Source: Mariniflexile gromovii
GTDB taxonomy: Bacteria; Bacteroidota; Bacteroidia; Flavobacteriales; Flavobacteriaceae
Reading direction: 5' to 3'
DNA length: 64,000 bases
NCBI RefSeq assembly: GCF_017814435.1
Contig: NZ_JAGJCB010000003.1
Span: 186,001-250,000, forward strand
Positions 1 through 64,000 of this stretch are shown here, piece by piece. The position numbers and the translations under genes are program-made. Below the pieces are notes generated by a model. It was not told the origin of the DNA and did no database searches. It was given only the letters and a program-made list of their open reading frames with translations. The first letter of the stretch is position 1. The number at the start of each line of letters is the position of its first letter.

Positions 1-2
1 AA

Positions 3-47
3 CGCGTTCAGTTAACAGCCATTTATAAAGAATTAAACAAAGCATAG
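3..47 (+). CDS. C-terminal end of an upstream gene (partial)
   Basis: An open frame runs in from the left edge and ends at TAG 45-47, with last residues TAIYKELNKA. Only about 14 codons are visible, so the product cannot be identified from sequence. It lies 14 bp upstream of the siroheme synthase gene on the same strand. In related genomes uroporphyrinogen-III methyltransferase (cobA) commonly occupies this place, but that is inference from context only. Confidence 0.4.
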   Translation, partial: RVQLTAIYKELNKA

Positions 48-61
48 CCCTAGGCTTCATT

Positions 62-640
62 ATGGAAAGGAATAATTTATATCCTATTTTTTTAAAGCTC
101 AACAGTCTTAATGTGCTTATTGTAGGTGGAGGCCATGTGGCTGAAGAAAAGTTAACATTCCTATTAAAATCAAGTCCCGATGCTAAGGTAACTATGGTGT
201 CACCCATGTTTAGGGAAGCTACTGTTGAACTGGCAAAAAAAGGTGATGTTAAGTTAATAAAAAGACGTTACAATAAACGTTATTTGAAAGGAAAACACAT
301 CGTTATTGCAACTACCAATGTGCCAAGCGTCAATGTAAAAGTACACAAGCATTGTAGAAAGCGCAGTATTTTGGTGAATGTAGCCGACAACCCACCGTAT
401 TGCGATTTTTATATGGGAGGTATTGTAACAAAAGGCAATGTGAAAGTGGCAATTTCAACCAATGGAAAATCGCCAACAACAGCTAAACGTTTACGTCAAT
501 TTTTTGAGGATGTTATTCCAGAAAATGTAGACGATTTGGTTAAAAATTTAAACGAATACAGAAAAACAATAAAAGGTGATTTTGAACAAAAAGTGGAAAC
601 GCTTAACGAATTTACCAAAGGATTAATTGAAAAAAAATAA
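62..640 (+). CDS. Precorrin-2 dehydrogenase / sirohydrochlorin ferrochelatase (siroheme synthase, CysG N-terminal type)
   Basis: This cytoplasmic enzyme oxidises precorrin-2 with NAD+ and inserts iron to give siroheme, the cofactor of sulfite reductase. The 192-residue protein starts with a Rossmann fold whose dinucleotide loop GGGHVAEEK sits at residues 22-30. The conserved motif VADNPPYCDF, containing the likely catalytic Asp (about residue 109), follows, and STNGKSPTTAKRLR further on is typical of the family. It is the stand-alone CysG N-terminal module, without the SUMT methyltransferase domain, as in Met8p. Its neighbours (FNR-like flavoprotein, cysE, cysM) place it in assimilatory sulfate reduction. 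It probably shares a transcript with the gene that enters from the left edge. Confidence 0.9.
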   Translation: MERNNLYPIFLKLNSLNVLIVGGGHVAEEKLTFLLKSSPDAKVTMVSPMFREATVELAKKGDVKLIKRRYNKRYLKGKHIVIATTNVPSVNVKVHKHCRKRSILVNVADNPPYCDFYMGGIVTKGNVKVAISTNGKSPTTAKRLRQFFEDVIPENVDDLVKNLNEYRKTIKGDFEQKVETLNEFTKGLIEKK

Positions 641-644
641 AGTT

Positions 645-675
645 GACCTGAAAGGTTTTTAAAACCTTGTAGGTC
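645..675. repeat. Palindromic intergenic repeat, family A, copy 1
   Basis: Interrupted palindrome with outer arms GACCT/AGGTC and inner arms AGGTTTT/AAAACCT, located between the siroheme synthase and FNR-like genes. It shares its architecture with the copies at 3484, 3741, 7493 and 7535. It is not followed by a T-run, so it is not a standard terminator. Confidence 0.8.
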
Positions 676-690
676 TAAATTACAAACAAA

Positions 691-1740
691 ATGATTAAGA
701 CAGATATACTTATAATAGGTGCTGGACCAACGGGATTATTCACAGTTTTTGAAGCAGGATTGTTAAAACTTAAATGCCATTTAATTGATGCGTTACCACA
801 ACCAGGAGGACAATGTTCAGAAATTTATCCTAAAAAACCTATTTACGATATACCAGGATTTCCAGAAGTATTAGCGGGCGATTTAACTAAAAACTTGCTT
901 GAACAAGGAAAACAGTTCGAGCCAGGATTTACTTTAGGTGAGCGTGCAGAAACCATTGATAAGTTGGAAGATGGTACTTTTATTGTAACAACCAATAAAG
1001 GCACCAAACACCATGCGCCTGTGGTTGCTATTGCTGGTGGTTTGGGTTCTTTTGAACCAAGAAAACCAGGATTGGATAACCTAGAAATCTATGAAGATAA
1101 CGGACTGGAATATTTCATTAAAGATCCAGAGGTTTATAGAGATAAACGTGTGGTTATTTCTGGTGGAGGTGATTCTGCTTTAGATTGGAGTATCTTTTTA
1201 GCTGATGTGGCTTCAGAAGTAACATTAATCCATAGAAGAAACGAATTTAGAGGTGCTTTAGATTCTGTGGAAAAAGTAGGCGAATTAAAAGACGCTGGAA
1301 AAATCAATTTAATAACACCTGCTGAAGTTACCGAATTACATGGTGATGGAAAAATTGAAGCCTTAACAGTTAATAGAGATGGTGAAGATTTTCGTTTAGA
1401 AACTGATCATTTTATTCCATTGTTCGGTTTGTCACCAAAACTAGGCCCTATTGCCGATTGGGGATTGGAAATCGAGAAAAATGCCATTAAAGTAAATAAT
1501 GCATTAAATTATCAAACAAACATACCGGGTATTTTTGCTATTGGAGATGTGAATACCTATCCGGAAAAATTAAAACTAATTCTTTGTGGTTTTCACGAAG
1601 CTACTTTAATGTGTCAAGCAGCATACAGAATTATCAATCCAGGTAAAAAGTATGTTTTAAAATATACAACCGTTAGTGGTATAGATGGTTTTGATGGAAC
1701 CCGTAAAGAAGCACCTAAAGCGGTTGTTCAGTCCATTTAA
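691..1740 (+). CDS. Thioredoxin reductase-like ferredoxin-NADP+ reductase (YumC/FNR2 type)
   Basis: FAD- and NADPH-dependent flavoprotein of 349 residues. The FAD-binding GxGxxG loop GAGPTG is at residues 10-15, the NADPH-binding motif GGGDSA at 158-163, and the C-terminal FAD motif GIFAIGDVN lies near 280. The redox CxxC of true thioredoxin reductases is absent where it should follow the NADPH motif, which fits the ferredoxin-NADP+ reductase branch (YumC of Bacillus, Chlorobium FNR). By context it probably delivers electrons via ferredoxin to sulfite reductase in the neighbouring sulfate-assimilation genes. That role is inference; the flavoprotein family call is firm. Confidence 0.82.
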   Translation: MIKTDILIIGAGPTGLFTVFEAGLLKLKCHLIDALPQPGGQCSEIYPKKPIYDIPGFPEVLAGDLTKNLLEQGKQFEPGFTLGERAETIDKLEDGTFIVTTNKGTKHHAPVVAIAGGLGSFEPRKPGLDNLEIYEDNGLEYFIKDPEVYRDKRVVISGGGDSALDWSIFLADVASEVTLIHRRNEFRGALDSVEKVGELKDAGKINLITPAEVTELHGDGKIEALTVNRDGEDFRLETDHFIPLFGLSPKLGPIADWGLEIEKNAIKVNNALNYQTNIPGIFAIGDVNTYPEKLKLILCGFHEATLMCQAAYRIINPGKKYVLKYTTVSGIDGFDGTRKEAPKAVVQSI

Positions 1741-1823
1741 CAATTTTTTTTTTTAAAAGTCTTTTATTGTTGTAAATTTCACACGTCAAAAGCGACAATG
1801 ATAGATAATTTAAAATACTTTAT

Positions 1824-2594
1824 ATGGATTTGTACCATGAGTTAAATGATAGATTAGTTAAAAAGAAATATAATGTTCGTTTAAAGGACGTTGTAAGAAT
1901 ATTTACAAAACGATTGTTTTATTATATATTTGATGCACACGAAAATGAACTACAACCTTTAAGGAAAACTTTTTTAGATATTACAAACAATCTTGATATT
2001 AGTGATGCTGAAGCAATTTGGGATGAATTTCAAAGCAAGTTTCACAGTATTAGAACTAAGTTAGATTTAGATGCGATTGCCGTGGTAAATTTCGACCCCG
2101 CAACCAAAAGTTTAGAAGAAGTTTATTTAGCATGTCCAGGGTTTTACGCCATTTCAATTTACCGTTTAAGTCATGAACTATATGTACAAAACGTACCCAT
2201 TATTCCTAGAATGATGAGTGAGTATGTACATGGTATTACAGGTATCGATATCCATCCGGGAGCAACCATTGGCGATTCGTTTTTCGTAGATCACGGAACG
2301 GGAATTGTTATAGGTGAAACATCCATTATAAAAAATAATGTAAAGATTTTTCAAGGTGTTACTTTAGGAGGTATTCAAGTGAAGAAAAGCTTGGAGTCCA
2401 CCAAGCGTCACCCAACTATTGAAGACAATGTAACCATTTATGCTAATGCTACCATTTTAGGTGGCGATATTGTAATTGGCGCAAACAGTACCATAGGGGC
2501 TAACGTTTGGATTACCGAATCGGTTCCAGAAAACTCATTAGTAACTTACCAAACCGAAATAAAAATCAGACCCAAAAAGAATGGCATCCGTTAA
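1824..2594 (+). CDS. cysE: Serine O-acetyltransferase
   Basis: Transfers acetyl from acetyl-CoA to L-serine, giving O-acetylserine for cysteine synthesis. The 256-residue protein has a helical N-terminal half (about 1-130) and a left-handed beta-helix of hexapeptide repeats after that, with the family motif GIDIHPGATIG, the catalytic-region sequence DHGTGIVIGET and GVTLGG. Its last 14 bases overlap the start of the next gene, the O-acetylserine sulfhydrylase, so the consecutive steps are translationally coupled. The ATG at 1824 is preceded by an A/T-rich leader without a Shine-Dalgarno sequence, as is usual in this phylum. Confidence 0.92.
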   Translation: MDLYHELNDRLVKKKYNVRLKDVVRIFTKRLFYYIFDAHENELQPLRKTFLDITNNLDISDAEAIWDEFQSKFHSIRTKLDLDAIAVVNFDPATKSLEEVYLACPGFYAISIYRLSHELYVQNVPIIPRMMSEYVHGITGIDIHPGATIGDSFFVDHGTGIVIGETSIIKNNVKIFQGVTLGGIQVKKSLESTKRHPTIEDNVTIYANATILGGDIVIGANSTIGANVWITESVPENSLVTYQTEIKIRPKKNGIR

Positions 2595-3471
2595 AGGTAT
2601 TTTAGATCAAATAGGCAATACGCCGCTTGTAGAAGCAAGTCATCTTATTTCAAAAAAAGGCGTAAAGCTATATCTAAAGCTGGAAGGCGATAACCCTGGT
2701 GGAAGCGTAAAAGATCGAGCAGCTTTTAATATGATTAATGAAGCCTTAAAACGAGGCGACATAAAAAAAGGCGATTACTTGGTAGAAGCAACCAGTGGTA
2801 ACACAGGTATTGCTTTGGCATTCATTGCTAATCTATTGGGAGTACATATGGTATTAATCATGCCCGAGAATTCTACGGAAGAACGTGTTAAGACCATGCG
2901 TGCCTATGGTGCTGAGGTTATTTTAACACCTGCCGATACAGGAATTGAAGGCTCCAGAGATGTCGCATTTCAATTAAGGGATGAAAAAGGATACACGCTT
3001 TTAAATCAGTTTGAAAATGATGATAACTGGAAAGCACATTATAAAACTACAGGGCCTGAAATTTGGAGAGATACCGATGGCGAAATCACCCATTTCGTGT
3101 CGGCTATGGGAACTACAGGTACTATTATGGGAACCTCAAGGTTCCTGAAAGAAAAAAATAAAAACATCACAATTGTTGGTGCACAACCAGAGGATGGTGC
3201 CAAAATACCCGGCATAAGAAAATGGTCGCCCGATTATGTTCCTAAGTTTTTTGACCGTTCTAGAGTGGATGTGGTTGTAGATGTTAGCGAAAAAGATGCC
3301 AAAACCACAACCCAACGATTGGCAAAAGAAGAAGGTGTATTTGCAGGAATGAGCAGCGGAGGTGCCGTATATTGCGCTTTAAAAATAGCAGAGTCTATAG
3401 ATGAAGGTGTTATTGTAGCCATTATCTGTGATAGAGGCGATCGTTATTTGTCTTCAACATTATTTGAATAA
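2581..3471 (+). CDS. cysM: Cysteine synthase B (O-acetylserine sulfhydrylase)
   Basis: PLP enzyme converting O-acetylserine and sulfide (or thiosulfate in some CysM) to cysteine. In the 296-residue sequence the PLP-binding lysine is K44 in NPGGSVKDRA, followed by the substrate loop EATSGNTGIALA and the phosphate-binding loop SAMGTTGTIMG. Length and the NPGGSVKDR signature favour CysM over CysK. It overlaps cysE by 14 bp. Near its end MSSGGAVYCAL is the typical C-terminal cofactor-ring motif. The intergenic region after it holds repeat A copy 2 and the SAM riboswitch. Confidence 0.92.
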   Translation: MASVKGILDQIGNTPLVEASHLISKKGVKLYLKLEGDNPGGSVKDRAAFNMINEALKRGDIKKGDYLVEATSGNTGIALAFIANLLGVHMVLIMPENSTEERVKTMRAYGAEVILTPADTGIEGSRDVAFQLRDEKGYTLLNQFENDDNWKAHYKTTGPEIWRDTDGEITHFVSAMGTTGTIMGTSRFLKEKNKNITIVGAQPEDGAKIPGIRKWSPDYVPKFFDRSRVDVVVDVSEKDAKTTTQRLAKEEGVFAGMSSGGAVYCALKIAESIDEGVIVAIICDRGDRYLSSTLFE

Positions 3472-3483
3472 CGATTTTATTTG

Positions 3484-3516
3484 AAACCTGTCAGGTTTTC
3501 AAAACCTGACAGGTTT
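3484..3516. repeat. Palindromic intergenic repeat, family A, copy 2 (perfect)
   Basis: A perfect 33-bp palindrome with 16-base arms AAACCTGTCAGGTTTT and its reverse complement around a single central C. It starts 12 bp after the cysM stop codon. No T-run follows, so a terminator role is uncertain. Confidence 0.88.
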
Positions 3517-3554
3517 GATATAGAAATTATGTAGGATAACAAAAATATAGTTAG

Positions 3555-3562
3555 TATTTTTG
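3555..3562 (+). promoter_or_regulatory. -7 promoter element for the met operon leader
   Basis: TATTTTTG matches the Bacteroidota -7 consensus TAnnTTTG exactly. It places a transcription start near 3568, about 20 bases ahead of the riboswitch. I find no clear TTG -33 element at the usual distance. Confidence 0.5.
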
Positions 3563-3590
3563 TCCACGAGTTCATAAACGTATTAATTGT

Positions 3591-3699
3591 GTTATCAAGA
3601 AAGGTAGAGGGAATAGACCCGTTGAAGCCTTGGCAACCTCCCGAATTTTCGGGAAAGGTGCTACGTTCTACTAGTAACTTTTAATACTAGAAAGATAAC
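3591..3699 (+). promoter_or_regulatory. SAM-I (S-box) riboswitch
   Basis: The region folds as an S-box aptamer. P1 is GTTATC (3591-3596) pairing with GATAAC (3694-3699). The conserved core follows in order: AAGAAAGGTAGAGGGA, then GACCCGTTGAAGCCTTGGCAACC, described here in two parts (GACCCGTTGAAG and CCTTGGCAACC), a P3 hairpin CCCGA/TCGGG, the AAGGTGCTACGTTC segment and a P4 hairpin CTAGTA/TACTAG. It precedes metH and metF, the classical S-box regulon. Binding of S-adenosylmethionine should repress the downstream methionine genes. Confidence 0.92.
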
Positions 3700-3727
3700 G
3701 AAAAGTGTATTTTTTTACTTTTCTTGA
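3700..3727 (+). promoter_or_regulatory. Candidate expression platform of the SAM riboswitch
   Basis: GAAAAGT (3700-3706) can pair with ACTTTTC (3717-3723) around a T-rich loop. Alternatively ACTTTTCTTGA (3717-3727) can pair over 11 positions (one G-U) with TCAAGAAAGGT (3595-3605), which contains the 5' side of P1 and the P1/P2 junction. The two states are mutually exclusive, as expected for a switch. Which state is on cannot be decided by eye. Confidence 0.45.
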
Positions 3728-3740
3728 TGACATTTAAATA

Positions 3741-3771
3741 GACCTATCAGGTGTTCAAAACCTGACAGGTC
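3741..3771. repeat. Palindromic intergenic repeat, family A, copy 3
   Basis: Near-perfect palindrome with arms GACCTATCAGG and CCTGACAGGTC, lying in the 5' untranslated region between the riboswitch and the metH start. Relative to copy 2 the outermost bases differ on both sides together, which keeps the pairing. Confidence 0.85.
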
Positions 3772-3788
3772 TGGAAATATAAAATAAA

Positions 3789-4808
3789 ATGTCAAACATA
3801 CATAAAGCTTTACAAGAACGTATTTTAGTGCTAGACGGTGCTATGGGAACCATGCTTCAACAGTATAAGTTTACTGAAGAAGATTTTAGAGGCGAGCGTT
3901 TTAAAGATTATCCCACGCCATTGCAGGGAAATAACGATTTGCTTTCTATTACCCAACCAGAAGCTATTAAAACCATTCACGGAAAATATTTTGAAGCGGG
4001 AGCCGATATTGTTGAAACCAATACCTTTTCGGGTACAACCATTGCTATGGCCGATTATCAAATGGAAGATTTGGTATATGAACTAAACTTTCAATCTGCT
4101 AAAATAGCCAAAGAAGTAGCTGAAGAATTCACAAAACGCGAACCAAACAAACCACGTTTTGTAGCAGGTTCTATTGGGCCAACAAACCGTACAGCAAGCA
4201 TGTCGCCCGATGTAAATGATCCTGGTTATAGAGCCGTAACCTTTGATGAATTACGTATTGCCTACAAACAACAAGTGGAAGCGTTGATGGATGGTGGTGT
4301 TGATTTGCTGTTGGTTGAAACCGTTTTTGATACCTTGAATGCCAAAGCAGCTTTATTTGCTATTGAAGAAGTAAAAGAAGAACGAAACATTGATATCCCC
4401 ATCATGTTAAGCGGAACCATTACAGATGCTTCAGGAAGAACATTGTCAGGGCAAACCGCGGAAGCATTTTTAATTTCAGTATCGCATATTCCGTTATTGT
4501 CTATCGGCTTCAACTGTGCTTTGGGTGCTAATTTGTTACAGCCCCATTTAGAAGCCATTGCCAATAAAACCGATTTTGCAATTTCTGCACACCCCAATGC
4601 TGGCTTGCCAAATGCTTTTGGAGAGTATGATGAATCTCCAGAAGAAATGGGTGAACAAATTGAGGAATATTTAAAGAAAAATTTAATAAATATCATAGGC
4701 GGCTGCTGCGGAACCACTCCAGAACATATTAAAGTAATTGCGCAAATAGCTGCTAAATATAAACCTAGGGAGTCTGTCACCCTGAGCGCAATCGAAGGGT
4801 CACATTAA
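3789..4808 (+). CDS. metH: Methionine synthase, homocysteine-binding module (split MetH, N-terminal part)
   Basis: The 339-residue protein is the first module of cobalamin-dependent methionine synthase, carrying the zinc-bound homocysteine. [10 protein letters not shown] near the N-terminus and three zinc-ligand cysteines, C243 (GFNCALG) and C306-C307 (IGGCCGTTP), are all present. In Escherichia coli this module is fused to the rest of MetH; here it is a separate gene followed 5 bp later by the remaining modules, an arrangement I know from other Flavobacteriaceae. The final 12 residues are encoded by a dispersed repeat (4775-4803), so the original C-terminus probably lay near K326. It sits directly downstream of the SAM riboswitch. 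Confidence 0.93.
4775..4803. repeat. Dispersed repeat (TGTCACCCTGAGC type) inside the 3' end of metH N-part
   Basis: The stretch TGTCACCCTGAGCGCAATCG followed by AAGGGTCAC belongs to a repeat type common in Bacteroidota intergenic regions (TGTCA-nnn-TGAGC-nn-TCGAAG). Here it is translated as the last codons of the gene. A related copy lies at 26554-26601. Confidence 0.7.
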
Positions 4809-4813
4809 GAGTT

Positions 4814-7489
4814 ATGAAAATCAAACAAACAAAATACATGCGTTTATCCGGTTTAGAACCTCTGGTTTTAAACGAAAACAGCAATTTTATTAATGTTGGT
4901 GAGCGTACTAATGTAGCGGGATCTAGAAAATTTCTTCGGTTGATTAAAGAAGAAAAATTTGACGAAGCCTTAGATATTGCACGTCACCAAGTAGATGGCG
5001 GTGCGCAAATTATCGACATTAATATGGACGACGGACTTATTGATGGCAAAGAATCGATGGTTCGTTTTCTAAATTTAATCGCAGCAGAGCCCGATATTTC
5101 TCGTGTTCCTATCATGATTGATAGTTCCAAATGGGAAATTATCGAAGCTGGACTTCAAGTGGTTCAAGGTAAATGTGTGGTTAACTCTATTTCCTTGAAA
5201 GAAGGTGAAGAGAAATTTATTTGGGAAGCAAAACAAATAAAACGTTATGGAGCCGCGGTGGTTATCATGGCTTTTGATGAAGTTGGACAAGCCGATAATT
5301 ACGAAAGACGCATCGAAATCTGTAAACGTTCTTACGATATTTTAGTCAATAAAGTAGGATTTCCTTCCGAAGATATTATTTTCGATTTAAACATATTTCC
5401 TGTAGCAACGGGAATGGATGAGCATCGTAGAAATGCCATCGATTTTATAGAAGCCACCCGTTGGGTGCGCGAAAACTTGCCAAACGTAAGCGTAAGTGGC
5501 GGTGTAAGTAACGTATCGTTTTCATTTAGAGGAAATGATGGCGTTCGCGAAGCCATGCACTCGGTATTTTTATACTACGCCATTCAAGCGGGTATGAATA
5601 TGGGTATTGTAAATCCAGCCCTTTTAGAGGTTTATGATGATATTCCAAAAGATTTATTAGAGCATGTTGAAGATGTTATTTTAGACAGACGCGACGATGC
5701 TACAGAACGTTTACTGGATTTTGCCGAAACCGTAAAAGGTTCTAAAGTTGAAAAAGGAGTTGATTTAAGTTGGCGAGAAAACCCTGTTCAAGAACGCATC
5801 ACCCATGCATTGGTAAAAGGAATCGATGCGTTTATTATTGAAGATGTTGAAGAAGCTAGGTTACAAGCTGAAAAACCTATCGATGTTATTGAAGGTCATT
5901 TAATGATTGGAATGAACGTGGTAGGCGATTTGTTCGGAGCTGGAAAAATGTTCTTGCCACAGGTAGTGAAGTCTGCACGAGTAATGAAAAAAGCCGTTGC
6001 ATATTTAAATCCATTTATCGAAGCCGAAAAAGGTGAATTCCAAGAACCTGTTGGGAAAGTCCTGATGGCAACCGTAAAAGGCGATGTGCACGATATTGGA
6101 AAAAATATTGTGAGTGTGGTTTTGGCGTGTAATAATTACGAAATAGTCGATTTAGGGGTAATGGTACCACCAGAAAAAATTATTTCAGAGGCCAAAGCAC
6201 ATAATGTTGATGTAATTGGTCTGTCGGGGTTAATTACCCCATCGCTGGACGAAATGGTGTATTTGGCAAAAGAAATGGAGCGCCTAAATTTTAGTTTGCC
6301 ATTACTTATTGGAGGTGCCACAACATCAAAAGCACATACAGCCGTAAAGATAGATCCGCAATATAAAAACGCGGTGGTTCATGTAAACGATGCCTCTAGA
6401 GCCGTAACGGTTGTGGGTGATTTACTGAATAAAAAATCGGCTAATGCATACGTAGCCAATTTGAAAAAGGATTATGATGAGTTCCGTACCAAGTTTTTAA
6501 AACGAGGTAAAGAGAAATCATATATTTCAATTAATGAAGCGCGTAAAAGAAAATATAAAATAGATTGGGAAACCTCTGAAATTGTAAAGCCTAACGAAAT
6601 AGGTGTTCAAGTTTTAAAACAATTAAGTTTAAAGGAATTAGAACCTTTTATAGATTGGAGTCCGTTTTTTAGAAGTTGGGACTTGCATGGGAAATTCCCA
6701 GATATATTGACGGATGAGGTTGTGGGTGAGCAGGCTACTATTATGTATCATGAAGCCCAAGCTATGATAAAAGAAATTATAGCGAAGCAATTATTAAAAC
6801 CAAGAGCGGTTTTCGGATTGTTTGAAGCAAACAGCATCAATCATGATGATATTTCGGTACAGAAAAAAGGAAAGGAAATTGCGGTATTTAGAACCTTGCG
6901 TCAGCAATTAAGCAAGCGCGATGGGATTCCAAACATAGCTTTGGCCGATTTTATTGCGCCGAAAGAAACAGGGAAAACCGATTATATGGGAGCGTTTTGT
7001 GTGGCTATTTTTGGTGCACAAGAACTGGCAGATAGTTATAAGGCCAAAGAAGATGATTACAATGCGATTATGGCCCAAGCCATTGCCGATAGGTTTGCCG
7101 AAGCTCTAGCGGAGTATCTGCACAAGCAAGTGCGAACCAAACATTGGGGTTATGCTGCCGATGAAGATTTAAACAATGATGATTTAATTAAAGAAAGTTA
7201 TAAAGGCATTCGTCCGGCGCCAGGGTATCCAGCATGTCCTGACCATTTAGAAAAAGAAACCATTTGGGAGTTGTTGGAGGTTGAGAAAATTATAGGTGTT
7301 ACCTTAACCGAAAGTTTAGCCATGTGGCCAGCAGCAGCGGTTTCAGGATATTATTTTGGAAACCCAGAAGCGAAATATTTTGGGTTAGGTAAAATTACAG
7401 ACGACCAAGTAACGGATTATGCGGTTAGAAAAGGTATTACCAAAGAAAAGGCTAGAAAATGGTTGCATCCAACGATTGCCGATGAGTAA
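4814..7489 (+). CDS. metH: Methionine synthase, folate, cobalamin and activation modules (split MetH, C-terminal part)
   Basis: The 891-residue protein contains the pterin-binding domain (about 20-290, with [14 protein letters not shown] and [11 protein letters not shown]), the four-helix cap, the cobalamin-binding Rossmann domain with the base-off motif DVHDIGKN (axial ligand H426) and the C-terminal SAM-dependent reactivation domain (about 580-890, with [11 protein letters not shown]). It transfers methyl from methyltetrahydrofolate via cobalamin to the homocysteine held by the preceding protein. It starts 5 bp after that gene, so the two are almost certainly co-translated to similar amounts and act as one enzyme. 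The SAM riboswitch upstream should control it. Confidence 0.94.
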
Positions 7490-7492
7490 TTC

Positions 7493-7523
7493 AACCTGCA
7501 AGGTTTTTAAAACCTTGTAGGTT
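7493..7523. repeat. Palindromic intergenic repeat, family A, copy 4
   Basis: Interrupted palindrome with arms AACCT/AGGTT and AAGGTTTT/AAAACCTT just after the metH stop codon. It is closest to copy 1 in its inner arms. Confidence 0.82.
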
Positions 7524-7534
7524 TAATAAAGGCT

Positions 7535-7567
7535 AGACCTCACAGGTTTTCAAAACCTGTGAGGTCT
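7535..7567. repeat. Palindromic intergenic repeat, family A, copy 5 (perfect)
   Basis: A perfect 33-bp palindrome with 16-base arms AGACCTCACAGGTTTT and its reverse complement around a central C. Compared with copy 2, several arm positions differ on both sides in compensating fashion. It ends 14 bp before the next start codon. Confidence 0.88.
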
Positions 7568-7581
7568 GGTAAAAAAACAAT

Positions 7582-7821
7582 ATGAAAGATAAATTTATAG
7601 AATTAACATTAGGTAGTTATATTATTTCTCACGGTTATAACGCGAAGCATAAAGAAATGATGGAACATATTCCTTCGGATAATTTTTCGAAGAAATTGAT
7701 ACCGGTTTCTAGAATAAAATCGATTAGCGAGAAATATATTTTAACCGACTATGTTGATGGACGATGGATTTATTGGGAATATGCAGAAGACTATAATGAG
7801 TTGAAAAAACTCTTGGTTTAG
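7582..7821 (+). CDS. Small protein of unknown function in the met operon
   Basis: I do not recognise this 79-residue protein. It has no signal peptide or membrane segment, is basic in the first two thirds (SKKLIPVSRIKSISEKY) and ends with an aromatic, acidic stretch (WIYWEYAEDYNELKK). It lies between metH and metF on the same strand, after two palindromic repeats. Coding potential is supported by an intact ATG frame and unbiased flavobacterial codon use. A role connected with methionine synthesis would be guesswork. Confidence 0.55.
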   Translation: MKDKFIELTLGSYIISHGYNAKHKEMMEHIPSDNFSKKLIPVSRIKSISEKYILTDYVDGRWIYWEYAEDYNELKKLLV

Positions 7822-7823
7822 TC

Positions 7824-7993
7824 TGCGTTAGCGATTGAAGCGACATCCTTTTTACCAAAGTAAATAGGCGTCATTACTAGGAGGTACGACGACGTAATCT
7901 GTTCAGATAAAGAGATTACCACAGAAAATCAGTAATTTTCTTCGCAATGACGTAAAAAGATATAGCGTAAAGCGCGACCCTTGTGGTAACGCC
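7824..7993. repeat. Composite repeat: GCGTTAG...GGTAACGCC element interrupted by a second repeat
   Basis: The ends GCGTTAGCGATTGAAGCGAC and GCGCGACCCTTGTGGTAACGCC (shown from GACCC to GTAACGCC) match the copies at 18411 and 61300, and the reversed copy at 29183. Between them about 7870-7953 begins CGTCATTACTAGGAGGTACG and ends TTCGCAATGACG, forming an inverted-repeat unit of another family. This looks like one small element inserted in another. No gene is seen in this gap. Confidence 0.65.
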
Positions 7994-8015
7994 AAAAAAA
8001 GTATTAATATTAATA

Positions 8016-8046
8016 AGATTCCTGCTTTCGCAGGAAAAAGGAATGA
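8016..8046. repeat. Dispersed repeat ATTCCTGC-GAAAGCAGGAAT, copy 1
   Basis: TTCCTGCTTTCGCAGGAA forms a short hairpin and belongs to the type seen again at 29150, 37833 and 60491. Here it abuts and slightly reaches the metF start codon. Confidence 0.65.
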
Positions 8047-8999
8047 AAGTAACAGATCACATAAAAAAAGCCAACGGAAAAACATTGTTTTCGTTTGAAG
8101 TAGTACCGCCTCAAAAAGGTAAAAACATTCAGGATTTATACAATAATATCGATCCGTTAATGGAGTTTAAACCACCGTTTATTGATGTAACTACATCTAG
8201 AGAAGAGTTTATTTATGTTGATAAAGGCAACGGACTTTTTGACAAACGTATTACCCGTTTACGTCCCGGAACCGTTGGTATTTGTGCGTCTATTATGCAT
8301 AAATATAATATTGATGCCATTCCGCATTTGTTATGTGGAGGTTTTACAAAGGAAGAAACCGAGTATGTTTTGGTAGATTGCCATTATTTAGGTATTGATA
8401 ATGTGGTGGCATTGCGAGGCGATTCTAGAAAAGATGAACCATATTTTGTTCCAACTGAAGGAGGGAATTGTTATGCTAGTGAATTGGTGCAGCAAATAAC
8501 AGACTTAAACAATGGTAAATATTTGCACGACGAAATAGAGGTGGAACACAATTATGATTTTTGTGTTGGTGTGGCTGGATATCCAGAAAAGCACATGGAA
8601 GCACCGTCGTTTCAAACGGATTTAAAGCGCTTAAAAGCCAAGGTGGATGCGGGTGCAGATTATGTAGTTACCCAAATGTTTTTTGATAACAAAAAGTATT
8701 TCGATTTTGTAGATGAAGCCAGAAAAATTGGTATTACCGTGCCTATTATTCCAGGTATAAAACCTATTGCCGTAAAACGACATTTGCAAATTTTGCCACA
8801 AGTTTTTAAAATAGATTTACCAGAAGAACTTATAGAAGCAGTTGAGGCTTGTAAAGACAACGTTGCCGTAAGACAAGTGGGTATTGAGTTTGCCATTCAG
8901 CAATCGAAAGAGTTAAAAGCTGCGGGTGTGCCGTTTTTACATTATTACTCTATGGGTAAAAGCGATAATATAAAAGCCATAGCATCGGAGTTGTTTTAA
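8043..8999 (+). CDS. metF: Methylenetetrahydrofolate reductase
   Basis: Flavoenzyme reducing 5,10-methylene- to 5-methyl-tetrahydrofolate, the methyl donor for MetH. The 318-residue protein shows SFEVVPPQKG near the N-terminus (with the conserved catalytic Glu), the folate-site segment ALRGDSRKD and the TQMFFDN motif characteristic of MetF. I place the start at ATG 8043 (MKVTDHIKKANGK); the open frame extends 60 bp further upstream to 7983, but that part is encoded by dispersed repeat sequence and is unlikely to be translated. It follows metH and the small gene, and may share the riboswitch-controlled transcript. Confidence 0.93.
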   Translation: MKVTDHIKKANGKTLFSFEVVPPQKGKNIQDLYNNIDPLMEFKPPFIDVTTSREEFIYVDKGNGLFDKRITRLRPGTVGICASIMHKYNIDAIPHLLCGGFTKEETEYVLVDCHYLGIDNVVALRGDSRKDEPYFVPTEGGNCYASELVQQITDLNNGKYLHDEIEVEHNYDFCVGVAGYPEKHMEAPSFQTDLKRLKAKVDAGADYVVTQMFFDNKKYFDFVDEARKIGITVPIIPGIKPIAVKRHLQILPQVFKIDLPEELIEAVEACKDNVAVRQVGIEFAIQQSKELKAAGVPFLHYYSMGKSDNIKAIASELF

Positions 9000-9008
9000 T
9001 TATTCTGT

Positions 9009-9016
9009 TACTTTTG
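9009..9016 (+). promoter_or_regulatory. Candidate -7 promoter element for the PagL-like gene
   Basis: TACTTTTG fits TAnnTTTG. A TTG at 8991-8993 is 15 bases upstream, slightly short of the usual spacing. The element also lies in the loop side of a small hairpin CTGTTAC/GTAACAG (9005-9024). Confidence 0.4.
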
Positions 9017-9035
9017 CGTAACAGCAAACCTTTTA

Positions 9036-10136
9036 ATGAAGCGTTTTTTAACCTACACCTTTTTTATAGTGACTTGTTTTGTTTTTTCACAAGAAAAGCA
9101 ACATACATCTTACCTAGACCTTAACTATTTTAGAGGAAACATCGCGTTGCATAATAACGATATTCTGCATTTAATAAAAGGGCATCCTGAAGGTTATATT
9201 TTAAGTTGGAACAAAAAAACCTATGGATTTAATGCTTGGGAACAACGCTATAATTATCCCGATTATGGTATTACTTATATTTATCAAAACTTAAAAAATG
9301 AGGTTTTAGGGAGTAATGCATCTTTGTATGCCCATTACAATTTCTATTTTTTTAATAGGAATTTAATGTTCAGAATTGGGCAAGGTATTGGTTACGCTCC
9401 AAATCCGTACGATAAAGAAGAAAATTATAGAAACATTGCTTTTGGTACGCATTTGTTAAGTAGTACTATGGTGATGCTAAATTACAAAAAGGAACGCATT
9501 ATTGATAGGTTTGGGGTACAGGCAGGATTTTCGTTAATTCATTATTCCAACGCCAATGTAAAAGCGCCGAATGCGAGTGTTAATACTATTGCTCTTAACT
9601 TGGGTGTAACATACGGTCTAGATGAAGAAGAGCCTAAATATATTACAACCATAGCCGATGGTGAAAAGGAAAAATTCACCCAAACCATAAAATATAATAT
9701 CGCTTTTAGAGGTGGTGTGAACGAAAGTGATGTGGTTGGAAGCGGTCAGTTTCCGTTTTATATTGTTTCAGCTTATGCCGATAAACGTATAAACATTAAA
9801 AGCGCTTTGCAGTTGGGGGCGGATGTATTCTTTTCAAACTTTTTAAAAGAGCTTATTTATTATCAAAGTGTATCGTTTCCTGAAGAAAATGTTTCTGGTA
9901 ATGAAGATTATAAACGTGTGGGCGTATTTGTGGGGCATGAACTGTTTATTAATAAAACGTCATTAGAAACTCAATTGGGATATTACGTGTATTATCCATT
10001 TGATTTTGAAGGTCGCACTTATTTTAGGGCAGGCTTAAAACGATATATTAATGATAAATGGTTTGGAGCCTTAACACTAAAATCGCACGGAGCAAAAGCC
10101 GAAGCAGTAGAGATTGGAATAGGGGTTCGATTATAA
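9036..10136 (+). CDS. Acyloxyacyl hydrolase / lipid A deacylase-like (PagL family) outer-membrane protein
   Basis: The 366-residue protein has a signal peptide (MKRFLTYTFFIVTCFVFSQ, cleavage likely before or after the Q) and many alternating aromatic/polar strands of a beta-barrel. The segment LIHYSNAN contains the His and Ser that form the active site in PagL, which removes the 3-O-acyl chain from lipid A. It is roughly twice as long as the Pseudomonas enzyme, with an additional C-terminal region of further barrel-like strands. An envelope lipid-remodelling role is inferred from the family. It is followed 5 bp later by a lipoprotein gene. Confidence 0.75.
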   Translation: MKRFLTYTFFIVTCFVFSQEKQHTSYLDLNYFRGNIALHNNDILHLIKGHPEGYILSWNKKTYGFNAWEQRYNYPDYGITYIYQNLKNEVLGSNASLYAHYNFYFFNRNLMFRIGQGIGYAPNPYDKEENYRNIAFGTHLLSSTMVMLNYKKERIIDRFGVQAGFSLIHYSNANVKAPNASVNTIALNLGVTYGLDEEEPKYITTIADGEKEKFTQTIKYNIAFRGGVNESDVVGSGQFPFYIVSAYADKRINIKSALQLGADVFFSNFLKELIYYQSVSFPEENVSGNEDYKRVGVFVGHELFINKTSLETQLGYYVYYPFDFEGRTYFRAGLKRYINDKWFGALTLKSHGAKAEAVEIGIGVRL

Positions 10137-10141
10137 TTTAT

Positions 10142-10888
10142 ATGAAAAAACTAGGTTACATATTAATTTCTGTTTTGATGATGGCTTGCAATAGTGAAAA
10201 TGTAGGCGATTGTTTTCAAACTACGGGAAGTATTGTTCAGCAAGAAATAAGCGTGTCTACTTTTGATAAAATATTAGTGAATAGAGATATCGAATTAATA
10301 ATTAAAGAAGGTATCGAACAAAAAGTAATTATTGAAACTGGCAAGAATTTGCTTAACGATGTTAAAGCAGTTGTAGAAGAAGGGAAATTGATTCTTACCG
10401 ACAATAACACATGTAATTATGTGCGCGATTATGGGGTTACAAAAGTGTATGTAACGTCACCAAATATTACAGAAATTAGAAGTTCAACACAATACAATAT
10501 TATCTCAGATGGGGTCTTAACTTACCAAAATTTAACTGTCTTAGCTGAAGATTACAGTGCACCCGATAGTTTTACAAATGGAAATTTTAAGTTGCAACTG
10601 GATAATGATAATTTTAATTTAGTATTTAACAACTTATCCAATTGTTATATTTCTGGGAAAACAAATAACTTAAATATTACTTTGGCAGCTGGCACTTCAC
10701 GTTTTGAAGGTGCTAATTTAATTGCCCAAAATGTGGTATTTTGGAACCGAAGCTCAAATGACATTATTGTAAATCCACAACAATCTTTAACTGGAAGAAT
10801 ATCGGGAACTGGAAATGTTATTTCGGTAACAGAGCCTCCCATTGTAGATGTTCAAGAAGTATATAAAGGACGCTTAATTTTTAATTAA
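10142..10888 (+). CDS. Head-GIN domain lipoprotein (DUF2807 type)
   Basis: The 248-residue protein starts at ATG 10142 with a lipoprotein signal (ISVLMMAC, lipid-carrying Cys about residue 15). The rest consists of repeating beta strands (VSTFDKILVNRDIELIIKEG and later IEIRSS-like turns) typical of the putative auto-transporter adhesin head-GIN domain, a right-handed beta-helix found on Bacteroidota surfaces. The open frame extends upstream inside the preceding gene, but the lipoprotein signal fixes the start. The 3' end overlaps the convergent ackA gene by 15 bp. The molecular function of the family is not known. Confidence 0.75.
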   Translation: MKKLGYILISVLMMACNSENVGDCFQTTGSIVQQEISVSTFDKILVNRDIELIIKEGIEQKVIIETGKNLLNDVKAVVEEGKLILTDNNTCNYVRDYGVTKVYVTSPNITEIRSSTQYNIISDGVLTYQNLTVLAEDYSAPDSFTNGNFKLQLDNDNFNLVFNNLSNCYISGKTNNLNITLAAGTSRFEGANLIAQNVVFWNRSSNDIIVNPQQSLTGRISGTGNVISVTEPPIVDVQEVYKGRLIFN

Positions 10889-12061
10889 TTCCATTGCTTG
10901 TTTCGCAATTTCTAATTCTTCGTTAGTAGGAACAACCAAAATTTTAGACTTAGACTCTTTCTGATTTATTTCTCGTATTTCTTTTGAACGTGTATCGTTT
11001 TTTTCAAAATCTAATTTGATTCCAAAAAAGTCCAAATCTTCACAAATTAACTGACGCATAAAATTTGAGTTTTCTCCAATGCCAGCGGTAAATACAATTG
11101 CGTCCAATCCGTTTAGGGCTGCAGTATAACTTCCAATATATTTTTTAATGCGATAAGCATTCATTTGTAAAGCCAAAACACAATCTTTGTTGCCTTTTGC
11201 CGCCATGGTTTCAATATCCCTTAAATCGCTGTAACCTGTCAGCCCTAGCATCCCACTTTGTTTGTTTAAAAGCGTATTTATATCTTTTAGACTGTATTTT
11301 AATTTGTCTTTCAAATAGAAAACAATCGAAGGGTCAATATCTCCAGACCGTGTTCCCATTATTAATCCATCTAATGGAGAAAACCCCATGGAGTGATCGA
11401 TGCTTTTTCCATTTTTTACAGCCGTCATACTGCAACCGTTACCTAAATGAATAGTGATAATTTTAGATTCTTTTTTATCTAAAAATTCAATCGCTTTTTC
11501 TGAAACGTATTTATGGCTTGTTCCATGAAAACCATATAAACGTATATTGTGTTCGGTTAAAAATTCATTTGGAATGGCATATTTATAAGCTTTCTCAGGA
11601 ATAGATTGAAGAAAAGCTGTATCAAAAACAGCTACTTGTTTAGCGTTTGGGAAAATATCTTCGGCAACTACAATACCTTCTAAATTTGCAGGATTGTGTA
11701 AGGGTGCTAAAGACGAAAGTGTTTTTATTTTTTCTTTAACTTCAGTGGTGATTTCTGTAGTGTTACTAAAATAAATACCACCGTGAACAACTCTGTGCCC
11801 AACTATTTCAATGTCTTCAGCCGATTTTACAACACCAATATTTTTATCAAAAAGATGTTGAGCTACTAATTTTAAAGCTGATTTATGGTTTGAAATTTGC
11901 GATTCCAATTCCACAGCATCTTTATCAGTTTTAAATTTAAAAATGGAATCATTAAAACCAATACGTTCTACAATTCCAGAACATAAAATGGTTTCTTTAG
12001 GCATTGAAAATAATTGAAATTTTAAGGAAGAACTCCCTGAATTTAAAATGAGTACTTGCAT
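10874..12061 (-). CDS. ackA: Acetate kinase
   Basis: Converts acetyl phosphate and ADP to acetate and ATP. The 395-residue protein has both family signatures, VLILNSGSSSLKFQLF at the N-terminus and RVVHGG with GFHGTSHKYVS in the middle, plus the adenosine-site sequence FTAGIGEN. It lies 2 bp downstream of pta, forming the usual acetate overflow / acetyl-phosphate operon. Its 3' end overlaps the convergent lipoprotein gene by 15 bp, with no space for a terminator between the two. Confidence 0.95.
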   Translation of the reverse strand: MQVLILNSGSSSLKFQLFSMPKETILCSGIVERIGFNDSIFKFKTDKDAVELESQISNHKSALKLVAQHLFDKNIGVVKSAEDIEIVGHRVVHGGIYFSNTTEITTEVKEKIKTLSSLAPLHNPANLEGIVVAEDIFPNAKQVAVFDTAFLQSIPEKAYKYAIPNEFLTEHNIRLYGFHGTSHKYVSEKAIEFLDKKESKIITIHLGNGCSMTAVKNGKSIDHSMGFSPLDGLIMGTRSGDIDPSIVFYLKDKLKYSLKDINTLLNKQSGMLGLTGYSDLRDIETMAAKGNKDCVLALQMNAYRIKKYIGSYTAALNGLDAIVFTAGIGENSNFMRQLICEDLDFFGIKLDFEKNDTRSKEIREINQKESKSKILVVPTNEELEIAKQAMELIKN

Positions 12062-12063
12062 AT

Positions 12064-14154
12064 TTAGTTTTCTTGAGCTTGAATGGCGGTTATAATAACG
12101 GTGCTATAAATATCGTCTACGGTGCAACCTCTACTTAGGTCGTTAACGGGTTTGTTTAAGCCTTGTAACACAGGGCCAATAGCGAGGGCCCCCGTTTCAC
12201 GTTGTACGGCTTTATAGGTATTGTTACCGGTATTTAAATCGGGAAAAATTAAAACGCTGGCACTTCCTGCAACTTCAGAATCGGGTAATTTACTTTTTCC
12301 AATACGCATATCAACGGCTGCATCATATTGTATTGGGCCTTCAATTTTTAAAGTGGGTGCTTCAATTTTAACTATTTCTGTAGCTTCTCTTACTTTTTCT
12401 ACATCGGCACCTTTTCCTGATGAACCTGAGGAGTAAGATAACATTGCAACTTTGGGTTCAATACCAAAATCTTTAGCAGTTTGTGCAGATGAAATGGCAA
12501 TTTCAGCCAATTCTTGTGCATTTGGGTTTGGGTTGATGGCACAATCACCAAAAACCGAAATCCTGTCCGCCAAACACATAAAGAAAATAGATGATACAAT
12601 GTTTACACCTGGTTTGGTTTTTATAAACTGTAAAGCAGGGCGTAAGGTGTGTTGCGTGGTGTGTACTGCGCCAGATACCATGCCATCGGCATGCCCTTTG
12701 TAAATCATCATCGTTCCAAAATATGATACATCAGACATGGCGTCTCTTGCCATTTCTAAGTTCACATTTTTATGCTTTCTTAATTCATAAAAAGTGTTTA
12801 CGTAATCTTCAAAATATGGTGAACTTTGCGGATTTACAATATTTATATCATTAATGTCTAAAGGGATATCCAATTTTTCAATGCGCTCTTTTATTTTATC
12901 TACATCGCCTATCAAAGTTAAATTAACAACTTGTGCAGTAATTAATCTAGCTGCTGCATGGAGAACGCGCTCGTCGTAACCTTCAGGCAATACAATGTGT
13001 TTTTTGTTTTTTAAAGCACGTTGCAATAAATTATATTGAAACATTCTAGGTGTGAATATACCAGATTCAAAGGTTATCAATCTGTCCGCAAGTTTATCGG
13101 TATCTACGTGTTTTTCAAATGTTGAAATGGAGGTGGTTATCTTTTCATCGTTTTCAGCATATATTTTAGATTTGATATTGCCAATTTTATTGGTTACCGA
13201 ATAAGTGCCTTCGTTAACACTAATAATGGGCACCACGCTAGAAAGCCCTTCAATGAGTTTTAAAATAGGCTCTTCAGGAATTAATCCACCCGTTAAAATG
13301 ATACCAGAAATTTTAGGATAATTTTTGGATATATTGGCTTGTAACGCCCCTAGAATAATATCGGCTCTATCTCCTGGGGTAATTACCAACGCATTTTCTT
13401 TTAAATGGGTAAGATAGTTGCGTAGTTGCATTGCGCCCACACTAAAACTGTCTATGAGGTTGTTTAGCATGTCTTTGCCAAAAAGTACTTTGCCATCAAG
13501 TGATTTTACCACTTCTTTCACCGTAGGGCTTGATAGGGTGTGTATTTTTGGAATAACCGTAATGTTTGTATTGGCACTAATACGTTTCTGTAATAAATCT
13601 TTTAAAGCAGAAATTTCATTTGCATCTACTTTATTGGTCATGATGGAAAGTACATCAACGGAGGTTCTAAACGTATCATAAGCCAACTGAACGCCATCTA
13701 CAATTTCTTTGTTTTCTTTTTTGTCGCCCTGCATCACGATAATAACGGGTAGACTTAAATTTTTGGAAATCAGGATATTCAAATCCAGTTCAATGCTAGA
13801 GTTTTCATGCGAAAAATCGGTACCTTCAACTAAAACAAAATCAAAGCGTTCTTCAAGGTATTTGTATTTTTTAATGATTTCATCCAGTACCTCGCCCGAT
13901 TTTCCTTGATTGTATAAATCTAAAACTTCATTTCTGGTAAAGGCATGGGTTTTTTTATAATTGATGTCTATTTCAAAATGCGATAAAACGGTACTAATGT
14001 GGTTGTCCATTTCATCAGCATCTAAATCTCCTATAATAGGTCTGAAATAACCAACTTTGGCTGTTTTTCCTAAAAGCATACGCATTAAACCTAAAACAAC
14101 AACCGATTTACCGCTGTTTGGTTCCATGGTAGCTACATAAATTCCTTTGCTCAT
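12064..14154 (-). CDS. pta: Phosphate acetyltransferase (long form)
   Basis: Interconverts acetyl-CoA and acetyl phosphate. The 696-residue length is the three-domain form: an N-terminal BioD-like P-loop domain (about 1-210, start MSKGIYVATMEPNSGKS), a DRTGG regulatory domain (about 220-330) and the catalytic PTA_PTB domain (about 370-690, with MVSGAVHTT, LSYSSGSSGKG and AAVDMRIG). It is upstream of ackA in the same operon. In the 170 bp upstream I see a TAnnTTTG match on the minus strand (14242-14249) but no convincing -33 partner. Confidence 0.95.
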   Translation of the reverse strand: MSKGIYVATMEPNSGKSVVVLGLMRMLLGKTAKVGYFRPIIGDLDADEMDNHISTVLSHFEIDINYKKTHAFTRNEVLDLYNQGKSGEVLDEIIKKYKYLEERFDFVLVEGTDFSHENSSIELDLNILISKNLSLPVIIVMQGDKKENKEIVDGVQLAYDTFRTSVDVLSIMTNKVDANEISALKDLLQKRISANTNITVIPKIHTLSSPTVKEVVKSLDGKVLFGKDMLNNLIDSFSVGAMQLRNYLTHLKENALVITPGDRADIILGALQANISKNYPKISGIILTGGLIPEEPILKLIEGLSSVVPIISVNEGTYSVTNKIGNIKSKIYAENDEKITTSISTFEKHVDTDKLADRLITFESGIFTPRMFQYNLLQRALKNKKHIVLPEGYDERVLHAAARLITAQVVNLTLIGDVDKIKERIEKLDIPLDINDINIVNPQSSPYFEDYVNTFYELRKHKNVNLEMARDAMSDVSYFGTMMIYKGHADGMVSGAVHTTQHTLRPALQFIKTKPGVNIVSSIFFMCLADRISVFGDCAINPNPNAQELAEIAISSAQTAKDFGIEPKVAMLSYSSGSSGKGADVEKVREATEIVKIEAPTLKIEGPIQYDAAVDMRIGKSKLPDSEVAGSASVLIFPDLNTGNNTYKAVQRETGALAIGPVLQGLNKPVNDLSRGCTVDDIYSTVIITAIQAQEN

Positions 14155-14327
14155 CTTGTGTTTTTGTAGTTTTATAAAGATAATTGTTACACGCTTTTAA
14201 ATATAACAATTATGCTTATTTTATTGTTAAAAATGTTGTAGCAAAGTTAATGTGTGCATTTTTTAGTAAAGATGATATTGGTCATACTTCTACTAATATT
14301 AAAAAAATGACTAATAGATTTATGAAA

Positions 14328-15224
14328 CTATTTTGAAGTTAAATCTCTAAAAAGTGATTCTAGACTCGCGTTTTTTTGGTTCAATTGTAAAATCTTTAAT
14401 TTATTGTCGTGAGCAAAATCAAATACATGCGAACGCATATCTTCGGAAGTTGAAAAGGTTATTTCATAAACAAAATCGTGGGTATTGACCACGGTTTTAA
14501 CTTTTGGCAACTTTAATAAAAATGCATCTTCAACGCGGTAATCAAATTCAACAATAACAACTTGTTCTTTGTTTTCGTGTAAATCTTTAAGTTTTTTATC
14601 GGCTATAATTTCACCTTTATTGATGATGATAACGCGGTCGCACATAGCTTCAACCTCTTGCATAATATGGGTAGAAAGAAATACGGTTTTGGTTTTGCCA
14701 ATGTTTTTTATGAGGTTTCTAATTTCAACCAATTGGTTGGGGTCTAAACCTGTGGTAGGCTCATCTAAAATCAAAACATCAGGATTGTGTAACAAAGCAT
14801 TGGCTAAACCAACACGCTGGCGATACCCTTTGGAGAGTTGCCCAATTTTTTTATGGGCTTCAGGTGTTAATCCGGTAAGTTCGATGACCTCTTCAATGCG
14901 CTCTTTTTTAATTTTGTAAATACGCGCATTAAAAGCCAAATACTCCTTAATATACATGTCTAAATAAAGTGGATTATGCTCCGGTAAATAGCCCACACTT
15001 TGTTGTACTTGCTGCTTATTTGTGTTTACATCAAAACCATTTACGGTAGCAATGCCTGCGCTGGAATCTAGGTAAGTGGTTAAAATTTTCATCATGGTCG
15101 ATTTTCCCGCACCATTAGGACCTAAAAAACCAACAATTTCTGGTTTTTCAACTTTAAAAGAGATGTTGTTCAACGCTTTTTGGTTTCCGTAAAGTTTAGA
15201 AACGCCTTCTACCTGTATTGACAT
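14328..15224 (-). CDS. gldA: Gliding-motility ABC transporter ATP-binding protein GldA
   Basis: ATPase of 298 residues with Walker A GPNGAGKST (35-43), signature LSKGYRQRVGLA and Walker B VLILDEPTTGLD. Overall sequence, including the LPEHNPLYLDMYIKEYL segment, fits GldA, which in Flavobacterium johnsoniae works with the membrane proteins GldF and GldG and is needed for gliding. gldF and gldG are not in this window. The C-terminal 80 residues form a domain outside the nucleotide-binding fold. A generic Nod/CcmA-type exporter ATPase is the alternative call. Confidence 0.85.
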   Translation of the reverse strand: MSIQVEGVSKLYGNQKALNNISFKVEKPEIVGFLGPNGAGKSTMMKILTTYLDSSAGIATVNGFDVNTNKQQVQQSVGYLPEHNPLYLDMYIKEYLAFNARIYKIKKERIEEVIELTGLTPEAHKKIGQLSKGYRQRVGLANALLHNPDVLILDEPTTGLDPNQLVEIRNLIKNIGKTKTVFLSTHIMQEVEAMCDRVIIINKGEIIADKKLKDLHENKEQVVIVEFDYRVEDAFLLKLPKVKTVVNTHDFVYEITFSTSEDMRSHVFDFAHDNKLKILQLNQKNASLESLFRDLTSK

Positions 15225-15330
15225 ATTTAAAATTATTTATTCAAAAATAATGATTATCTAATGTAATGTATGTTTTGCTGTAAAATATTTAAAACTTTTA
15301 ATAAATATGAAAAAAAGGTTTTAAGCTGTT

Positions 15331-15359
15331 TTGATTTCTTAAAATATTAATTACTTTAG
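15331..15359 (+). promoter_or_regulatory. Candidate promoter of the Phe/Tyr operon
   Basis: TTG at 15331-15333 and TACTTTAG at 15352-15359 are separated by 18 bases, close to the Bacteroidota TTG-N17-23-TAnnTTTG arrangement with one mismatch. The predicted start near 15366 is only a few bases before the leader-peptide ATG. Confidence 0.45.
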
Positions 15360-15369
15360 CCACATAATT

Positions 15370-15450
15370 ATGAAGACAACAGTAGGTTATACATATTTTA
15401 GCGGTTTTTATTTTTTCTTTAGCAGAAAAAACGAGGCGTTGTATGTGTAA
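15370..15450 (+). CDS. Phe/Tyr-rich leader peptide of the aromatic amino-acid operon
   Basis: A 26-codon frame, ATG 15370 to TAA 15448, encodes a peptide whose centre reads YTYFSGFYFFF and which ends NEALYV. Five Phe and four Tyr in 26 residues, with three Phe codons in a row at 15412-15420, are what a ribosome-stalling attenuator peptide for phenylalanine and tyrosine genes should look like. The first structural gene downstream is prephenate dehydratase. The stop codon lies beyond the antiterminator half-site, as the model requires. No Shine-Dalgarno sequence is present; start may be near-leaderless. Confidence 0.8.
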   Translation: MKTTVGYTYFSGFYFFFSRKNEALYV

Positions 15451-15482
15451 TTTATAAACATAAATTTTAATACTAAGTCTCG
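15432..15482 (+). promoter_or_regulatory. Candidate antiterminator pairing of the Phe/Tyr attenuator
   Basis: CGAGGC-g-TT (15432-15440) can pair with AAGTCTCG (15475-15482), giving eight pairs with one G-U and one bulged G. This uses the 5' arm of the terminator, so the two structures exclude each other. A ribosome stalled at the Phe codons leaves 15432-15440 free; one that reaches the stop codon covers it. Confidence 0.6.
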
Positions 15483-15504
15483 ATGAAAATCGGGACTTTT
15501 TTTT
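15475..15504 (+). terminator. Intrinsic terminator (attenuator) ahead of prephenate dehydratase
   Basis: A ten-pair stem, AAGTCTCGAT with ATCGGGACTT (one G-U), closes a GAAA tetraloop and runs into eight T (15497-15504). It lies 4 bp before the pheA start codon and on the same strand as the operon, where it would cut off transcription unless antiterminated. Confidence 0.85.
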
Positions 15505-15508
15505 GTAT

Positions 15509-16336
15509 ATGATAAAAACAGTGGCCATACAGGGCGTAAAAGGATCTTTTCATCATATTGTGTCGCAGCAATATTTTGATAAGCCTGTTGATGCTATAGA
15601 ATGTTCAACATTCGATCAAGTAGTCGATTCTTTAATAACCAAAGAGTGTGATGCTGCTATTATGGCTTTGGAAAATTCTATAGCAGGTTCTATCATTCCT
15701 AATTATGCTTTAATAAACAAATTTGGATTGCACATTGTGGGTGAACATTATTTAGATATTCAGCACAATTTAATGGCATTGCCCAATCAAAATATAAAGG
15801 AAATTAAGGAAGTCTATTCGCACCCTATGGCGTTGTTGCAGTGTATGGAATTTTTCAAACTGCATCCGCACATTAAATTGGTCGAAGATAAAGATACGGC
15901 CGAGGTTGCCCAACGTATACAAGAAAAACAGCTTAAAGGTGTTGGTGCGATTGCCAGTGCTATGGCTGCCGAAATTTTTGAACTGGATATTTTAGCACCT
16001 AGTATTCAAACCATAAAGCATAACGAAACCCGTTTTGTTATTGTAAAACGTTTGAATTCTGAAATACCTGAAAACCAAATAAATAAAGCGTCGGTAAGGT
16101 TTGAAGCCGATCATAAACGAGGCAGTTTAGCTGCTATTTTAAATGTGATGAGCGATTGTAAGTTGAATTTAACCAAAATACAATCCTTACCAATTGTTGA
16201 AACACCTTGGAAGTATGCCTTTTTTGTGGATGTTACTTTTGAAACTTATGAAGAGTTTAAAAAAGCTAAATCTATCATTGAGATTATGGCTCAAGGATTT
16301 AAGGTATTAGGTGAATATAAAAATGCAAAAAAATGA
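15509..16336 (+). CDS. pheA: Prephenate dehydratase
   Basis: Decarboxylates and dehydrates prephenate to phenylpyruvate. The 275-residue protein begins at ATG 15509 (MIKTVAIQGVKGSFHH) and has the two-lobed PDT domain with the conserved NETRF motif (about 170), then a C-terminal ACT domain (about 195-270, GSLAAILNVM) that binds Phe for feedback inhibition. There is no chorismate mutase domain; that activity is on the DAHP synthase fusion downstream. Its stop overlaps the next start as ATGA. The attenuator just upstream indicates control by charged tRNA-Phe and/or tRNA-Tyr. Confidence 0.93.
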   Translation: MIKTVAIQGVKGSFHHIVSQQYFDKPVDAIECSTFDQVVDSLITKECDAAIMALENSIAGSIIPNYALINKFGLHIVGEHYLDIQHNLMALPNQNIKEIKEVYSHPMALLQCMEFFKLHPHIKLVEDKDTAEVAQRIQEKQLKGVGAIASAMAAEIFELDILAPSIQTIKHNETRFVIVKRLNSEIPENQINKASVRFEADHKRGSLAAILNVMSDCKLNLTKIQSLPIVETPWKYAFFVDVTFETYEEFKKAKSIIEIMAQGFKVLGEYKNAKK

Positions 16337-17478
16337 TTCAGGCAGCAAACAGATTACATACCGTTGAAGAATACTACTTCTCAAAAAAACTGAGAGAAGT
16401 GAATTTGCTTATTGCAAGTGGCAAGCCTATTATAAATTTAGGAATTGGAAGCCCTGATATGCAGCCGCCGCAAAAAGTGGTTGATGCTTTAAATGAAGGT
16501 TTCTCAAACCCGAGTGCCCATAAATACCAAAGCTACCAAGGTTTGCCTGAATTAAGGGAAGCGATTGCTGGATTTTATAAAACACATTTTAAAGTAAATT
16601 TAAGTCCTGGAACAGAAATATTGCCTTTAATGGGGAGTAAAGAAGGTATTATGCATATTTCTATGGCATATTTGAATGAAGGCGATGGTGTATTGATACC
16701 AAACCCAGGCTACCCAACGTATGCATCGGTTACTAATTTAGTGGGTGCAGAACCTGTGTTTTATGAGCTTGATGAAGCCAATAATTGGTTGCCCGATTTT
16801 AAGGCTTTAGAAAAATTAGATTTAACTAAAGTAAAATTAATGTGGGTAAATTACCCGCACATGCCAACAGGTGCGCAACCAAGTAAGTCTGTATTTGAAG
16901 AATTGGTGGCTTTTGGAAAAAAACATAGTATTTTAATTGTTAACGATAACCCCTACAGTTTTGTTTTAAACGATAACCCAAAAAGTATTTTAGAAGTTGA
17001 AGGCGCTAAAGAGGTTTGTTTAGAATTGAACTCTTTAAGTAAAACTTTTAACATGGCGGGTTGGCGCGTAGGCATGGTAGTAGGTGATAGCAAACACATA
17101 AACAATGTTTTAAAGGTAAAAAGCAACATGGATTCTGGGATGTTTTATGGCATTCAAAAAGGAGCCGTAGAAGCATTAAAATGTTCCAATATGTGGTTTA
17201 GCGCATTAAACAGCGTTTACAAACAGCGTAGGGATTTGGTATGGCAATTGGCCGATGCATTAAATTGTACCTATGATAAAAATGCGACCGGATTATTTGT
17301 TTGGGCAAAATTACCAGCTTTTGTAAAATCGGAGGAATTCATAGATTTGATATTGAAAAACAACCATATTTTCATTACACCGGGAACTATTTTTGGTAGT
17401 AAAGGTGAAGGATACATACGCTTTTCGTTATGTGCCTCAACCGAAGTTTTAGAAGAAGCAATTGCACGAGTAAAATGA
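16333..17478 (+). CDS. PLP-dependent aminotransferase (class I/II), probably aromatic
   Basis: The 381-residue protein carries the PLP lysine in ELNSLSKTFNMAGWRVG, with the conserved NPGYPTYASV and VNYPHMPTG segments and a C-terminal GEGYIRFSL arginine motif for the substrate carboxylate. It lies between prephenate dehydratase and prephenate dehydrogenase with four-base ATGA overlaps on both sides, so it most likely transaminates phenylpyruvate and hydroxyphenylpyruvate. Sequence alone would also allow aspartate or LL-diaminopimelate aminotransferase specificity. Confidence 0.87.
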   Translation: MIQAANRLHTVEEYYFSKKLREVNLLIASGKPIINLGIGSPDMQPPQKVVDALNEGFSNPSAHKYQSYQGLPELREAIAGFYKTHFKVNLSPGTEILPLMGSKEGIMHISMAYLNEGDGVLIPNPGYPTYASVTNLVGAEPVFYELDEANNWLPDFKALEKLDLTKVKLMWVNYPHMPTGAQPSKSVFEELVAFGKKHSILIVNDNPYSFVLNDNPKSILEVEGAKEVCLELNSLSKTFNMAGWRVGMVVGDSKHINNVLKVKSNMDSGMFYGIQKGAVEALKCSNMWFSALNSVYKQRRDLVWQLADALNCTYDKNATGLFVWAKLPAFVKSEEFIDLILKNNHIFITPGTIFGSKGEGYIRFSLCASTEVLEEAIARVK

Positions 17479-18326
17479 AGAACATATACATCATAGGAGT
17501 TGGTTTAATAGGCGGAAGTCTTGCTATTGATATTAAAAAGAAATATCCAGAAGTGGTTATTCACGGTATCAGTAGAAAAGATACAACGCTTGATGAAGCT
17601 TTGGCTCTTAATTTAATTGATAAAAAGGCAACCTTAGATGATATTGTTAATGCCGATTTAGTTATTATTTCCATTCCAGTTGATGCTACGGTAAAACTAT
17701 TGCCATCTATTTTAGATAAAATTCCTGATACAGGTTTGGTGGTAGATGCAGGCTCTACAAAAGCCGATATTTGTAAAGTGGTAGAAAACCACCCAAAACG
17801 TAGAAATTTTTTAGCAATGCATCCTATTGCTGGAACGGAACATTCTGGACCAAGTGCTGCTATTCCCGATTTGTTTGTTGGGAAAACGAATATTGTTTGT
17901 GAGGTTGAAAAAACAACCTTCAAGCTTCAAGAAAAAGCTTTGGAGCTTTTCAAATCTATTGGCATGCGTATTCGTTATATGAATCCGGAGGCGCACGATA
18001 AGCACATTGCATACGTATCGCATTTGTCGCACATCAGTTCGTTTATGCTAGGAAAAACGGTGATTGAAAAAGAAAAAAACGAACGTGATATTTTTGATAT
18101 GGCAGGCAGCGGATTTGCATCAACCGTGCGTTTGGCAAAAAGTTCGCCAGAAATGTGGACGCCAATTTTTAAACAGAACAAACAAAATGTTATAGAAACA
18201 TTAGAAGAATACATCACAAACCTAACACATTTTAAAGATCTAATGAAAGGGGATGATTTTGATGCTATTTTTAATGAAATGAAAGAAACTAATCATATAA
18301 AGGATATTTTAAACGGCATTGTTTAA
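17475..18326 (+). CDS. tyrA: Prephenate dehydrogenase
   Basis: NAD(P)-dependent oxidative decarboxylation of prephenate to hydroxyphenylpyruvate. The protein is 283 residues from ATG 17475, starting MKNIYIIGVGLIGGSLA with the GxGxxGxS dinucleotide loop, followed by HPIAGTEHSGP containing the catalytic His region, and a helical C-terminal domain with YVSHLSHISSF. A longer open frame begins inside the previous gene, but the ATGA overlap and the Rossmann start fix the true beginning. No ACT domain is attached. Confidence 0.92.
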   Translation: MKNIYIIGVGLIGGSLAIDIKKKYPEVVIHGISRKDTTLDEALALNLIDKKATLDDIVNADLVIISIPVDATVKLLPSILDKIPDTGLVVDAGSTKADICKVVENHPKRRNFLAMHPIAGTEHSGPSAAIPDLFVGKTNIVCEVEKTTFKLQEKALELFKSIGMRIRYMNPEAHDKHIAYVSHLSHISSFMLGKTVIEKEKNERDIFDMAGSGFASTVRLAKSSPEMWTPIFKQNKQNVIETLEEYITNLTHFKDLMKGDDFDAIFNEMKETNHIKDILNGIV

Positions 18327-18402
18327 GGCCCCACCTAACCTCCCCAAAGGGGAGGGATGTATAGGAAGGAGTAAGTATTCCCCTCCTTTGGAGGGGTTAG
18401 GG
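18327..18402. repeat. Inverted pair of CCTAACC-CTCC-AAAGG repeats
   Basis: CCACCTAACCTCCCCAAAGG near 18333 is repeated in inverted form at 18378-18404 (TTCCCCTCCTTTGGAGGGGT and on). The pair can fold into a long hairpin just after the tyrA stop. It is a type frequent in Bacteroidota intergenic DNA. No T-run follows. Confidence 0.6.
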
Positions 18403-18410
18403 GAGGCTTC

Positions 18411-18493
18411 CGCGTTAGGGATTGCAGCGGAAAACCCACAGCGACGCAGGAGCGAGGACTTGTAGCGAAAAGCCCGACCCCATAGGGGTAACG
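18411..18493. repeat. GCGTTAG...GGTAACGCC repeat, copy 2
   Basis: Begins GCGTTAGGGATTGCAGCGG and ends GGGGTAACGCC with AAAGCCCGACCCC before the end. Related to 7824-7993, 29183-29266 (reverse) and 61300-61360. The remaining DNA to the next gene (18494-18591) is AT-rich with a small hairpin ATGTGA/TCACAT at 18547-18562 and nothing else I recognise. Confidence 0.68.
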
Positions 18494-18591
18494 CCCAAAA
18501 GAAATGAAAAAGAGTAAATATTAATTATAAAAAATTATTTCGAAAACATGTGAACCCTCACATAGAGTAGATTTAAAGTAAATCAAAAAAA

Positions 18592-19674
18592 ATGGAAAAC
18601 AAAAAAGAAATGAGAACGTGGTTAGATGACTTGAATTTGAGTCATCCGTTGGTAATTGCAGGACCTTGCAGTGCTGAAACAGAAGAGCAAGTATTAAAAA
18701 TAGCGCACGAGCTAAAAAATACAGATGTAAGTTATTTTAGAGCAGGTATTTGGAAACCAAGAACACGTCCAGGAATGTTTGAAGGTGTTGGTGCTTTAGG
18801 CCTAAAATGGTTACAAAAAGTAAAAGCGGAAACTGGTATGAAAATTTGTACCGAGGTTGCAAACGCTGCCCATGTAAAATTAGCTTTAGAGCATGATGTA
18901 GATTTATTATGGATTGGTGCACGTTCTACGGTTAGCCCATTCATTATGCAAGAAATTGCAGATGCTTTAGAAGGAACTGATAAACCTGTGTTGATTAAAA
19001 ACCCAGTGAATCCAGATTTAGCCTTGTGGTTAGGTGGTATTGAGCGTATTTACAAAGCAGGTGTTAAAAATATTGGTGCTATTCATAGAGGGTTTTCAAC
19101 GTATGAAAAAACGAAGTATAGAAACAACCCAGAATGGCAATTGGCTATTGAGTTTCAAAACAAATATCCAGATATTCCTTTAATTAACGATCCGTCGCAT
19201 ATTACTGGAAAACGTGATATGATTTTTGATGTGTCTCAAACGGCTTTAGATTTGAATTTTGATGGATTGATGATTGAAACACATTACGATCCAGATAACG
19301 CTTGGAGTGATGCATCGCAACAAGTAACGCCAGCAAGCTTAATTCAAATTATGAAAGATTTGAAAATAAGAAAAGAAACCGATCAGGAAGCAGATTACAA
19401 CAAGCAATTAGATAATTTAAGAGCACAAATTGATGTGGTTGATAACCAGATTATAGAATTACTTGGAAAACGTATGAAAGCTGCCGATAGCATTGGAGCA
19501 CTTAAAAAATCTAAAAACGTTGCTGTATTACAAAGCAAACGTTGGAACGAGATTTTGGGTAAAATGGTTATTGAAGGTGAGTCTCAAGGCTTGAGTGAAG
19601 AGTTCATTTTAAAAATGTTTAAAGCTATTCACCAAGAATCAATCAATCACCAAGAGAAAATTATTAACGGATAA
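18592..19674 (+). CDS. 3-deoxy-7-phosphoheptulonate synthase fused to chorismate mutase
   Basis: Catalyses the first committed step of the shikimate pathway and the chorismate-to-prephenate branch. Residues about 1-260 are a DAHP synthase of the KDPS-like type Ib class (VIAGPCSAETEEQ, FRAGIWKPRTRPG, GAIHRGFS, LINDPSHITGKRDM). Residues about 275-360 form an AroQ chorismate mutase (LDNLRAQIDVVDNQIIELLGKRM and the following helix; KMFKAIHQESI). The fusion supplies the mutase activity absent from the separate pheA and tyrA products upstream, making the four genes a complete terminal Phe/Tyr unit. It is separated from tyrA by a repeat-filled gap and followed by a strong terminator. Confidence 0.92.
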   Translation: MENKKEMRTWLDDLNLSHPLVIAGPCSAETEEQVLKIAHELKNTDVSYFRAGIWKPRTRPGMFEGVGALGLKWLQKVKAETGMKICTEVANAAHVKLALEHDVDLLWIGARSTVSPFIMQEIADALEGTDKPVLIKNPVNPDLALWLGGIERIYKAGVKNIGAIHRGFSTYEKTKYRNNPEWQLAIEFQNKYPDIPLINDPSHITGKRDMIFDVSQTALDLNFDGLMIETHYDPDNAWSDASQQVTPASLIQIMKDLKIRKETDQEADYNKQLDNLRAQIDVVDNQIIELLGKRMKAADSIGALKKSKNVAVLQSKRWNEILGKMVIEGESQGLSEEFILKMFKAIHQESINHQEKIING

Positions 19675-19683
19675 TATCAATAG

Positions 19684-19716
19684 AAAAACGCCCCACAACT
19701 GTGGGGCGTTTTTTTT
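19684..19716 (+). terminator. Intrinsic terminator after DAHP synthase-chorismate mutase
   Basis: A 13-pair stem AAAAACGCCCCAC / GTGGGGCGTTTTT around AACT, continuing in a T-run. Symmetric A and T tracts mean it may also serve the convergent gene on the other strand. Confidence 0.9.
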
Positions 19717-19721
19717 ATGCT

Positions 19722-20177
19722 TTATTGTTGCTTGTTTCTTTTAAAAATATATCGGGTAATAAAGATGCCTTGTCCGTCATCTTTACCACTATCACTTTCA
19801 ACTGCACTGGTAACAAAGGCTAAATCCCAACCTTCTTCTACCATCGTATTTATTTTAGAAGTAATTACAGCATCATTGGCTGCAATATTCTGAAAACGAA
19901 TTCCTGCTATGTTGTAAAAATTCAACAATTTAGTTTCATCAAAATCTTTTACACGAATGTCGCCACGATCCGATTTATTTCGGCTGTTGTCATCTTCCGT
20001 TTGTGTTGAGGTGTATTCTTTGTAATTTTTGTCTTCATTGGCACTAATAATTCTAGAACGCCCCAGTCCGCTGGGTACTATAGATTCTACACTTGTAATG
20101 ACTTTGTATTCTACTTGAGAATAGGAGTCGAGGCATAAAACCAGCCCGAAAGCAATAAATAATAATAATTTTTTCAT
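19722..20177 (-). CDS. Exported protein of unknown function
   Basis: The 151-residue protein has a signal peptide (MKKLLLFIAFGLVLCLDSYSQ) with the Q after the cleavage site that is common in this family of bacteria. The mature part is polar, with a low-complexity acidic/Asn-rich stretch (TQTEDDNSRNKSDRGD) and the phrase EEGWDLAFVTSA, reminiscent of small periplasmic proteins that use a DUF4177-like beta fold, but I cannot assign it. It is transcribed divergently from rsgA and convergently with the aromatic operon. Confidence 0.7.
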   Translation of the reverse strand: MKKLLLFIAFGLVLCLDSYSQVEYKVITSVESIVPSGLGRSRIISANEDKNYKEYTSTQTEDDNSRNKSDRGDIRVKDFDETKLLNFYNIAGIRFQNIAANDAVITSKINTMVEEGWDLAFVTSAVESDSGKDDGQGIFITRYIFKRNKQQ

Positions 20178-20266
20178 GATTGTTTTTGATTTTTGAAATT
20201 ATGCACCTAATATACACTTTTAGTTAAATTGAAAAGTTGTTAATTTGTAATACTTAAATAAATTGA

Positions 20267-21217
20267 ATGACAGGACTCGTTTATAAATCTACAGGAAGCT
20301 GGTACACCGTTAAAACCGAACTGGGCGAAACGTATGAATGCCGTATAAAAGGTAAATTTAGAATACAAGGCATAAAAAGTACCAATCCCATTTCGGTAGG
20401 CGATGTTGTAGATTTTGAGTTGGAAACAGATAATAATCAAGTATCGGGTGTTATTTATAACATACATGATAGAGCCAATTACATTGTTCGGAAATCGGTT
20501 AACCTTTCCAAGCAAACCCATATTATAGCCTCTAATATCGATCAGGTTTTTTTAATGATTACCATTAATAACCCGCCAACCTTAACAAGTTTTATTGATA
20601 GGTTTTTAGTAACTGCCAATGCCTATTCCATAAAAACCGTATTGCTGTTCAATAAGATTGATGCTTATGATGAAGAAACTTTAGATGAAGTTCGGTATTT
20701 AGCACATGTTTATCGAAATATTGGTTACGAATGTATTGGTGTTTCCGCGGTTACGGGTAAAAATGTGGATAAGGTAAAAGCGTTAATGCACAATAAAGTG
20801 AGTATGTTCTCGGGCCATTCAGGAGTTGGAAAATCTACCCTTGTAAACACGATTGAACCTACATTGAATCTTAAAACCAAAGAAATTTCAACACTTCATA
20901 GTCAAGGGCAACACACCACAACCTTTGCAGAAATGTTCGATCTTAGTTTTGGTGGAAAAATTATAGACACGCCAGGGATAAAAGGTTTTGGGGTTGTTGA
21001 TATGGATAAAGAAGAAATTGGCGATTATTTCCCGGAAATTTTCAAACTAAAACGAGATTGTAAGTTTAACAATTGTTTGCATATCCAGGAACCTAAATGT
21101 GCTGTAAAAAAGGCCTTGGATAATGATGAAATTGCATTTTCGCGCTACCGCAGTTATTTGCAAATTGTTGAAGGTGAAGATGAGCATTACAGAACGGATA
21201 ATTGGGAGAAGGAATGA
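20267..21217 (+). CDS. rsgA: Ribosome small-subunit-dependent GTPase A
   Basis: GTPase helping late maturation of the 30S subunit. The 316-residue protein has an N-terminal OB fold (about 1-70), a circularly permuted GTPase domain in which G4 (LFNKIDAYD) precedes G1 (GHSGVGKST, from residue 183) and G3 (DTPGIKGFG), and a C-terminal zinc site with Cys/His spacing CKFNNCLHIQEPKC. All hallmarks are intact. Its TGA overlaps the dtd start codon as ATGA. Confidence 0.95.
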   Translation: MTGLVYKSTGSWYTVKTELGETYECRIKGKFRIQGIKSTNPISVGDVVDFELETDNNQVSGVIYNIHDRANYIVRKSVNLSKQTHIIASNIDQVFLMITINNPPTLTSFIDRFLVTANAYSIKTVLLFNKIDAYDEETLDEVRYLAHVYRNIGYECIGVSAVTGKNVDKVKALMHNKVSMFSGHSGVGKSTLVNTIEPTLNLKTKEISTLHSQGQHTTTFAEMFDLSFGGKIIDTPGIKGFGVVDMDKEEIGDYFPEIFKLKRDCKFNNCLHIQEPKCAVKKALDNDEIAFSRYRSYLQIVEGEDEHYRTDNWEKE

Positions 21218-21666
21218 AGATCGTTATTCAAAGGGTTTTAAAGGCTAGCGTAACTATTGAAAAGGTGAAGGTTGCCGAAATTTCAAACGGACTCCTTGTG
21301 TTATTGGGTATTGTGGATGATGATACTCAAGAAGACATCAAATGGTTATCAAACAAAATAGTAAATCTTCGCATATTTGGTGATGATGATGGTGTTATGA
21401 ACAAATCTTTATTAGATGTAAATGGCGATGTGATTGCCGTAAGCCAATTTACCCTGCATGCAGCAACTAAAAAAGGCAATCGCCCCAGTTATATAAAGGC
21501 AGCAAAGCCAAATATTGCCATTCCGCTTTACGAAGCTTTTGTAAAACAAGTAGAAGCCGATTTAGGAAAACCCATTCAAACTGGCCAATTTGGTACCGAC
21601 ATGAAAGTGGAATTACTTAACGATGGCCCCGTAACCATAATCATCGATTCTAAAAACAAAGAATAA
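21214..21666 (+). CDS. dtd: D-aminoacyl-tRNA deacylase
   Basis: Cytoplasmic proofreading enzyme that hydrolyses D-aminoacyl-tRNA. The 150-residue protein has the standard length and carries both conserved motifs, SQFTLHA and the Gly-cisPro motif in NDGPVTI. The start ATG 21214 overlaps the rsgA stop, and its stop overlaps the next ATG by one base. rsgA-dtd pairing is seen in other flavobacteria as I recall. Confidence 0.94.
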   Translation: MKIVIQRVLKASVTIEKVKVAEISNGLLVLLGIVDDDTQEDIKWLSNKIVNLRIFGDDDGVMNKSLLDVNGDVIAVSQFTLHAATKKGNRPSYIKAAKPNIAIPLYEAFVKQVEADLGKPIQTGQFGTDMKVELLNDGPVTIIIDSKNKE

Positions 21667-22202
21667 TGGCTTCCATTTTCGGCCATAGTGTGGTTGGTTT
21701 CACCTTAACAAAAGTTATGGACACCAAACATACAAAATGGTTACTCTTAGCAGCTATTTTTTCAACCATTTTACCGGATTTTGATGTTATAAGCTTTCAT
21801 TTCGGTATTCCGTATCTACACCCTTTAGGGCATCGTGGGTTTACACATTCCATATTGTTTGCCTTTTTATGGGCATGTGCTTTAACTTTTACTTTGGGTA
21901 AACAACGTAAACTCATTTGGTTTTCGGTTATTTTTTTATCAACGCTGTCTCATGGCGTTTTAGATGCTTGTACCTCAGGTGGGAAGGGTGTTGGCTTTTT
22001 TATTCCTTTTGATAATGTGCGCTACTTCTTTCCTTTTAGGGAAATAAAAGTGTCGCCACTTGGTATTGGTAAGTTTTTTTCAGAACGGGGATTGAAAGTA
22101 ATTTTTAGTGAATTCAAGTATATAATGCTACCTTGTTTTATCATATTGATTGTAAGATTTTTAGTTTTTAAGCCAAAAGACAGGTATTACAACCAAAACT
22201 GA
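21666..22202 (+). CDS. Membrane-bound metal-dependent hydrolase (YdjM/DUF457 family)
   Basis: The 178-residue integral membrane protein begins MASIFGHSVVGF and has the His/Asp residues that define the family: LPDFDVISF, then HRGFTHSILF, and SHGVLDACTSGG. About four hydrophobic segments are present. Members include E. coli YdjM, induced in the SOS response, and predicted phospholipase-like hydrolases; the substrate is unknown. It overlaps dtd by one base (TAATG), so it belongs to the rsgA-dtd transcript. Confidence 0.82.
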   Translation: MASIFGHSVVGFTLTKVMDTKHTKWLLLAAIFSTILPDFDVISFHFGIPYLHPLGHRGFTHSILFAFLWACALTFTLGKQRKLIWFSVIFLSTLSHGVLDACTSGGKGVGFFIPFDNVRYFFPFREIKVSPLGIGKFFSERGLKVIFSEFKYIMLPCFIILIVRFLVFKPKDRYYNQN

Positions 22203-22269
22203 TTTTTCTCATGTAAATTATTGAAGTAATATTTTATATTTAGGACTTTAACCAACCTAAACTTAATAT

Positions 22270-24183
22270 ATGCAGGTAAAGCACATTGTATTATACTTTA
22301 TTTTATTCGCTAGCATACAAATTTATTCACAAGAAAATTTATACACCAGTTTTTCAATTCCTATTAATTTAAAGGAAAATGCCAATGCTGTTATTCGTTC
22401 CAGCGAATTAAATATCACCATGAATGCCATTGATGATATGACGGTTTATGAAAAACGGATTATAACCATTTTAAATAAAGAAGGGAATGGTAGCTTAGAC
22501 GCTTTTGTGCATTATGATAACAATGTGAAAATTAAAACCTTGGAAGTTTTAGTTTTTAACCAACTTGGAGCTGTTATTAAAAAAATAAAAAAGAACGATT
22601 TTAAAGATGTAAGCGCTGTTGATGGCGGTACATTGTATAGTGATTCTAGGGTTAAATATTTAGAGTATACGCCCATTTCGTACCCTTATACGGTTGAGTT
22701 TATTTGCGAAATAAATACTAAAAACACTGCCTTTATACAGTCTTTTACACCCGTTAATGATTATTTTTTAAGTGTGGAAAAGAGCTCGTACACCATAAAT
22801 TTTCCAAGTGATATAACTATTAGAACCAAAGAGAAAAATTTAGAAGGGTTAGATGTGTTTAAAGAAGAATTACCAACTAAAATAATCTATAGTGTAAAAA
22901 ACATGGAAGCTATTAAGCCAGAACAGTATAGTCCAGCTTTAATTGATGTGCTTCCAACAGTGATATTTGCTTCTAATCGATTTGTGTATGAAGGAGTATC
23001 GGCAACGGCGGATAATTGGATGAGTTTTGGAAAATGGGTTTATCAAGATTTATTGAACGATACAAGTGATTTACCAGAAAGCACTATTAATATGATTCAA
23101 AATCTTGTTAAAGAAGAAGAGAATGAAATAGAAAAAGCAAAAAAAATATATCAATATGTTCAAGATAAAACACGTTACATAAGTGTGCAAGTAGGTATTG
23201 GTGGATGGAAGCCTTTTAAAGCTTCAGAGGTTGATAAACTTAGTTATGGCGATTGTAAGGCTTTGACTAATTATACAATGACTCTTTTAAAAGCTGTGGG
23301 AATTGAATCTTATTTTACCTTGCTTTTTGCAGGGAATTCGCAACGAAGTATGGATGAAAATTTTGCTTCTATGCAGGCTAACCATGCTATTCTTTCTATT
23401 CCAAATAATGGTCAAACTATTTGGTTGGAATGTACAAGTCAAAAAGCCCCCTTTGGTTTTATCGGCGATTTTACAGATGATAGGGATGTACTAGTTGTTA
23501 CGCCAGATGGAGGTGTGATTAAACATACTAAAAAATATACTACTGAGGAAAATTTACAAATAATTAAAGGAAGTTATAGTGTATCTAATAATGGTGATAT
23601 AGATGTAAGAACAAATGTAAACTCCAAAGGGATTCAATATGATAATAAATATTTATATGAAAGTGATACAGAAAGAGATCTAGATGTTTATTACAAAAAG
23701 CGATGGAAATATATTAATGGAATTAATATTAATAAAATGCACCTCAATAATGATAAATTAGCCATTGAATTTATTGAAGATATTAGTTTCTTTGCACCCA
23801 ATTACTCTAAAATAGTAGGCAATAGAATGTTGCTAACGGTAAATGCCTTAAATAGAAATACCGATGTTCCAGACCGTTATAGAGATAGAAAATTGCCACT
23901 TAAAATAAAAAGGGGCTTTAAAGATATAGATGAAGTTGAAATTAAGCTGCCACCCGATTTTACTTTAGAATCGCAACCTGATAATGTTTTAATAGAAAAT
24001 AAATTTGGCAGCTATAAGGCAGAAATTGTTGTTAAAGATGAATCAACATTACTCTATAAACGCGAATTGGTAATTAATGATGGTGAGTACCCAAAAGAAG
24101 ATTACGAAACTTATAGAGAGTTTTATAAGGAAGTAAATAAATATGACAATTCAAAAATAGCATTAATTAAAAACCAACAATAA
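22270..24183 (+). CDS. DUF3857 / transglutaminase-like exported protein, first of two
   Basis: A 637-residue protein with signal peptide (MQVKHIVLYFILFASIQIYSQ). Residues about 40-230 fit DUF3857, a beta-rich domain, and about 280-400 a transglutaminase-like core: the expected Cys is in SYGDCKALTNY, a His in MQANHAILSI and acidic residues after it. The C-terminal third resembles DUF3858. It stands immediately before a paralogue of the same architecture. The pair is common in Bacteroidota; substrate and role are not known to me. Confidence 0.78.
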   Translation: MQVKHIVLYFILFASIQIYSQENLYTSFSIPINLKENANAVIRSSELNITMNAIDDMTVYEKRIITILNKEGNGSLDAFVHYDNNVKIKTLEVLVFNQLGAVIKKIKKNDFKDVSAVDGGTLYSDSRVKYLEYTPISYPYTVEFICEINTKNTAFIQSFTPVNDYFLSVEKSSYTINFPSDITIRTKEKNLEGLDVFKEELPTKIIYSVKNMEAIKPEQYSPALIDVLPTVIFASNRFVYEGVSATADNWMSFGKWVYQDLLNDTSDLPESTINMIQNLVKEEENEIEKAKKIYQYVQDKTRYISVQVGIGGWKPFKASEVDKLSYGDCKALTNYTMTLLKAVGIESYFTLLFAGNSQRSMDENFASMQANHAILSIPNNGQTIWLECTSQKAPFGFIGDFTDDRDVLVVTPDGGVIKHTKKYTTEENLQIIKGSYSVSNNGDIDVRTNVNSKGIQYDNKYLYESDTERDLDVYYKKRWKYINGININKMHLNNDKLAIEFIEDISFFAPNYSKIVGNRMLLTVNALNRNTDVPDRYRDRKLPLKIKRGFKDIDEVEIKLPPDFTLESQPDNVLIENKFGSYKAEIVVKDESTLLYKRELVINDGEYPKEDYETYREFYKEVNKYDNSKIALIKNQQ

Positions 24184-26181
24184 ATGAAAATTACAGCCTT
24201 TTTATTAAGTATATGCTTTTGTACAAGCATGTTTGCCCAAAATTTTGATTTTGGAAAAGTTTCAAAAGAAGAATTGGAAGAAAAATTTAATCCTTTAGAT
24301 TCATCTGCAAATGCCACTTATTTATATAAGTTTAGAAAAACTTATTTTGAATACCGCCAAGAAAAAGGTTTTGTGTTGGTTACTGAAATTCATGAACGTG
24401 TTAAAATTTACAATCAACAGGGGTTTGAATACACCACAAATAAAGTAAATCTTTATAAAAGTGGTGGTGATGAAGAAGAGGTTAGTAGCCTTAAAGCATC
24501 TACATATATTTTAAATGAAGGTAAAATTGAAGAAACCAAACTTAAAAATGATGGTATTTTTAAAACAGAGCTATCTAAATATTTTGATGAAACCAAATTC
24601 ACTATGCCCAATGTTAAAGAAGGTTGCGTTGTAGAGTATAAGTATAAAATTTATTCACCGTTTTTTTGGAACGTAGATGATTTTATATTTCAGGAGGATA
24701 TTCCAATAAAAAAGTTAGACGCTACATTTTCAGCACCAGAATACTATAAATTTAAGGCAAATACCAAAGGTTTTCTCTCTGTAACGCCTAAAATGAGTAA
24801 AAAAAATGATAGAATAACGTTTAACAACAAAACAAGACATGTAAGTGGTAATACTGAATTCAGTACATCAAATGTCGATTATTATGCAAATGTTTACGAG
24901 TTTAGTTTATCAGATATCCCAGCCCTTAAAGATGAACCCTATGTAAATAATATTAATAATTACCGTTCTGCTATTAACTATGAATTATCTTATACAGATT
25001 TCCCGCAAACACCAATGAAATATTATTCTACAACTTGGGAAGATGTTGTAAAATCCATTTACGATAACCCAAACTTTGGTTCAGAATTAAATAAATCGGG
25101 TTATTATGAAAAAGAAATAGATGAAATTATAGGGACTATTTCAGACCCTGTTCAACGTACGTCGTTAATATTTGATTTTGTAAAAAACAAGGTAAAATGG
25201 AATGGGTATTATGGTTATTACACAAATGAGGGTGTAAAAAAAGCCTATAAAGATCAAGTAGGTAATGTAGCCGAAATTAATTTAATGCTAACTTCTATGT
25301 TGCGCTATGCAGGTTTAAAAGCGTTTCCCGTATTAGTAAGTACACGCCAAAATGGGGTTCCATTATTCCCTACAAGGGAAGGGTATAATTATGTAGTGTC
25401 TTATGTTAAATTGCCAGATGGAATCATTTTGTTGGATGCCACAAATAAGTACTGTACACCCAATACGCTTCCTTTTAGAGCATTAAATTGGCAAGGCAGG
25501 GTTATCGCAGAACATGGCGGTTCAGAGTTAATTGATTTGTACCCTAAAGAACCATCTAAAAATACCATATCGATGTTAGCTGCTATTTCAGAAAACGGCA
25601 CTTTAAATGGGAGCTACCGAGGAATAAAATACAACCACGATGCACTTTCTTATAGAGAAAAATATAATGATGCGAAAAAAGAAGATTTTTTAGAGAAATT
25701 GGAAAATAAATACGGCGGTATGGAAATTTCGGATTTTGATATTAAAAATGATTTTGATATTTCTAAACCTATTGTAGAATCTTATAAATTTTTGAAAGAA
25801 AGTCAAGCAGATGTTATTGGAAATAAATTATACTTTTCACCACTGTTCTTTTTGAAAACTAGCGAAAACCCCTTTAAATTAGAAAAAAGAGAATTTCCAG
25901 TTGATTTTGGATACCCTTCAAGTACAAAATACTTGATAAATATAGATTTACCGGAAGGGTACAAAGTTGAATCTGCTCCAACGCCCGTAGTATTAGCGTT
26001 GCCAGATAACTTGGGTTCATTCAAATATAATTTATTGGCATCCGATACAAAAATTCAATTGGTTATAGATGTAGAAATAAACCAATCCATTATATCACCT
26101 ATTTATTATGATGCCTTAAAAGCGTATTTTAGCAGCTTAGTAGAAAAGGAAGCAGAACAAATTGTTTTAACAAAAGTATAA
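24184..26181 (+). CDS. DUF3857 transglutaminase-like exported protein, second of two
   Basis: A 665-residue paralogue of the preceding protein, with signal peptide (MKITAFLLSICFCTSMFAQ), DUF3857 domain (about 50-240) and a transglutaminase-like region. At the place where the first protein has SYGDCKAL this one has DQVGNVAEINLML, so the catalytic Cys is replaced by Asn or Val and the protein is probably not an active transglutaminase or peptidase. The start codon follows the previous stop directly. One active and one inactive copy side by side suggests a complex. Confidence 0.78.
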   Translation: MKITAFLLSICFCTSMFAQNFDFGKVSKEELEEKFNPLDSSANATYLYKFRKTYFEYRQEKGFVLVTEIHERVKIYNQQGFEYTTNKVNLYKSGGDEEEVSSLKASTYILNEGKIEETKLKNDGIFKTELSKYFDETKFTMPNVKEGCVVEYKYKIYSPFFWNVDDFIFQEDIPIKKLDATFSAPEYYKFKANTKGFLSVTPKMSKKNDRITFNNKTRHVSGNTEFSTSNVDYYANVYEFSLSDIPALKDEPYVNNINNYRSAINYELSYTDFPQTPMKYYSTTWEDVVKSIYDNPNFGSELNKSGYYEKEIDEIIGTISDPVQRTSLIFDFVKNKVKWNGYYGYYTNEGVKKAYKDQVGNVAEINLMLTSMLRYAGLKAFPVLVSTRQNGVPLFPTREGYNYVVSYVKLPDGIILLDATNKYCTPNTLPFRALNWQGRVIAEHGGSELIDLYPKEPSKNTISMLAAISENGTLNGSYRGIKYNHDALSYREKYNDAKKEDFLEKLENKYGGMEISDFDIKNDFDISKPIVESYKFLKESQADVIGNKLYFSPLFFLKTSENPFKLEKREFPVDFGYPSSTKYLINIDLPEGYKVESAPTPVVLALPDNLGSFKYNLLASDTKIQLVIDVEINQSIISPIYYDALKAYFSSLVEKEAEQIVLTKV

Positions 26182-26507
26182 TGAACATTCAAAACGCACA
26201 ACAAGAAGTAGATAATTGGATTAAAGATCATGGCGTTCGCTATTTTAACGAGCTTACCAATATGGCACAACTAACCGAAGAAGTAGGCGAGGTAGCCCGT
26301 ATTATTGCCCGTCGTTATGGAGAACAAAGCGAAAAAGAAAGTGATAAAGACAAAGACTTGGGCGAAGAACTTGCCGATGTATTGTTTGTGGTATTGTGTT
26401 TAGCAAACCAAACAGGGGTAGATTTGCAAGAAGCTTTCAACAAACGCATGGATAAGAAAGGCAAACGGGACCACGATAGGCATCATAATAATGAAAAACT
26501 AAAATAA
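26181..26507 (+). CDS. MazG-like nucleotide pyrophosphohydrolase
   Basis: The 108-residue all-alpha protein shows the MazG metal-binding pattern, EEVGEVARII followed by GEELADVLFVV (ExxE ... ExxD). Proteins of this size hydrolyse nucleoside triphosphates or dCTP/dUTP-like substrates. The ATG overlaps the stop of the DUF3857 gene by one base, which looks like coupling within one operon without obvious functional relation. Confidence 0.86.
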   Translation: MNIQNAQQEVDNWIKDHGVRYFNELTNMAQLTEEVGEVARIIARRYGEQSEKESDKDKDLGEELADVLFVVLCLANQTGVDLQEAFNKRMDKKGKRDHDRHHNNEKLK

Positions 26508-26523
26508 ATTATAAGTATATTTG

Positions 26524-26550
26524 AACGCTTCTTTTAAGAAGCGTTTTTTT
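26524..26550 (+). terminator. Intrinsic terminator after the MazG-like gene
   Basis: Stem AACGCTTC / GAAGCGTT with a T-run at 26544-26550. It closes the operon that begins with rsgA. Confidence 0.85.
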
Positions 26551-26553
26551 ATT

Positions 26554-26601
26554 GTCAGTTCGAGCGTGTCACACTGAGCTTGTCGAAGTACCGTCGAGAA
26601 C
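26554..26601. repeat. Dispersed repeat GTTCGAGCG...TCGAGAAC upstream of aroA
   Basis: GTTCGAGCG at the left and CCGTCGAGAAC at the right, enclosing CACACTGAGCTTGTCGAAGT, is a repeat type frequent in Bacteroidota genomes. It is related to the copy at 4775-4803. It creates a spurious in-frame TTG start for aroA at 26580. Confidence 0.7.
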
Positions 26602-26627
26602 TATTTGTTAGTTTTTTAAATTATAAA

Positions 26628-27860
26628 ATGAATATCACACTTCAAAAATCGAAAATCGAAAATCGTCATTCTGAAATCACTATTACAGGTTCAAAAAGCG
26701 AATCGAACAGATTGTTGCTTTTACAAGCCTTATACCCAACCATAAATCTAGAAAATGTATCTAATTCAGATGATAGTTGTGTAATGACGGATGCTTTAAA
26801 ATCATCGTCCAACTTAGTCGATATTCATCACGCAGGAACCGCCATGCGATTTCTAACAGCCTATTTCTCCATTCAAGAAGGGCGCGAGGTAACTCTTACC
26901 GGTTCTAAACGCATGAAGGAACGCCCCATTCAAATTTTAGTGGAAGCTTTAAAAGAACTTGGTGCAGAGATTAGTTATGTAGAAAATGAAGGGTTTCCGC
27001 CTATAAAAATTACAGGAAAAAAATTAACTAAAAACAAAGTTTCCTTAAAAGCAAATGTTAGCAGTCAGTACATTTCAGCTTTATTGTTAATTGCTTCCAA
27101 ACTAGAAAACGGTATTGAGTTAACTTTGGAAGGCGAAATTACCTCCGTGCCTTATATAAAAATGACCTTGAGTTTGTTGGATGAAATAGGTGTAGAATCT
27201 TCATTCATAGGGAACACCATAACCGTTAAACCCAACACCAAAAACATAACACCAAAGACATTAACCGTAGAATCCGATTGGTCTTCAGCGTCTTACTATT
27301 TCAGTATTGCGGCACTTTGCGAGGTTGGAACAGAAATAACCTTGTCATCTTACAAAGAAAATTCGTTGCAAGGCGATTCGGTTTTAGTAGATATTTATAA
27401 ATCTTTTGGGGTTGAAACAACATTCAAAAACAATTCAGTAACTCTAAAAAAAGTGTCAACCATCAATCGTGAATCTGTAATCGAATTCGATTTGGCAAAC
27501 GCTCCAGATATTGCCCAAACCATTGCGGTAACCTGTTTTGCATTAGGTTTGCCTTGTAATTTAACAGGGCTTCACACCTTAAAAATAAAAGAAACCGATA
27601 GATTGGTTGCTTTAAAAACCGAAATTGAAAAATTAGGCGGAACCGTAGAAATAACAGATAAATCTTTACATCTGTCCGCTTCAAATACCATAAAGGAATA
27701 TGTGCCAATTGCCACTTATAACGACCATAGAATGGCCATGGCGTTTGCACCAATAGCCCTCAAAGCGCCTATAGTTATTGAAGATGCTGAGGTGGTTTCA
27801 AAATCGTATCCAACCTTTTGGGACGACCTAGAATCCATTGGTTTTAAAATAACTAAATAA
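26628..27860 (+). CDS. aroA: 3-phosphoshikimate 1-carboxyvinyltransferase (EPSP synthase)
   Basis: Transfers enolpyruvyl from PEP to shikimate-3-phosphate. The 410-residue protein starts at ATG 26628 (MNITLQKSKIEN); an in-frame TTG at 26580 lies inside a dispersed repeat and is rejected. SKSESNRLLLL near the N-terminus, the substrate segment GTAMRFLTAYF and GSKRMKERPI, and DHRMAMAFAP near the C-terminus are family motifs. It is not adjacent to the Phe/Tyr operon but serves the same pathway. Confidence 0.94.
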   Translation: MNITLQKSKIENRHSEITITGSKSESNRLLLLQALYPTINLENVSNSDDSCVMTDALKSSSNLVDIHHAGTAMRFLTAYFSIQEGREVTLTGSKRMKERPIQILVEALKELGAEISYVENEGFPPIKITGKKLTKNKVSLKANVSSQYISALLLIASKLENGIELTLEGEITSVPYIKMTLSLLDEIGVESSFIGNTITVKPNTKNITPKTLTVESDWSSASYYFSIAALCEVGTEITLSSYKENSLQGDSVLVDIYKSFGVETTFKNNSVTLKKVSTINRESVIEFDLANAPDIAQTIAVTCFALGLPCNLTGLHTLKIKETDRLVALKTEIEKLGGTVEITDKSLHLSASNTIKEYVPIATYNDHRMAMAFAPIALKAPIVIEDAEVVSKSYPTFWDDLESIGFKITK

Positions 27861-27875
27861 TAATCACGTATTTAC

Positions 27876-27907
27876 TTGACAACGCCTATTTCACAATCGT
27901 ATATTTG
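27876..27907 (+). promoter_or_regulatory. Promoter upstream of queA
   Basis: TTG (27876-27878) and an exact TATATTTG (27900-27907) are 21 bases apart, followed by CACCC. This is the cleanest Bacteroidota promoter in the area and predicts a start near 27913, leaving a leader of about 150 bases. Confidence 0.7.
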
Positions 27908-27910
27908 CAC

Positions 27911-27943
27911 CCGTTTATAATTTCAGTATTGGTTTATAAACGG
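27911..27943 (+). promoter_or_regulatory. Stem-loop at the 5' end of the queA leader RNA
   Basis: CCGTTTATAA (27911-27920) pairs perfectly with TTATAAACGG (27934-27943) around a 13-base loop. It begins at the predicted transcription start, so the RNA would carry a 5'-terminal hairpin. Function unknown. Confidence 0.45.
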
Positions 27944-28065
27944 ATAAACAAATAAACACATAAACTTTTTTTAAATGAACCATTCAATTTCTATGTTTTT
28001 TATATAGTTTAGAAATGTCTTATTGAATGTGCCATTTGACAATTAATAAAAATAAATTTTAGCAA

Positions 28066-29115
28066 ATGAAATTATCACACTTTGGTTTTAATTTACCGGA
28101 AGAATTATTAGCAGAATACCCAGCAGAAAATAGAGATGAATCTCGTTTAATGGTTTTAGATAGAAAAAAACAAACCATCGAGCATAAAATGTTCAAGGAT
28201 ATTATCGAGTATTTTGATGAAGACGATGTTTTAATTCTTAACAACACTAAAGTATTTCCTGCCCGTTTATATGGTAATAAAGAAAAAACAGGAGCAAGAA
28301 TCGAAGTGTTTTTATTGCGCGAATTAAACGAAGAACAACGCCTTTGGGATGTTTTGGTAGATCCAGCCCGTAAAATAAGAATTGGTAATAAATTATATTT
28401 TGGTGATGATGATACCTTAGTAGCAGAGGTTATAGACAACACCACATCAAGAGGTCGTACCTTACGTTTTTTATATGACGGTTCTTATAAAGAATTCCGA
28501 AGAAAATTAAACGAACTTGGTGAAACACCACTTCCTAAATACATAAAAAGAGAAGTGCAACCAGAAGATGAAGAGCGTTACCAAACCATTTATGCTAAAA
28601 ATGAAGGTGCCGTAGCAGCTCCAACAGCAGGTCTACATTTCTCTAAGCACCTATTAAAACGTTTAGAAATTAAAGGAGTGAAATTTGCTGAGGTAACCTT
28701 GCACGTTGGTTTAGGAACTTTCAATCCAGTAGAGGTAGAAGACCTTTCTAAACATAAAATGGATAGCGAAGAGCTTAAAATTGAAAGCAAAGCGGTAGAA
28801 ATAGTTAATGCTGCCAAAAAAAGAAAAAAACGTATTTGCGCAGTAGGTACTACGGCTATGCGTGCTATAGAAAGTTCGGTGTCTTCAAACGGCGAATTAA
28901 ACGAAATAGATGGATGGACAAACAAATTCATTTTCCCTCCATACGATTTTAGTATCGCAAATTGCATGATTACTAACTTCCATACGCCAAAATCAACACT
29001 TTTAATGATGGTTTCAGCATTTGCAGGACACGATTTCATTAAAAAAGCATACGAAGAAGCTGTAAAAGAAAAATACAAATTCTACAGTTATGGCGATGCC
29101 ATGTTAATCATATAA
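28066..29115 (+). CDS. queA: S-adenosylmethionine:tRNA ribosyltransferase-isomerase
   Basis: Adds the epoxycyclopentane ring from SAM ribose to 7-aminomethyl-7-deazaguanine in tRNA on the way to queuosine. The 349-residue protein has [24 protein letters not shown] N-terminus (here [20 protein letters not shown]), [21 protein letters not shown] and [11 protein letters not shown]. Length and motifs agree with the family. The leader is unusually long; a terminator follows 5 bp after the stop codon. Confidence 0.95.
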
Positions 29116-29121
29116 ATTCCA

Positions 29122-29149
29122 AAAAAGCCTTGTTAATTCAAGGCTTTTT
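29122..29149 (+). terminator. Intrinsic terminator after queA
   Basis: Eleven-pair stem AAAAAGCCTTG / CAAGGCTTTTT with six-base loop TTAATT, ending in Ts. Confidence 0.88.
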
Positions 29150-29421
29150 CATTCCTGCCAAAGCAGAAATCTATTTTTATTTGGGCATTCCCCTATCGGG
29201 TCGCGTTTTCCATTGCAAGTCCTCGCTCGTACCTCGCTGTGGGCTTTCCATTGCAACCGCTAATGCAAATTCCAACATCAATTCATAATTCGTAAATCAA
29301 AAACCATAATTCGTTATTTGTTTATGAGTTTATAAGGTTATTAGGTTTTTCGTAAACCGTCAATAGTAATTCATAATTCATAATTCGTAAATCAAAAACC
29401 GTAAATCGTAAATCGTTTCAC
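29150..29421. repeat. Repeat-filled gap between queA and rlmN
   Basis: No gene is seen here. It contains the ATTCCTGC...GCAG type repeat (29150-29172), a reversed GCGTTAG...GGTAACGCC-type copy (29183-29266, with GGGTCGCGTTTTCCATTGCA and GGGCTTTCCATTGCA), and AT-rich direct repeats of TCATAATTCGTAAATCAAAA at about 29283 and 29372. Confidence 0.6.
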
Positions 29422-29429
29422 TATTTTTG
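29422..29429 (+). promoter_or_regulatory. -7 promoter element immediately upstream of rlmN
   Basis: Exact TATTTTTG (TAnnTTTG) ends 8 bases before the ATG, predicting an mRNA with almost no leader. No TTG is found at the normal -33 distance. Confidence 0.5.
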
Positions 29430-29437
29430 CATCATAT

Positions 29438-30478
29438 ATGGCAGCAACAAAAAAAGACATTCGCGCATTAACCAAAGAGCAACTTCGAGAATTTTTCGAA
29501 AAACAAGGAGATAAAGCCTTTCGTGGCAACCAAGTTTACGAATGGTTGTGGCAAAAAGGAGCGCATTCGTTTGAAGATATGACCAATGTTTCAAAAGAAA
29601 CACGCCAAATGCTGGAAGATAACTTTGTTATCAACCATATAAAAGTAGATACCATGCAGCGTAGTAACGATGGTACGGTTAAAAATGCGGTACGTTTACA
29701 CGATGGACTGATTGTGGAGTCGGTTTTAATCCCAACGGCCACTAGAACCACCGCATGCGTGTCCAGTCAAGTAGGGTGTAGTTTAGATTGCAGGTTTTGT
29801 GCCACGGCGCGTTTAAAACGTATGCGTAATTTAAACCCCGACGAAATTTACGATCAAGTAGTAGCCATCGATAACGAAAGTAAATTGTATTTCAATCGTC
29901 CATTAAGCAATATCGTGTTCATGGGCATGGGCGAACCGCTTATGAACTATAACAACGTTATCAAGGCCATTGATAAAATTACATCTCCCGAAGGCTTGGG
30001 CATGTCGCCAAAACGTATTACCGTTTCCACATCGGGCGTACCAAAAATGATTAAAAAAATGGCCGATGATGATGTGAAGTTCAATTTAGCAGTGTCGTTA
30101 CATTCCGCAATAGATGAAGTTCGAACTACCATCATGCCGTTCAATGAAACCTTTCCTTTAGAAGATCTACGCGAAGCTTTAGAGTATTGGTATGCTAAAA
30201 CCAAACGAAAAATTAGTTATGAATATGTGGTTTGGAAAGGTATTAACGATACCCAAAAAGATATTGATGCCTTTGTTAAGTTTTGTAAATATGTACCATG
30301 TAAAGTCAATATTATAGAATATAACCCTATTGACGATGGCGAGTTTCAACAAGCATCCAACGAAGCTTTAGAAAATTATATAAGTCATTTAGAAAAAAAC
30401 CGAATTGTTGTAAATGTACGCCGAAGCAGAGGTAAAGATATAGATGCCGCTTGCGGGCAATTGGCTAATAAGAGTTAA
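29438..30478 (+). CDS. rlmN: 23S rRNA (adenine-2503-C2)- and tRNA-methyltransferase
   Basis: Radical SAM enzyme of 346 residues methylating A2503 of 23S rRNA and A37 of some tRNAs. The iron-sulfur cysteines are C114, C118 and C121 (CSLDCRFC). The family features MGMGEPL, TVSTSGVP and, near the end, RGKDIDAACGQL with the methyl-accepting Cys of the C-terminal motif are present. It ends 3 bp before a bidirectional terminator shared with the convergent gene. Confidence 0.95.
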   Translation: MAATKKDIRALTKEQLREFFEKQGDKAFRGNQVYEWLWQKGAHSFEDMTNVSKETRQMLEDNFVINHIKVDTMQRSNDGTVKNAVRLHDGLIVESVLIPTATRTTACVSSQVGCSLDCRFCATARLKRMRNLNPDEIYDQVVAIDNESKLYFNRPLSNIVFMGMGEPLMNYNNVIKAIDKITSPEGLGMSPKRITVSTSGVPKMIKKMADDDVKFNLAVSLHSAIDEVRTTIMPFNETFPLEDLREALEYWYAKTKRKISYEYVVWKGINDTQKDIDAFVKFCKYVPCKVNIIEYNPIDDGEFQQASNEALENYISHLEKNRIVVNVRRSRGKDIDAACGQLANKS

Positions 30479-30480
30479 AA

Positions 30481-30513
30481 AGTAAAAAGCTGTATGGACA
30501 ACAGCTTTTTACT
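30481..30513. terminator. Bidirectional terminator between rlmN and the T9SS cargo gene
   Basis: A 13-pair perfect stem AGTAAAAAGCTGT / ACAGCTTTTTACT around the loop ATGGACA. A/T tracts on both sides serve both converging genes. Confidence 0.88.
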
Positions 30514-30527
30514 AAGTTTGAAACGAA

Positions 30528-31553
30528 TTAATTTTTTATAAACTTCTTAGTAGTTTTACCTTCAGTTGAATATATATTTAATAAATAAACACCACTACTT
30601 AATTCTGAAACTGATATTTGATTTCTTATGTTTTTATCAATTAAGGTTTTAACTATTCTTCCATTGATGTCGGAAATTTCAAACCTATCAGGTTTAATCG
30701 TGTTGGGCATTGTTAAATTAATAACATCATTTACAGGATTTGGGAATAATTTAATTGATTTGGATATCTCATTATTATCCACTCCTAATAGTAACATCTC
30801 AGTAGCAACGGCTCGTACCTTAAAATCGTCAAAATAAGATGTTGTTGAAACCGTATTATCTGTGCCAGGATAAACTACTATATCAGTTTCAAAAGGAGTA
30901 TTGCCCATAGCGCTTCCATTATAAGCCAAGTAAAAATCACTGCTCCTGTACGTAACTTCTCCGGTTGTTACATCAAATGCTATTCCTGCTTTATACCAAG
31001 TATCTTCTAATAGTACCACATCTGCTGTACCTCCATTGCCTAAAAAGACATAATATGTGCCCAGGCCACTACTGCCATTAGCATAAAGTAAACCCTCAAT
31101 GATTTTAGTTTCTGGAAAAAAAACAAGTCCTGCAATGATTTTCGTGTAACCAGTATCATATATTTCTACACTTATTTCATTTTTACTTGTTGTTGTAGAG
31201 CCAGTAAAAAACCAAAACTCCACTTCAATGATATTATTTGTTGGTGTTCTGGTATTATTCCAAAAATCATTCAATCCATCTTTCCAAATATATCTCGTAC
31301 CACTTCCATTACTTGATCCAGTGATTTGTAAAACATTGTCGCCTCCACCTGCATCAACTATTTGAAAATCGGAATTTAAACCAGTATTTGTAATAGTATA
31401 GAAGTTACCTTGGCCAGCTACTGTACCAGTAGTATTGGTGCCAATATTTCCCGCAGTTAGGGCATTAAAGTTTTCAGAATCAAAAATTTGGGCATTGCTT
31501 TGAAAACTAAAAAAAAGAGATAAAGTAAGCCATAACAAAGTAAAATTTTTCAT
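30528..31553 (-). CDS. Secreted protein with T9SS type A C-terminal sorting domain
   Basis: A signal peptide (MKNFTLLWLTLSLFFSFQSNAQ) directs it through Sec. The last 75 residues are a type IX secretion sorting domain: KLFPNPVNDVINL, then ISDINGRIVK and LSSGVYLLNI, ending KTTKKFIKN. The passenger region (about 23-260) is Gly/Thr/Asn-rich with beta character (GSNGSGTRYIWKDG, EVEFWFFTG), reminiscent of a concanavalin-like lectin fold, but no enzyme motif is evident. I take ATG 31553 rather than the TTG two codons upstream. It is probably cell-surface or secreted. Confidence 0.8.
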   Translation of the reverse strand: MKNFTLLWLTLSLFFSFQSNAQIFDSENFNALTAGNIGTNTTGTVAGQGNFYTITNTGLNSDFQIVDAGGGDNVLQITGSSNGSGTRYIWKDGLNDFWNNTRTPTNNIIEVEFWFFTGSTTTSKNEISVEIYDTGYTKIIAGLVFFPETKIIEGLLYANGSSGLGTYYVFLGNGGTADVVLLEDTWYKAGIAFDVTTGEVTYRSSDFYLAYNGSAMGNTPFETDIVVYPGTDNTVSTTSYFDDFKVRAVATEMLLLGVDNNEISKSIKLFPNPVNDVINLTMPNTIKPDRFEISDINGRIVKTLIDKNIRNQISVSELSSGVYLLNIYSTEGKTTKKFIKN

Positions 31554-31676
31554 AAGCAAAGAGGGTTTTTAAGATTAATTAATTAACAATATATAAAATA
31601 TCGAGAAAGTATTCAAACTTAAAAAGTTAATTATAAGTGGGTTGTAATTATTTATGTAGTTCAAGTATTTTTTTAG

Positions 31677-31684
31677 TACGTTTG
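31677..31684 (+). promoter_or_regulatory. -7 promoter element for the polyprenyl synthase gene
   Basis: Exact TACGTTTG, 24 bases before the start codon. No clear -33 partner. Confidence 0.45.
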
Positions 31685-31707
31685 TTGTTATAAAGTAATT
31701 TTTTAAT

Positions 31708-32685
31708 TTGAAAATAGTAGAGCAAATAAAATACCCCATAGCCTTTGAGATGGATCTTTTCGAGCAAAAGTTCCTACTTTCAATGTCTAGTAAAGTGGCG
31801 TTGCTTAATAGAATTACAACGTATATAGTAAACCGAAAAGGGAAGCAAATGCGCCCTATGTTTGTTTTCTTAGTTGCTAAAATGGTGTCCAATGGCGAGG
31901 TGAGCGAACGTACTTATAGAGGTGCTTCGGTTATTGAACTTATACATACCGCCACCTTGGTTCATGATGATGTGGTAGATGATAGCAACCGCCGCCGTGG
32001 GTTTTTCTCTGTAAACGCTCTTTGGAAAAATAAAATAGCGGTTTTAATTGGCGATTATTTGCTGTCAAAAGGCTTGCTTTTAAGTATCGATAATAACGAT
32101 TTTGATTTGCTTAAAATCATTTCCATTGCCGTACGGGAAATGAGCGAGGGTGAATTGCTTCAAATTGAAAAAGCTAGAAAACTTGATATTACCGAAGCTG
32201 TTTACTACGAAATTATACGCCAAAAAACAGCTACTTTAATTGCTGCTTGTTGTACTTTAGGTGCTGCTTCCGTAAAACCAGAATCTCAACACGTGGAAAC
32301 GATGCGAAAGTTTGGCGAACTTATTGGTATGGCATTTCAAATTAAAGATGATTTATTTGACTATAGCGACGACCAAATTGGCAAACCTACCGGTATTGAT
32401 ATTAAAGAGCAGAAAATGACCTTGCCTTTAATTTATGTACTGAATCAAGCGGAAAAGAAAGATAAAAAGTGGTTAATCAATTCCATAAAAAACCACAATA
32501 AGGACACAAAACGTGTTAAAGAAGTGATTGCTTACGTGAAAAATAATGGCGGGTTGGATTATGCCATTGCCAAAATGAAGCAGTTTCAAGAAGAAGCTTT
32601 GCAATTACTTAAAACTTACCCAGATTCAGATTATAGAAATTCACTGGAATTGATGGTTAATTATGTGATTGATAGGAAGAAGTAG
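31708..32685 (+). CDS. Polyprenyl diphosphate synthase (long-chain trans-isoprenyl)
   Basis: Head-to-tail condensing enzyme of 325 residues making the side chain of menaquinone or a related long-chain prenyl diphosphate. Both Asp-rich motifs are present: LVHDDVVDDSNRRR and FQIKDDLFDY, with GKQMRPM before the first. The only initiator giving the conserved N-terminus (MKIVEQIKYPIAFEM) is TTG 31708; the next in-frame ATG would remove 14 residues. Related to octaprenyl diphosphate synthase IspB; chain length cannot be read off here. Confidence 0.88.
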   Translation: MKIVEQIKYPIAFEMDLFEQKFLLSMSSKVALLNRITTYIVNRKGKQMRPMFVFLVAKMVSNGEVSERTYRGASVIELIHTATLVHDDVVDDSNRRRGFFSVNALWKNKIAVLIGDYLLSKGLLLSIDNNDFDLLKIISIAVREMSEGELLQIEKARKLDITEAVYYEIIRQKTATLIAACCTLGAASVKPESQHVETMRKFGELIGMAFQIKDDLFDYSDDQIGKPTGIDIKEQKMTLPLIYVLNQAEKKDKKWLINSIKNHNKDTKRVKEVIAYVKNNGGLDYAIAKMKQFQEEALQLLKTYPDSDYRNSLELMVNYVIDRKK

Positions 32686-32706
32686 TTTTGGTTTTTTAAG
32701 TTTCGT

Positions 32707-32790
32707 TTAATACAAAGATAAAGTTCCGTTTCAATGAACTTTATCGGTTGTTAAATGTTAAACGAAGTTAGTAAAAATTTCTCACAAAGT
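32707..32790. repeat. Hairpin repeat AAAGTTC...GAACTTT, copy 1
   Basis: ATAAAGTTC-cgtttcaat-GAACTTTAT hairpin followed by GTTAAACGAAGTTAG and TCACAAA. The same series of blocks recurs at 39877-39957. Sits between two unrelated, convergent genes. Confidence 0.65.
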
Positions 32791-32842
32791 CGAGTCTGAA
32801 AAATAGTGTTTTTCAAATTATAAAAGAGGAGCTAAAAACCTG

Positions 32843-33823
32843 TTATTGCTGTTGCTGTTGTTGATTTTGATGTAGTTGTTGTTGTTGATGCTGTATGCGA
32901 TCTAAATTTTGCTGATAGCTATTATGGGTTTTAGAATCGGAAAATGTATTTGGTGGCAGTTCATAACTTTCTTTGTTTTTTGTGGAACTTATTTCAACTT
33001 TAACAAACAAATCTGAATCTACTTTTCTTTTAAAAACACCTTTTACAGGAGAACAATCGGCATAGTTTCTGCCAACGGCTAACCGCACATGGTTTTCATT
33101 TGCAATAGCGTTGTTTGTGGGATCTACACCAAACCATCCATAAAAAGGAATGTAAGCTTCAATCCATGCATGGGTAGCTCCTAAGCCTCTTGTGTTATCT
33201 TCCGCAGGACAAATATACCCGCTAACGTAGCGCGCAGGAATACCGCACATTTTTACCATTTGAAGTAAAATGTTTGTAAAATCCTGACAAACACCAGCTT
33301 TTAATTTCCAAACATCGTCTATCGTAGAATCTACATCTGTTACACCTTTTATGTAATTAAAGTTGTTATATACATATTCACAAAGTTCTAAAACAACTTT
33401 GGTAGGTGTTTTTTCATATAGGTTTTTTGATGCAATTAAATTTAAAATATCCTCAGAGCCACTAAATGGAGTTGGTTTAATAAAATCGATAATGTCTGCA
33501 TCGTATTTTTTTGTCTTTAATTCCTCCCATTGGGTTTTTAAATCTATGGTATCTTCTGGAAATAACTTATCGTAGGTTACTACTTCAACATCTGAAGTAA
33601 TAGTTAATTCATCATGTTGTTCTGTAATTAAAAAAGTGCCGACGCGGTTGTTATAAAAATCATTAAACGATTCCACAAATGGATTGTTTGTAACCGAAAT
33701 AAAATGAGAATTCACTTTTTGATATTGATCATTTATTGGGTACAGCCTAATTAAATTTGCGCCATCAATTACGTTATTGCTATAACTGAATTTTGTAATA
33801 TGTTTTATATAGAATGTTGCCAT
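32843..33823 (-). CDS. Transglutaminase-like protease/amidase with poly-Gln tail
   Basis: The 326-residue cytoplasmic protein (no signal peptide) starts at ATG 33823 (MATFYIKHITKFSY), giving an N-terminal bacterial transglutaminase-like beta domain (about 1-90) and a core with the Cys-His-Asp triad in AGVCQDFTN, ATHAWIEAY and GVDPTN. Translation could extend 48 bp upstream, overlapping the next gene, but the family start is as chosen. The last 25 residues are almost all Gln/His/Asn (QQQQLHQNQQQQQQ), from CAA/CAG repeats. It is the last gene of the alpha-E / ATP-grasp operon. Confidence 0.85.
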   Translation of the reverse strand: MATFYIKHITKFSYSNNVIDGANLIRLYPINDQYQKVNSHFISVTNNPFVESFNDFYNNRVGTFLITEQHDELTITSDVEVVTYDKLFPEDTIDLKTQWEELKTKKYDADIIDFIKPTPFSGSEDILNLIASKNLYEKTPTKVVLELCEYVYNNFNYIKGVTDVDSTIDDVWKLKAGVCQDFTNILLQMVKMCGIPARYVSGYICPAEDNTRGLGATHAWIEAYIPFYGWFGVDPTNNAIANENHVRLAVGRNYADCSPVKGVFKRKVDSDLFVKVEISSTKNKESYELPPNTFSDSKTHNSYQQNLDRIQHQQQQLHQNQQQQQQ

Positions 33824-33836
33824 GATGTTTTTTTTA

Positions 33837-34763
33837 TCAGTTAATATTAGAAAGATAAACGGAGTTGACATTCATTGAGATATTTCTAATATCTTGTTTA
33901 ATGTCAGCTATGTATTTGTGTAATCCTTGTTCTTTTATAGCTTCAACAGTTGTATATTTTATGTTGCTTTCTAGCTTTCCAATTAAAAACTCCAAGTTTG
34001 TTTTTTCAAGCTCGTTAGCGTCAATAAGTTTAGTAATATACCAGCTTAATTTATTGACACAGTAATATACCGATCTGGGGAATAATTTATCTTGAAAAAC
34101 CATTCTGATAATGTGTTCTTCGTTAAAGGTCGATTTATGGGTTTTTAAATACAATTGATACCCGCCAATAGAAAGCAATAAATTTTTCCAGTAAAAACTT
34201 TTTTCCAAACTATCAGAAGTGTTTCCAATTTCCATGAGTTTAAATTCTGTGAAATCAGATATTTGAATAACACGTTCCAAAAATTTGCCAATACTCATAA
34301 AATAGTATGAAGGACCTCGTTCTTGGGTATTATCGGAAGTTCCGTAATATATCAAGTGGTGATTTCTTAAATCTTCTAAAAATTCTACAGGATCTTCTTC
34401 CCGTAGCCGTCTTGGTAAATCTTTATCTGTTAGATATAAATAGTAATTATTGATACATAACCATAATTCTCTCGAAATATGTTCTTGTACACTTCGGGCG
34501 TTTTCTCTGGCTTTTGTAACAATATTCAAAACAGAGTTTGAATTATCGGTATTAAATACCATAAAATCGATACATTCTATGGCATCTTCTGTGTAAAACT
34601 CGTTTTCAGAAGTTGTAAAATTTTTAATAATTGGGGTCCATGAAAATAATTCAGGAGAGTCTTGATTGGCGTAAAAGTTCACTTTAAGCAAACTTAAAAT
34701 ACCATTACCTCGTTCCATATATCTATCCAACCAAATTAGGTTATTTGCTACTCTACTTAACAT
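33837..34763 (-). CDS. Alpha-E domain protein (DUF403/COG2307)
   Basis: All-helical protein of 308 residues, with the family opening MLSRVANNLIWLDRYMERGN and later DNTQERGPSYYFMSIGKFLERV. It lies 18 bp after the ATP-grasp gene and 13 bp before the transglutaminase gene. In the comparative study of amidoligase systems by Iyer and colleagues this domain accompanies circularly permuted ATP-grasp and transglutaminase proteins in predicted peptide-modification operons. It is not shown to be an enzyme. Confidence 0.88.
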   Translation of the reverse strand: MLSRVANNLIWLDRYMERGNGILSLLKVNFYANQDSPELFSWTPIIKNFTTSENEFYTEDAIECIDFMVFNTDNSNSVLNIVTKARENARSVQEHISRELWLCINNYYLYLTDKDLPRRLREEDPVEFLEDLRNHHLIYYGTSDNTQERGPSYYFMSIGKFLERVIQISDFTEFKLMEIGNTSDSLEKSFYWKNLLLSIGGYQLYLKTHKSTFNEEHIIRMVFQDKLFPRSVYYCVNKLSWYITKLIDANELEKTNLEFLIGKLESNIKYTTVEAIKEQGLHKYIADIKQDIRNISMNVNSVYLSNIN

Positions 34764-34781
34764 ATATTATTTTTTTCTGAA

Positions 34782-36224
34782 TTATTTTAATACCCAAGTG
34801 TCTTTACTGCCTCCGCCCTGTGAACTGTTAACCACCAACGAGCCTTTTTTAAGCGCAACTCTTGTAAGTCCGCCAGGGCAAATATCGATACCGTCTTTCC
34901 CTGCTAGGGCAAAAGGACGTAAATCGATACAACGAGGTGATAATTGTCCGTTAATATAACATGGCGCTGTTGATAGCCTAAGTATGGGTTGTGCAATAAA
35001 GTTTTCAGGTTTTTTCTTAACGTTGTCCAGATAATCTTTTATTTCTTCATCTGTTGCTTCATGGCCCATTAGCATGCCATAACCACCGCTACCATCGGTT
35101 TTTTTAATAACCATCTCTTTTATGTTTTTGGTTACATACTCCAACTCGTCTGGCCTTCCTAATTGATAGGTTTCAATATTTTTTAAAATGGGTTCTTCAT
35201 TTAAATAATATTTAATCATATCTGGTACATAAATATATATAGCCTTATCGTCTGCTATACCAGTTCCAGGAGCATTTACAATGTTTACATGGCCTTTTCT
35301 GTACGCTGCCATAATACCTGCAACGCCTAAAACGCTTTTCGCATTAAACTCTAAAGGGTCTAAGAAGTCATCATCAACACGCCTGTAAATTATATCTACC
35401 TGTTTTAAGCCGTTGGTGGTTTTCATGTAAACAAAATGGTTTTTAACCACCAAATCGCTGCCTTCCACCAGTTCAATACCCATTAAACGGGCCAGTGTGG
35501 TATGCTCGTAATAAGCTGAATTGTAAATTCCCGGTGTTAATAATACAATGTTAGGGTTGCTTAGGTCTGAAAGTTCCTTAAGCTTCTTGTAAAGCATGTT
35601 AGGGTAATTTGATACCGATCGCACATGGCTTTTAGGTAGAATGCCCGGAAACAATCGTTTGGAAATTTCTCTGTTTTCCAACATATAACTCACACCTGAT
35701 GGGGTTCTTAAATTATCTTCAAGTACATAAAATTCACCATCGTTATTTCTTATCAAATCAACTCCGGAAATGTGTACATATACATCGTAAGGCACTTTAA
35801 CACCTTTCATTTCCCTTAGGAAATTGGGGCAGGAGTAAATTAAATCGGCAGGAATTAAACCGTCTTTAATAATAAACTGTTCGTTATAAATATCTTTTAT
35901 AAATAGATTTAATGCCTTAAGACGTTGCTTAATACCTGATTCAATTTTATCCCATTCGGGTGCAGTGATAATTCTGGGAACAATATCAAAAGGAAATATT
36001 TTTTCAATACCCTCATTGTCATTATAAACCGTAAAAGTAACCCCCTGACTCATAAATAGCTGTTTAGAAAGGTCTTCTTTCTTAGTGAGTTTTTCTGGAG
36101 ATGTGTTTTCAAGATATTGAATAAAGCCCTCATATTGAGCTCTGAATTTCTTGTTATCACAGTACATTTCGTCCCAAGTACTAGGGAGCTTGTCGTAAGA
36201 CGAGAAAAGATGATTGTTATCCAT
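34782..36224 (-). CDS. Circularly permuted ATP-grasp protein (COG2308)
   Basis: Predicted carboxylate-amine ligase of 480 residues. Segments typical of the family include GVTFTVYNDNEG, PFDIVPRII, YILEDNLRTPSGVSYMLENR-like (written here as VLEDNLRTPSGVSYML), GSGGYGMLMG (ATP-binding loop) and DLRPFALAGKDG. First gene of a three-gene minus-strand operon with alpha-E and transglutaminase proteins. By family knowledge it should form amide bonds on an unidentified peptide or protein; that substrate is not in the operon. Confidence 0.88.
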   Translation of the reverse strand: MDNNHLFSSYDKLPSTWDEMYCDNKKFRAQYEGFIQYLENTSPEKLTKKEDLSKQLFMSQGVTFTVYNDNEGIEKIFPFDIVPRIITAPEWDKIESGIKQRLKALNLFIKDIYNEQFIIKDGLIPADLIYSCPNFLREMKGVKVPYDVYVHISGVDLIRNNDGEFYVLEDNLRTPSGVSYMLENREISKRLFPGILPKSHVRSVSNYPNMLYKKLKELSDLSNPNIVLLTPGIYNSAYYEHTTLARLMGIELVEGSDLVVKNHFVYMKTTNGLKQVDIIYRRVDDDFLDPLEFNAKSVLGVAGIMAAYRKGHVNIVNAPGTGIADDKAIYIYVPDMIKYYLNEEPILKNIETYQLGRPDELEYVTKNIKEMVIKKTDGSGGYGMLMGHEATDEEIKDYLDNVKKKPENFIAQPILRLSTAPCYINGQLSPRCIDLRPFALAGKDGIDICPGGLTRVALKKGSLVVNSSQGGGSKDTWVLK

Positions 36225-36243
36225 ATATTATAAGCTATAGAAC

Positions 36244-36251
36244 CAAATATA
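36244..36251 (-). promoter_or_regulatory. -7 promoter element for the ATP-grasp operon
   Basis: Exact TATATTTG on the minus strand, 20 bases before the start codon. The rest of 36225-36521 is very AT-rich with no gene or clear structure that I can see. Confidence 0.5.
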
Positions 36252-36521
36252 ATAAATTGGTAAAAGATTTTTAAGGAATTAACTATATAAGTAAATAAAA
36301 TTCAGTCTTTATATTAATTTATTAAAAATTATTCGAAATTTTAAAAACTAGCCTATTATTTGCTATTTATATTGTGTAATAAATAATTTTAGTAAGAAAG
36401 CATGTGTTTAAATTAGTAAATTATATTGACTATTTGAACAACATTAAATTATATTTAATAAAAATTTTTACATCAGGCAACCATTGGTGTAAAATAAGCG
36501 TCTTTATAAATAGAAGACTAA

Positions 36522-37100
36522 ATGAACTCAGTTTTGAAAGTAATACAACTCCATAAAGACGAGCCTACACTTATTAAAAGTGCAGCGAAAGGCAATAGGG
36601 AAGCACAACACCTCTTGTTTGAGTTGCATGCGCCAAAAATGTTAAGCGTTTGTAGGTATTATATTAAAGATGTTCAGCATGCCGAAGAAGCGATGCTTAA
36701 CGGGTTTTTTAAAGTGTTTTCTAATTTGAACAATTTTAGGGCAGATGGTAGCTTTGAAGGTTGGATACGCCGCATTATGGTTAGGGAGTCCATTTCGTTT
36801 TTACGACGGCAAAAAGAGGTTGAATTTCCAGTTGAAGACTTTGAAAATGTAAATGAGTATAGCGATGATATTAACACAAGCGTTGAAGTAGCTCAAATAC
36901 AACAATTAATTGACGCACTGCCCGAAGGCTATAAAATGGTATTTGTTATGTACGCCATTGAAGGTTATAAGCATCATGAAATTGCAGACATGTTGAAAAT
37001 TACCGAAGGCACATCAAAATCACAATTATTTAAAGCACGAAAAATGCTGCAAGAACGCTTACAGGAACTGAATAAAAATACAGGTTATGGAATTAAATAA
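36522..37100 (+). CDS. ECF-type RNA polymerase sigma factor
   Basis: The 192-residue protein has sigma region 2 (LFELHAPKMLSVCRYYIKD ... FSNLNNFRADGSFEGWIRRI) and region 4 (ALPEGYKMVFVMYAIEGYKHHEIADML with ITEGTSKSQLFKARKML). It overlaps the next gene by 14 bp, the normal arrangement for a sigma factor with its membrane-bound antagonist. Which genes it controls is unknown; the outer-membrane protein gene downstream is a natural candidate. Confidence 0.9.
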   Translation: MNSVLKVIQLHKDEPTLIKSAAKGNREAQHLLFELHAPKMLSVCRYYIKDVQHAEEAMLNGFFKVFSNLNNFRADGSFEGWIRRIMVRESISFLRRQKEVEFPVEDFENVNEYSDDINTSVEVAQIQQLIDALPEGYKMVFVMYAIEGYKHHEIADMLKITEGTSKSQLFKARKMLQERLQELNKNTGYGIK

Positions 37101-37830
37101 ATTTGATAATAATATAAAGGAAAAGTTAGAAGCTAGAAGTTTACAGCCATCTAGCCATGCGTGGAAAAAACTTTCAGAACGTTTAGACCACCAAGATAAA
37201 AAACAGAATAAGAAAACCTTTTGGTGGCTGGGTATAGCAGCTAGCATGGTGGGTGTTTTATTTGTAGCATTTCAGTTTTTTAATACTGAAGCAGTAAAGC
37301 CTAAACTAGTAGACTCGCCAACAGTTATTCAGAAAAATGAAAATATTCAGGTGGCGGTTGATGAGGTTGAAACGCAAGAAAAGGTGATAAAAGAACCTGA
37401 AAATAAAAGTAATCAGGAAAAGCTTCCACAAAAAGAAAAGCTTATGCATCATGCAAATGAACATCCAATAGCCATTTCCAGAGAAAACAATTCAGTTAAA
37501 GCGGAAAAGCCTATTCAATTAGATAAAGTAAATGAAGAAAGCTTAACGTTGGAAGAACAAAAAATACAAGATGTTGTTGCTAAAGTACAAGTATTGAAAT
37601 CACAAAATATTGAAGTTACCGATGCTGTTATAGACAACTTGTTGCTTGAAGCTCAAAAAGAAATCCGATTTAAAAGAATGTACAATACCACCACTGGCAT
37701 CGTGGATGCCAATATGTTGCTTCAGGAGGTTGAGGAAGATCTGGACCAATCGTTTAGAAGCAAAGTATTTGAAGCCATCAAAGCCAGTTATAGTACTGTA
37801 AAATCGGCGGTGGCACAACGGAATAATTAG
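37087..37830 (+). CDS. Probable anti-sigma factor (single membrane span)
   Basis: The 247-residue protein has an N-terminal cytoplasmic part of about 45 residues with a PSSHAWKKLSERLD motif often seen in Bacteroidota anti-sigma-like proteins, one membrane segment (WWLGIAASMVGVLFVAFQF) and a charged, coiled-coil-prone extracytoplasmic domain rich in Glu, Lys and Gln. The overlap with the sigma gene and topology argue for an antagonist; no zinc anti-sigma motif is present, so the call is by context. Confidence 0.65.
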   Translation: MELNKFDNNIKEKLEARSLQPSSHAWKKLSERLDHQDKKQNKKTFWWLGIAASMVGVLFVAFQFFNTEAVKPKLVDSPTVIQKNENIQVAVDEVETQEKVIKEPENKSNQEKLPQKEKLMHHANEHPIAISRENNSVKAEKPIQLDKVNEESLTLEEQKIQDVVAKVQVLKSQNIEVTDAVIDNLLLEAQKEIRFKRMYNTTTGIVDANMLLQEVEEDLDQSFRSKVFEAIKASYSTVKSAVAQRNN

Positions 37831-37832
37831 TT

Positions 37833-37856
37833 GTCATTCCTGCGAAAGCAAGAATC
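37833..37856. repeat. Dispersed repeat ATTCCTGC-GAAAGCAGGAAT, copy 3
   Basis: GTCATTCCTGCGAAAGCAAG and AATCT directly after the anti-sigma stop codon. One arm position has drifted from the palindrome. Confidence 0.65.
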
Positions 37857-37932
37857 TCATTAATAAAAAATAAAATTTTTATCATTCAAAAATCAATCAC
37901 TAACGCTCCTTAGGAGCAAAAAACGAACAGTT

Positions 37933-39012
37933 ATGCAAACAATTACCAAGTATTTAGCACTAGCAGTGCTAAGTTTAAGTGTGCAAATCATCAATGCACA
38001 AGACAGTATTCCAAATGGAAAAAATAAAGACAAAATTGAAGTCTTAGAAAATCTTAAAGAACAAATTCAAAATGAAGAACGTAATTTTTTAAAAGCAGAA
38101 GTTGAAGCTATTAATATAAGGTTGGATAAGGGTGAAATTACAAATGTAGAAGCAGAAATATTGAAGAAAGAATCTGCTAAAAAACGGGCATTAAATATTG
38201 AAAATCGATTAGCTATAATTGATAATAAAATTATGCTCATGAAACGTAATGATGAAGGCTATCGTATTAATAATGAAGAAGATTTATCGCGAGTTGGTTT
38301 TAGCATAGGCGGCAATGATGAAAGTTTTGCTGGTGTAAAGATTAATTATAAGAACAAACCAAAAAAATATGATTTAAGAACATCCAGCGATTTTGTTCTA
38401 GCTTTCGGTTTAAACAATGCTATTATTGATGGTGAAAAATTAGACGATTCACCTTATAAATTTGGAGGTTCCCGTTTTTTTGAAATAGGTTGGGCTTGGA
38501 AAACCCGCATTTTAAATGAATCTAATTTTATGCGTTTAAAATATGGTTATTCGTTTCAGTTTAATGGTTTAAAACCAAATGATAATCAATACTTTGTTCA
38601 AGATGGAGACCAGACCTCTTTAGAAGTATTTCCCGAAAATCTTAAAAAATCCAAACTTACCGTAACCAATTTAGTGTTTCCTGTGCATTTTGAATTTGGA
38701 CCATCTAAAAAAATAGAGAAAGACACTTATTTTAGATATTCTACCGACAATCAATTTAAAATAGGACTTGGCGGATATGGCGGTTTTAACATAGGCACAC
38801 GCCAAAAATTAAAATACGAGTTAGATGGCGATAGAAAAAAAGACAAGCAAAAGCAAAGCTTTAACACCAGTAATTTAGTGTACGGTTTAAGCGGATATAT
38901 TGCTTTTGATGATGTGGCGTTGTATGTTAAATACGATTTGTCTCCTATTTTTAAAGATCAAACCATCAAACAGAATAATATATCTATCGGTTTACGGTTT
39001 GATATGGATTAG
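37933..39012 (+). CDS. Outer-membrane beta-barrel protein with coiled-coil N-terminus
   Basis: A 359-residue exported protein, signal peptide MQTITKYLALAVLSLSVQIINAQ. Residues about 35-100 are a highly charged helical segment (EVLENLKEQIQNEERNFLKA and on), likely coiled coil, followed by a region of alternating strands ending in ISIGLRFDMD, a barrel-type C-terminus. It is third in the sigma/anti-sigma operon, after a 102-bp gap. I do not recognise a named family. A role as the envelope component or target of the sigma system is inference. Confidence 0.7.
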   Translation: MQTITKYLALAVLSLSVQIINAQDSIPNGKNKDKIEVLENLKEQIQNEERNFLKAEVEAINIRLDKGEITNVEAEILKKESAKKRALNIENRLAIIDNKIMLMKRNDEGYRINNEEDLSRVGFSIGGNDESFAGVKINYKNKPKKYDLRTSSDFVLAFGLNNAIIDGEKLDDSPYKFGGSRFFEIGWAWKTRILNESNFMRLKYGYSFQFNGLKPNDNQYFVQDGDQTSLEVFPENLKKSKLTVTNLVFPVHFEFGPSKKIEKDTYFRYSTDNQFKIGLGGYGGFNIGTRQKLKYELDGDRKKDKQKQSFNTSNLVYGLSGYIAFDDVALYVKYDLSPIFKDQTIKQNNISIGLRFDMD

Positions 39013-39033
39013 TTGAAAGGTGTTGAATAAACA

Positions 39034-39062
39034 AAAAAAGCTTCTGATTCAGAAGCTTTTTT
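39034..39062. terminator. Terminator after the outer-membrane protein gene
   Basis: Stem AAAAAAGCTTCTG / CAGAAGCTTTTTT around ATT, with A and T tracts on both sides; likely shared with the convergent gene at 39125. Confidence 0.85.
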
Positions 39063-39124
39063 CATTTAATGTTTGCAAATAGGCAAAGACGCCTTCTCAA
39101 ATGTAATGCTTTTGGCGCTTTTGT

Positions 39125-39859
39125 TTATTTGCTGTTAGGTGCTTTCTTTTTCATCAGTTTATCATATTCAAAAAAGTCCTTGGTTTCCTGAATAAGCAGT
39201 TTATTAACCTTAATCACTTCCTCTATCGATAGTTCATGATTACATAAATGTTTCATATCATTAGCAACCATTTGTTGATCTTTCAAAATATCCTTGTCTA
39301 ACTCCAAACCTACTATTCGTCCATCTTTATTTATTCTTTTAATTGACTTTAATTCACTAAACCTGTCGTGAAATGCGGTAATTGAAGAATAGTGTTCCAT
39401 TAATAATAAGATTCCATAAATCTTGTTAAGATTTTTCTTTGATAAATTACTGCCATATGCAAGTGTGTGCTCATACATAACATCGACACCTATCCTTTTT
39501 ATCTCAATTTTAGACCTGTTAATCACAGAAAATAAATTTTGAAGATTTAGAAGGACCGCAAATGCTACTCTGTACTGAACAGTATTCTGATGCTCCTTGA
39601 AATCTTTCTCAAATCTGTTTAAGAATTCTGGCAAGGTTAAATGTATTTTCTCAGGGTCATCCTTAATACTCGGAATGTGGTACTCAATTTTGTCATAGGT
39701 TAGAATATTGAATAAGACACCAAGGTATTTTTTGATATACAATTTAAAACTAATTCGCGCTTTCCATTCTTCATATTTTCTTTGAGCGAATGGAGTTGCA
39801 ACGGAAACTATGACCGCTACAATCGCGATTGTTAATGTTAGAATTTCGTTTTTATTCAT
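39125..39859 (-). CDS. Membrane-anchored protein of unknown function
   Basis: I do not recognise this 244-residue protein (ATG 39859, MNKNEILTLTIAIVAVIVSV). It has one N-terminal membrane segment, then a basic stretch (RKYEEWKARISFKLYIKKYLG) and a long helical cytoplasmic domain, no enzyme motif. A GTG six codons upstream is an alternative start. It stands alone between the sigma operon and dnaG and is flanked upstream by repeat copy 39877-39957. Such singletons vary between strains, but base composition does not obviously differ from neighbours. Confidence 0.6.
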   Translation of the reverse strand: MNKNEILTLTIAIVAVIVSVATPFAQRKYEEWKARISFKLYIKKYLGVLFNILTYDKIEYHIPSIKDDPEKIHLTLPEFLNRFEKDFKEHQNTVQYRVAFAVLLNLQNLFSVINRSKIEIKRIGVDVMYEHTLAYGSNLSKKNLNKIYGILLLMEHYSSITAFHDRFSELKSIKRINKDGRIVGLELDKDILKDQQMVANDMKHLCNHELSIEEVIKVNKLLIQETKDFFEYDKLMKKKAPNSK

Positions 39860-39876
39860 ATCGGTTATTAATTGCA

Positions 39877-39957
39877 CCTAATACAAAAATAAAGTTCCAT
39901 TTCAATGAACTTCATCTACAGTTAAACGAATTTACTAAATTTTCCCACAAATACAAA
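39877..39957. repeat. Hairpin repeat AAAGTTC...GAACTT, copy 2
   Basis: Starts AATACAAAAATAAAGTTCC, continues ATTTCAATGAACTTCATC, then GTTAAACGAATTTAC and CCCACAAATA. Matches 32707-32790 block by block with a deletion of about ten bases. Confidence 0.65.
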
Positions 39958-40031
39958 TTTTCAAAAGAAAGGTATATTTCACTAATCAATAGTTTATAAT
40001 TATCTTTACATTCAAAAATAATTTTCCATAA

Positions 40032-41990
40032 TTGATATCAGCAGCAACCATAGATTTAGTTTTTGAAACCGCCAGGGTAGAGGAGGTTATTGGCGATTTT
40101 GTACAACTAAAAAAATCGGGAAGTAACTTTAAAGGTTTGAGTCCGTTTAGCGAGGAACGTTCGCCTAGTTTTATGGTATCGCCCGTAAAACAAATATGGA
40201 AAGATTTCTCAACGGGCAAAGGTGGTACAGCGGTTTCGTTTTTAATGGAGCATGAGCATTTTACCTACCCTGAAGCTATAAAATACTTAGCTAAAAAGTA
40301 TAATATTGAAATTGAGGAAACCGAGCAAAGTAACGAGCAAAAAGAAAAGGCTAGCGAACGTGAAAGTTTGTATTTGGTAAGTGAATTTGCAAACACGTAT
40401 TTTCAAAAAATACTGCATAAAACCGATCAAGGAAGATCGATAGGGTTAAGTTATTTTAAAGAACGTGGTTTTACTGAAGAAACCATTAAGAAATTCGATT
40501 TAGGATATTCCTTAAATGAATGGCAAGCTTTTACAGATGAAGCGTTAAAACAAGGCTATAATATCGATTTTTTAGAAAAAACAGGACTTACCATTGTAAA
40601 GGATGATAAGCGCTTCGATAGGTTTAAAGGGCGCGTTATGTTTCCTATAAAAAGTATGAGTGGTCGTGTTTTGGGTTTTGGTGGCCGTATTTTAATAACC
40701 GATAAAAAAGCCGCTAAATATGTAAACTCGCCCGAAAGCGATATTTACCATAAAAGTAATGTGCTGTATGGTATTCATCATGCAAAACAAAGCATTGCCA
40801 AAGAAGATAATTGTTTTTTGGTTGAAGGTTATACCGATGTAATTCAGTTTCACCAAACAGGTATTACAAATGTGGTATCTTCCTCTGGAACCGCTTTAAC
40901 TTCGGAGCAAATCCGCTTAATAAATAGGCTTACAAAAAACATCACCGTACTTTTTGATGGTGATGCAGCTGGTATGCGCGCTTCCCTGCGTGGTATCGAT
41001 TTAATTTTGGAACAAGGTATGAACGTAAAAGTTTGCACGTTCCCTGAAGGTGAAGACCCCGATAGTTTTGCAAAACAAAATACCTTGGAAGAGCTTTCTG
41101 CTTATTTAAACGACAATGCCAAAGATTTTATTCAGTTTAAAGCCTCTATTTTATTTGAAGAGTCTAAAAACGACCCCATTAAAAAAGCAGAAACGGTTCG
41201 AGATATTGTAAACAGTATTTCAAAGATTCCAGACCGTATTAAAAAGGAAATCTACGTTCAGGAGTGCGCCCGAATTATGGATATTAGCGAGGAAGTGTTG
41301 TTTAGTACACTGGCTCAAATTAACAAAAAGGAATTTCAAGAAGAAAACAAACAATACAAAGCGGAACAAAAGGCGTTTGATGTTATTAAACACGAGCAAC
41401 CTGTTAAAAAGGTGGATGTTCAATATCTTTTAGAGCGTAAAATTATTGAGGCTTTATTGTTATATGGGAATAGAACCGAAGATTTTGAAGATTTGGTTTT
41501 AAAAGAAAATGAAAAAAAGGAATTGGTGTTAGAGCCCGTTATCCATCGTGCAAAGGTGTTTGAAAAAATATTTTTAGACCTTCAGGATGATGAAATGCAA
41601 TTTACCAACCCACAATTTAAAAGCCTATATTATACCATTATTGATACGCTTAATCAGAATCCGGATTTTGAACTTAAAAATTTTATAAATTCAGTAGATG
41701 CCGAAATGGGTAATGAAATCACCCATATTTTAATGGAAGATGAGCGCTATGCTTTAGATAATTGGCAGCGTATGAATATTTTTCCCAAAGAAAAAACACA
41801 TAGTGTGGCACAATTGGTAAGCGAAACCATATTAAGTCTGCGCTGTTTTTTAATAGACCAAAAAGTGAAGGAGTTTCAACAGGAAACCTTACAAAACAAA
41901 ATAGACACGAATAGAAATGTACTTGAAGAAGTAAAAGACTATTCGGGTCTAAAAATGTTGTTGTCTAGAAAACTAAATCGTGTATTATAA
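40032..41990 (+). CDS. dnaG: DNA primase, zinc ligands replaced
   Basis: Synthesises RNA primers at the replication fork. The 652-residue protein has the N-terminal DnaG zinc-ribbon fold, the TOPRIM core (LVEGYTDVIQFHQ and LFDGDAAGMRAS) and a C-terminal DnaB-interacting region. At the zinc positions, Cys-His-Cys-Cys in E. coli with spacing 3-18-3, this protein has S37, S40, D58 and T61 (GLSPFSEERSPSF and IWKDFSTGKGG), so the domain probably binds no zinc. The start is TTG 40032 (MISAATIDLVFETARVEEVI), which fits the conserved N-terminus. The 3' end overlaps the convergent regulator gene by 6 bp. Confidence 0.93.
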   Translation: MISAATIDLVFETARVEEVIGDFVQLKKSGSNFKGLSPFSEERSPSFMVSPVKQIWKDFSTGKGGTAVSFLMEHEHFTYPEAIKYLAKKYNIEIEETEQSNEQKEKASERESLYLVSEFANTYFQKILHKTDQGRSIGLSYFKERGFTEETIKKFDLGYSLNEWQAFTDEALKQGYNIDFLEKTGLTIVKDDKRFDRFKGRVMFPIKSMSGRVLGFGGRILITDKKAAKYVNSPESDIYHKSNVLYGIHHAKQSIAKEDNCFLVEGYTDVIQFHQTGITNVVSSSGTALTSEQIRLINRLTKNITVLFDGDAAGMRASLRGIDLILEQGMNVKVCTFPEGEDPDSFAKQNTLEELSAYLNDNAKDFIQFKASILFEESKNDPIKKAETVRDIVNSISKIPDRIKKEIYVQECARIMDISEEVLFSTLAQINKKEFQEENKQYKAEQKAFDVIKHEQPVKKVDVQYLLERKIIEALLLYGNRTEDFEDLVLKENEKKELVLEPVIHRAKVFEKIFLDLQDDEMQFTNPQFKSLYYTIIDTLNQNPDFELKNFINSVDAEMGNEITHILMEDERYALDNWQRMNIFPKEKTHSVAQLVSETILSLRCFLIDQKVKEFQQETLQNKIDTNRNVLEEVKDYSGLKMLLSRKLNRVL

Positions 41991-42617
41991 CAACGATTCG
42001 TTAAGCTTAGCTTGACTAACTAAATCAACTAAATTGGTAACTTTTAATTTACGCATTAAACGTGCTTTGTAAGTACTAACCGTTTTTTCGTTAATGTCAA
42101 GTTCTTTAGAGATTTCTTTGTTTTTTCTACCAATAGTTAAAAGCTTTAAAACTTCAGCTTCTCTAGTTGATAGTTTTTTGTAGAACGATCCGCCTCTATT
42201 AACTCTGTTTCCAAAAGCTAATTGTTGGGTTAAATCGTTGCTTAAATAAATACCACCATCGGCTACTTTTAAAATAGCTTCATTAATGGTAATAACGTTA
42301 ACTGATTTGTGTATGTAACCATGTGCACCAGCTTTAATGGCGTTTACAGCATACACTTCTTCTGGTTGAGCACTAAGAATAATGGTTTTAACATCTGGAT
42401 GGTCATTTTTTAAATAACGTAACACGGTTAAACCATTAAGCTTAGGTAGGTCAGCTTCAGTTAAAATAATGTCAACAGGATTTTTTTTGACATACTCTAA
42501 AATGGCATCGCCATTATCAACACTTGCAACAATTTTAATGTTGGAAGATGCTGAAAATAGTACTTCAAGTCCTTTCCTTGTAATTGGGTGGTTGTCTGCT
42601 ATCAATAATTTTATCAT
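41985..42617 (-). CDS. LuxR/NarL-type response regulator with atypical receiver
   Basis: The 210-residue protein has a receiver domain (1-120) and a LuxR-type HTH (about 145-205, KLSTREAEVLKLLTIGRKNKEISKEL with VSTYKARLMRKL). The acidic pair is reduced to D8 in LIADNHP, and the phosphorylation site Asp is Glu: the segment ILTEADLP aligns with the usual VLMDIxMP so that E54 takes the place of Asp. No sensor kinase gene lies next to it. It probably regulates genes independently of phosphorylation, or in a constitutively on-like state. The 3' end overlaps dnaG by 6 bp. Confidence 0.88.
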   Translation of the reverse strand: MIKLLIADNHPITRKGLEVLFSASSNIKIVASVDNGDAILEYVKKNPVDIILTEADLPKLNGLTVLRYLKNDHPDVKTIILSAQPEEVYAVNAIKAGAHGYIHKSVNVITINEAILKVADGGIYLSNDLTQQLAFGNRVNRGGSFYKKLSTREAEVLKLLTIGRKNKEISKELDINEKTVSTYKARLMRKLKVTNLVDLVSQAKLNESLL

Positions 42618-42716
42618 AATGTTTTAGGCCTATTTTTAATATTAAGTTAGAGAGAGTTATTGTTGAGAGAATAGGCTTGCCGTAAAAGTAGTAAACTTTT
42701 AAACAATCTGCAAGAA

Positions 42717-43505
42717 TTACAAGATATTGTTGGGGATTTCGCAAATGGGTATGGGTATCATCTTGTGTTTGTTGGCATTATTAAACTTTTTGTATATTTT
42801 AAAAGCTGTTTGTTCCCTACCTGTAAAGTCTTCTGATTTTTTGCCAGCCTCATCCATTTTCATGGCCCATTCCAATTCTGGGTACGATGCGCCTATTTGA
42901 TCTTCATCACTTCTGGAGTCTCCAAATAATCCATCACTAGGTTGTGCTTTCATAATGGATTCTGGTATATTTAAGAAGCTTCCTAATTCGTAAACTTGAG
43001 ATTTCAATAAATCGGCAATCGGACTTAAATCTACCCCGCCATCACCATACTTGGTGTAAAAACCAACTCCAAAATCTTCTACTTTATTGCCAGTACCGGC
43101 TACTAACAATTTATATAAGCCAGCATAGTAGTAAAGCGTTGTCATGCGCAAACGTGCTCGGGTATTTGCAAGCGCCATATCAACAGTAGCTTGGTCACCA
43201 TCAAAAAAAACTTCACTTTTAAAAGCTTCAAAAACGGGGGTTAAATTGGTTCGAGTATCACTTACGTTATCAAACTGTTCTGTTAGTTGCTTGATATGTT
43301 CTTGTGCTCTGGTTACGTGACTTTCTGCTTGATGTATGGGCATTTCTATACACAAAACATCTAAACCGGTTTTAGCGCATAATGTAGATGTTACCGCAGA
43401 GTCTATGCCACCAGAAATACCAATAACAAAACCATTTACGCCTGCTTTGGTTGCGTAATCTCTTAACCAATCAACTATGTAATTTACAACTTTATCTGTT
43501 TGCAT
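42717..43505 (-). CDS. nadE: NAD+ synthetase (ammonia-dependent form)
   Basis: Amidates nicotinic acid adenine dinucleotide to NAD+ with ATP and ammonia. The 262-residue protein has the ATP-pyrophosphatase P-loop SGGIDS at residues 31-36 and the NaAD-binding pieces VAGTGNKVEDFGVGF and DLSPIADLLKSQVYEL. No glutaminase domain is attached, so ammonia is the nitrogen donor. It is divergent from gldB, a pairing I recall from gliding flavobacteria. Confidence 0.92.
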   Translation of the reverse strand: MQTDKVVNYIVDWLRDYATKAGVNGFVIGISGGIDSAVTSTLCAKTGLDVLCIEMPIHQAESHVTRAQEHIKQLTEQFDNVSDTRTNLTPVFEAFKSEVFFDGDQATVDMALANTRARLRMTTLYYYAGLYKLLVAGTGNKVEDFGVGFYTKYGDGGVDLSPIADLLKSQVYELGSFLNIPESIMKAQPSDGLFGDSRSDEDQIGASYPELEWAMKMDEAGKKSEDFTGREQTAFKIYKKFNNANKHKMIPIPICEIPNNIL

Positions 43506-43533
43506 TTTTAAATGAATTTAAATCCAAGAATTG

Positions 43534-43541
43534 TACCTTTG
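43534..43541 (+). promoter_or_regulatory. -7 promoter element for gldBC
   Basis: Exact TACCTTTG followed by CAAAC in the nadE-gldB gap, about 40 bases before the gldB start. No TTG partner at the usual distance. Confidence 0.5.
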
Positions 43542-43580
43542 CAAACAAAAATAAACGAAACACTTTATTAATAAAAATTT

Positions 43581-44561
43581 ATGACGATTAAGTTTTATAT
43601 GAAGTATGCAGTAATTTTCCTAATCGCTATGCTTACGGCTTTTTCTTGTAAAAATGAAAATAGGTTGGAAAATGAAATTGCCAAGATTAATTTAGACGCC
43701 AAAATAGAACGATTTGATTTATTATTTGCTGAAATTGATAATACGAACCTTCCAAAATTAAAACAGGCGTATCCGTTTATGTTTTCAGAAGAATATCCAG
43801 ATTCTTTTTGGATTGAAAAAGTACAGGATACCTTCCAAAGGCTATTATCTAAAGAGGTTGAGAAAACCTTTTTAAGTATAAATGAAACGGAATTGGATAT
43901 AGAATCCTTATTCAATCATTTAAAATATTATTTTCCCGAGTTTCGTACCCCAAGAATTATCACCACAACCAGCGATGTGGATTATAGAAGTCGCGTTATA
44001 GTAACCGATACTATTGTGGTTATTGCTCTAGATAATTACTTAGGAAGTAGTCATGAATTTTACGAAAACATTCCTAAATATTTAAGAGAAGATCTAAAAA
44101 AAGGACAAATAGTTGTCGATTTGGCTTCAGAGTATGCTAAAAAATATATATATCAAGCACCAAGTAAAATGTTTTTAGATGAACTAATTTATTTTGGCAA
44201 GGAATTATATTTTAAGGATGCCGTGATTCCTTTTAAATCTGAAGCAGAACGCATTGGGTACACCAAAGAACAACTAGATTGGGCGCTAGCCAACGAAAGT
44301 TATATTTGGCGGTATTTTGTAGAACGGGAATTGTTGTACAGCACCGACGCTAAATTAGCAGGCAGGTTTATTTCCCCTGCGCCTTTTTCCAAATTCTATT
44401 TAGAAGATATTGACACCGATTCGCCTGGGCGTTTAGGGCAATATATAGGTTGGCAAATTGTAAGGGCTTATATGGAACAAAATGAAGTGCCATTAAAGGA
44501 TATGTTGATAAAAAGCCCAGAAGAAATTTTTAATAATTCAAAGTTTAAACCAAGAAAATAA
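43581..44561 (+). CDS. gldB: Gliding-motility lipoprotein GldB
   Basis: The 326-residue protein has a lipoprotein signal (AVIFLIAMLTAFSCKNE; lipid-carrying Cys about residue 23) and the GldB body (DAKIERFDLLFAEI, YPFMFSEEYPDSFW, GRLGQYIGWQIVRAYM). GldB is essential for gliding in Flavobacterium johnsoniae. Start ATG 43581 has the A-rich upstream run usual here; ATG 43599 (MKYAVIFLIAML) gives an equally good lipoprotein signal and is the alternative. Overlaps gldC by one base. Confidence 0.9.
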   Translation: MTIKFYMKYAVIFLIAMLTAFSCKNENRLENEIAKINLDAKIERFDLLFAEIDNTNLPKLKQAYPFMFSEEYPDSFWIEKVQDTFQRLLSKEVEKTFLSINETELDIESLFNHLKYYFPEFRTPRIITTTSDVDYRSRVIVTDTIVVIALDNYLGSSHEFYENIPKYLREDLKKGQIVVDLASEYAKKYIYQAPSKMFLDELIYFGKELYFKDAVIPFKSEAERIGYTKEQLDWALANESYIWRYFVERELLYSTDAKLAGRFISPAPFSKFYLEDIDTDSPGRLGQYIGWQIVRAYMEQNEVPLKDMLIKSPEEIFNNSKFKPRK

Positions 44562-44893
44562 TGTCGAATATTACATCTAAAATAGAGTTAACCGTAGAAC
44601 TTGATGCCAACAGAGTGCCTGAAAAACTGCAATGGACTGCTGAAGATGGTGGTATTACCAACGAAGAAGCTAAAGCAATGATGTTGTCGGTTTGGGACTC
44701 TAAAACCCAAGAAACTTTGCGTATCGATTTATGGATCAAAGATATGCCTGTTGACGAAATGAAAGTGTTTTTCCATCAAACCTTAGTGGCTATGAGCGAT
44801 ACCTTTCATAGAGCGACCCAAGATGAAAAAATGACCGCTACCATGAAAGATTTTTGCGATTATTTTGCTGAAAAACTGGAGATTAAGAAGTAG
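44561..44893 (+). CDS. gldC: Gliding-motility protein GldC
   Basis: A 110-residue soluble protein with IELTVELDANRVPEKLQW and the central WIKDMPVDEMKVFFHQTL, matching GldC, which enhances gliding and sits beside gldB in Flavobacterium. The ATG overlaps the gldB stop by one base (TAATG). It lacks a signal peptide and is probably cytoplasmic. Confidence 0.9.
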   Translation: MSNITSKIELTVELDANRVPEKLQWTAEDGGITNEEAKAMMLSVWDSKTQETLRIDLWIKDMPVDEMKVFFHQTLVAMSDTFHRATQDEKMTATMKDFCDYFAEKLEIKK

Positions 44894-44906
44894 GTTTTTT
44901 TATTGA

Positions 44907-45743
44907 TTATTTTTTATAAAGAAACATCCAATCATAAATGTCCATATTAAAAGCATCATAATCAATGCTTTCTGAGTTCATACCTGTGCCATCAAAAGTT
45001 CTGGTATCAGAGTCGTGACCAACACCAGGGTATATAGTTACTTTTGCTTTTGTATTCGGGTTTGATGCATTAATAGCACTTACCATATCTATTGATCGGC
45101 TTGTTGGAACCGCATTGTCACTACCGCCATGAAATGCCCAAACAGCAGTAGTGGTATATTTATTTCCAGAATTTACATCTCCACCTCCTGCAATGGGAAC
45201 AATGGCTCGAGCATAGGAGTCGGCTCCATACTTTGAAATATAGGAATAACAACCATAGGCACCTAAACTGTAACCGGTAAGATAGATTCTATCTGTATTA
45301 ATATTATAAGTTGAGATTAAATAATTTATAAAGCTATGCACATCATCTGCATTCCAGCTTCCCGAAGTTAATTGAGGTGATGCTACGATCATGGGGTATG
45401 TTGGAGACCATTTTTTTTGCTCAATCATACTTGGAGGCCCCGTATATATTAAGTTTGTTAAAACATCAGGATTGGTTTGGCTATTGCCAACTTGTCCAGA
45501 TCCGTGTAAAAAAACAAGCAAAGGGTAATTAGGGGAGGCATTATTATAATCGCTTGGAGTGTAAATATAGTGCCCATAAATAGCATTGGTGCTTCCAATT
45601 ACCTTTGCTGTTTGCACACCACCAGTGTCTATTGGTAAAGACTCTAAGTCATTTTGATTTATGATGATATTATCATCTTGATCATTACTACAGCTCAAGA
45701 AGAATAAACCACAAAGCAGGCTTAAATAAATGAAATTTCTCAT
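44907..45743 (-). CDS. Alpha/beta-hydrolase esterase lipoprotein
   Basis: The 278-residue protein begins at ATG 45743 with a lipoprotein signal (YLSLLCGLFFLSCSND). It has a nucleophile elbow TGYSLGAYG (Ser), a later GGSDNAVP (Asp) and GVGHDSDT (His), with an oxyanion-hole LVFLHGSGQVG, i.e. a complete esterase triad. It resembles predicted peptidases/esterases of COG4099 and polyhydroxybutyrate depolymerase-like enzymes. Substrate unknown. Convergent with gldC; a TTG seven codons upstream is a less likely start. Confidence 0.8.
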   Translation of the reverse strand: MRNFIYLSLLCGLFFLSCSNDQDDNIIINQNDLESLPIDTGGVQTAKVIGSTNAIYGHYIYTPSDYNNASPNYPLLVFLHGSGQVGNSQTNPDVLTNLIYTGPPSMIEQKKWSPTYPMIVASPQLTSGSWNADDVHSFINYLISTYNINTDRIYLTGYSLGAYGCYSYISKYGADSYARAIVPIAGGGDVNSGNKYTTTAVWAFHGGSDNAVPTSRSIDMVSAINASNPNTKAKVTIYPGVGHDSDTRTFDGTGMNSESIDYDAFNMDIYDWMFLYKK

Positions 45744-45879
45744 AAGTAGGTATTTTGGGTTCAACTAAACTACGTAATATATGGTAATTTTGGATGCGTT
45801 AATTAAAAGTTTCTTGCCCTTATAATATCAATAAAGTATTTTAACGATTATTTGATGGGATAAGGTTGAGTAAAACGGT

Positions 45880-46509
45880 TTATTTATTAGCTTCTTTTAT
45901 TTCTTTATTTAAATGATCTAAATACAAAATGCCGTTTAAGTGGTCTATTTCATGTTGAAAAATAACGGATGTGAATCCTTCAATAGTTTCGGTTTTGTGT
46001 TCCGCTTCCATGGTGTCGTATTCTATTAAAATTGAAAAAGCCCGAGAGTTTAAAGTATCAGTTCTATTGGGTATGGACAAACAGCCTTCTCTAAAAGTTT
46101 GCTTTTCATCGGAATAAGTTTTGATCACAGGGTTTAAATACACTTCAAAAGGAAAGTTTTCTTTATCAAAACGTTGAACCCAAATGATGTTTTTTAAAAT
46201 GCCTACTTGTGGTGCCGCTATACCGACACCTAAAGATATACTGTCTCTAACAGTGGCATAAAGTCGGTTAACAAATCTTTGTAGAACAACGTCGTTTGGA
46301 TTTGCTTTTATGTACTGACTTTTGGTTCGGAGCAGTAAAGAATCTTTCTTGTTGGTTATTTTGAAAACACGCATCGGTGTAAAAGAATCTGAACTCATGA
46401 TGAGGCTGGATTCTTCAACGGTAAAAGAATTTTTCAATATGCTTTTTGAACCGTAACAGGATGAAAGTATGATAGTAATACCTATTAAAAGGAAAAGGTT
46501 TTTTTTCAT
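45880..46509 (-). CDS. Peptide deformylase in lipoprotein form
   Basis: The 209-residue protein has all three catalytic motifs of peptide deformylase: GVGIAAPQ (94-101), EGCLS (141-145, metal-binding Cys) and QHEIDH (185-190, metal-binding His and catalytic Glu). Unlike housekeeping deformylase it opens with a lipoprotein signal, MKKNLFLLIGITIILSSC, the lipidated Cys being C18, followed by a 40-residue linker. It should therefore act outside the cytoplasm. It may be expressed ahead of or with the rodA cluster, as it lies just downstream of rodA on the same strand. The cytoplasmic deformylase needed for growth is presumably elsewhere. Confidence 0.85.
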   Translation of the reverse strand: MKKNLFLLIGITIILSSCYGSKSILKNSFTVEESSLIMSSDSFTPMRVFKITNKKDSLLLRTKSQYIKANPNDVVLQRFVNRLYATVRDSISLGVGIAAPQVGILKNIIWVQRFDKENFPFEVYLNPVIKTYSDEKQTFREGCLSIPNRTDTLNSRAFSILIEYDTMEAEHKTETIEGFTSVIFQHEIDHLNGILYLDHLNKEIKEANK

Positions 46510-46537
46510 AAAAATTTCAATAAAGTAATTTGTTAAT

Positions 46538-47812
46538 TTACCATTGGTTGATCCTATCGGAATCTAACTTAACAAAAATAAATAATAAGATAGCAAAGCC
46601 CCAAAGTCCGGAACCTCCATAACTAAACATGGGCAGCGGAATACCAATTGTTGGGATTACGCCCATAACCATACCAATATTTATGAAAAAGTGCATAAAG
46701 AATATAGAAGCCACCGCATAGCCATACATACGACTAAATTGCGAGCGTTGTAATTCGGCTAAATGCAGAATACGAAGAAACAGCAGTACAAAAACAATAA
46801 CAACGCTTGCACTACCAACAAACCCCCATTCTTCGCCCACGGTACTAAAAATATAATCGGTGTGCTGTTCGGGTACAAATTTACCAGTGGTTCTTGTGCC
46901 TTCTAAAAAACCTTTTCCTGTTAATCCGCCAGAACTAATGGCTTTTTCAGATTCATTTAAATTGTAAGCGATGGTTTTTTTCATGCGCTCCAATTTCACA
47001 GGGTCTTTCTCAAGACTTAACCAAATGGTAATTCTGTCTTTTTGATGAAAAGGTAAGATGTTATCGTAAAAATAGCGAATGCCAAATGAAACTAAAATAC
47101 TTATTATAATGATAGAAATAGGTTGAATAAGCAAGGGTTTCCGTCTTTTGGAAAAATGATGCCCCAATATAAGTACGGTAACAACTGCAGAGGTAATGAT
47201 AACTCCAAATTTTAAGGAACAAATACTAATAAAAATTATCATGAATAAGATAATTAGGTATATGGGAGATAAGCCTTCTCTATATAATACAAAAATGAAA
47301 CTGCCATATACTAAGGTACTACCCGCATCTTTTTGAAGCAAAACCAATATGGCAGGGATTGCAATAATTGCAAATACGCTAATTTGGTCTTTAATCCGTT
47401 TAATATCTGTGTTTAAATCGCTTACATATTTTGCAACGGCTAGGGCTGTGGCAGCTTTTGCAAATTCGCTGGGTTGTAGCGTCATGCCACCAATGCCATA
47501 CCACGAAGTAGCACCGTTAACGCTTTTTCCAAAGACAAATAAACCAACCAGCGACAACATGGAAATTACATATATAACACTGGCAAAACGTTCGTAAAAT
47601 TTAGATTCAATAGCTAAAACCAGTATGATAAGCCCAATAGTTAAAAATATAAACATGAGCTGTTTTCCGTAAGGTTGCGAAAAATCGAAGTAATTTATAG
47701 TGTCTCCAGAATGGGAAGCCGAAACAATGTTTAACCATCCAAAGCCAACAAGCAATAGAAAAAGAATAATGGTAATCCAATCAAATTTGTAATATCTGCT
47801 AGCTTCAACCAT
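46538..47812 (-). CDS. rodA: Peptidoglycan polymerase RodA
   Basis: SEDS-family glycosyltransferase of 424 residues with about ten membrane segments. Landmarks: GKSVNGATSWYGIGGMTLQPSEFAK (in two parts GKSVNGATSW and LQPSEFAK), FVLYREG, EQHTDYIFSTVGEEWGF and a C-terminal PTIGIPLPMFSYGGSG, the family signature. It polymerises lipid II together with PBP2 encoded directly upstream and is the last gene of the mre cluster. Confidence 0.95.
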   Translation of the reverse strand: MVEASRYYKFDWITIILFLLLVGFGWLNIVSASHSGDTINYFDFSQPYGKQLMFIFLTIGLIILVLAIESKFYERFASVIYVISMLSLVGLFVFGKSVNGATSWYGIGGMTLQPSEFAKAATALAVAKYVSDLNTDIKRIKDQISVFAIIAIPAILVLLQKDAGSTLVYGSFIFVLYREGLSPIYLIILFMIIFISICSLKFGVIITSAVVTVLILGHHFSKRRKPLLIQPISIIIISILVSFGIRYFYDNILPFHQKDRITIWLSLEKDPVKLERMKKTIAYNLNESEKAISSGGLTGKGFLEGTRTTGKFVPEQHTDYIFSTVGEEWGFVGSASVVIVFVLLFLRILHLAELQRSQFSRMYGYAVASIFFMHFFINIGMVMGVIPTIGIPLPMFSYGGSGLWGFAILLFIFVKLDSDRINQW

Positions 47813-47849
47813 TTTTATTCAGTTGTATTTTTATAGTTTTCAACGTCAT

Positions 47850-49826
47850 TTATAAATTAGCACCTTGATTTTTCTTTATTTCCTCAGGATCTCTGGATTT
47901 GCTATTTAATTCATTCAATAGCTCTTTAAGATGTTTGTATTCTGGCTCATCCACAAATTCTAAAGTTGTATTCTTATTGATGCCAAAAGGTTTTCCTGAA
48001 TATGGTTTTTGGTACTCGTGCTCTAATGTATGATGTAAAAGATATTCTTCCATATCGGTTCTGGTAATATTGTCATAAAGATATTTTTCAATCATTAAAC
48101 TGGCAATTTTACCAGCAAATCTTGCGCCCCAATACCCGTTCTCAACAAATACAGCCAATGCAATTTTTGGGTTGTCTTTTGGTGCAAATGCGATAAATAT
48201 GGAATGGTCTGTAAGTTGCATGCGTTGGCCATTAACTTTCACAAAGTTTTCGGCAGTACCTGTTTTACCACAAATTTCAATACCTTTTATTTGAACACTG
48301 GCGGCCGTACCATGGTTGTAAACATCAAACATACCTTGTATAATAGGCTCAAAATGTTCTTTATTTATGGTGGTGTGGTTTGGTGTGGTGTACTTTTCAT
48401 CAATAGTATGGCCTTCAATATGTTTTATAATATGAGGCGTGAAGTAGTAACCGCGATTGGCGATGGCAGCCGTCATATTGGCCAATTGAATGGGTGTTGT
48501 TAAAACTTCACCTTGCCCAATGGAGTTTGATAAGTTGAAGGTGCTTCCCCATCTACCTTTGCCATAAAGTTGGTCGTAAGTTTTACTTGTAGGTATTTTT
48601 CCTGGTTGCCCAACCGATAAATCGTTATTTAAATAATTGCCTAAACCAAAACTTTTTACATGGTTGCTCCATTTATCCAAGCCTTCGGCAGGACTTTTGT
48701 TTTTGTCTATAATTCGTCTATAAACATTAGCAAAATAGGCGTTACAGGAATTATATATACCTCCATTCATCGCCACAGGACTTGGGTGTCCATGGCATCC
48801 CATTTTTCTGCCACCATAGCTATACCCATGGTTGCATGAAAATCGGTCTTCGGTGGTTACCACTTGTTCTTGTAAACCAATAAGGGCATTTAAGATTTTA
48901 AATGGCGACCCAGGCGGGTACATGGCTTGAAGACCTCTGTCATATAAAGGTTTATTGATGCTATCGTTATATAATTTTGTAAAGTTAACAGAACGCTGGC
49001 GGCCCACCAATAAATTTGGGTTGTAGGTTGGTGTAGAAACCATAGTCAGAATTTCACCACTACTGGGTTCTATGGCAATAATACCTCCATGTTTATTTTG
49101 CATAAGGAGTTCGCCATACGCCTGTAGTTTTGCATCAATAGTTATGGTAATATCGCTTCCGGGTTTTGGCAAGGTGTCGTAAATGCCATCTTTATAAGGC
49201 CCCAAATCTCTATTAAATCTGTCTTTTTGAATAAACTTGATGCCCTTTACGCCACGTAATGTTTTTTCGTATGATACTTCAATACCTTGCTTGCCTATAA
49301 GGTCTCCCATTTTATAATAAGGGTCTCTGGCTATAATGGCATCGTTCACTTCACCAATATCGCCTAAAACGTTGGCGCCAATAGAAGTTTCATAATGTCT
49401 TAATGAACGCTTTTGGATATAAAAACCTTCAAACTTTCGCATTTTTTCCTGTAAACTGGCATAATCTTCTTTTGATAAATGCGGAATGAAAACGGAAGGT
49501 AACCAAGGCGAATAATGGTAAGCTTTTTCAAATATCTCTTTAAACCTAGCTTTATCAATTTTCAACAAATTACAAAACTCTACCGTATCTAAAGGTTTAA
49601 CCTCACGCGGAATAAACATAACATCGTATGAAGGTTGGTTGGATACCAACAATTCGCCGTTTCTGTCGAAAATAAAACCGCGTTTTGGGTAATCGTAAAC
49701 CTTTCTAATGGCGTTATCTTCATATAAATCCAGAATGCCACCACTATATATTTGTAAATAGAAAAGCCTGGAGATAAATATGAGTCCAACAACCGCTATG
49801 GCGCCTACAAGTAAGAATCGTCTCAT
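47850..49826 (-). CDS. mrdA: Penicillin-binding protein 2
   Basis: Transpeptidase of the elongation machinery, 658 residues. There is an N-terminal membrane anchor (LLVGAIAVVGLIFISRLFYL), a pedestal domain (about 30-215) and a transpeptidase domain with the active-site PPGSPFKI (S-x-x-K), SNSIGQGE (SxN) and CGKTGTAEN (KTG). It overlaps mreD by 4 bp and precedes rodA, its partner. Organisation mreB-mreC-mreD-mrdA-rodA is the usual elongasome operon of the phylum. Confidence 0.95.
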   Translation of the reverse strand: MRRFLLVGAIAVVGLIFISRLFYLQIYSGGILDLYEDNAIRKVYDYPKRGFIFDRNGELLVSNQPSYDVMFIPREVKPLDTVEFCNLLKIDKARFKEIFEKAYHYSPWLPSVFIPHLSKEDYASLQEKMRKFEGFYIQKRSLRHYETSIGANVLGDIGEVNDAIIARDPYYKMGDLIGKQGIEVSYEKTLRGVKGIKFIQKDRFNRDLGPYKDGIYDTLPKPGSDITITIDAKLQAYGELLMQNKHGGIIAIEPSSGEILTMVSTPTYNPNLLVGRQRSVNFTKLYNDSINKPLYDRGLQAMYPPGSPFKILNALIGLQEQVVTTEDRFSCNHGYSYGGRKMGCHGHPSPVAMNGGIYNSCNAYFANVYRRIIDKNKSPAEGLDKWSNHVKSFGLGNYLNNDLSVGQPGKIPTSKTYDQLYGKGRWGSTFNLSNSIGQGEVLTTPIQLANMTAAIANRGYYFTPHIIKHIEGHTIDEKYTTPNHTTINKEHFEPIIQGMFDVYNHGTAASVQIKGIEICGKTGTAENFVKVNGQRMQLTDHSIFIAFAPKDNPKIALAVFVENGYWGARFAGKIASLMIEKYLYDNITRTDMEEYLLHHTLEHEYQKPYSGKPFGINKNTTLEFVDEPEYKHLKELLNELNSKSRDPEEIKKNQGANL

Positions 49827-50329
49827 TTTGTTTTTTTACTAAAAATAATGGTTATAATTAGGATTAATAAAATAGTAAAAATACTTGAGAATAACGTTTT
49901 TTGAAGCACTAATATTATTTGGGAAACACTAAACATTTCTAAAAAGAACAACATGAAGTGATGCAAAAACGTGAGTATGGTTAGATAGGTTAGTTTTTCG
50001 CCGAATTCAACACTGGTAAATTTTATGGTTTGGTGTTCATAAATCATTCCAAAAGAAAATTTTAGAATTACGGGTCTTATATATGCAATAAACACGCAGG
50101 CTGCGGCATGTATGCCACCAGTATCTGAAAATAAATCAATTGATAAACCTAGTAGGAAACTTAAAAAAATTATAATAAATCGGTTGTTTTTTACAGGAAA
50201 CAACGCAATAAACATAATGTAAATATAAGGGTTGATATAACCCAAAAAATTGATGTTATTAAACAAGACCACTTGAAAGAAAACCAATGAAATAAAACGC
50301 GCAATATGTAAAAATACAGAGTTATTCAT
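49823..50329 (-). CDS. mreD: Rod shape-determining protein MreD
   Basis: A 168-residue hydrophobic protein with about five membrane segments, identified by position between mreC and mrdA and by the pattern INPYIYIMFIALFPVK. The sequence is weakly conserved in the family, as usual for MreD. Overlaps both neighbours by a few bases. Confidence 0.85.
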   Translation of the reverse strand: MNNSVFLHIARFISLVFFQVVLFNNINFLGYINPYIYIMFIALFPVKNNRFIIIFLSFLLGLSIDLFSDTGGIHAAACVFIAYIRPVILKFSFGMIYEHQTIKFTSVEFGEKLTYLTILTFLHHFMLFFLEMFSVSQIILVLQKTLFSSIFTILLILIITIIFSKKTK

Positions 50330-51146
50330 TGGCTTTTGCGTTTAGTAATCTGTCAATTTCATCTGCATCAATATTTTCAATGGTGTAAACATGTTCAAGA
50401 TTGGTCATATCATTAAACAGTTTGATATTTATCTCATAATAATTTTCGGCAGCATCAAGCTTAAAATCATTTATAACTCCAATAGGGATTCCTTTCGGGA
50501 AAATGGATGACCTGCCGGATGTAATAATCGTATCGCCTTTTACAATAGGTGCTATTTTAGGAATATCTATAAGTTGAATGTAATAGGGGGATTTTGCATC
50601 CCAGTAAAGTGTGCCAAAATGATTTGTTTTTTTTAGTTGCGCGCTAATCTTATTAACCGTATTTAATACCGAAATAACAGTTGCATAGCGCTTGCTCGTA
50701 CCATCTACAATACCAACAATACCTTTAGAGCTTATTACACCTAAATCTTGTTTTAAACCATCATTTTTTCCTCGGTTTAAAAGTAGTACGTTGTTGGCTC
50801 CAGAGTAGGTGTTCCTAATAACATTTGCTAGAGTGAATTTGTAAGTCCCGCCATAACTAACCGTGTCCAAATAGATGGAATCTTTTTTGTTTTCAGAATT
50901 AAACAACAGCATTTTTAAGCGACTGTTTTCTTCTGCCAATACTTGGTTTTGCGATTTCAAATTCAAATACGCCGTAAAATTATTAATGGAATTGTAAACA
51001 CCTCCAGTTAAAAAATTAGCAGAGTTTATAAACTTACTTTTATGGTAGGAATGCGTTTGAATGGTAAAAACCATGGAAATAGAAAACAGCAACAAGGATA
51101 ACAAAAAGTTTTTGTTTCTTATTATAAAATTAATAATCTGTTGCAT
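50322..51146 (-). CDS. mreC: Rod shape-determining protein MreC
   Basis: The 274-residue protein has a short cytoplasmic N-terminus, one membrane span (NFLLSLLLFSISMVFTIQT), a coiled coil and a periplasmic beta-rich domain with GIVGIVDG and ITSGRSSIFPKGIPIG. It links MreB to the transpeptidase machinery. Second gene of the operon, starting 11 bp after mreB. Confidence 0.92.
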   Translation of the reverse strand: MQQIINFIIRNKNFLLSLLLFSISMVFTIQTHSYHKSKFINSANFLTGGVYNSINNFTAYLNLKSQNQVLAEENSRLKMLLFNSENKKDSIYLDTVSYGGTYKFTLANVIRNTYSGANNVLLLNRGKNDGLKQDLGVISSKGIVGIVDGTSKRYATVISVLNTVNKISAQLKKTNHFGTLYWDAKSPYYIQLIDIPKIAPIVKGDTIITSGRSSIFPKGIPIGVINDFKLDAAENYYEINIKLFNDMTNLEHVYTIENIDADEIDRLLNAKANE

Positions 51147-51157
51147 GGTTTATAAGC

Positions 51158-52186
51158 CTATTTAATCAAGACGCTTTTGTATTTGGCTAAATTTTTAAGG
51201 GTTATCCCTGTACCTCTTACCACCGCTCTTAAAGGATCTTCAGCAATATAAACAGGAAGATCTGTTTTTTGGGATAAACGTTTGTCCAATCCACGTAGCA
51301 TAGAACCACCACCAGCTAAATAAATACCTGTGTTGTAAATATCGGCAGCTAATTCAGGAGGTGTTTGCGATAAGGTTTCCATAACCGCATCTTCAATACG
51401 TAAAATAGATTTATCCAAAGCTTTTGCAATTTCTCTAAAAGAAATAGATACTTGTTTAGGTTTGCCCGTTAGCAAATCACGCCCTTGAACGCTCATGTCT
51501 TCTGGAGGTAAATCTAAATCTTCGGTAGCAGCGCCAATTTGAATTTTAATTTTTTCAGCAGTACGTTCTCCAACATATAAGTTATGTTGTGTACGCATGT
51601 AGTAAACTATATCGTTTGTAAAAACGTCTCCTGCAATTTTAACCGATTTATCACACACAATACCACCTAATGCAATTACAGCAATTTCGGTTGTGCCACC
51701 ACCTATATCTACCACCATATTTCCTTTGGGTTGCATAATATCAACACCAATACCAATTGCCGCAGCCATAGGTTCGTGTATTAAGTAAACCTCTTTGCCA
51801 TTAACACGCTCTGCACTTTCTTTTACCGCACGCATCTCTACTTCTGTAATCCCCGATGGAATACAAACAACCATTCTTAGTGCAGGTGTAAAAAACTTCT
51901 TTTTTAATGCAGGTATGTTTTTAATAAACATACTTATCATTTGTTCTGAAGCATCAAAATCGGCAATAACTCCATCTTTTAGCGGGCGAATGGTTTTGAT
52001 GTTTTCATGCGTTTTGCCCTGCATTAAAGCAGCCTCTTGACCTACGGCAATGATTTTTCCCGAAATTCGATCGCGTGCTACTATTGAAGGTGCATCAACA
52101 ACAACTTTGTCATTATGTATTATAAGAGTATTTGCAGTACCTAAATCTATTGCAATTTCTTCGGTCAGGAAGTCAAAAAAGCCCAT
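51158..52186 (-). CDS. mreB: Rod shape-determining actin homologue MreB
   Basis: ATP-binding actin-like protein of 342 residues, with MGFFDFLTEEIAIDLGTANT (phosphate 1), GNMVVDIGGGTTEIAVIALG (phosphate 2) and GIYLAGGGSMLRGLD (adenosine). Highly conserved. First gene of the operon. Upstream on the minus strand there are only weak promoter matches. Confidence 0.96.
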   Translation of the reverse strand: MGFFDFLTEEIAIDLGTANTLIIHNDKVVVDAPSIVARDRISGKIIAVGQEAALMQGKTHENIKTIRPLKDGVIADFDASEQMISMFIKNIPALKKKFFTPALRMVVCIPSGITEVEMRAVKESAERVNGKEVYLIHEPMAAAIGIGVDIMQPKGNMVVDIGGGTTEIAVIALGGIVCDKSVKIAGDVFTNDIVYYMRTQHNLYVGERTAEKIKIQIGAATEDLDLPPEDMSVQGRDLLTGKPKQVSISFREIAKALDKSILRIEDAVMETLSQTPPELAADIYNTGIYLAGGGSMLRGLDKRLSQKTDLPVYIAEDPLRAVVRGTGITLKNLAKYKSVLIK

Positions 52187-52574
52187 AAGCTGTAAAGTAG
52201 TATTAGAGGTTTAAAATCGAATGCTGTAAAAGTAATAAATCTAAATAAAAAAAAAGAGTTTATTATGTTTAGTTGTATAATTAATTTTCTTTAACGTGCG
52301 CTTCATCAAAAAAGTGCAATCTTGTTAGCTTTTTTAGGAGTGTTTTTTCTTTAAGTAGTTGACATCGTGATTGTACTGAATTTAAAATTTTAGGTCGTAA
52401 AAAAGGCTCTTGTGCTCTGTTTTCATTACTTAATGCTAATGAATGATTCTCTTATTCCTTTTTTTTTCAATCCTAAATATTTTATTGTTTCTTTGAGCGT
52501 ATTTGTTGTTCAAAACTTTAAAAAAGCATCATATAATAAAGCCTAAGTATTAATTTTTAACCAAAATATAATTT
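52187..52574. other. 388-bp gap upstream of mreB without a visible gene
   Basis: AT-rich divergent region between mreB and the unknown gene at 52575. It should hold the mreB promoter (minus strand, region near 52220-52260 has TACTTTTA), but no exact -7 match was found. No repeat copy of the families listed and no open frame worth reporting. Confidence 0.5.
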
Positions 52575-53000
52575 ATGAATACCGAAGACAAAGTATTGCC
52601 CCCAGGAACTGTTTTTTTAACTACAATTACAAATTTGCAGAAAGGCCCTATAATAAGCCCTTCAACCCAAACCACAGTAACACCTCTACCTCCAAATAAT
52701 GTAAGTGCTGTAGAAAGCGGAACGGCCATTACCATTACTGCCACCGTTTATATTGATGCGGCAGATGATATAAATAGTTTGGATGTTTATATTGCACAAC
52801 CTTTAACAGGAGATACCCAAGATGTTTATTTTGTTTACGATTATGAAGAAGAAATACCTAATGCATTATATCCATATACTTTTAGTTTTGAAATAGAAGA
52901 CCCAAACAAATCTATTAAAAACATTGAGTCTTACTTGTGGGATGAAGACCCCGTAACTTCTAGAGGCACTGTTACACCAGTAGAAGGTCATGGGAATTAA
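52575..53000 (+). CDS. Acidic protein of unknown function
   Basis: A 141-residue protein without signal peptide, Cys or membrane segment. It is rich in Thr, Pro, Val, Asp and Glu (VTPLPPNN, ITITATVYIDAADD, YEEEIPNALYPYTFSFEIED), suggesting an Ig-like beta fold. I do not recognise it. It lies upstream of the histidine kinase gene, separated by 78 bp containing a likely promoter, so co-transcription is uncertain. Confidence 0.5.
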   Translation: MNTEDKVLPPGTVFLTTITNLQKGPIISPSTQTTVTPLPPNNVSAVESGTAITITATVYIDAADDINSLDVYIAQPLTGDTQDVYFVYDYEEEIPNALYPYTFSFEIEDPNKSIKNIESYLWDEDPVTSRGTVTPVEGHGN

Positions 53001-53065
53001 GAATTTTATTTCAAATAAATAAAGTAAAATAGCCAGTGGTAAGAACTACTGGTTATTTTTTTGGA

Positions 53066-53073
53066 TATATTTG
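53066..53073 (+). promoter_or_regulatory. -7 promoter element for the histidine kinase gene
   Basis: Exact TATATTTG ends 5 bases before ATG 53079, predicting a near-leaderless mRNA. Confidence 0.5.
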
Positions 53074-53078
53074 TTTTC

Positions 53079-54827
53079 ATGTATTCAATTTTCAGAAAAA
53101 CGATTATTAATAGTTTTTATTTAGTATCCATACTTTTTGGTGGTTTCCTGTATTCCCAGGAACAAGAAAAAAAGAGTTTATTTGATATTGAAGTTCAAAA
53201 TAAAGTAAACCAGTATAAGGCTTATTCTAATTTTAAAAAGGCCGGAATGTTTTATATAGAAAACAACTGGGATTCTACTTTAGTATATTCCATGCACCAT
53301 CTCAATGAAGCAAAGCAGCATGTTGATCTGGCTAATTATGCCCATTATTTTAGAGGATATAGTTTCAAGGTAAAAAAGTTATATCAGGAAGCTAAGAAAG
53401 AGTTTCATTTAATAGCACCAGAATTTCAATTTGATTTTATTGTAAAAAAGCGTCTAGGAGAAATTGTAATTGAAGAAAATGAATTCAAACAAGCCATTGC
53501 TTATTTAGAACCGTTAACCAAATTGTCAAGTGAAAATTATCGATATTTAAAAAAAAGCGAAGTTTTTCAAAATTTAGGAGTCTGTTATTTGCATTTAAAA
53601 GAGTTTGATAAAGCAGAACAATATTTGATTGAAAACGTAGACTTTAATAAAAAAACAAAAGACACTTTGGGTTTGGTTGCAGCTTATGGAGCCATTGCAA
53701 ACTTATATTATGAGCTATATAAAGATGACTTGGCTATACCTTATTTTGAAAAAGCATATCAGCTTTCTAAGCATATAAAAAAAACTGATTCCAAAAGAAT
53801 AGCCACCCTTAATATGGCGGTAGTTGAAGAAAATAGAAAAGATTTTGAAAAAGCTTTAACTTACCGAAAAGAGTATGAAAAATGGAACGATTCTTTAAAC
53901 GATCAAAATAAAATTTATGAAGTAGCAAAGATTGAAAAAGAATTTGCGGTTAAAGAAAAACAAAAGGAAGTTAGTTTATTGCAGGCCGAAAACAAAGCAA
54001 AAGTAATAGAGAGAAATGGTTTGTTTTATTCGGCGGTGGTGTTATTGTTACTATTGGGTGTTACCATGTATTTCTATAAAGAAAAAATAAAAACGAATAG
54101 AATTATAGTAGCGCAAAAGGAAAACTTAGATGAGTTGAACGCCACAAAAGATAAACTTTTCTCCATTGTAAGCCACGATTTGAGGTCTTCGGTAAATGCT
54201 TTAAAAACAAGTAATGCCACATTGTTGGACAATTTAGAATCTAGAAATTTAGTTGCGCTAGATGGCTTGTTGCAAAACAACAGTGCTATTGTAAATGGGG
54301 CTTACAATTTGTTGGACAACTTATTGCATTGGGCATTGTTGCAAACCAAACAATCATATTTTGAAATTACATCCCTCCGTCTGTTCTTTATAGTAGAGCA
54401 AGTGGCTTATAACTACAAGCCGTTAATGTTGGAGAAAAACGTGCAGTTTGAAAATACGGTTTCAAAAAAAGATGTTGTTTTGGCTGATCAAGAATCGTTA
54501 AAAATTGTGTTGCGAAATTTGTTGGACAATGCTATTAAATTTTCAAAAGCAAATGGCAGCATTAAAATTTATACGCTAAATACGAATGAAACCTATTGCG
54601 ATTTGGTTGTTGAAGATTCTGGGTTGGGCATGAGTGAAACGGCCCGTTTAGAGTTGCTTAACGATACTGTTTTGTTGTCTAAAAAAGAACACGAAAACAT
54701 TATCGGCACCGGGTTGGGCTTGCAATTATGCAAATCGATGATTAAAAAGAATAAGGGAAAATTTTCAATAGAAAGTGAATTAGGAAAAGGAACGAAAATG
54801 ATTGTATCTTTACCTAAAACAACATAA
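53079..54827 (+). CDS. TPR-containing sensor histidine kinase
   Basis: Membrane sensor of 582 residues from ATG 53079. It has a signal peptide (to about residue 27), a periplasmic TPR region (about 50-280, e.g. FQNLGVCYLHLKEFDKAEQY), a coiled coil, one membrane segment (VVLLLLLGVTMYFY, about 312-330) and a cytoplasmic kinase: phosphoacceptor H366 in SIVSHDLRSS, N-box LRNLLDNAIKF, G1 DSGLGMS and G2 GTGLGLQL. It is followed 1 bp after the stop by a LytTR response regulator. In Bacteroidota such TPR-kinases often sense periplasmic peptides or polysaccharide state; signal unknown. A TTG at 53061 is a less likely start. Confidence 0.86.
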   Translation: MYSIFRKTIINSFYLVSILFGGFLYSQEQEKKSLFDIEVQNKVNQYKAYSNFKKAGMFYIENNWDSTLVYSMHHLNEAKQHVDLANYAHYFRGYSFKVKKLYQEAKKEFHLIAPEFQFDFIVKKRLGEIVIEENEFKQAIAYLEPLTKLSSENYRYLKKSEVFQNLGVCYLHLKEFDKAEQYLIENVDFNKKTKDTLGLVAAYGAIANLYYELYKDDLAIPYFEKAYQLSKHIKKTDSKRIATLNMAVVEENRKDFEKALTYRKEYEKWNDSLNDQNKIYEVAKIEKEFAVKEKQKEVSLLQAENKAKVIERNGLFYSAVVLLLLLGVTMYFYKEKIKTNRIIVAQKENLDELNATKDKLFSIVSHDLRSSVNALKTSNATLLDNLESRNLVALDGLLQNNSAIVNGAYNLLDNLLHWALLQTKQSYFEITSLRLFFIVEQVAYNYKPLMLEKNVQFENTVSKKDVVLADQESLKIVLRNLLDNAIKFSKANGSIKIYTLNTNETYCDLVVEDSGLGMSETARLELLNDTVLLSKKEHENIIGTGLGLQLCKSMIKKNKGKFSIESELGKGTKMIVSLPKTT

Positions 54828-54828
54828 C

Positions 54829-55575
54829 ATGGACCATGTAAATGTACTTATAGTAGAAGATACACCATCTGAAAGTAGCGCTTTAACGGCCGTACTTAAG
54901 GCTAATAGTTACAATATTGTTGGTGTAGCAACTAGTTTTAAAACTGCTTTAGAAATGTTCTATGCAAATAAAATAGACATTGTTGTTATTGATATTTTTT
55001 TGAATGGAAATCCAGATGGTATTTCTTTTGCCGAAACCATAAACGCGAGTCCTGGTGCATCAAAACCATTTGTGTTTTTAACCAGTTCTACCGATAGGCA
55101 AATATTTGAACGCGCCAAATTAACACAACCTTTTAGTTATTTGATGAAGCCGTTTAATGAGTTGGAAATTCTATATGCTTTGGAAATGGCTGTTGAAAAA
55201 TTCTATACACAAACCGATGTGTTTTTAGGAGACGAAGAAGATACGATTATAAGCAAAGAGTATCTGTTTATTAAGAAGGGTAAGTCGTTAAAAAAAGCAC
55301 TAATTGCCGATATTATATATATTGAAGTAGAAGAGAAATACTGTAATATCATCACTGAAAAGGAAAAATTCGTAATTCTTATATCTCTAACAAAAATGCT
55401 GAAATTGTTAGATGGTTCGGTGTTTTTAAGAACCCATAGAAACTACATTGTAAATTCAGAAAAAATAATGGAGATTGTACCTGCTGATAATCTTATAGTT
55501 TTAGCTGGAAACCATAAAGTAACACTTAGTGAAAACTATAAGGATATTTTAAAAAAACTTCCTACCTTAAAGTAA
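54829..55575 (+). CDS. LytTR-type response regulator
   Basis: The 248-residue protein has a receiver domain with D55 in VVIDIFLNG (phosphoacceptor), T/S in FLTSSTDR, K in LMKPFNE, and a C-terminal LytTR DNA-binding domain (about 145-245, including VFLRTHRNYIVN). The ATG 54829 is 1 bp after the kinase stop. The two form a complete two-component system. Confidence 0.9.
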   Translation: MDHVNVLIVEDTPSESSALTAVLKANSYNIVGVATSFKTALEMFYANKIDIVVIDIFLNGNPDGISFAETINASPGASKPFVFLTSSTDRQIFERAKLTQPFSYLMKPFNELEILYALEMAVEKFYTQTDVFLGDEEDTIISKEYLFIKKGKSLKKALIADIIYIEVEEKYCNIITEKEKFVILISLTKMLKLLDGSVFLRTHRNYIVNSEKIMEIVPADNLIVLAGNHKVTLSENYKDILKKLPTLK

Positions 55576-55737
55576 CTTCATTTTAAAAAAGTAAAAGCAG
55601 CAAATAGTTTTGTGTGCATATTTGTTTTAATTATCCATTCTTATGGATAAAAAAACCGGCTTTATGCCAATTTTTCCCTGTAACCTTTAGTTAAGTATTA
55701 ATTTTATAAAAGAAAACAGAACACTTTAATAAACTAA

Positions 55738-55911
55738 ATGTTTCTGAAAATGTTACTAAAACGGAATAAACTAAAAATTAAATCAGGGATGATTACAAAA
55801 AAAATAACTCGGAAATCGAAATCATACTACTTTATGCTATTATTAATGGCAGCTGTTTTAATTCAATTGGGGCTATTAATATATCGATTAAGTAAATTAT
55901 TGGATTTTTAA
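55738..55911 (+). CDS. Small single-span membrane protein (57 residues)
   Basis: A 57-codon frame, ATG 55738 to TAA 55909-55911, is too short for ordinary gene calls. The product has a strongly basic N-terminal half (LKRNKLKIKSG, KKITRKSKS) and one membrane helix (YFMLLLMAAVLIQLGLLIY) with basic residues on the cytoplasmic side, a normal positive-inside topology. It stands between the two-component system and a terminator, 162 bp after the regulator. Could be a small regulator of the sensor; this is inference. Confidence 0.45.
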   Translation: MFLKMLLKRNKLKIKSGMITKKITRKSKSYYFMLLLMAAVLIQLGLLIYRLSKLLDF

Positions 55912-55951
55912 CTTATAAGGGGAGGTTAATTATTTATAATTGATTTCAAAA

Positions 55952-55984
55952 AAAAGAGAGCACTATATTATTGTGCTCTCTTTT
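55952..55984. terminator. Bidirectional terminator between the small gene and purH
   Basis: Stem AAAAGAGAGCAC / GTGCTCTCTTTT (12 pairs) with A and T tracts on both sides. Confidence 0.88.
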
Positions 55985-56003
55985 ATAATGGGATTTTTAT
56001 TTT

Positions 56004-57536
56004 TTAATGTTTGAAATGGCGTGTACCTGTCATAACCATCGCTACATTGTTTTCATTGCAATAATCTATACTCAACTGGTCCTTAATAGATCCACCTGGT
56101 TGAATTACGGCTGAAATACCTGCTTTGTTCGCTATTTCTACACAATCTGGGAATGGGAAAAATGCATCACTTGCCATAACAGCACCGTTTAAATCGAAAT
56201 TAAAGGTTTTTGCTTTATGAATGGCTTGCTCTAAGGCATCAACACGACTGGTTTGCCCCGTTCCGCTAGCCAATAATTTTTTGTTTTTCACTAAAACAAT
56301 GGTGTTCGATTTGGTGTGCTTACAAATTTTTGAAGCAAATATTAAATCGTCTAAATCGTTTTGAGTTGGTTTGGTATTGGTAACGTATGTTAAACCTTCA
56401 ATGGTATCGGTAACATTGTTTCTGTCCTGAACTAAAATACCGTTTAAACAACTTCTAACGTTGGTTTGTGGCAATTCAACATCATTTAAAATTAAAATGA
56501 TTCTGTTTTTCTTTCCTTTTAATATTTCTAAAGCTTCGGCATTGTAAGAAGGCGCAATGATAACCTCGCAGAATAAACTGCTTATTTCTTCAGCGGTCGC
56601 TTTATCAATTTCTGTATTACTTATTAAAACACCACCAAAAGCAGAAACTGGGTCGCCAGCTAAGGCATCTTTGTAAGCTTGGTGTATGCTGTTGCTTTGT
56701 GCAAAACCACAAGCGTTGTTGTGTTTTAAAATGGCAAAGGTTGGTGCTTCGCCCTTAAACTCGTTTATTAAGTTTACAGCGGCGTCAACATCTAATAAAT
56801 TATTGTAACTTAGTTCTTTACCGTTTAATTTAGTGAACATGGCATCAAAATCGCCAAAGAAAAAACCTTTTTGGTGTGGGTTTTCGCCATAACGCAATAC
56901 TTTACCGTTGGTTTCGCTAATTTTTAAAACAGTTTCTTCTTGGTTTTGGTTGAAGTAATTAAAAATAGCCGTATCGTAATGTGAAGAAACATTGAAAGCT
57001 TTTGCAGCAAAACGTCTTCTGTCTTCTTCTGAAATGCTTCCGTTATTTGCTGAAATCAATTCTAAAAACTCTGCATAATCATCCACTGATGCCACACAAA
57101 TAACATCGGCAAAGTTTTTAGCGGCAGCTCTAATTAATGAAATACCACCTATATCAATTTTTTCAATAATATCTTGTGGGCTAGCGCCCGAAGCTACTGT
57201 TTTTTCAAATGGGTATAAATCAACAATAACCACATCTATTTGAGGGATTTCGTATTCCGATAATTCCTTAATATCGCCTTCGTGGTTTTGTCTGTTTAAA
57301 ATACCACCAAATACTTTAGGGTGTAAAGTTTTTACACGACCACCAAGTATGGATGGGTACGATGTAACTTCTTCTACAGGAACCACATTAATACCTAAAT
57401 CGTTAATAAAAGTTTGGGTGCCACCAGTTGAATAAATAGTTACACCTTGCTCGTTTAGTTTTCTAACAATAGGTTCTAAACCGTCTTTACTAAAAACGGA
57501 AATTAATGCTGATTTTACTGTTTTTTCGTTGCTCAT
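56004..57536 (-). CDS. purH: AICAR transformylase / IMP cyclohydrolase
   Basis: Bifunctional enzyme for the last two steps of IMP synthesis; 510 residues. N-terminal cyclohydrolase (about 1-150, STGGTQTFINDLG, GGRVKTLHPKVFGGIL) and C-terminal transformylase (about 200-510, RYGENPHQKG, LKHNNACGFAQ, DAFFPFPD). All conserved regions present. Transcribed toward the mre cluster but separated from it by about 4 kb on the opposite strand. Confidence 0.95.
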   Translation of the reverse strand: MSNEKTVKSALISVFSKDGLEPIVRKLNEQGVTIYSTGGTQTFINDLGINVVPVEEVTSYPSILGGRVKTLHPKVFGGILNRQNHEGDIKELSEYEIPQIDVVIVDLYPFEKTVASGASPQDIIEKIDIGGISLIRAAAKNFADVICVASVDDYAEFLELISANNGSISEEDRRRFAAKAFNVSSHYDTAIFNYFNQNQEETVLKISETNGKVLRYGENPHQKGFFFGDFDAMFTKLNGKELSYNNLLDVDAAVNLINEFKGEAPTFAILKHNNACGFAQSNSIHQAYKDALAGDPVSAFGGVLISNTEIDKATAEEISSLFCEVIIAPSYNAEALEILKGKKNRIILILNDVELPQTNVRSCLNGILVQDRNNVTDTIEGLTYVTNTKPTQNDLDDLIFASKICKHTKSNTIVLVKNKKLLASGTGQTSRVDALEQAIHKAKTFNFDLNGAVMASDAFFPFPDCVEIANKAGISAVIQPGGSIKDQLSIDYCNENNVAMVMTGTRHFKH

Positions 57537-57559
57537 TTTGTTAACCTTGAATTAAGGTG

Positions 57560-57588
57560 CAAAAGTAGTTATTTCAACTAAAATACAA
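57560..57588 (-). promoter_or_regulatory. purH promoter
   Basis: On the minus strand, TTG (57588-57586) and exact TACTTTTG (57567-57560) are 18 bases apart, followed by CACC. Start of transcription near 57554, 18 bases before the ATG. Confidence 0.7.
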
Positions 57589-57659
57589 CTATTTATAAAG
57601 CAAAAAACAAGGTGATTTTTTAACTAAATCCTCAATTTATTAACAGGAAATGAGATTTC

Positions 57660-57717
57660 AAAAAAAAATAAAATCCAAATTCCAATGGAAAATGAAACTA
57701 TAATGGAATTTGGATTT
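57660..57717 (-). terminator. Terminator after the GAF-domain gene
   Basis: AAATCCAAATTCCA (57671-57684) and TGGAATTTGGATTT (57704-57717) form a 14-pair perfect stem with a 19-base loop; on the minus strand a long T-rich run follows. It separates the fRMsr gene from the purH promoter. Confidence 0.72.
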
Positions 57718-57733
57718 TTAAAATTGGAATTTA

Positions 57734-58192
57734 TTATGAAAGTATTGTGGCAACTTGCTTACAAACAAATTCTAAAAAGCATTCGTCTTCTTCGGTAAAA
57801 GGATCTGGCGTGTTGGAGTCAATATCTATTTGTCCAATATTTTCACCATTCACAAAAATAGGGATTACAATTTCCGCTTTAACAGTAATGCTGCAAGCTA
57901 TATAATTATCTTGGGCAGTTACATCGGGCACCACAAAATTCTGGTTGCTAACAGCTACTTGCCCACAAATACCTTTTCCAAATGGGATGATGGTATGGTC
58001 TGTTGGCGCACCTACATATGGTCCTAACTTTAATTCTTCCTTATCGCCATTTCTAAAATAAAAACCTACCCAATTGTAATGAGGGATGTGCTTTTCAAGT
58101 AGTTCGCAAATACTTAATAGGCGTTCATCAACTGTTTTTTCAGTATTTAAAATAATGGTTTCTACTTGGGGTTTTAGTTGTTCAAAAGTCAT
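57734..58192 (-). CDS. Free methionine-(R)-sulfoxide reductase (GAF-domain)
   Basis: Reduces free methionine-R-sulfoxide. The 152-residue single GAF domain keeps two of the three family cysteines at the right distance: C76 in GKGICGQVA and C100 in NYIACSITV (24 residues apart, as between Cys94 and Cys118 in the E. coli enzyme). At the place of the third, H66 is found. VVPDVTA and the Glu in KAEIVIPI are also typical. It is a single-gene unit. Confidence 0.82.
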   Translation of the reverse strand: MTFEQLKPQVETIILNTEKTVDERLLSICELLEKHIPHYNWVGFYFRNGDKEELKLGPYVGAPTDHTIIPFGKGICGQVAVSNQNFVVPDVTAQDNYIACSITVKAEIVIPIFVNGENIGQIDIDSNTPDPFTEEDECFLEFVCKQVATILS

Positions 58193-58381
58193 AAAATCAA
58201 AAAGTTTTGGTAAAAGTATTTAAAAAGCCATGAATTATATATTTGGTTTGCATAATTTTAACCTTAATAAACCATCGTAAATTATGCTTAGACATAAATG
58301 ACGTAAAAATGACATATTAAAGGCGCAACATAAATGGCAGAGTTCAGAATACTTTTACTTCAAATTAAAATTATATAAAAA

Positions 58382-58966
58382 ATGAACAATTTGAACTTAT
58401 CACAAAGAGTAAAAGATCTAAGAAACCAAAAAGGAATGACGCAAGAATTACTAGCCGAAAATTCTGGTTTGAGTTTAAGAACAATTCAAAGAATTGAGAA
58501 TAATGAAACTGTGCCAAGAGGCGATTCTTTAAAAAGATTAGCCATCGCGTTAAATACAACTCCAGATGAAATTATTGATTGGAAAATTCAGGAAGATAAA
58601 GGATATTTGATATTAATGAGTTTGTCTACCCTTGGGTTTTTGTTTTTCCCTATTTTGGGAATCATCATTCCTTTGGTTTTTTGGGTATTAAAAAAAGATA
58701 AATTAAAAAATGTAAATGAGCTTGGTAAATCAATTTTAAATTTTGAAATAACTTGGTCTCTTATACTTTTTTCATACTTCATTATGCTGTTTACAGGTAT
58801 AGTTGGTGGAATAGTGAGGCATATAACTCCTTTCGGTGTATTGAAAGCTTATATTCCAATAATCATTTTATATATTTATAATTTTACTATAATTATTGTA
58901 AATACGGTAAGAGTTTCAAAAGGTAAGACAGGTAAATACATTCCTTCTTTAATGATATTCAAATAA
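58382..58966 (+). CDS. Membrane-anchored helix-turn-helix regulator
   Basis: The 194-residue protein has an XRE-type HTH in residues about 8-62 (LSQRVKDLRNQKGMTQELLA, SLRTIQRIENNETVPRGDSL) fused to a DUF4870-like membrane part with about four spans (ILMSLSTLGFLFFPILGIII; ITWSLILFSYFIMLF; and two more). It would bind DNA from the membrane. Upstream, an exact TATATTTG at 58238-58245 could be a promoter. No partner gene is evident. Confidence 0.78.
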   Translation: MNNLNLSQRVKDLRNQKGMTQELLAENSGLSLRTIQRIENNETVPRGDSLKRLAIALNTTPDEIIDWKIQEDKGYLILMSLSTLGFLFFPILGIIIPLVFWVLKKDKLKNVNELGKSILNFEITWSLILFSYFIMLFTGIVGGIVRHITPFGVLKAYIPIIILYIYNFTIIIVNTVRVSKGKTGKYIPSLMIFK

Positions 58967-59028
58967 TGATATGATTGAAAGAATAAAAGCTTTAAATTCT
59001 GGTTTCTTAAATTAAATTATATGTTGTT

Positions 59029-59580
59029 TTGAAGTCACTTCTTCTAAAATATAAGTTAGTTGTAAAGTTTATACTTACGTTTTTGTTGGTGTATATTGCT
59101 TTGTCGGTTGCCTATAAATTTTATTTGCAGTTTTCTGATGGAAGTAAATACTACCCCGATTACATGACGCATTTGGTGGCAATTCAAAGTGAAGCTTTGC
59201 TTAATAGTTTGGGGTATCATGTACAAATGATGCCACATCCTGATGAGCCTTCCATGAAGATCATTATTAATGGTACGTATTTGGCGCGGATTATTGAAGG
59301 CTGTAATTCAATAAGTGTTATTATTTTATTTATATCGTTTATAATAGCATTTGCTTCAAATTTGAAAACTACCTTTTTTTATATACTGTCGGGAAGTGTT
59401 TTAATTTATGTTGTGAATTTAGTGCGCATTGTCCTTTTAAGTTTGTTGTTGTACCATTATCCTAAACATCAAGCTATTTTGCATAGTGTGGTGTTTCCTG
59501 GTATTATTTACGGACTCGTTTTTTTATTATGGGTATTTTGGGTAAATCGATTTTCTAAAATAAAAGGTACACATGCATAG
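59029..59580 (+). CDS. xrtF: Exosortase family protein XrtF
   Basis: Membrane transpeptidase-like protein of 183 residues. The exosortase catalytic residues are visible: C92 in IIEGCNSISV, R133 in NLVRIVLL and H152 in AILHSVVFPG. The start appears to be TTG 59029 (MKSLLLKYKLV), as no in-frame ATG gives the N-terminal membrane segment. It overlaps its partner gene by 8 bp. Exosortases process and anchor or export proteins with a C-terminal membrane signal; XrtF substrates are not obvious here. Confidence 0.85.
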   Translation: MKSLLLKYKLVVKFILTFLLVYIALSVAYKFYLQFSDGSKYYPDYMTHLVAIQSEALLNSLGYHVQMMPHPDEPSMKIIINGTYLARIIEGCNSISVIILFISFIIAFASNLKTTFFYILSGSVLIYVVNLVRIVLLSLLLYHYPKHQAILHSVVFPGIIYGLVFLLWVFWVNRFSKIKGTHA

Positions 59581-60001
59581 GTTTACTAAATACATATGGC
59601 TTGGTGTTTTAGTAGGATTGTTAATTTTAATACGATTGTTTGAAAACGAATTGTTTTACGATCCGTATCTAACTTTTTTTCAAAACGACTACCTTTATAT
59701 TGATAGCCCCAGACGCGAAATTTTTAAACTAACCCTATTCACTTCGTTGCGTTATCTATTAAATACCGGTATTTCTTTAGCTATTTTGTATTTGGTTTTT
59801 AAAGATGTAAGCATTGTTAAGTTTTCTGCGCTTATTTATATGTTGGCTTTTGTGGTGCTAATTTCCATTTATTTATATTTTGTAATTAACCCACGTCAAG
59901 AAGATTATTACTTGTTTTTTAACATGCGCCGGTTTTTAATTCAGCCTGTTATTTTAATACTGTTATTGCCAGCCTTTTATTACAATAAGCTTAAAAGCTA
60001 A
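59573..60001 (+). CDS. Exosortase F system-associated membrane protein
   Basis: The 142-residue, four-span protein begins HRFTKYIWLGVLVGLL and contains FENELFYDPYLTFFQNDYL, matching the family always found next to XrtF. Overlap of 8 bp indicates co-translation. Its biochemical role is not known. Confidence 0.85.
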   Translation: MHRFTKYIWLGVLVGLLILIRLFENELFYDPYLTFFQNDYLYIDSPRREIFKLTLFTSLRYLLNTGISLAILYLVFKDVSIVKFSALIYMLAFVVLISIYLYFVINPRQEDYYLFFNMRRFLIQPVILILLLPAFYYNKLKS

Positions 60002-60027
60002 AGAGTTAATCATATAATAAAGTTAAG

Positions 60028-60055
60028 TTGAACCTTTTAATTTTTTGTATTTTCG
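60028..60055 (+). promoter_or_regulatory. Promoter of the heavy-metal operon
   Basis: TTG (60028-60030) and TATTTTCG (60048-60055, one mismatch to TAnnTTTG) are 17 bases apart, followed by CACCG. The predicted transcription start coincides with GTG 60060. Confidence 0.6.
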
Positions 60056-60059
60056 CACC

Positions 60060-60473
60060 GTGATAAAACAATTTTTATATAAAAGTTTTACGGTGCTATT
60101 GGCGTTGCTTGTAATGTTTTCAACGGTTTCTTTTACTGTTGAAAAGCATTTTTGTGGCGATGTTTTAATAGGTGTTTCTGTGTTTGCCGAAGCTGAGAAA
60201 TGTGCTATGGAAGCTTTTGAAAAAGAACAGGAAGTCATCACAAAAAAAATATGTTGTAAAGATGAAGTGGATGTTGTTCAGGGGCAAGAAAATTTAAGAC
60301 TTACTTCTTTTGATGATTTAGATTTTCAGCAACAACTTTTCAGCACTACATTTAGCTATGCTTTTGTTAATCTTTTTGAAAGTTTAGAGAAGCATATTGT
60401 TCCCCATAAAGATTATTCTCCTCCAAATTTGGTCGCCGATATTCAGGTGTTGGACCAAGTTTTCATAATTTGA
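60060..60473 (+). CDS. HYC_CC_PP family exported protein
   Basis: About 137 residues from GTG 60060 (M-IKQFLYKSFTVLLALLVMF). The name-giving residues of the family are present: HFC at 30-32, CC at 65-66 and PP at 121-122 in YSPPNL. A hydrophobic N-terminal segment suggests a signal peptide or anchor. Such proteins occur next to heavy-metal HMA and TonB genes in Bacteroidota. Start assignment is uncertain because the promoter -7 box lies just upstream; a further in-frame TTG is at 60045 and would overlap it. Confidence 0.75.
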   Translation: MIKQFLYKSFTVLLALLVMFSTVSFTVEKHFCGDVLIGVSVFAEAEKCAMEAFEKEQEVITKKICCKDEVDVVQGQENLRLTSFDDLDFQQQLFSTTFSYAFVNLFESLEKHIVPHKDYSPPNLVADIQVLDQVFII

Positions 60474-60490
60474 TAAATTAATTTATGTCT

Positions 60491-60516
60491 TGTCATTCCT
60501 GCAAAAGCAGGAATCC
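60491..60516. repeat. Dispersed repeat ATTCCTGC-GAAAGCAGGAAT, copy 4
   Basis: TGTCATTCCTGCAAAAGCAG and GAATCC between the HYC_CC_PP and HMA-MauE genes. Nearly perfect short palindrome. Confidence 0.7.
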
Positions 60517-60557
60517 ACTTGTATTTACATTACATAAATTAATAATTCAAACAAATC

Positions 60558-61277
60558 ATGAAACATACATATACAGTTACAGGCATGACCTGTAATGGTT
60601 GCAGAACATCCGTTGAGGAAAAACTCAATACGATAGATGGTGTCATCAATGCAACCGTAAATTTAGAAAAAGGTGAAGCTGTTATTGAAATGGCAAAACA
60701 TATTGAAACCGATACCATTCAAAAAGCACTTCCCGAGAAATATACCATTTCAGAAAAAAATGTTTTTAAAACAGCGCCGATGGTAGCTGAAGCAGAAAAA
60801 GGCGATTTACAACAACTTTTTCCCTTGTTTTTAATATTTGGTTACATAACAGTAGCCGCTATCTTATTAAACTATAAACCTTGGGACGGAAGCAGTTTTA
60901 TGCTCGATTTTATGGGCTTGTTTTACGTGGTTTTCAGCTTTTTTAAACTGTTGGACTTAAAAGGTTTTCCGGAAAGTTTCAAAATGTACGACCCCCTGGC
61001 TAAGGTAATACCTGTTTATGGTTGGGTGTATCCATTTATAGAAGTAGCATTGGGGGTTCTGTTTTTAATGCGCATTGAAATTCCTATAGCCTTGGTGATT
61101 ACCTTAATTATTTTAGGTATTACAACGGTGGGTGTAACCAAAACGTTGCTCGATAAAAAATCGATTCAATGTGCTTGTTTAGGAACCGCTTTAAAATTAC
61201 CAATGACGAAAGCAACCTTTATAGAAAACAGTGTTATGATTGTTATGGCAATTATCATGTTAATTGGTATGGCTTAA
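60558..61277 (+). CDS. HMA-domain / MauE-like membrane protein
   Basis: The 239-residue protein joins a heavy-metal-associated domain (1-70, GMTCNGC with C12 and C15) to a MauE/DoxX-like membrane domain with four or five spans. A further Cys pair, QCACLGT, sits on a loop at about 215. Probably handles copper or a related thiophilic metal at the inner membrane. It lies in the same strand order as the HYC_CC_PP protein and the TonB receptor. Confidence 0.82.
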   Translation: MKHTYTVTGMTCNGCRTSVEEKLNTIDGVINATVNLEKGEAVIEMAKHIETDTIQKALPEKYTISEKNVFKTAPMVAEAEKGDLQQLFPLFLIFGYITVAAILLNYKPWDGSSFMLDFMGLFYVVFSFFKLLDLKGFPESFKMYDPLAKVIPVYGWVYPFIEVALGVLFLMRIEIPIALVITLIILGITTVGVTKTLLDKKSIQCACLGTALKLPMTKATFIENSVMIVMAIIMLIGMA

Positions 61278-61299
61278 TATGGCGCGGAGTTGCCCCTTG

Positions 61300-61360
61300 C
61301 GTTAGGGATTGAAGCAAGCTACCGTGTAGCGCATAAAGCCCGACCCTTGTGGTAACGCCC
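61300..61360. repeat. GCGTTAG...GGTAACGCC repeat, copy 4
   Basis: GCGTTAGGGATTGAAGCAAG to GACCCTTGTGGTAACGCC, the most compact copy of the family, in the gap before the TonB receptor gene. Confidence 0.72.
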
Positions 61361-61381
61361 CATTAAAATTTAAAAACCAAA

Positions 61382-63631
61382 ATGAAACGAATAATAAATA
61401 TAGTACTCATGCTTCCGCTTTTTATGGCATCCCAAGAAAAAGTAAATGGGATGATTATGGAAGCTAATGATAAAAATGAACACATTGGTTTAGCTGGTGC
61501 CAACGTGTATTGGCTAAACACCAGTATTGGAACGGTGACTAATGTGGACGGGAAATTCATATTACCTTACTCAAAAGAACATAGTAAATTGGTGATTAGT
61601 TATGTGGGTTTTAAAACCGATACCTTAACTATTAAACAGCCAAAATTTGTACAACATTGGTTAAAGCCTGTTGATGATTTGGATGCTGTAACGGTAACCT
61701 CTAGAAAACAGGCCACGGCAAAATCGTACTTGCAAGCAGCCAACACGTTTACTGTAAGTAGTGATGAATTGCTTAAAGCGGCATGCTGTAACTTGTCTGA
61801 AAGTTTTGAAACCAACCCATCCATCGATGTTAATTTTGCCGACGCCGTAACCGGAACGCGCCAAATAAAAATGTTGGGCTTAACTAGTCCGTATATTTTA
61901 ATTGCTACAGAAAATATCCCGTCCATTCGAGGCGCTTCGCAAGCTTTTGGTTTGAGTTTTATTCCTGGTACTTGGGTTGAAAGTATTCAAATTACCAAAG
62001 GTGCAGGTAGTGTGGTGAACGGGTATGAAAGTATTGCGGGACAAATAAATGCGGAATTGGTGAAGCCTGCTATGGATGATAAGCTATTTGTGAATTTATA
62101 TGGCGCTAGTAGTGAACGTATGGAGTTAAATACACACATCAACACCAAGGTAAGCAACAGGTGGGATACGGGTTTGTATATTCACGGTAATACGCACCAC
62201 GGTGTGCATGATGTGAACAATGATGGGTTTTTGGACATGCCACAATACGACCAAATTAATGTGATGAACCGTTGGCAATACACCAATGCCGAAAAAGGCT
62301 TTTTAAGTTTTATTAATTTGAAGTTTTTAAACGATGAAAAGCAAACCGGTGAACTTGATTTTAACCCTAAAACCGATAAATTAACCACCAATGCATGGGG
62401 CAGTGAAATAGATACAAAACGCTACGAATTGTCTGTAAAATTGGGCTATGTAAACCCTGAAATCCCATGGCAAAGCGTTAGTTTTCAAACGGCATTTAGT
62501 AGTCATAAACAAGATTCTTATTTTGGTTTGAAGCAGTATGATATTTTACATAATAGTTTGTATTCTAACGTGATTTATAATTCCATTATTAGCGATTCTC
62601 GACATAAAATTAAAACTGGTTTAAGTTATACTTACGACCATTATGATGAGTTTTTAGACACACCAAATTTAGCTTCAGATTATGAGCGAACTGAACGTTC
62701 TGTAGGGGCGTTTTTTGAATATAATTATGACGATTTGGATAAGCTGAATTTAACGGCAGGTATTAGGGTTGATACTCATAATTTGTTGGGAACTTTTATA
62801 ACACCACGCATCCATGCACGCTACACGCCTTGGGCAAAATCGGCTTTAAGAGCTTCTATTGGTCGTGGAAAGCGCAGTGCCAATATTTTTGCCGAAAACC
62901 AAAGCATGTTTTCAACCTCTAGAGCCATCAATATTTTAGACACAACGGGTAAGATTTATGGCTTAGACCCTGAAATTGCTTGGAATTATGGCGTATCATA
63001 TTTACAAGGTTTTAATCTTTTTGGAAGAAAGGCAGATGTAACGGTCGATTTTTATAAAACCGATTTTACCAATCAGGTAGTGGTAGATTATGAAAATCCG
63101 CAAGAGGTGAATTTTTATAATCTTGATGGAAAAAGTTTTGCCAATAGTTTTCAAACAGAAGTAAATTATAATGCGTTCAAAAATTTCGATTTACGATTAG
63201 CTTATAAATTTTACGAAGTGAAAACCCAGTATAATTCAGGTGAATTGGAAAAACCATTAACACCAAAACATCGGTTTTTTGCAAATGCTTCTTATGAAAC
63301 AAGTGTAAAAGAAAATGCCACGGGCCATTGGAAGTTTGATGCCACATTAAATTGGTTGGGAGAACAACGCTTTTTTTCAACTACCACAAATCCTGTGCAA
63401 TATCAAGTAGCTGCAAATACGCCCAAATTGGCGACGCTAAATGCCCAAGTGACCAAAGTGTTTTCTTCAAAATTTGAATTATATTTAGGCGGTGAAAACA
63501 TTACGAATGTTAGGCAAAGCAATCCTATAATTGCTGCAGACGACCCTTTTGGTTCGAATTTTGATACCACTTTTGTATACGGTCCCATTTTTGGAAGTAT
63601 GTATTATGCAGGGTTGCGATATAGAATATAA
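61382..63631 (+). CDS. TonB-dependent outer-membrane receptor, probably for a thiophilic metal
   Basis: The 749-residue protein has a signal peptide (MKRIINIVLMLPLFMAS), a carboxypeptidase-D regulatory-like domain (about 20-95, GANVYWLNTSIGTVTNVDGK), a plug domain (about 115-225, LKAACCNLSESFETNPS with the Cys pair, PGTWVESIQITKGAGSVVNG) and a 22-strand type barrel ending in SMYYAGLRYRI. Its neighbours carry metal-binding cysteines, and CC in the plug is characteristic of receptors found in such clusters. Specificity for copper is inference. Confidence 0.88.
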   Translation: MKRIINIVLMLPLFMASQEKVNGMIMEANDKNEHIGLAGANVYWLNTSIGTVTNVDGKFILPYSKEHSKLVISYVGFKTDTLTIKQPKFVQHWLKPVDDLDAVTVTSRKQATAKSYLQAANTFTVSSDELLKAACCNLSESFETNPSIDVNFADAVTGTRQIKMLGLTSPYILIATENIPSIRGASQAFGLSFIPGTWVESIQITKGAGSVVNGYESIAGQINAELVKPAMDDKLFVNLYGASSERMELNTHINTKVSNRWDTGLYIHGNTHHGVHDVNNDGFLDMPQYDQINVMNRWQYTNAEKGFLSFINLKFLNDEKQTGELDFNPKTDKLTTNAWGSEIDTKRYELSVKLGYVNPEIPWQSVSFQTAFSSHKQDSYFGLKQYDILHNSLYSNVIYNSIISDSRHKIKTGLSYTYDHYDEFLDTPNLASDYERTERSVGAFFEYNYDDLDKLNLTAGIRVDTHNLLGTFITPRIHARYTPWAKSALRASIGRGKRSANIFAENQSMFSTSRAINILDTTGKIYGLDPEIAWNYGVSYLQGFNLFGRKADVTVDFYKTDFTNQVVVDYENPQEVNFYNLDGKSFANSFQTEVNYNAFKNFDLRLAYKFYEVKTQYNSGELEKPLTPKHRFFANASYETSVKENATGHWKFDATLNWLGEQRFFSTTTNPVQYQVAANTPKLATLNAQVTKVFSSKFELYLGGENITNVRQSNPIIAADDPFGSNFDTTFVYGPIFGSMYYAGLRYRI

Positions 63632-63633
63632 AA

Positions 63634-63686
63634 TTGCCACCAATACACGAATAATCATAAATAATATATTTGTGTATTCGTGGCAA
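63634..63686. repeat. Inverted repeat TTGCCAC...ATACACGAATA
   Basis: TTGCCACCAATACACGAATA (63634-63653) is repeated inverted at 63667-63686 with two mismatches in 20. Lies 3 bp after the TonB receptor stop. No T-run follows on the plus strand. Confidence 0.75.
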
Positions 63687-63746
63687 AAAATAATAATAAC
63701 AAATCGATAAATTTATTTTTTCGAGAATTAACAAAAACAATATAAA

Positions 63747-64000
63747 ATGAAAAAACTATCATTAATTACCATGCTATTAATAGGAATGTTAACATTCGCA
63801 CAAAACAAAAACGAAAAAGCTTTTTTAGAGGTTGATGGCGTTTGTATGATGTGTAAATCTAGAATAGAAAAAGCATGTTTTGGTACCAAAGGCGTAAAAA
63901 GTGCCATTTGGGACGTAAAAACCCATGAGTTGAAACTTATTTATGATGCCCGTAAAACCGATTTAAAAACCATACAGAAAAGTGTGGCGGCAGTAGGGCA
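63747..64000 (+). CDS. Secreted HMA-domain protein (partial, cut by window end)
   Basis: The frame opens at ATG 63747 and is open to the end of the window (84 codons). Signal peptide KKLSLITMLLIGMLTFAQ, then a heavy-metal-associated domain with CMMC (C33 and C36) in the family position. A periplasmic metal chaperone downstream of the TonB receptor. The C-terminus is outside the window. Confidence 0.8.
   Translation, partial: MKKLSLITMLLIGMLTFAQNKNEKAFLEVDGVCMMCKSRIEKACFGTKGVKSAIWDVKTHELKLIYDARKTDLKTIQKSVAAVG

Follow-up and report, generated by a model that had tools for sequence, protein, structure and literature searches.

A predicted Phe/Tyr attenuator in front of pheA in Mariniflexile gromovii, very probably kept in nearly all sampled Flavobacteriaceae

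The region directly upstream of the prephenate dehydratase gene (pheA) of M. gromovii has the features of a ribosome-mediated attenuator. Judged from the sequence, and with a probability of about 0.93, it responds to the levels of charged Phe-tRNA and Tyr-tRNA and regulates pheA, the following aminotransferase gene and tyrA, and perhaps also the gene encoding DAHP synthase/chorismate mutase. A first-pass annotation of the 64,000-nt stretch of DNA analysed here (the window) had read the leader architecture as that of ribosome-mediated attenuation, and this reading gained support from the conservation of the leader, from joint changes in its pairing strands and from the geometry of its codons. 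The following features, all on the plus strand, were recognized in the window:

15330–15359, plus strand: predicted Bacteroidetes-type promoter, TTTG at 15330–15333, an 18-nt spacer and TACTTTAG at 15352–15359
15370–15450, plus strand: leader peptide ORF of 26 codons, MKTTVGYTYFSGFYFFFSRKNEALYV, kept before pheA in relatives
15382–15407, plus strand: element 1, the 5' side of a putative 1:2 protector/pause hairpin, leader codons 5–13 (from folds)
15406–15420, plus strand: sensing codons F-Y-F-F-F, as read from the sequence
15432–15444, plus strand: element 2, 5' strand of the antiterminator, CGAGGC at 15432–15437 plus GTAT at 15441–15444
15449–15466, plus strand: AT-rich inner hairpin AATTTAT/ATAAATT, which stacks inside the antiterminator in the fold
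15475–15484, plus strand: element 3, 5' arm of the terminator, common to the antiterminator
15489–15504, plus strand: element 4, 3' arm of the terminator with the T-run
15509–16336, plus strand: pheA, prephenate dehydratase (Pfam PF00800, E 4.8e-56)
16333–17478, plus strand: class I/II aminotransferase (Pfam PF00155)
17475–18326, plus strand: tyrA, prephenate dehydrogenase (NCBIfam NF006307 above cut-off; PF02153, PF20463)
18592–19674, plus strand: DAHP synthase-chorismate mutase fusion (PF00793 and PF01817)

The peptide MKTTVGYTYFSGFYFFFSRKNEALYV contains five Phe and four Tyr residues and its TAA stop codon is located at 15448–15450. Nine codons of this 26-codon ORF specify Phe or Tyr, the two amino acids that the operon makes. 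The coordinates and composition of this ORF, annotated earlier as lying before prephenate dehydratase, were re-read and found correct, with Pfam in agreement on the gene. With both strands of the 64-kb window considered, no other ATG-initiated ORF of 12–45 codons had at least seven Phe/Tyr per 11 codons. A joint rule demanding at least five aromatics in nine codons and then a contiguous-stem terminator, within set distances, was passed by only one of the 51 ORFs of at least 150 codons in the window, and that one was pheA. Among other ORFs of at least 150 codons in the relatives' loci (at least 6.5 kb), one of 363 passed, a rough rate given that many of these control ORFs represent the same few neighbour genes across species and are not independent.

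The terminator (15475–15504) consists of a 10-bp stem with a GAAA loop (15475–15498) and a T-run (15499–15504), which ends 4 nt before the pheA ATG (15509), so that an intrinsic terminator separates the ORF from the first gene. Two terminator-like sites were detected in 1.1 kb, compared with 0.8 (sd 1.0) in shuffled sequences. The duplex of CGAGGC (15432–15437) with GTCTCG (15477–15482) had an energy of −9.9 kcal/mol and a p value of about 0.01 against 100 dinucleotide shuffles, which is the floor of the test. Positions and duplex agree with the earlier proposal of a half-site pairing with the 5' arm of a GAAA-loop terminator 4 nt from the pheA ATG. When the complete RNA was folded from element 2 on, the terminator won (−17.5 kcal/mol), and the antiterminator fold (−14.6 kcal/mol) was seen only when the terminator 3' arm was left out; therefore, the switch would have to act during transcription, before the 3' arm is made, as in other attenuators. 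Antiterminator and terminator exclude each other through the common 5' arm, in agreement with the shuffles, arm swaps and joint changes described below. A sequence similar to the inner AT-rich hairpin was found by eye in most of the relatives printed.

The minimum-energy fold of the whole leader (−35.7 kcal/mol) combined the terminator with a long hairpin, in which 15382–15407 pairs with 15433–15455 and most of element 2 is occupied. Such a structure was absent from the first-pass annotation, which had described a complete attenuator made of terminator and antiterminator; these two stood, but the set was not complete with them, as the fold revealed a third. The 1:2 pairing in the window reached p 0.02 against shuffles and p 0.06 against synonymous recoding, and its assignment as a protector/pause hairpin in this leader is made with moderate confidence. 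Across a set of 151 loci (the window and the passing loci L082–L277), the pairing averaged −13.3 kcal/mol in comparison with −8.5 kcal/mol in shuffles, with p 0.05 reached by 81 of the 151. Synonymous recodings paired less strongly on average than the actual leader in 133 of the 151 loci (p 0.05 in 39), and foreign leaders did so in 140. The presence of the 1:2 hairpin across this set can thus be proposed with good confidence. According to the fold, protector hairpin and antiterminator are mutually exclusive; the cross-locus statistics are moderate.

We infer transcription start, termination, stalling and the response to amino acids from these elements, and the proposed switch would operate as follows. 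With no ribosome on the leader, 15382–15407 would pair with 15433–15455, as in the computed fold, the terminator at 15475–15504 would form and transcription would end. By sequestering the half-site, the 1:2 hairpin would leave termination as the default outcome. Under a shortage of Phe or Tyr, the ribosome would stall at 15406–15420, melt element 1 and halt short of element 2, and the freed element 2 (15432–15437) would pair with 15477–15482, allowing RNA polymerase to read on. When both Phe and Tyr are plentiful, the ribosome would reach the stop at 15448 and cover element 2, and the terminator would form.

For the analysis of conservation, up to 400 nt 5' of pheA were gathered from 283 loci (261 distinct), comprising the window with 80 close relatives, the loci from order, class and family searches, and 120 stretches. 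The family search sampled 199 genomes from 198 genera, roughly one for each, and found PheA in 183; the family loci used were the matches listed among these 183 genomes, so that the most distant ones lay outside the sample. In the named collection, the closest PheA was that of Mariniflexile sp. AS56 (95% identity), followed by Mariniflexile maritimum and others (88%). A strict rule for leader and stems was passed by 80 of the 81 close sequences, the one miss (L073) being a contig that ends 150 nt 5' of pheA. Orthologous upstream regions without a Phe/Tyr frame or competing stems had been named beforehand as the observation that would speak against the attenuator. Among further genus-level Flavobacteriaceae loci, non-identical to the earlier ones and taken from the matches listed, 115 of 120 passed, keeping both the frame and the stems with pairing-preserving changes. 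Beyond these, leader and stems were recognizable by eye in L195 and L260, and no aromatic leader was found in the 400 nt 5' of pheA in L182, L229 and L268, family loci with PheA. The attenuator is very probably kept in nearly all sampled Flavobacteriaceae.

In the order and class searches, 35 of 54 loci passed, which included 20 of 20 from the own family and 15 of 34 from others, and one of six further order loci did so. Outside Flavobacteriaceae, the strict rule was passed by 16 of 40 loci and failed by 24, some of the failures having an aromatic ORF. Ten loci missed the rule despite at least seven aromatics per nine codons (L195, L260, L278, L279, L280, L108, L124, L131, L132 and L135), and an interrupted stem, a long loop or a cut tail were among the reasons. 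These data indicate that the aromatic amino acid genes of a major environmental family are, as a rule, under textbook ribosome-mediated attenuation, and comparable arrangements occur in other families of the class.

The pairing of element 2 with the terminator 5' arm was compared with dinucleotide shuffles in all 231 passing loci; p 0.05 or better was obtained in 206 of them (the floor of 0.01 in 136) and missed in 25. In the 151-locus set, pairing with the own arm averaged −12.1 kcal/mol and pairing with arms from a different sequence class −7.8 kcal/mol; the own arm gave a lower value than the mean of foreign arms in 137 of the 146 loci with a recognized core. The cores of the 5' arm were GTCTCG (61 loci), GTCCCG (43), GTCCTG (15) and ATCCCG (9), with GCCTCG (7), ATCCTG (6), GTTCCG (4) and ATCTCG (1) being rarer. 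Element 2 and the 3' arm tracked these changes, partly via G-U steps. Joint changes of the three paired bases that keep both helices were seen, for example G-C-G (element 2, then the two terminator arms) in 77 loci and A-T-A in 36 at one position, although agreement in such pair counts is favoured by construction, element 2 having been chosen as the best 5'-arm partner 3' of the aromatic cluster; this selection is allowed for by the shuffles and swaps, not by the counts. On a 43-row PheA tree, a quick one with long branches, the arm core must have changed at least 11 times. Independent tree pairs, among the contrasts listed (two or three per position), went in the expected direction, none significantly, their number being too small.

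Another device was also considered, in which the short ORF is there by chance and the hairpin serves only to terminate transcription from upstream or to mask the start of pheA. The closeness of the T-run to the pheA ATG (4 nt) suits it, and the hairpin could also hamper pheA initiation. Nevertheless, the upstream gene (14328–15224) is located on the opposite strand, which speaks against a terminator for its transcript, and the distance from terminator to pheA varied from 7 to 239 nt among the loci listed, hence occlusion of the start is not conserved. In contrast to this distance, the aromatic ORF and element 2 are conserved, and a terminator-only or translational device is considered very unlikely.

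The ribosome-mediated attenuator is further supported by the placement of its codons. The front edge of a ribosome lies about 15 nt ahead. In the 231 loci, 8–18 nt (5th–95th percentile; median 12) separated element 2 from the final codon of the aromatic cluster. Counted in codons before element 2, the share of Phe/Tyr/Trp in 116 family leaders was 95–100% at positions −8 to −5, 41% at −4 and 3% at −3; the search for element 2 only 3' of the cluster sharpens this edge, but does not force the short steady gap. With an aromatic codon in the A-site, the front edge would stand just before element 2, which fits the codon profile. Thus, gap and profile place the sensing codons where a stalled ribosome would free the antiterminator, with the anchoring on element 2 sharpening the edge. 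The stop codon was located 11–17 nt past the start of element 2 in at least 82 of the 116 family leaders and preceded element 2 in nine. At least three Phe residues were present in 115 of the 116, at least two Tyr residues in 115 and Trp in 80. The regular spacing of sensing codons and element 2 also offers a route to further leaders.

The composition of the peptide bears on another explanation, an arrest peptide. TnaC is such a peptide, whose nascent chain senses a free amino acid in the exit tunnel, and the pheA leader could likewise sense free Phe or Tyr and stall at a set place. In the close clade, the leader is strongly conserved beyond its aromatics (e.g., YTYFNNWFYFFFSKRNEALYV), as would be expected of an arrest sequence, although the 1:2 and 2:3 pairings carried by the codons and the short divergence can explain this conservation. 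Across genera, aromatic residues had an aromatic counterpart in 82% of comparisons, whereas non-aromatic residues were identical in 15%, and Phe and Tyr interchange at key codons. What persists is chiefly aromaticity and not the other residues, and this favours tRNA starvation over a sequence-specific arrest peptide, which is therefore regarded as unlikely.

All genes from pheA to the DAHP synthase fusion serve the synthesis of Phe and Tyr. The fusion gene is separated from tyrA by a gap of 265 nt and is perhaps part of the pheA transcript. In this gap (18327–18591), a GC-rich inverted motif, cctccccaaaggggagg ... cccctcctttggagggg, was noticed, which resembles a dispersed repeat.

The pheL-pheA leader of E. 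coli has a Phe-rich peptide, three alternative hairpins and a terminator before pheA. The leader described here resembles this enterobacterial type (Phe_leader, RF01859) in its Phe-rich peptide, alternative hairpins and terminator before pheA, but mixes Tyr and Phe codons and is AT-rich. Such a mixture is in keeping with an operon that includes tyrA. The RF01859 model gave the best Rfam row over 15383–15505 up to E 10 (21 bits, E 0.18), but stayed far below its gathering score of 55 at the pheA leader. A likeness also exists to Bacteroid-trp (RF01692), a peptide-leader RNA of Bacteroidetes (Weinberg et al. 2010, PMC2864571, as far as its available text goes), which differs in the amino acid concerned and did not match the pheA leader at any E value up to 10.

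A structured 5' region ahead of an amino-acid operon might also be a ligand-binding riboswitch or a T-box for Phe/Tyr. However, no Rfam match was found at the pheA leader at the gathering threshold, and the sole riboswitch row up to E 10 was SAM-II on the other strand (12.7 bits, E 6.4), which leaves this explanation extremely unlikely in comparison with an attenuator read by the ribosome.

Of the open papers searched, only PMC9723704 bears on a flavobacterial pheA leader. In its available text, this 2021 study of Flavobacterium psychrophilum reports strong clues for leader-peptide attenuation 5' of amino-acid operons, and 5' elements before pheA and hisG, without an Rfam match, that recur in further genera of Flavobacteriaceae; the anatomy of the pheA element is not given in that text. 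The first-pass annotation, to which no description of this particular leader in Flavobacteriaceae was known, therefore has to be corrected, since attenuation before amino-acid operons and a conserved pheA 5' element are both reported there. For Bacteroides thetaiotaomicron, the available text of PMC7366714 mentions short ORFs reminiscent of attenuation leaders without naming pheA, and no mention of pheA occurs in the available text of PMC4833913. To the published record, the present sequence comparison adds how far the arrangement extends through the family and part of the class, how three strands change jointly, a 1:2 hairpin and the placement of the codons.

The 5' end of the leader RNA was approached through the promoter. 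A scan for sigma-70 promoters returned four sites in comparison with 5.3 expected in shuffles and was replaced by the Bacteroidetes consensus. The arrangement TTTG-N18-TACTTTAG agrees with the flavobacterial consensus given in the accessible part of PMC9723704, in which the −7 element is TAnnTTTG (−12 to −5). Transcription is predicted to start near 15364, giving a 5'UTR of about 6 nt. By eye, no Shine-Dalgarno-like stretch was present in the few bases 5' of the leader ATG. According to the same portions of PMC9723704, the 5'UTRs of F. psychrophilum have a median length of 24 nt, 5.5% of its mRNAs are leaderless, and mRNAs of these bacteria have no Shine-Dalgarno sites.

A promoter-like box was located in 145 of the 151 loci, a figure that carries no chance control. 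In 106 of the 145 it stood 5–22 nt before the ATG, corresponding to a predicted 5'UTR of about 1–18 nt, and in the rest it was farther off. The near-leaderless RNA suggested in the first-pass annotation is thus retained for M. gromovii as a predicted short 5'UTR, but not as a defining trait, because the distance of the box varies among relatives. A similar promoter sequence was seen in most of the 79 relatives printed and was absent in L003, L042, L044 and L058. In these four, a GTTGCATGT-AAC/GAC-like stretch directly before the leader replaces the usual promoter, and the leader of L044 would begin at GTG or at a farther in-frame ATG.

A broader reading, to which we give somewhat less than even odds, is that a dual Phe/Tyr attenuator controlling the whole aromatic pathway end comes from an ancestor of Bacteroidia, with leaders without Shine-Dalgarno sequences and with very short 5'UTRs. 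If this is true, the ribosome must load on RNA that is barely out of the polymerase.

Leaders for other amino acids were also found in the genome, so that the pheA leader belongs to a group. A His leader, MNFIQSHHHHFQICSQAK, precedes hisG (L284, reverse strand) and has the half-site CTCAAGCG and the terminator AAACCCGTTTGA/TCAAGCGGGTTT, and an Ile/Val leader, MNKQILNSISINVVVIISHR, with the half-site GGAAGGCTT and a terminator, precedes ilvD (L285, about 1028–1148). In both, the half-site pairs with a terminator arm in the fold. Before trpE, a Trp leader, MNTILNNTWWWSLQNLRFVK, with a strong terminator was located (L288, 1288–1430), which matched Bacteroid-trp RF01692 with 66.9 bits (gathering score 49); its fold after the Trp codons showed no strong antiterminator (−4.7 kcal/mol). 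Among the four leaders seen in this genome, Rfam 15 detects only the Trp leader at its threshold, which makes new Rfam family models feasible. No leader was found at the second Anth_synt_I_N locus (L289) or at two homoserine dehydrogenase loci, where the stretches inspected lay largely inside long genes. The pattern [FY][FY]FFF, scanned over the own genome, occurred at 57 and 64 sites in comparison with 47 and 47 for the reversed pattern and discriminates weakly.

Other RNA elements were noticed in passing. Near the ilvD leader, on the other strand, a SAM-II match of 53.6 bits was present (L285, 838–920). In the window, Rfam matches at the gathering level were obtained for a SAM riboswitch at 3589–3701 (83.2 bits) and for a Flavo-1 RNA at 7816–7983 (47.5 bits).
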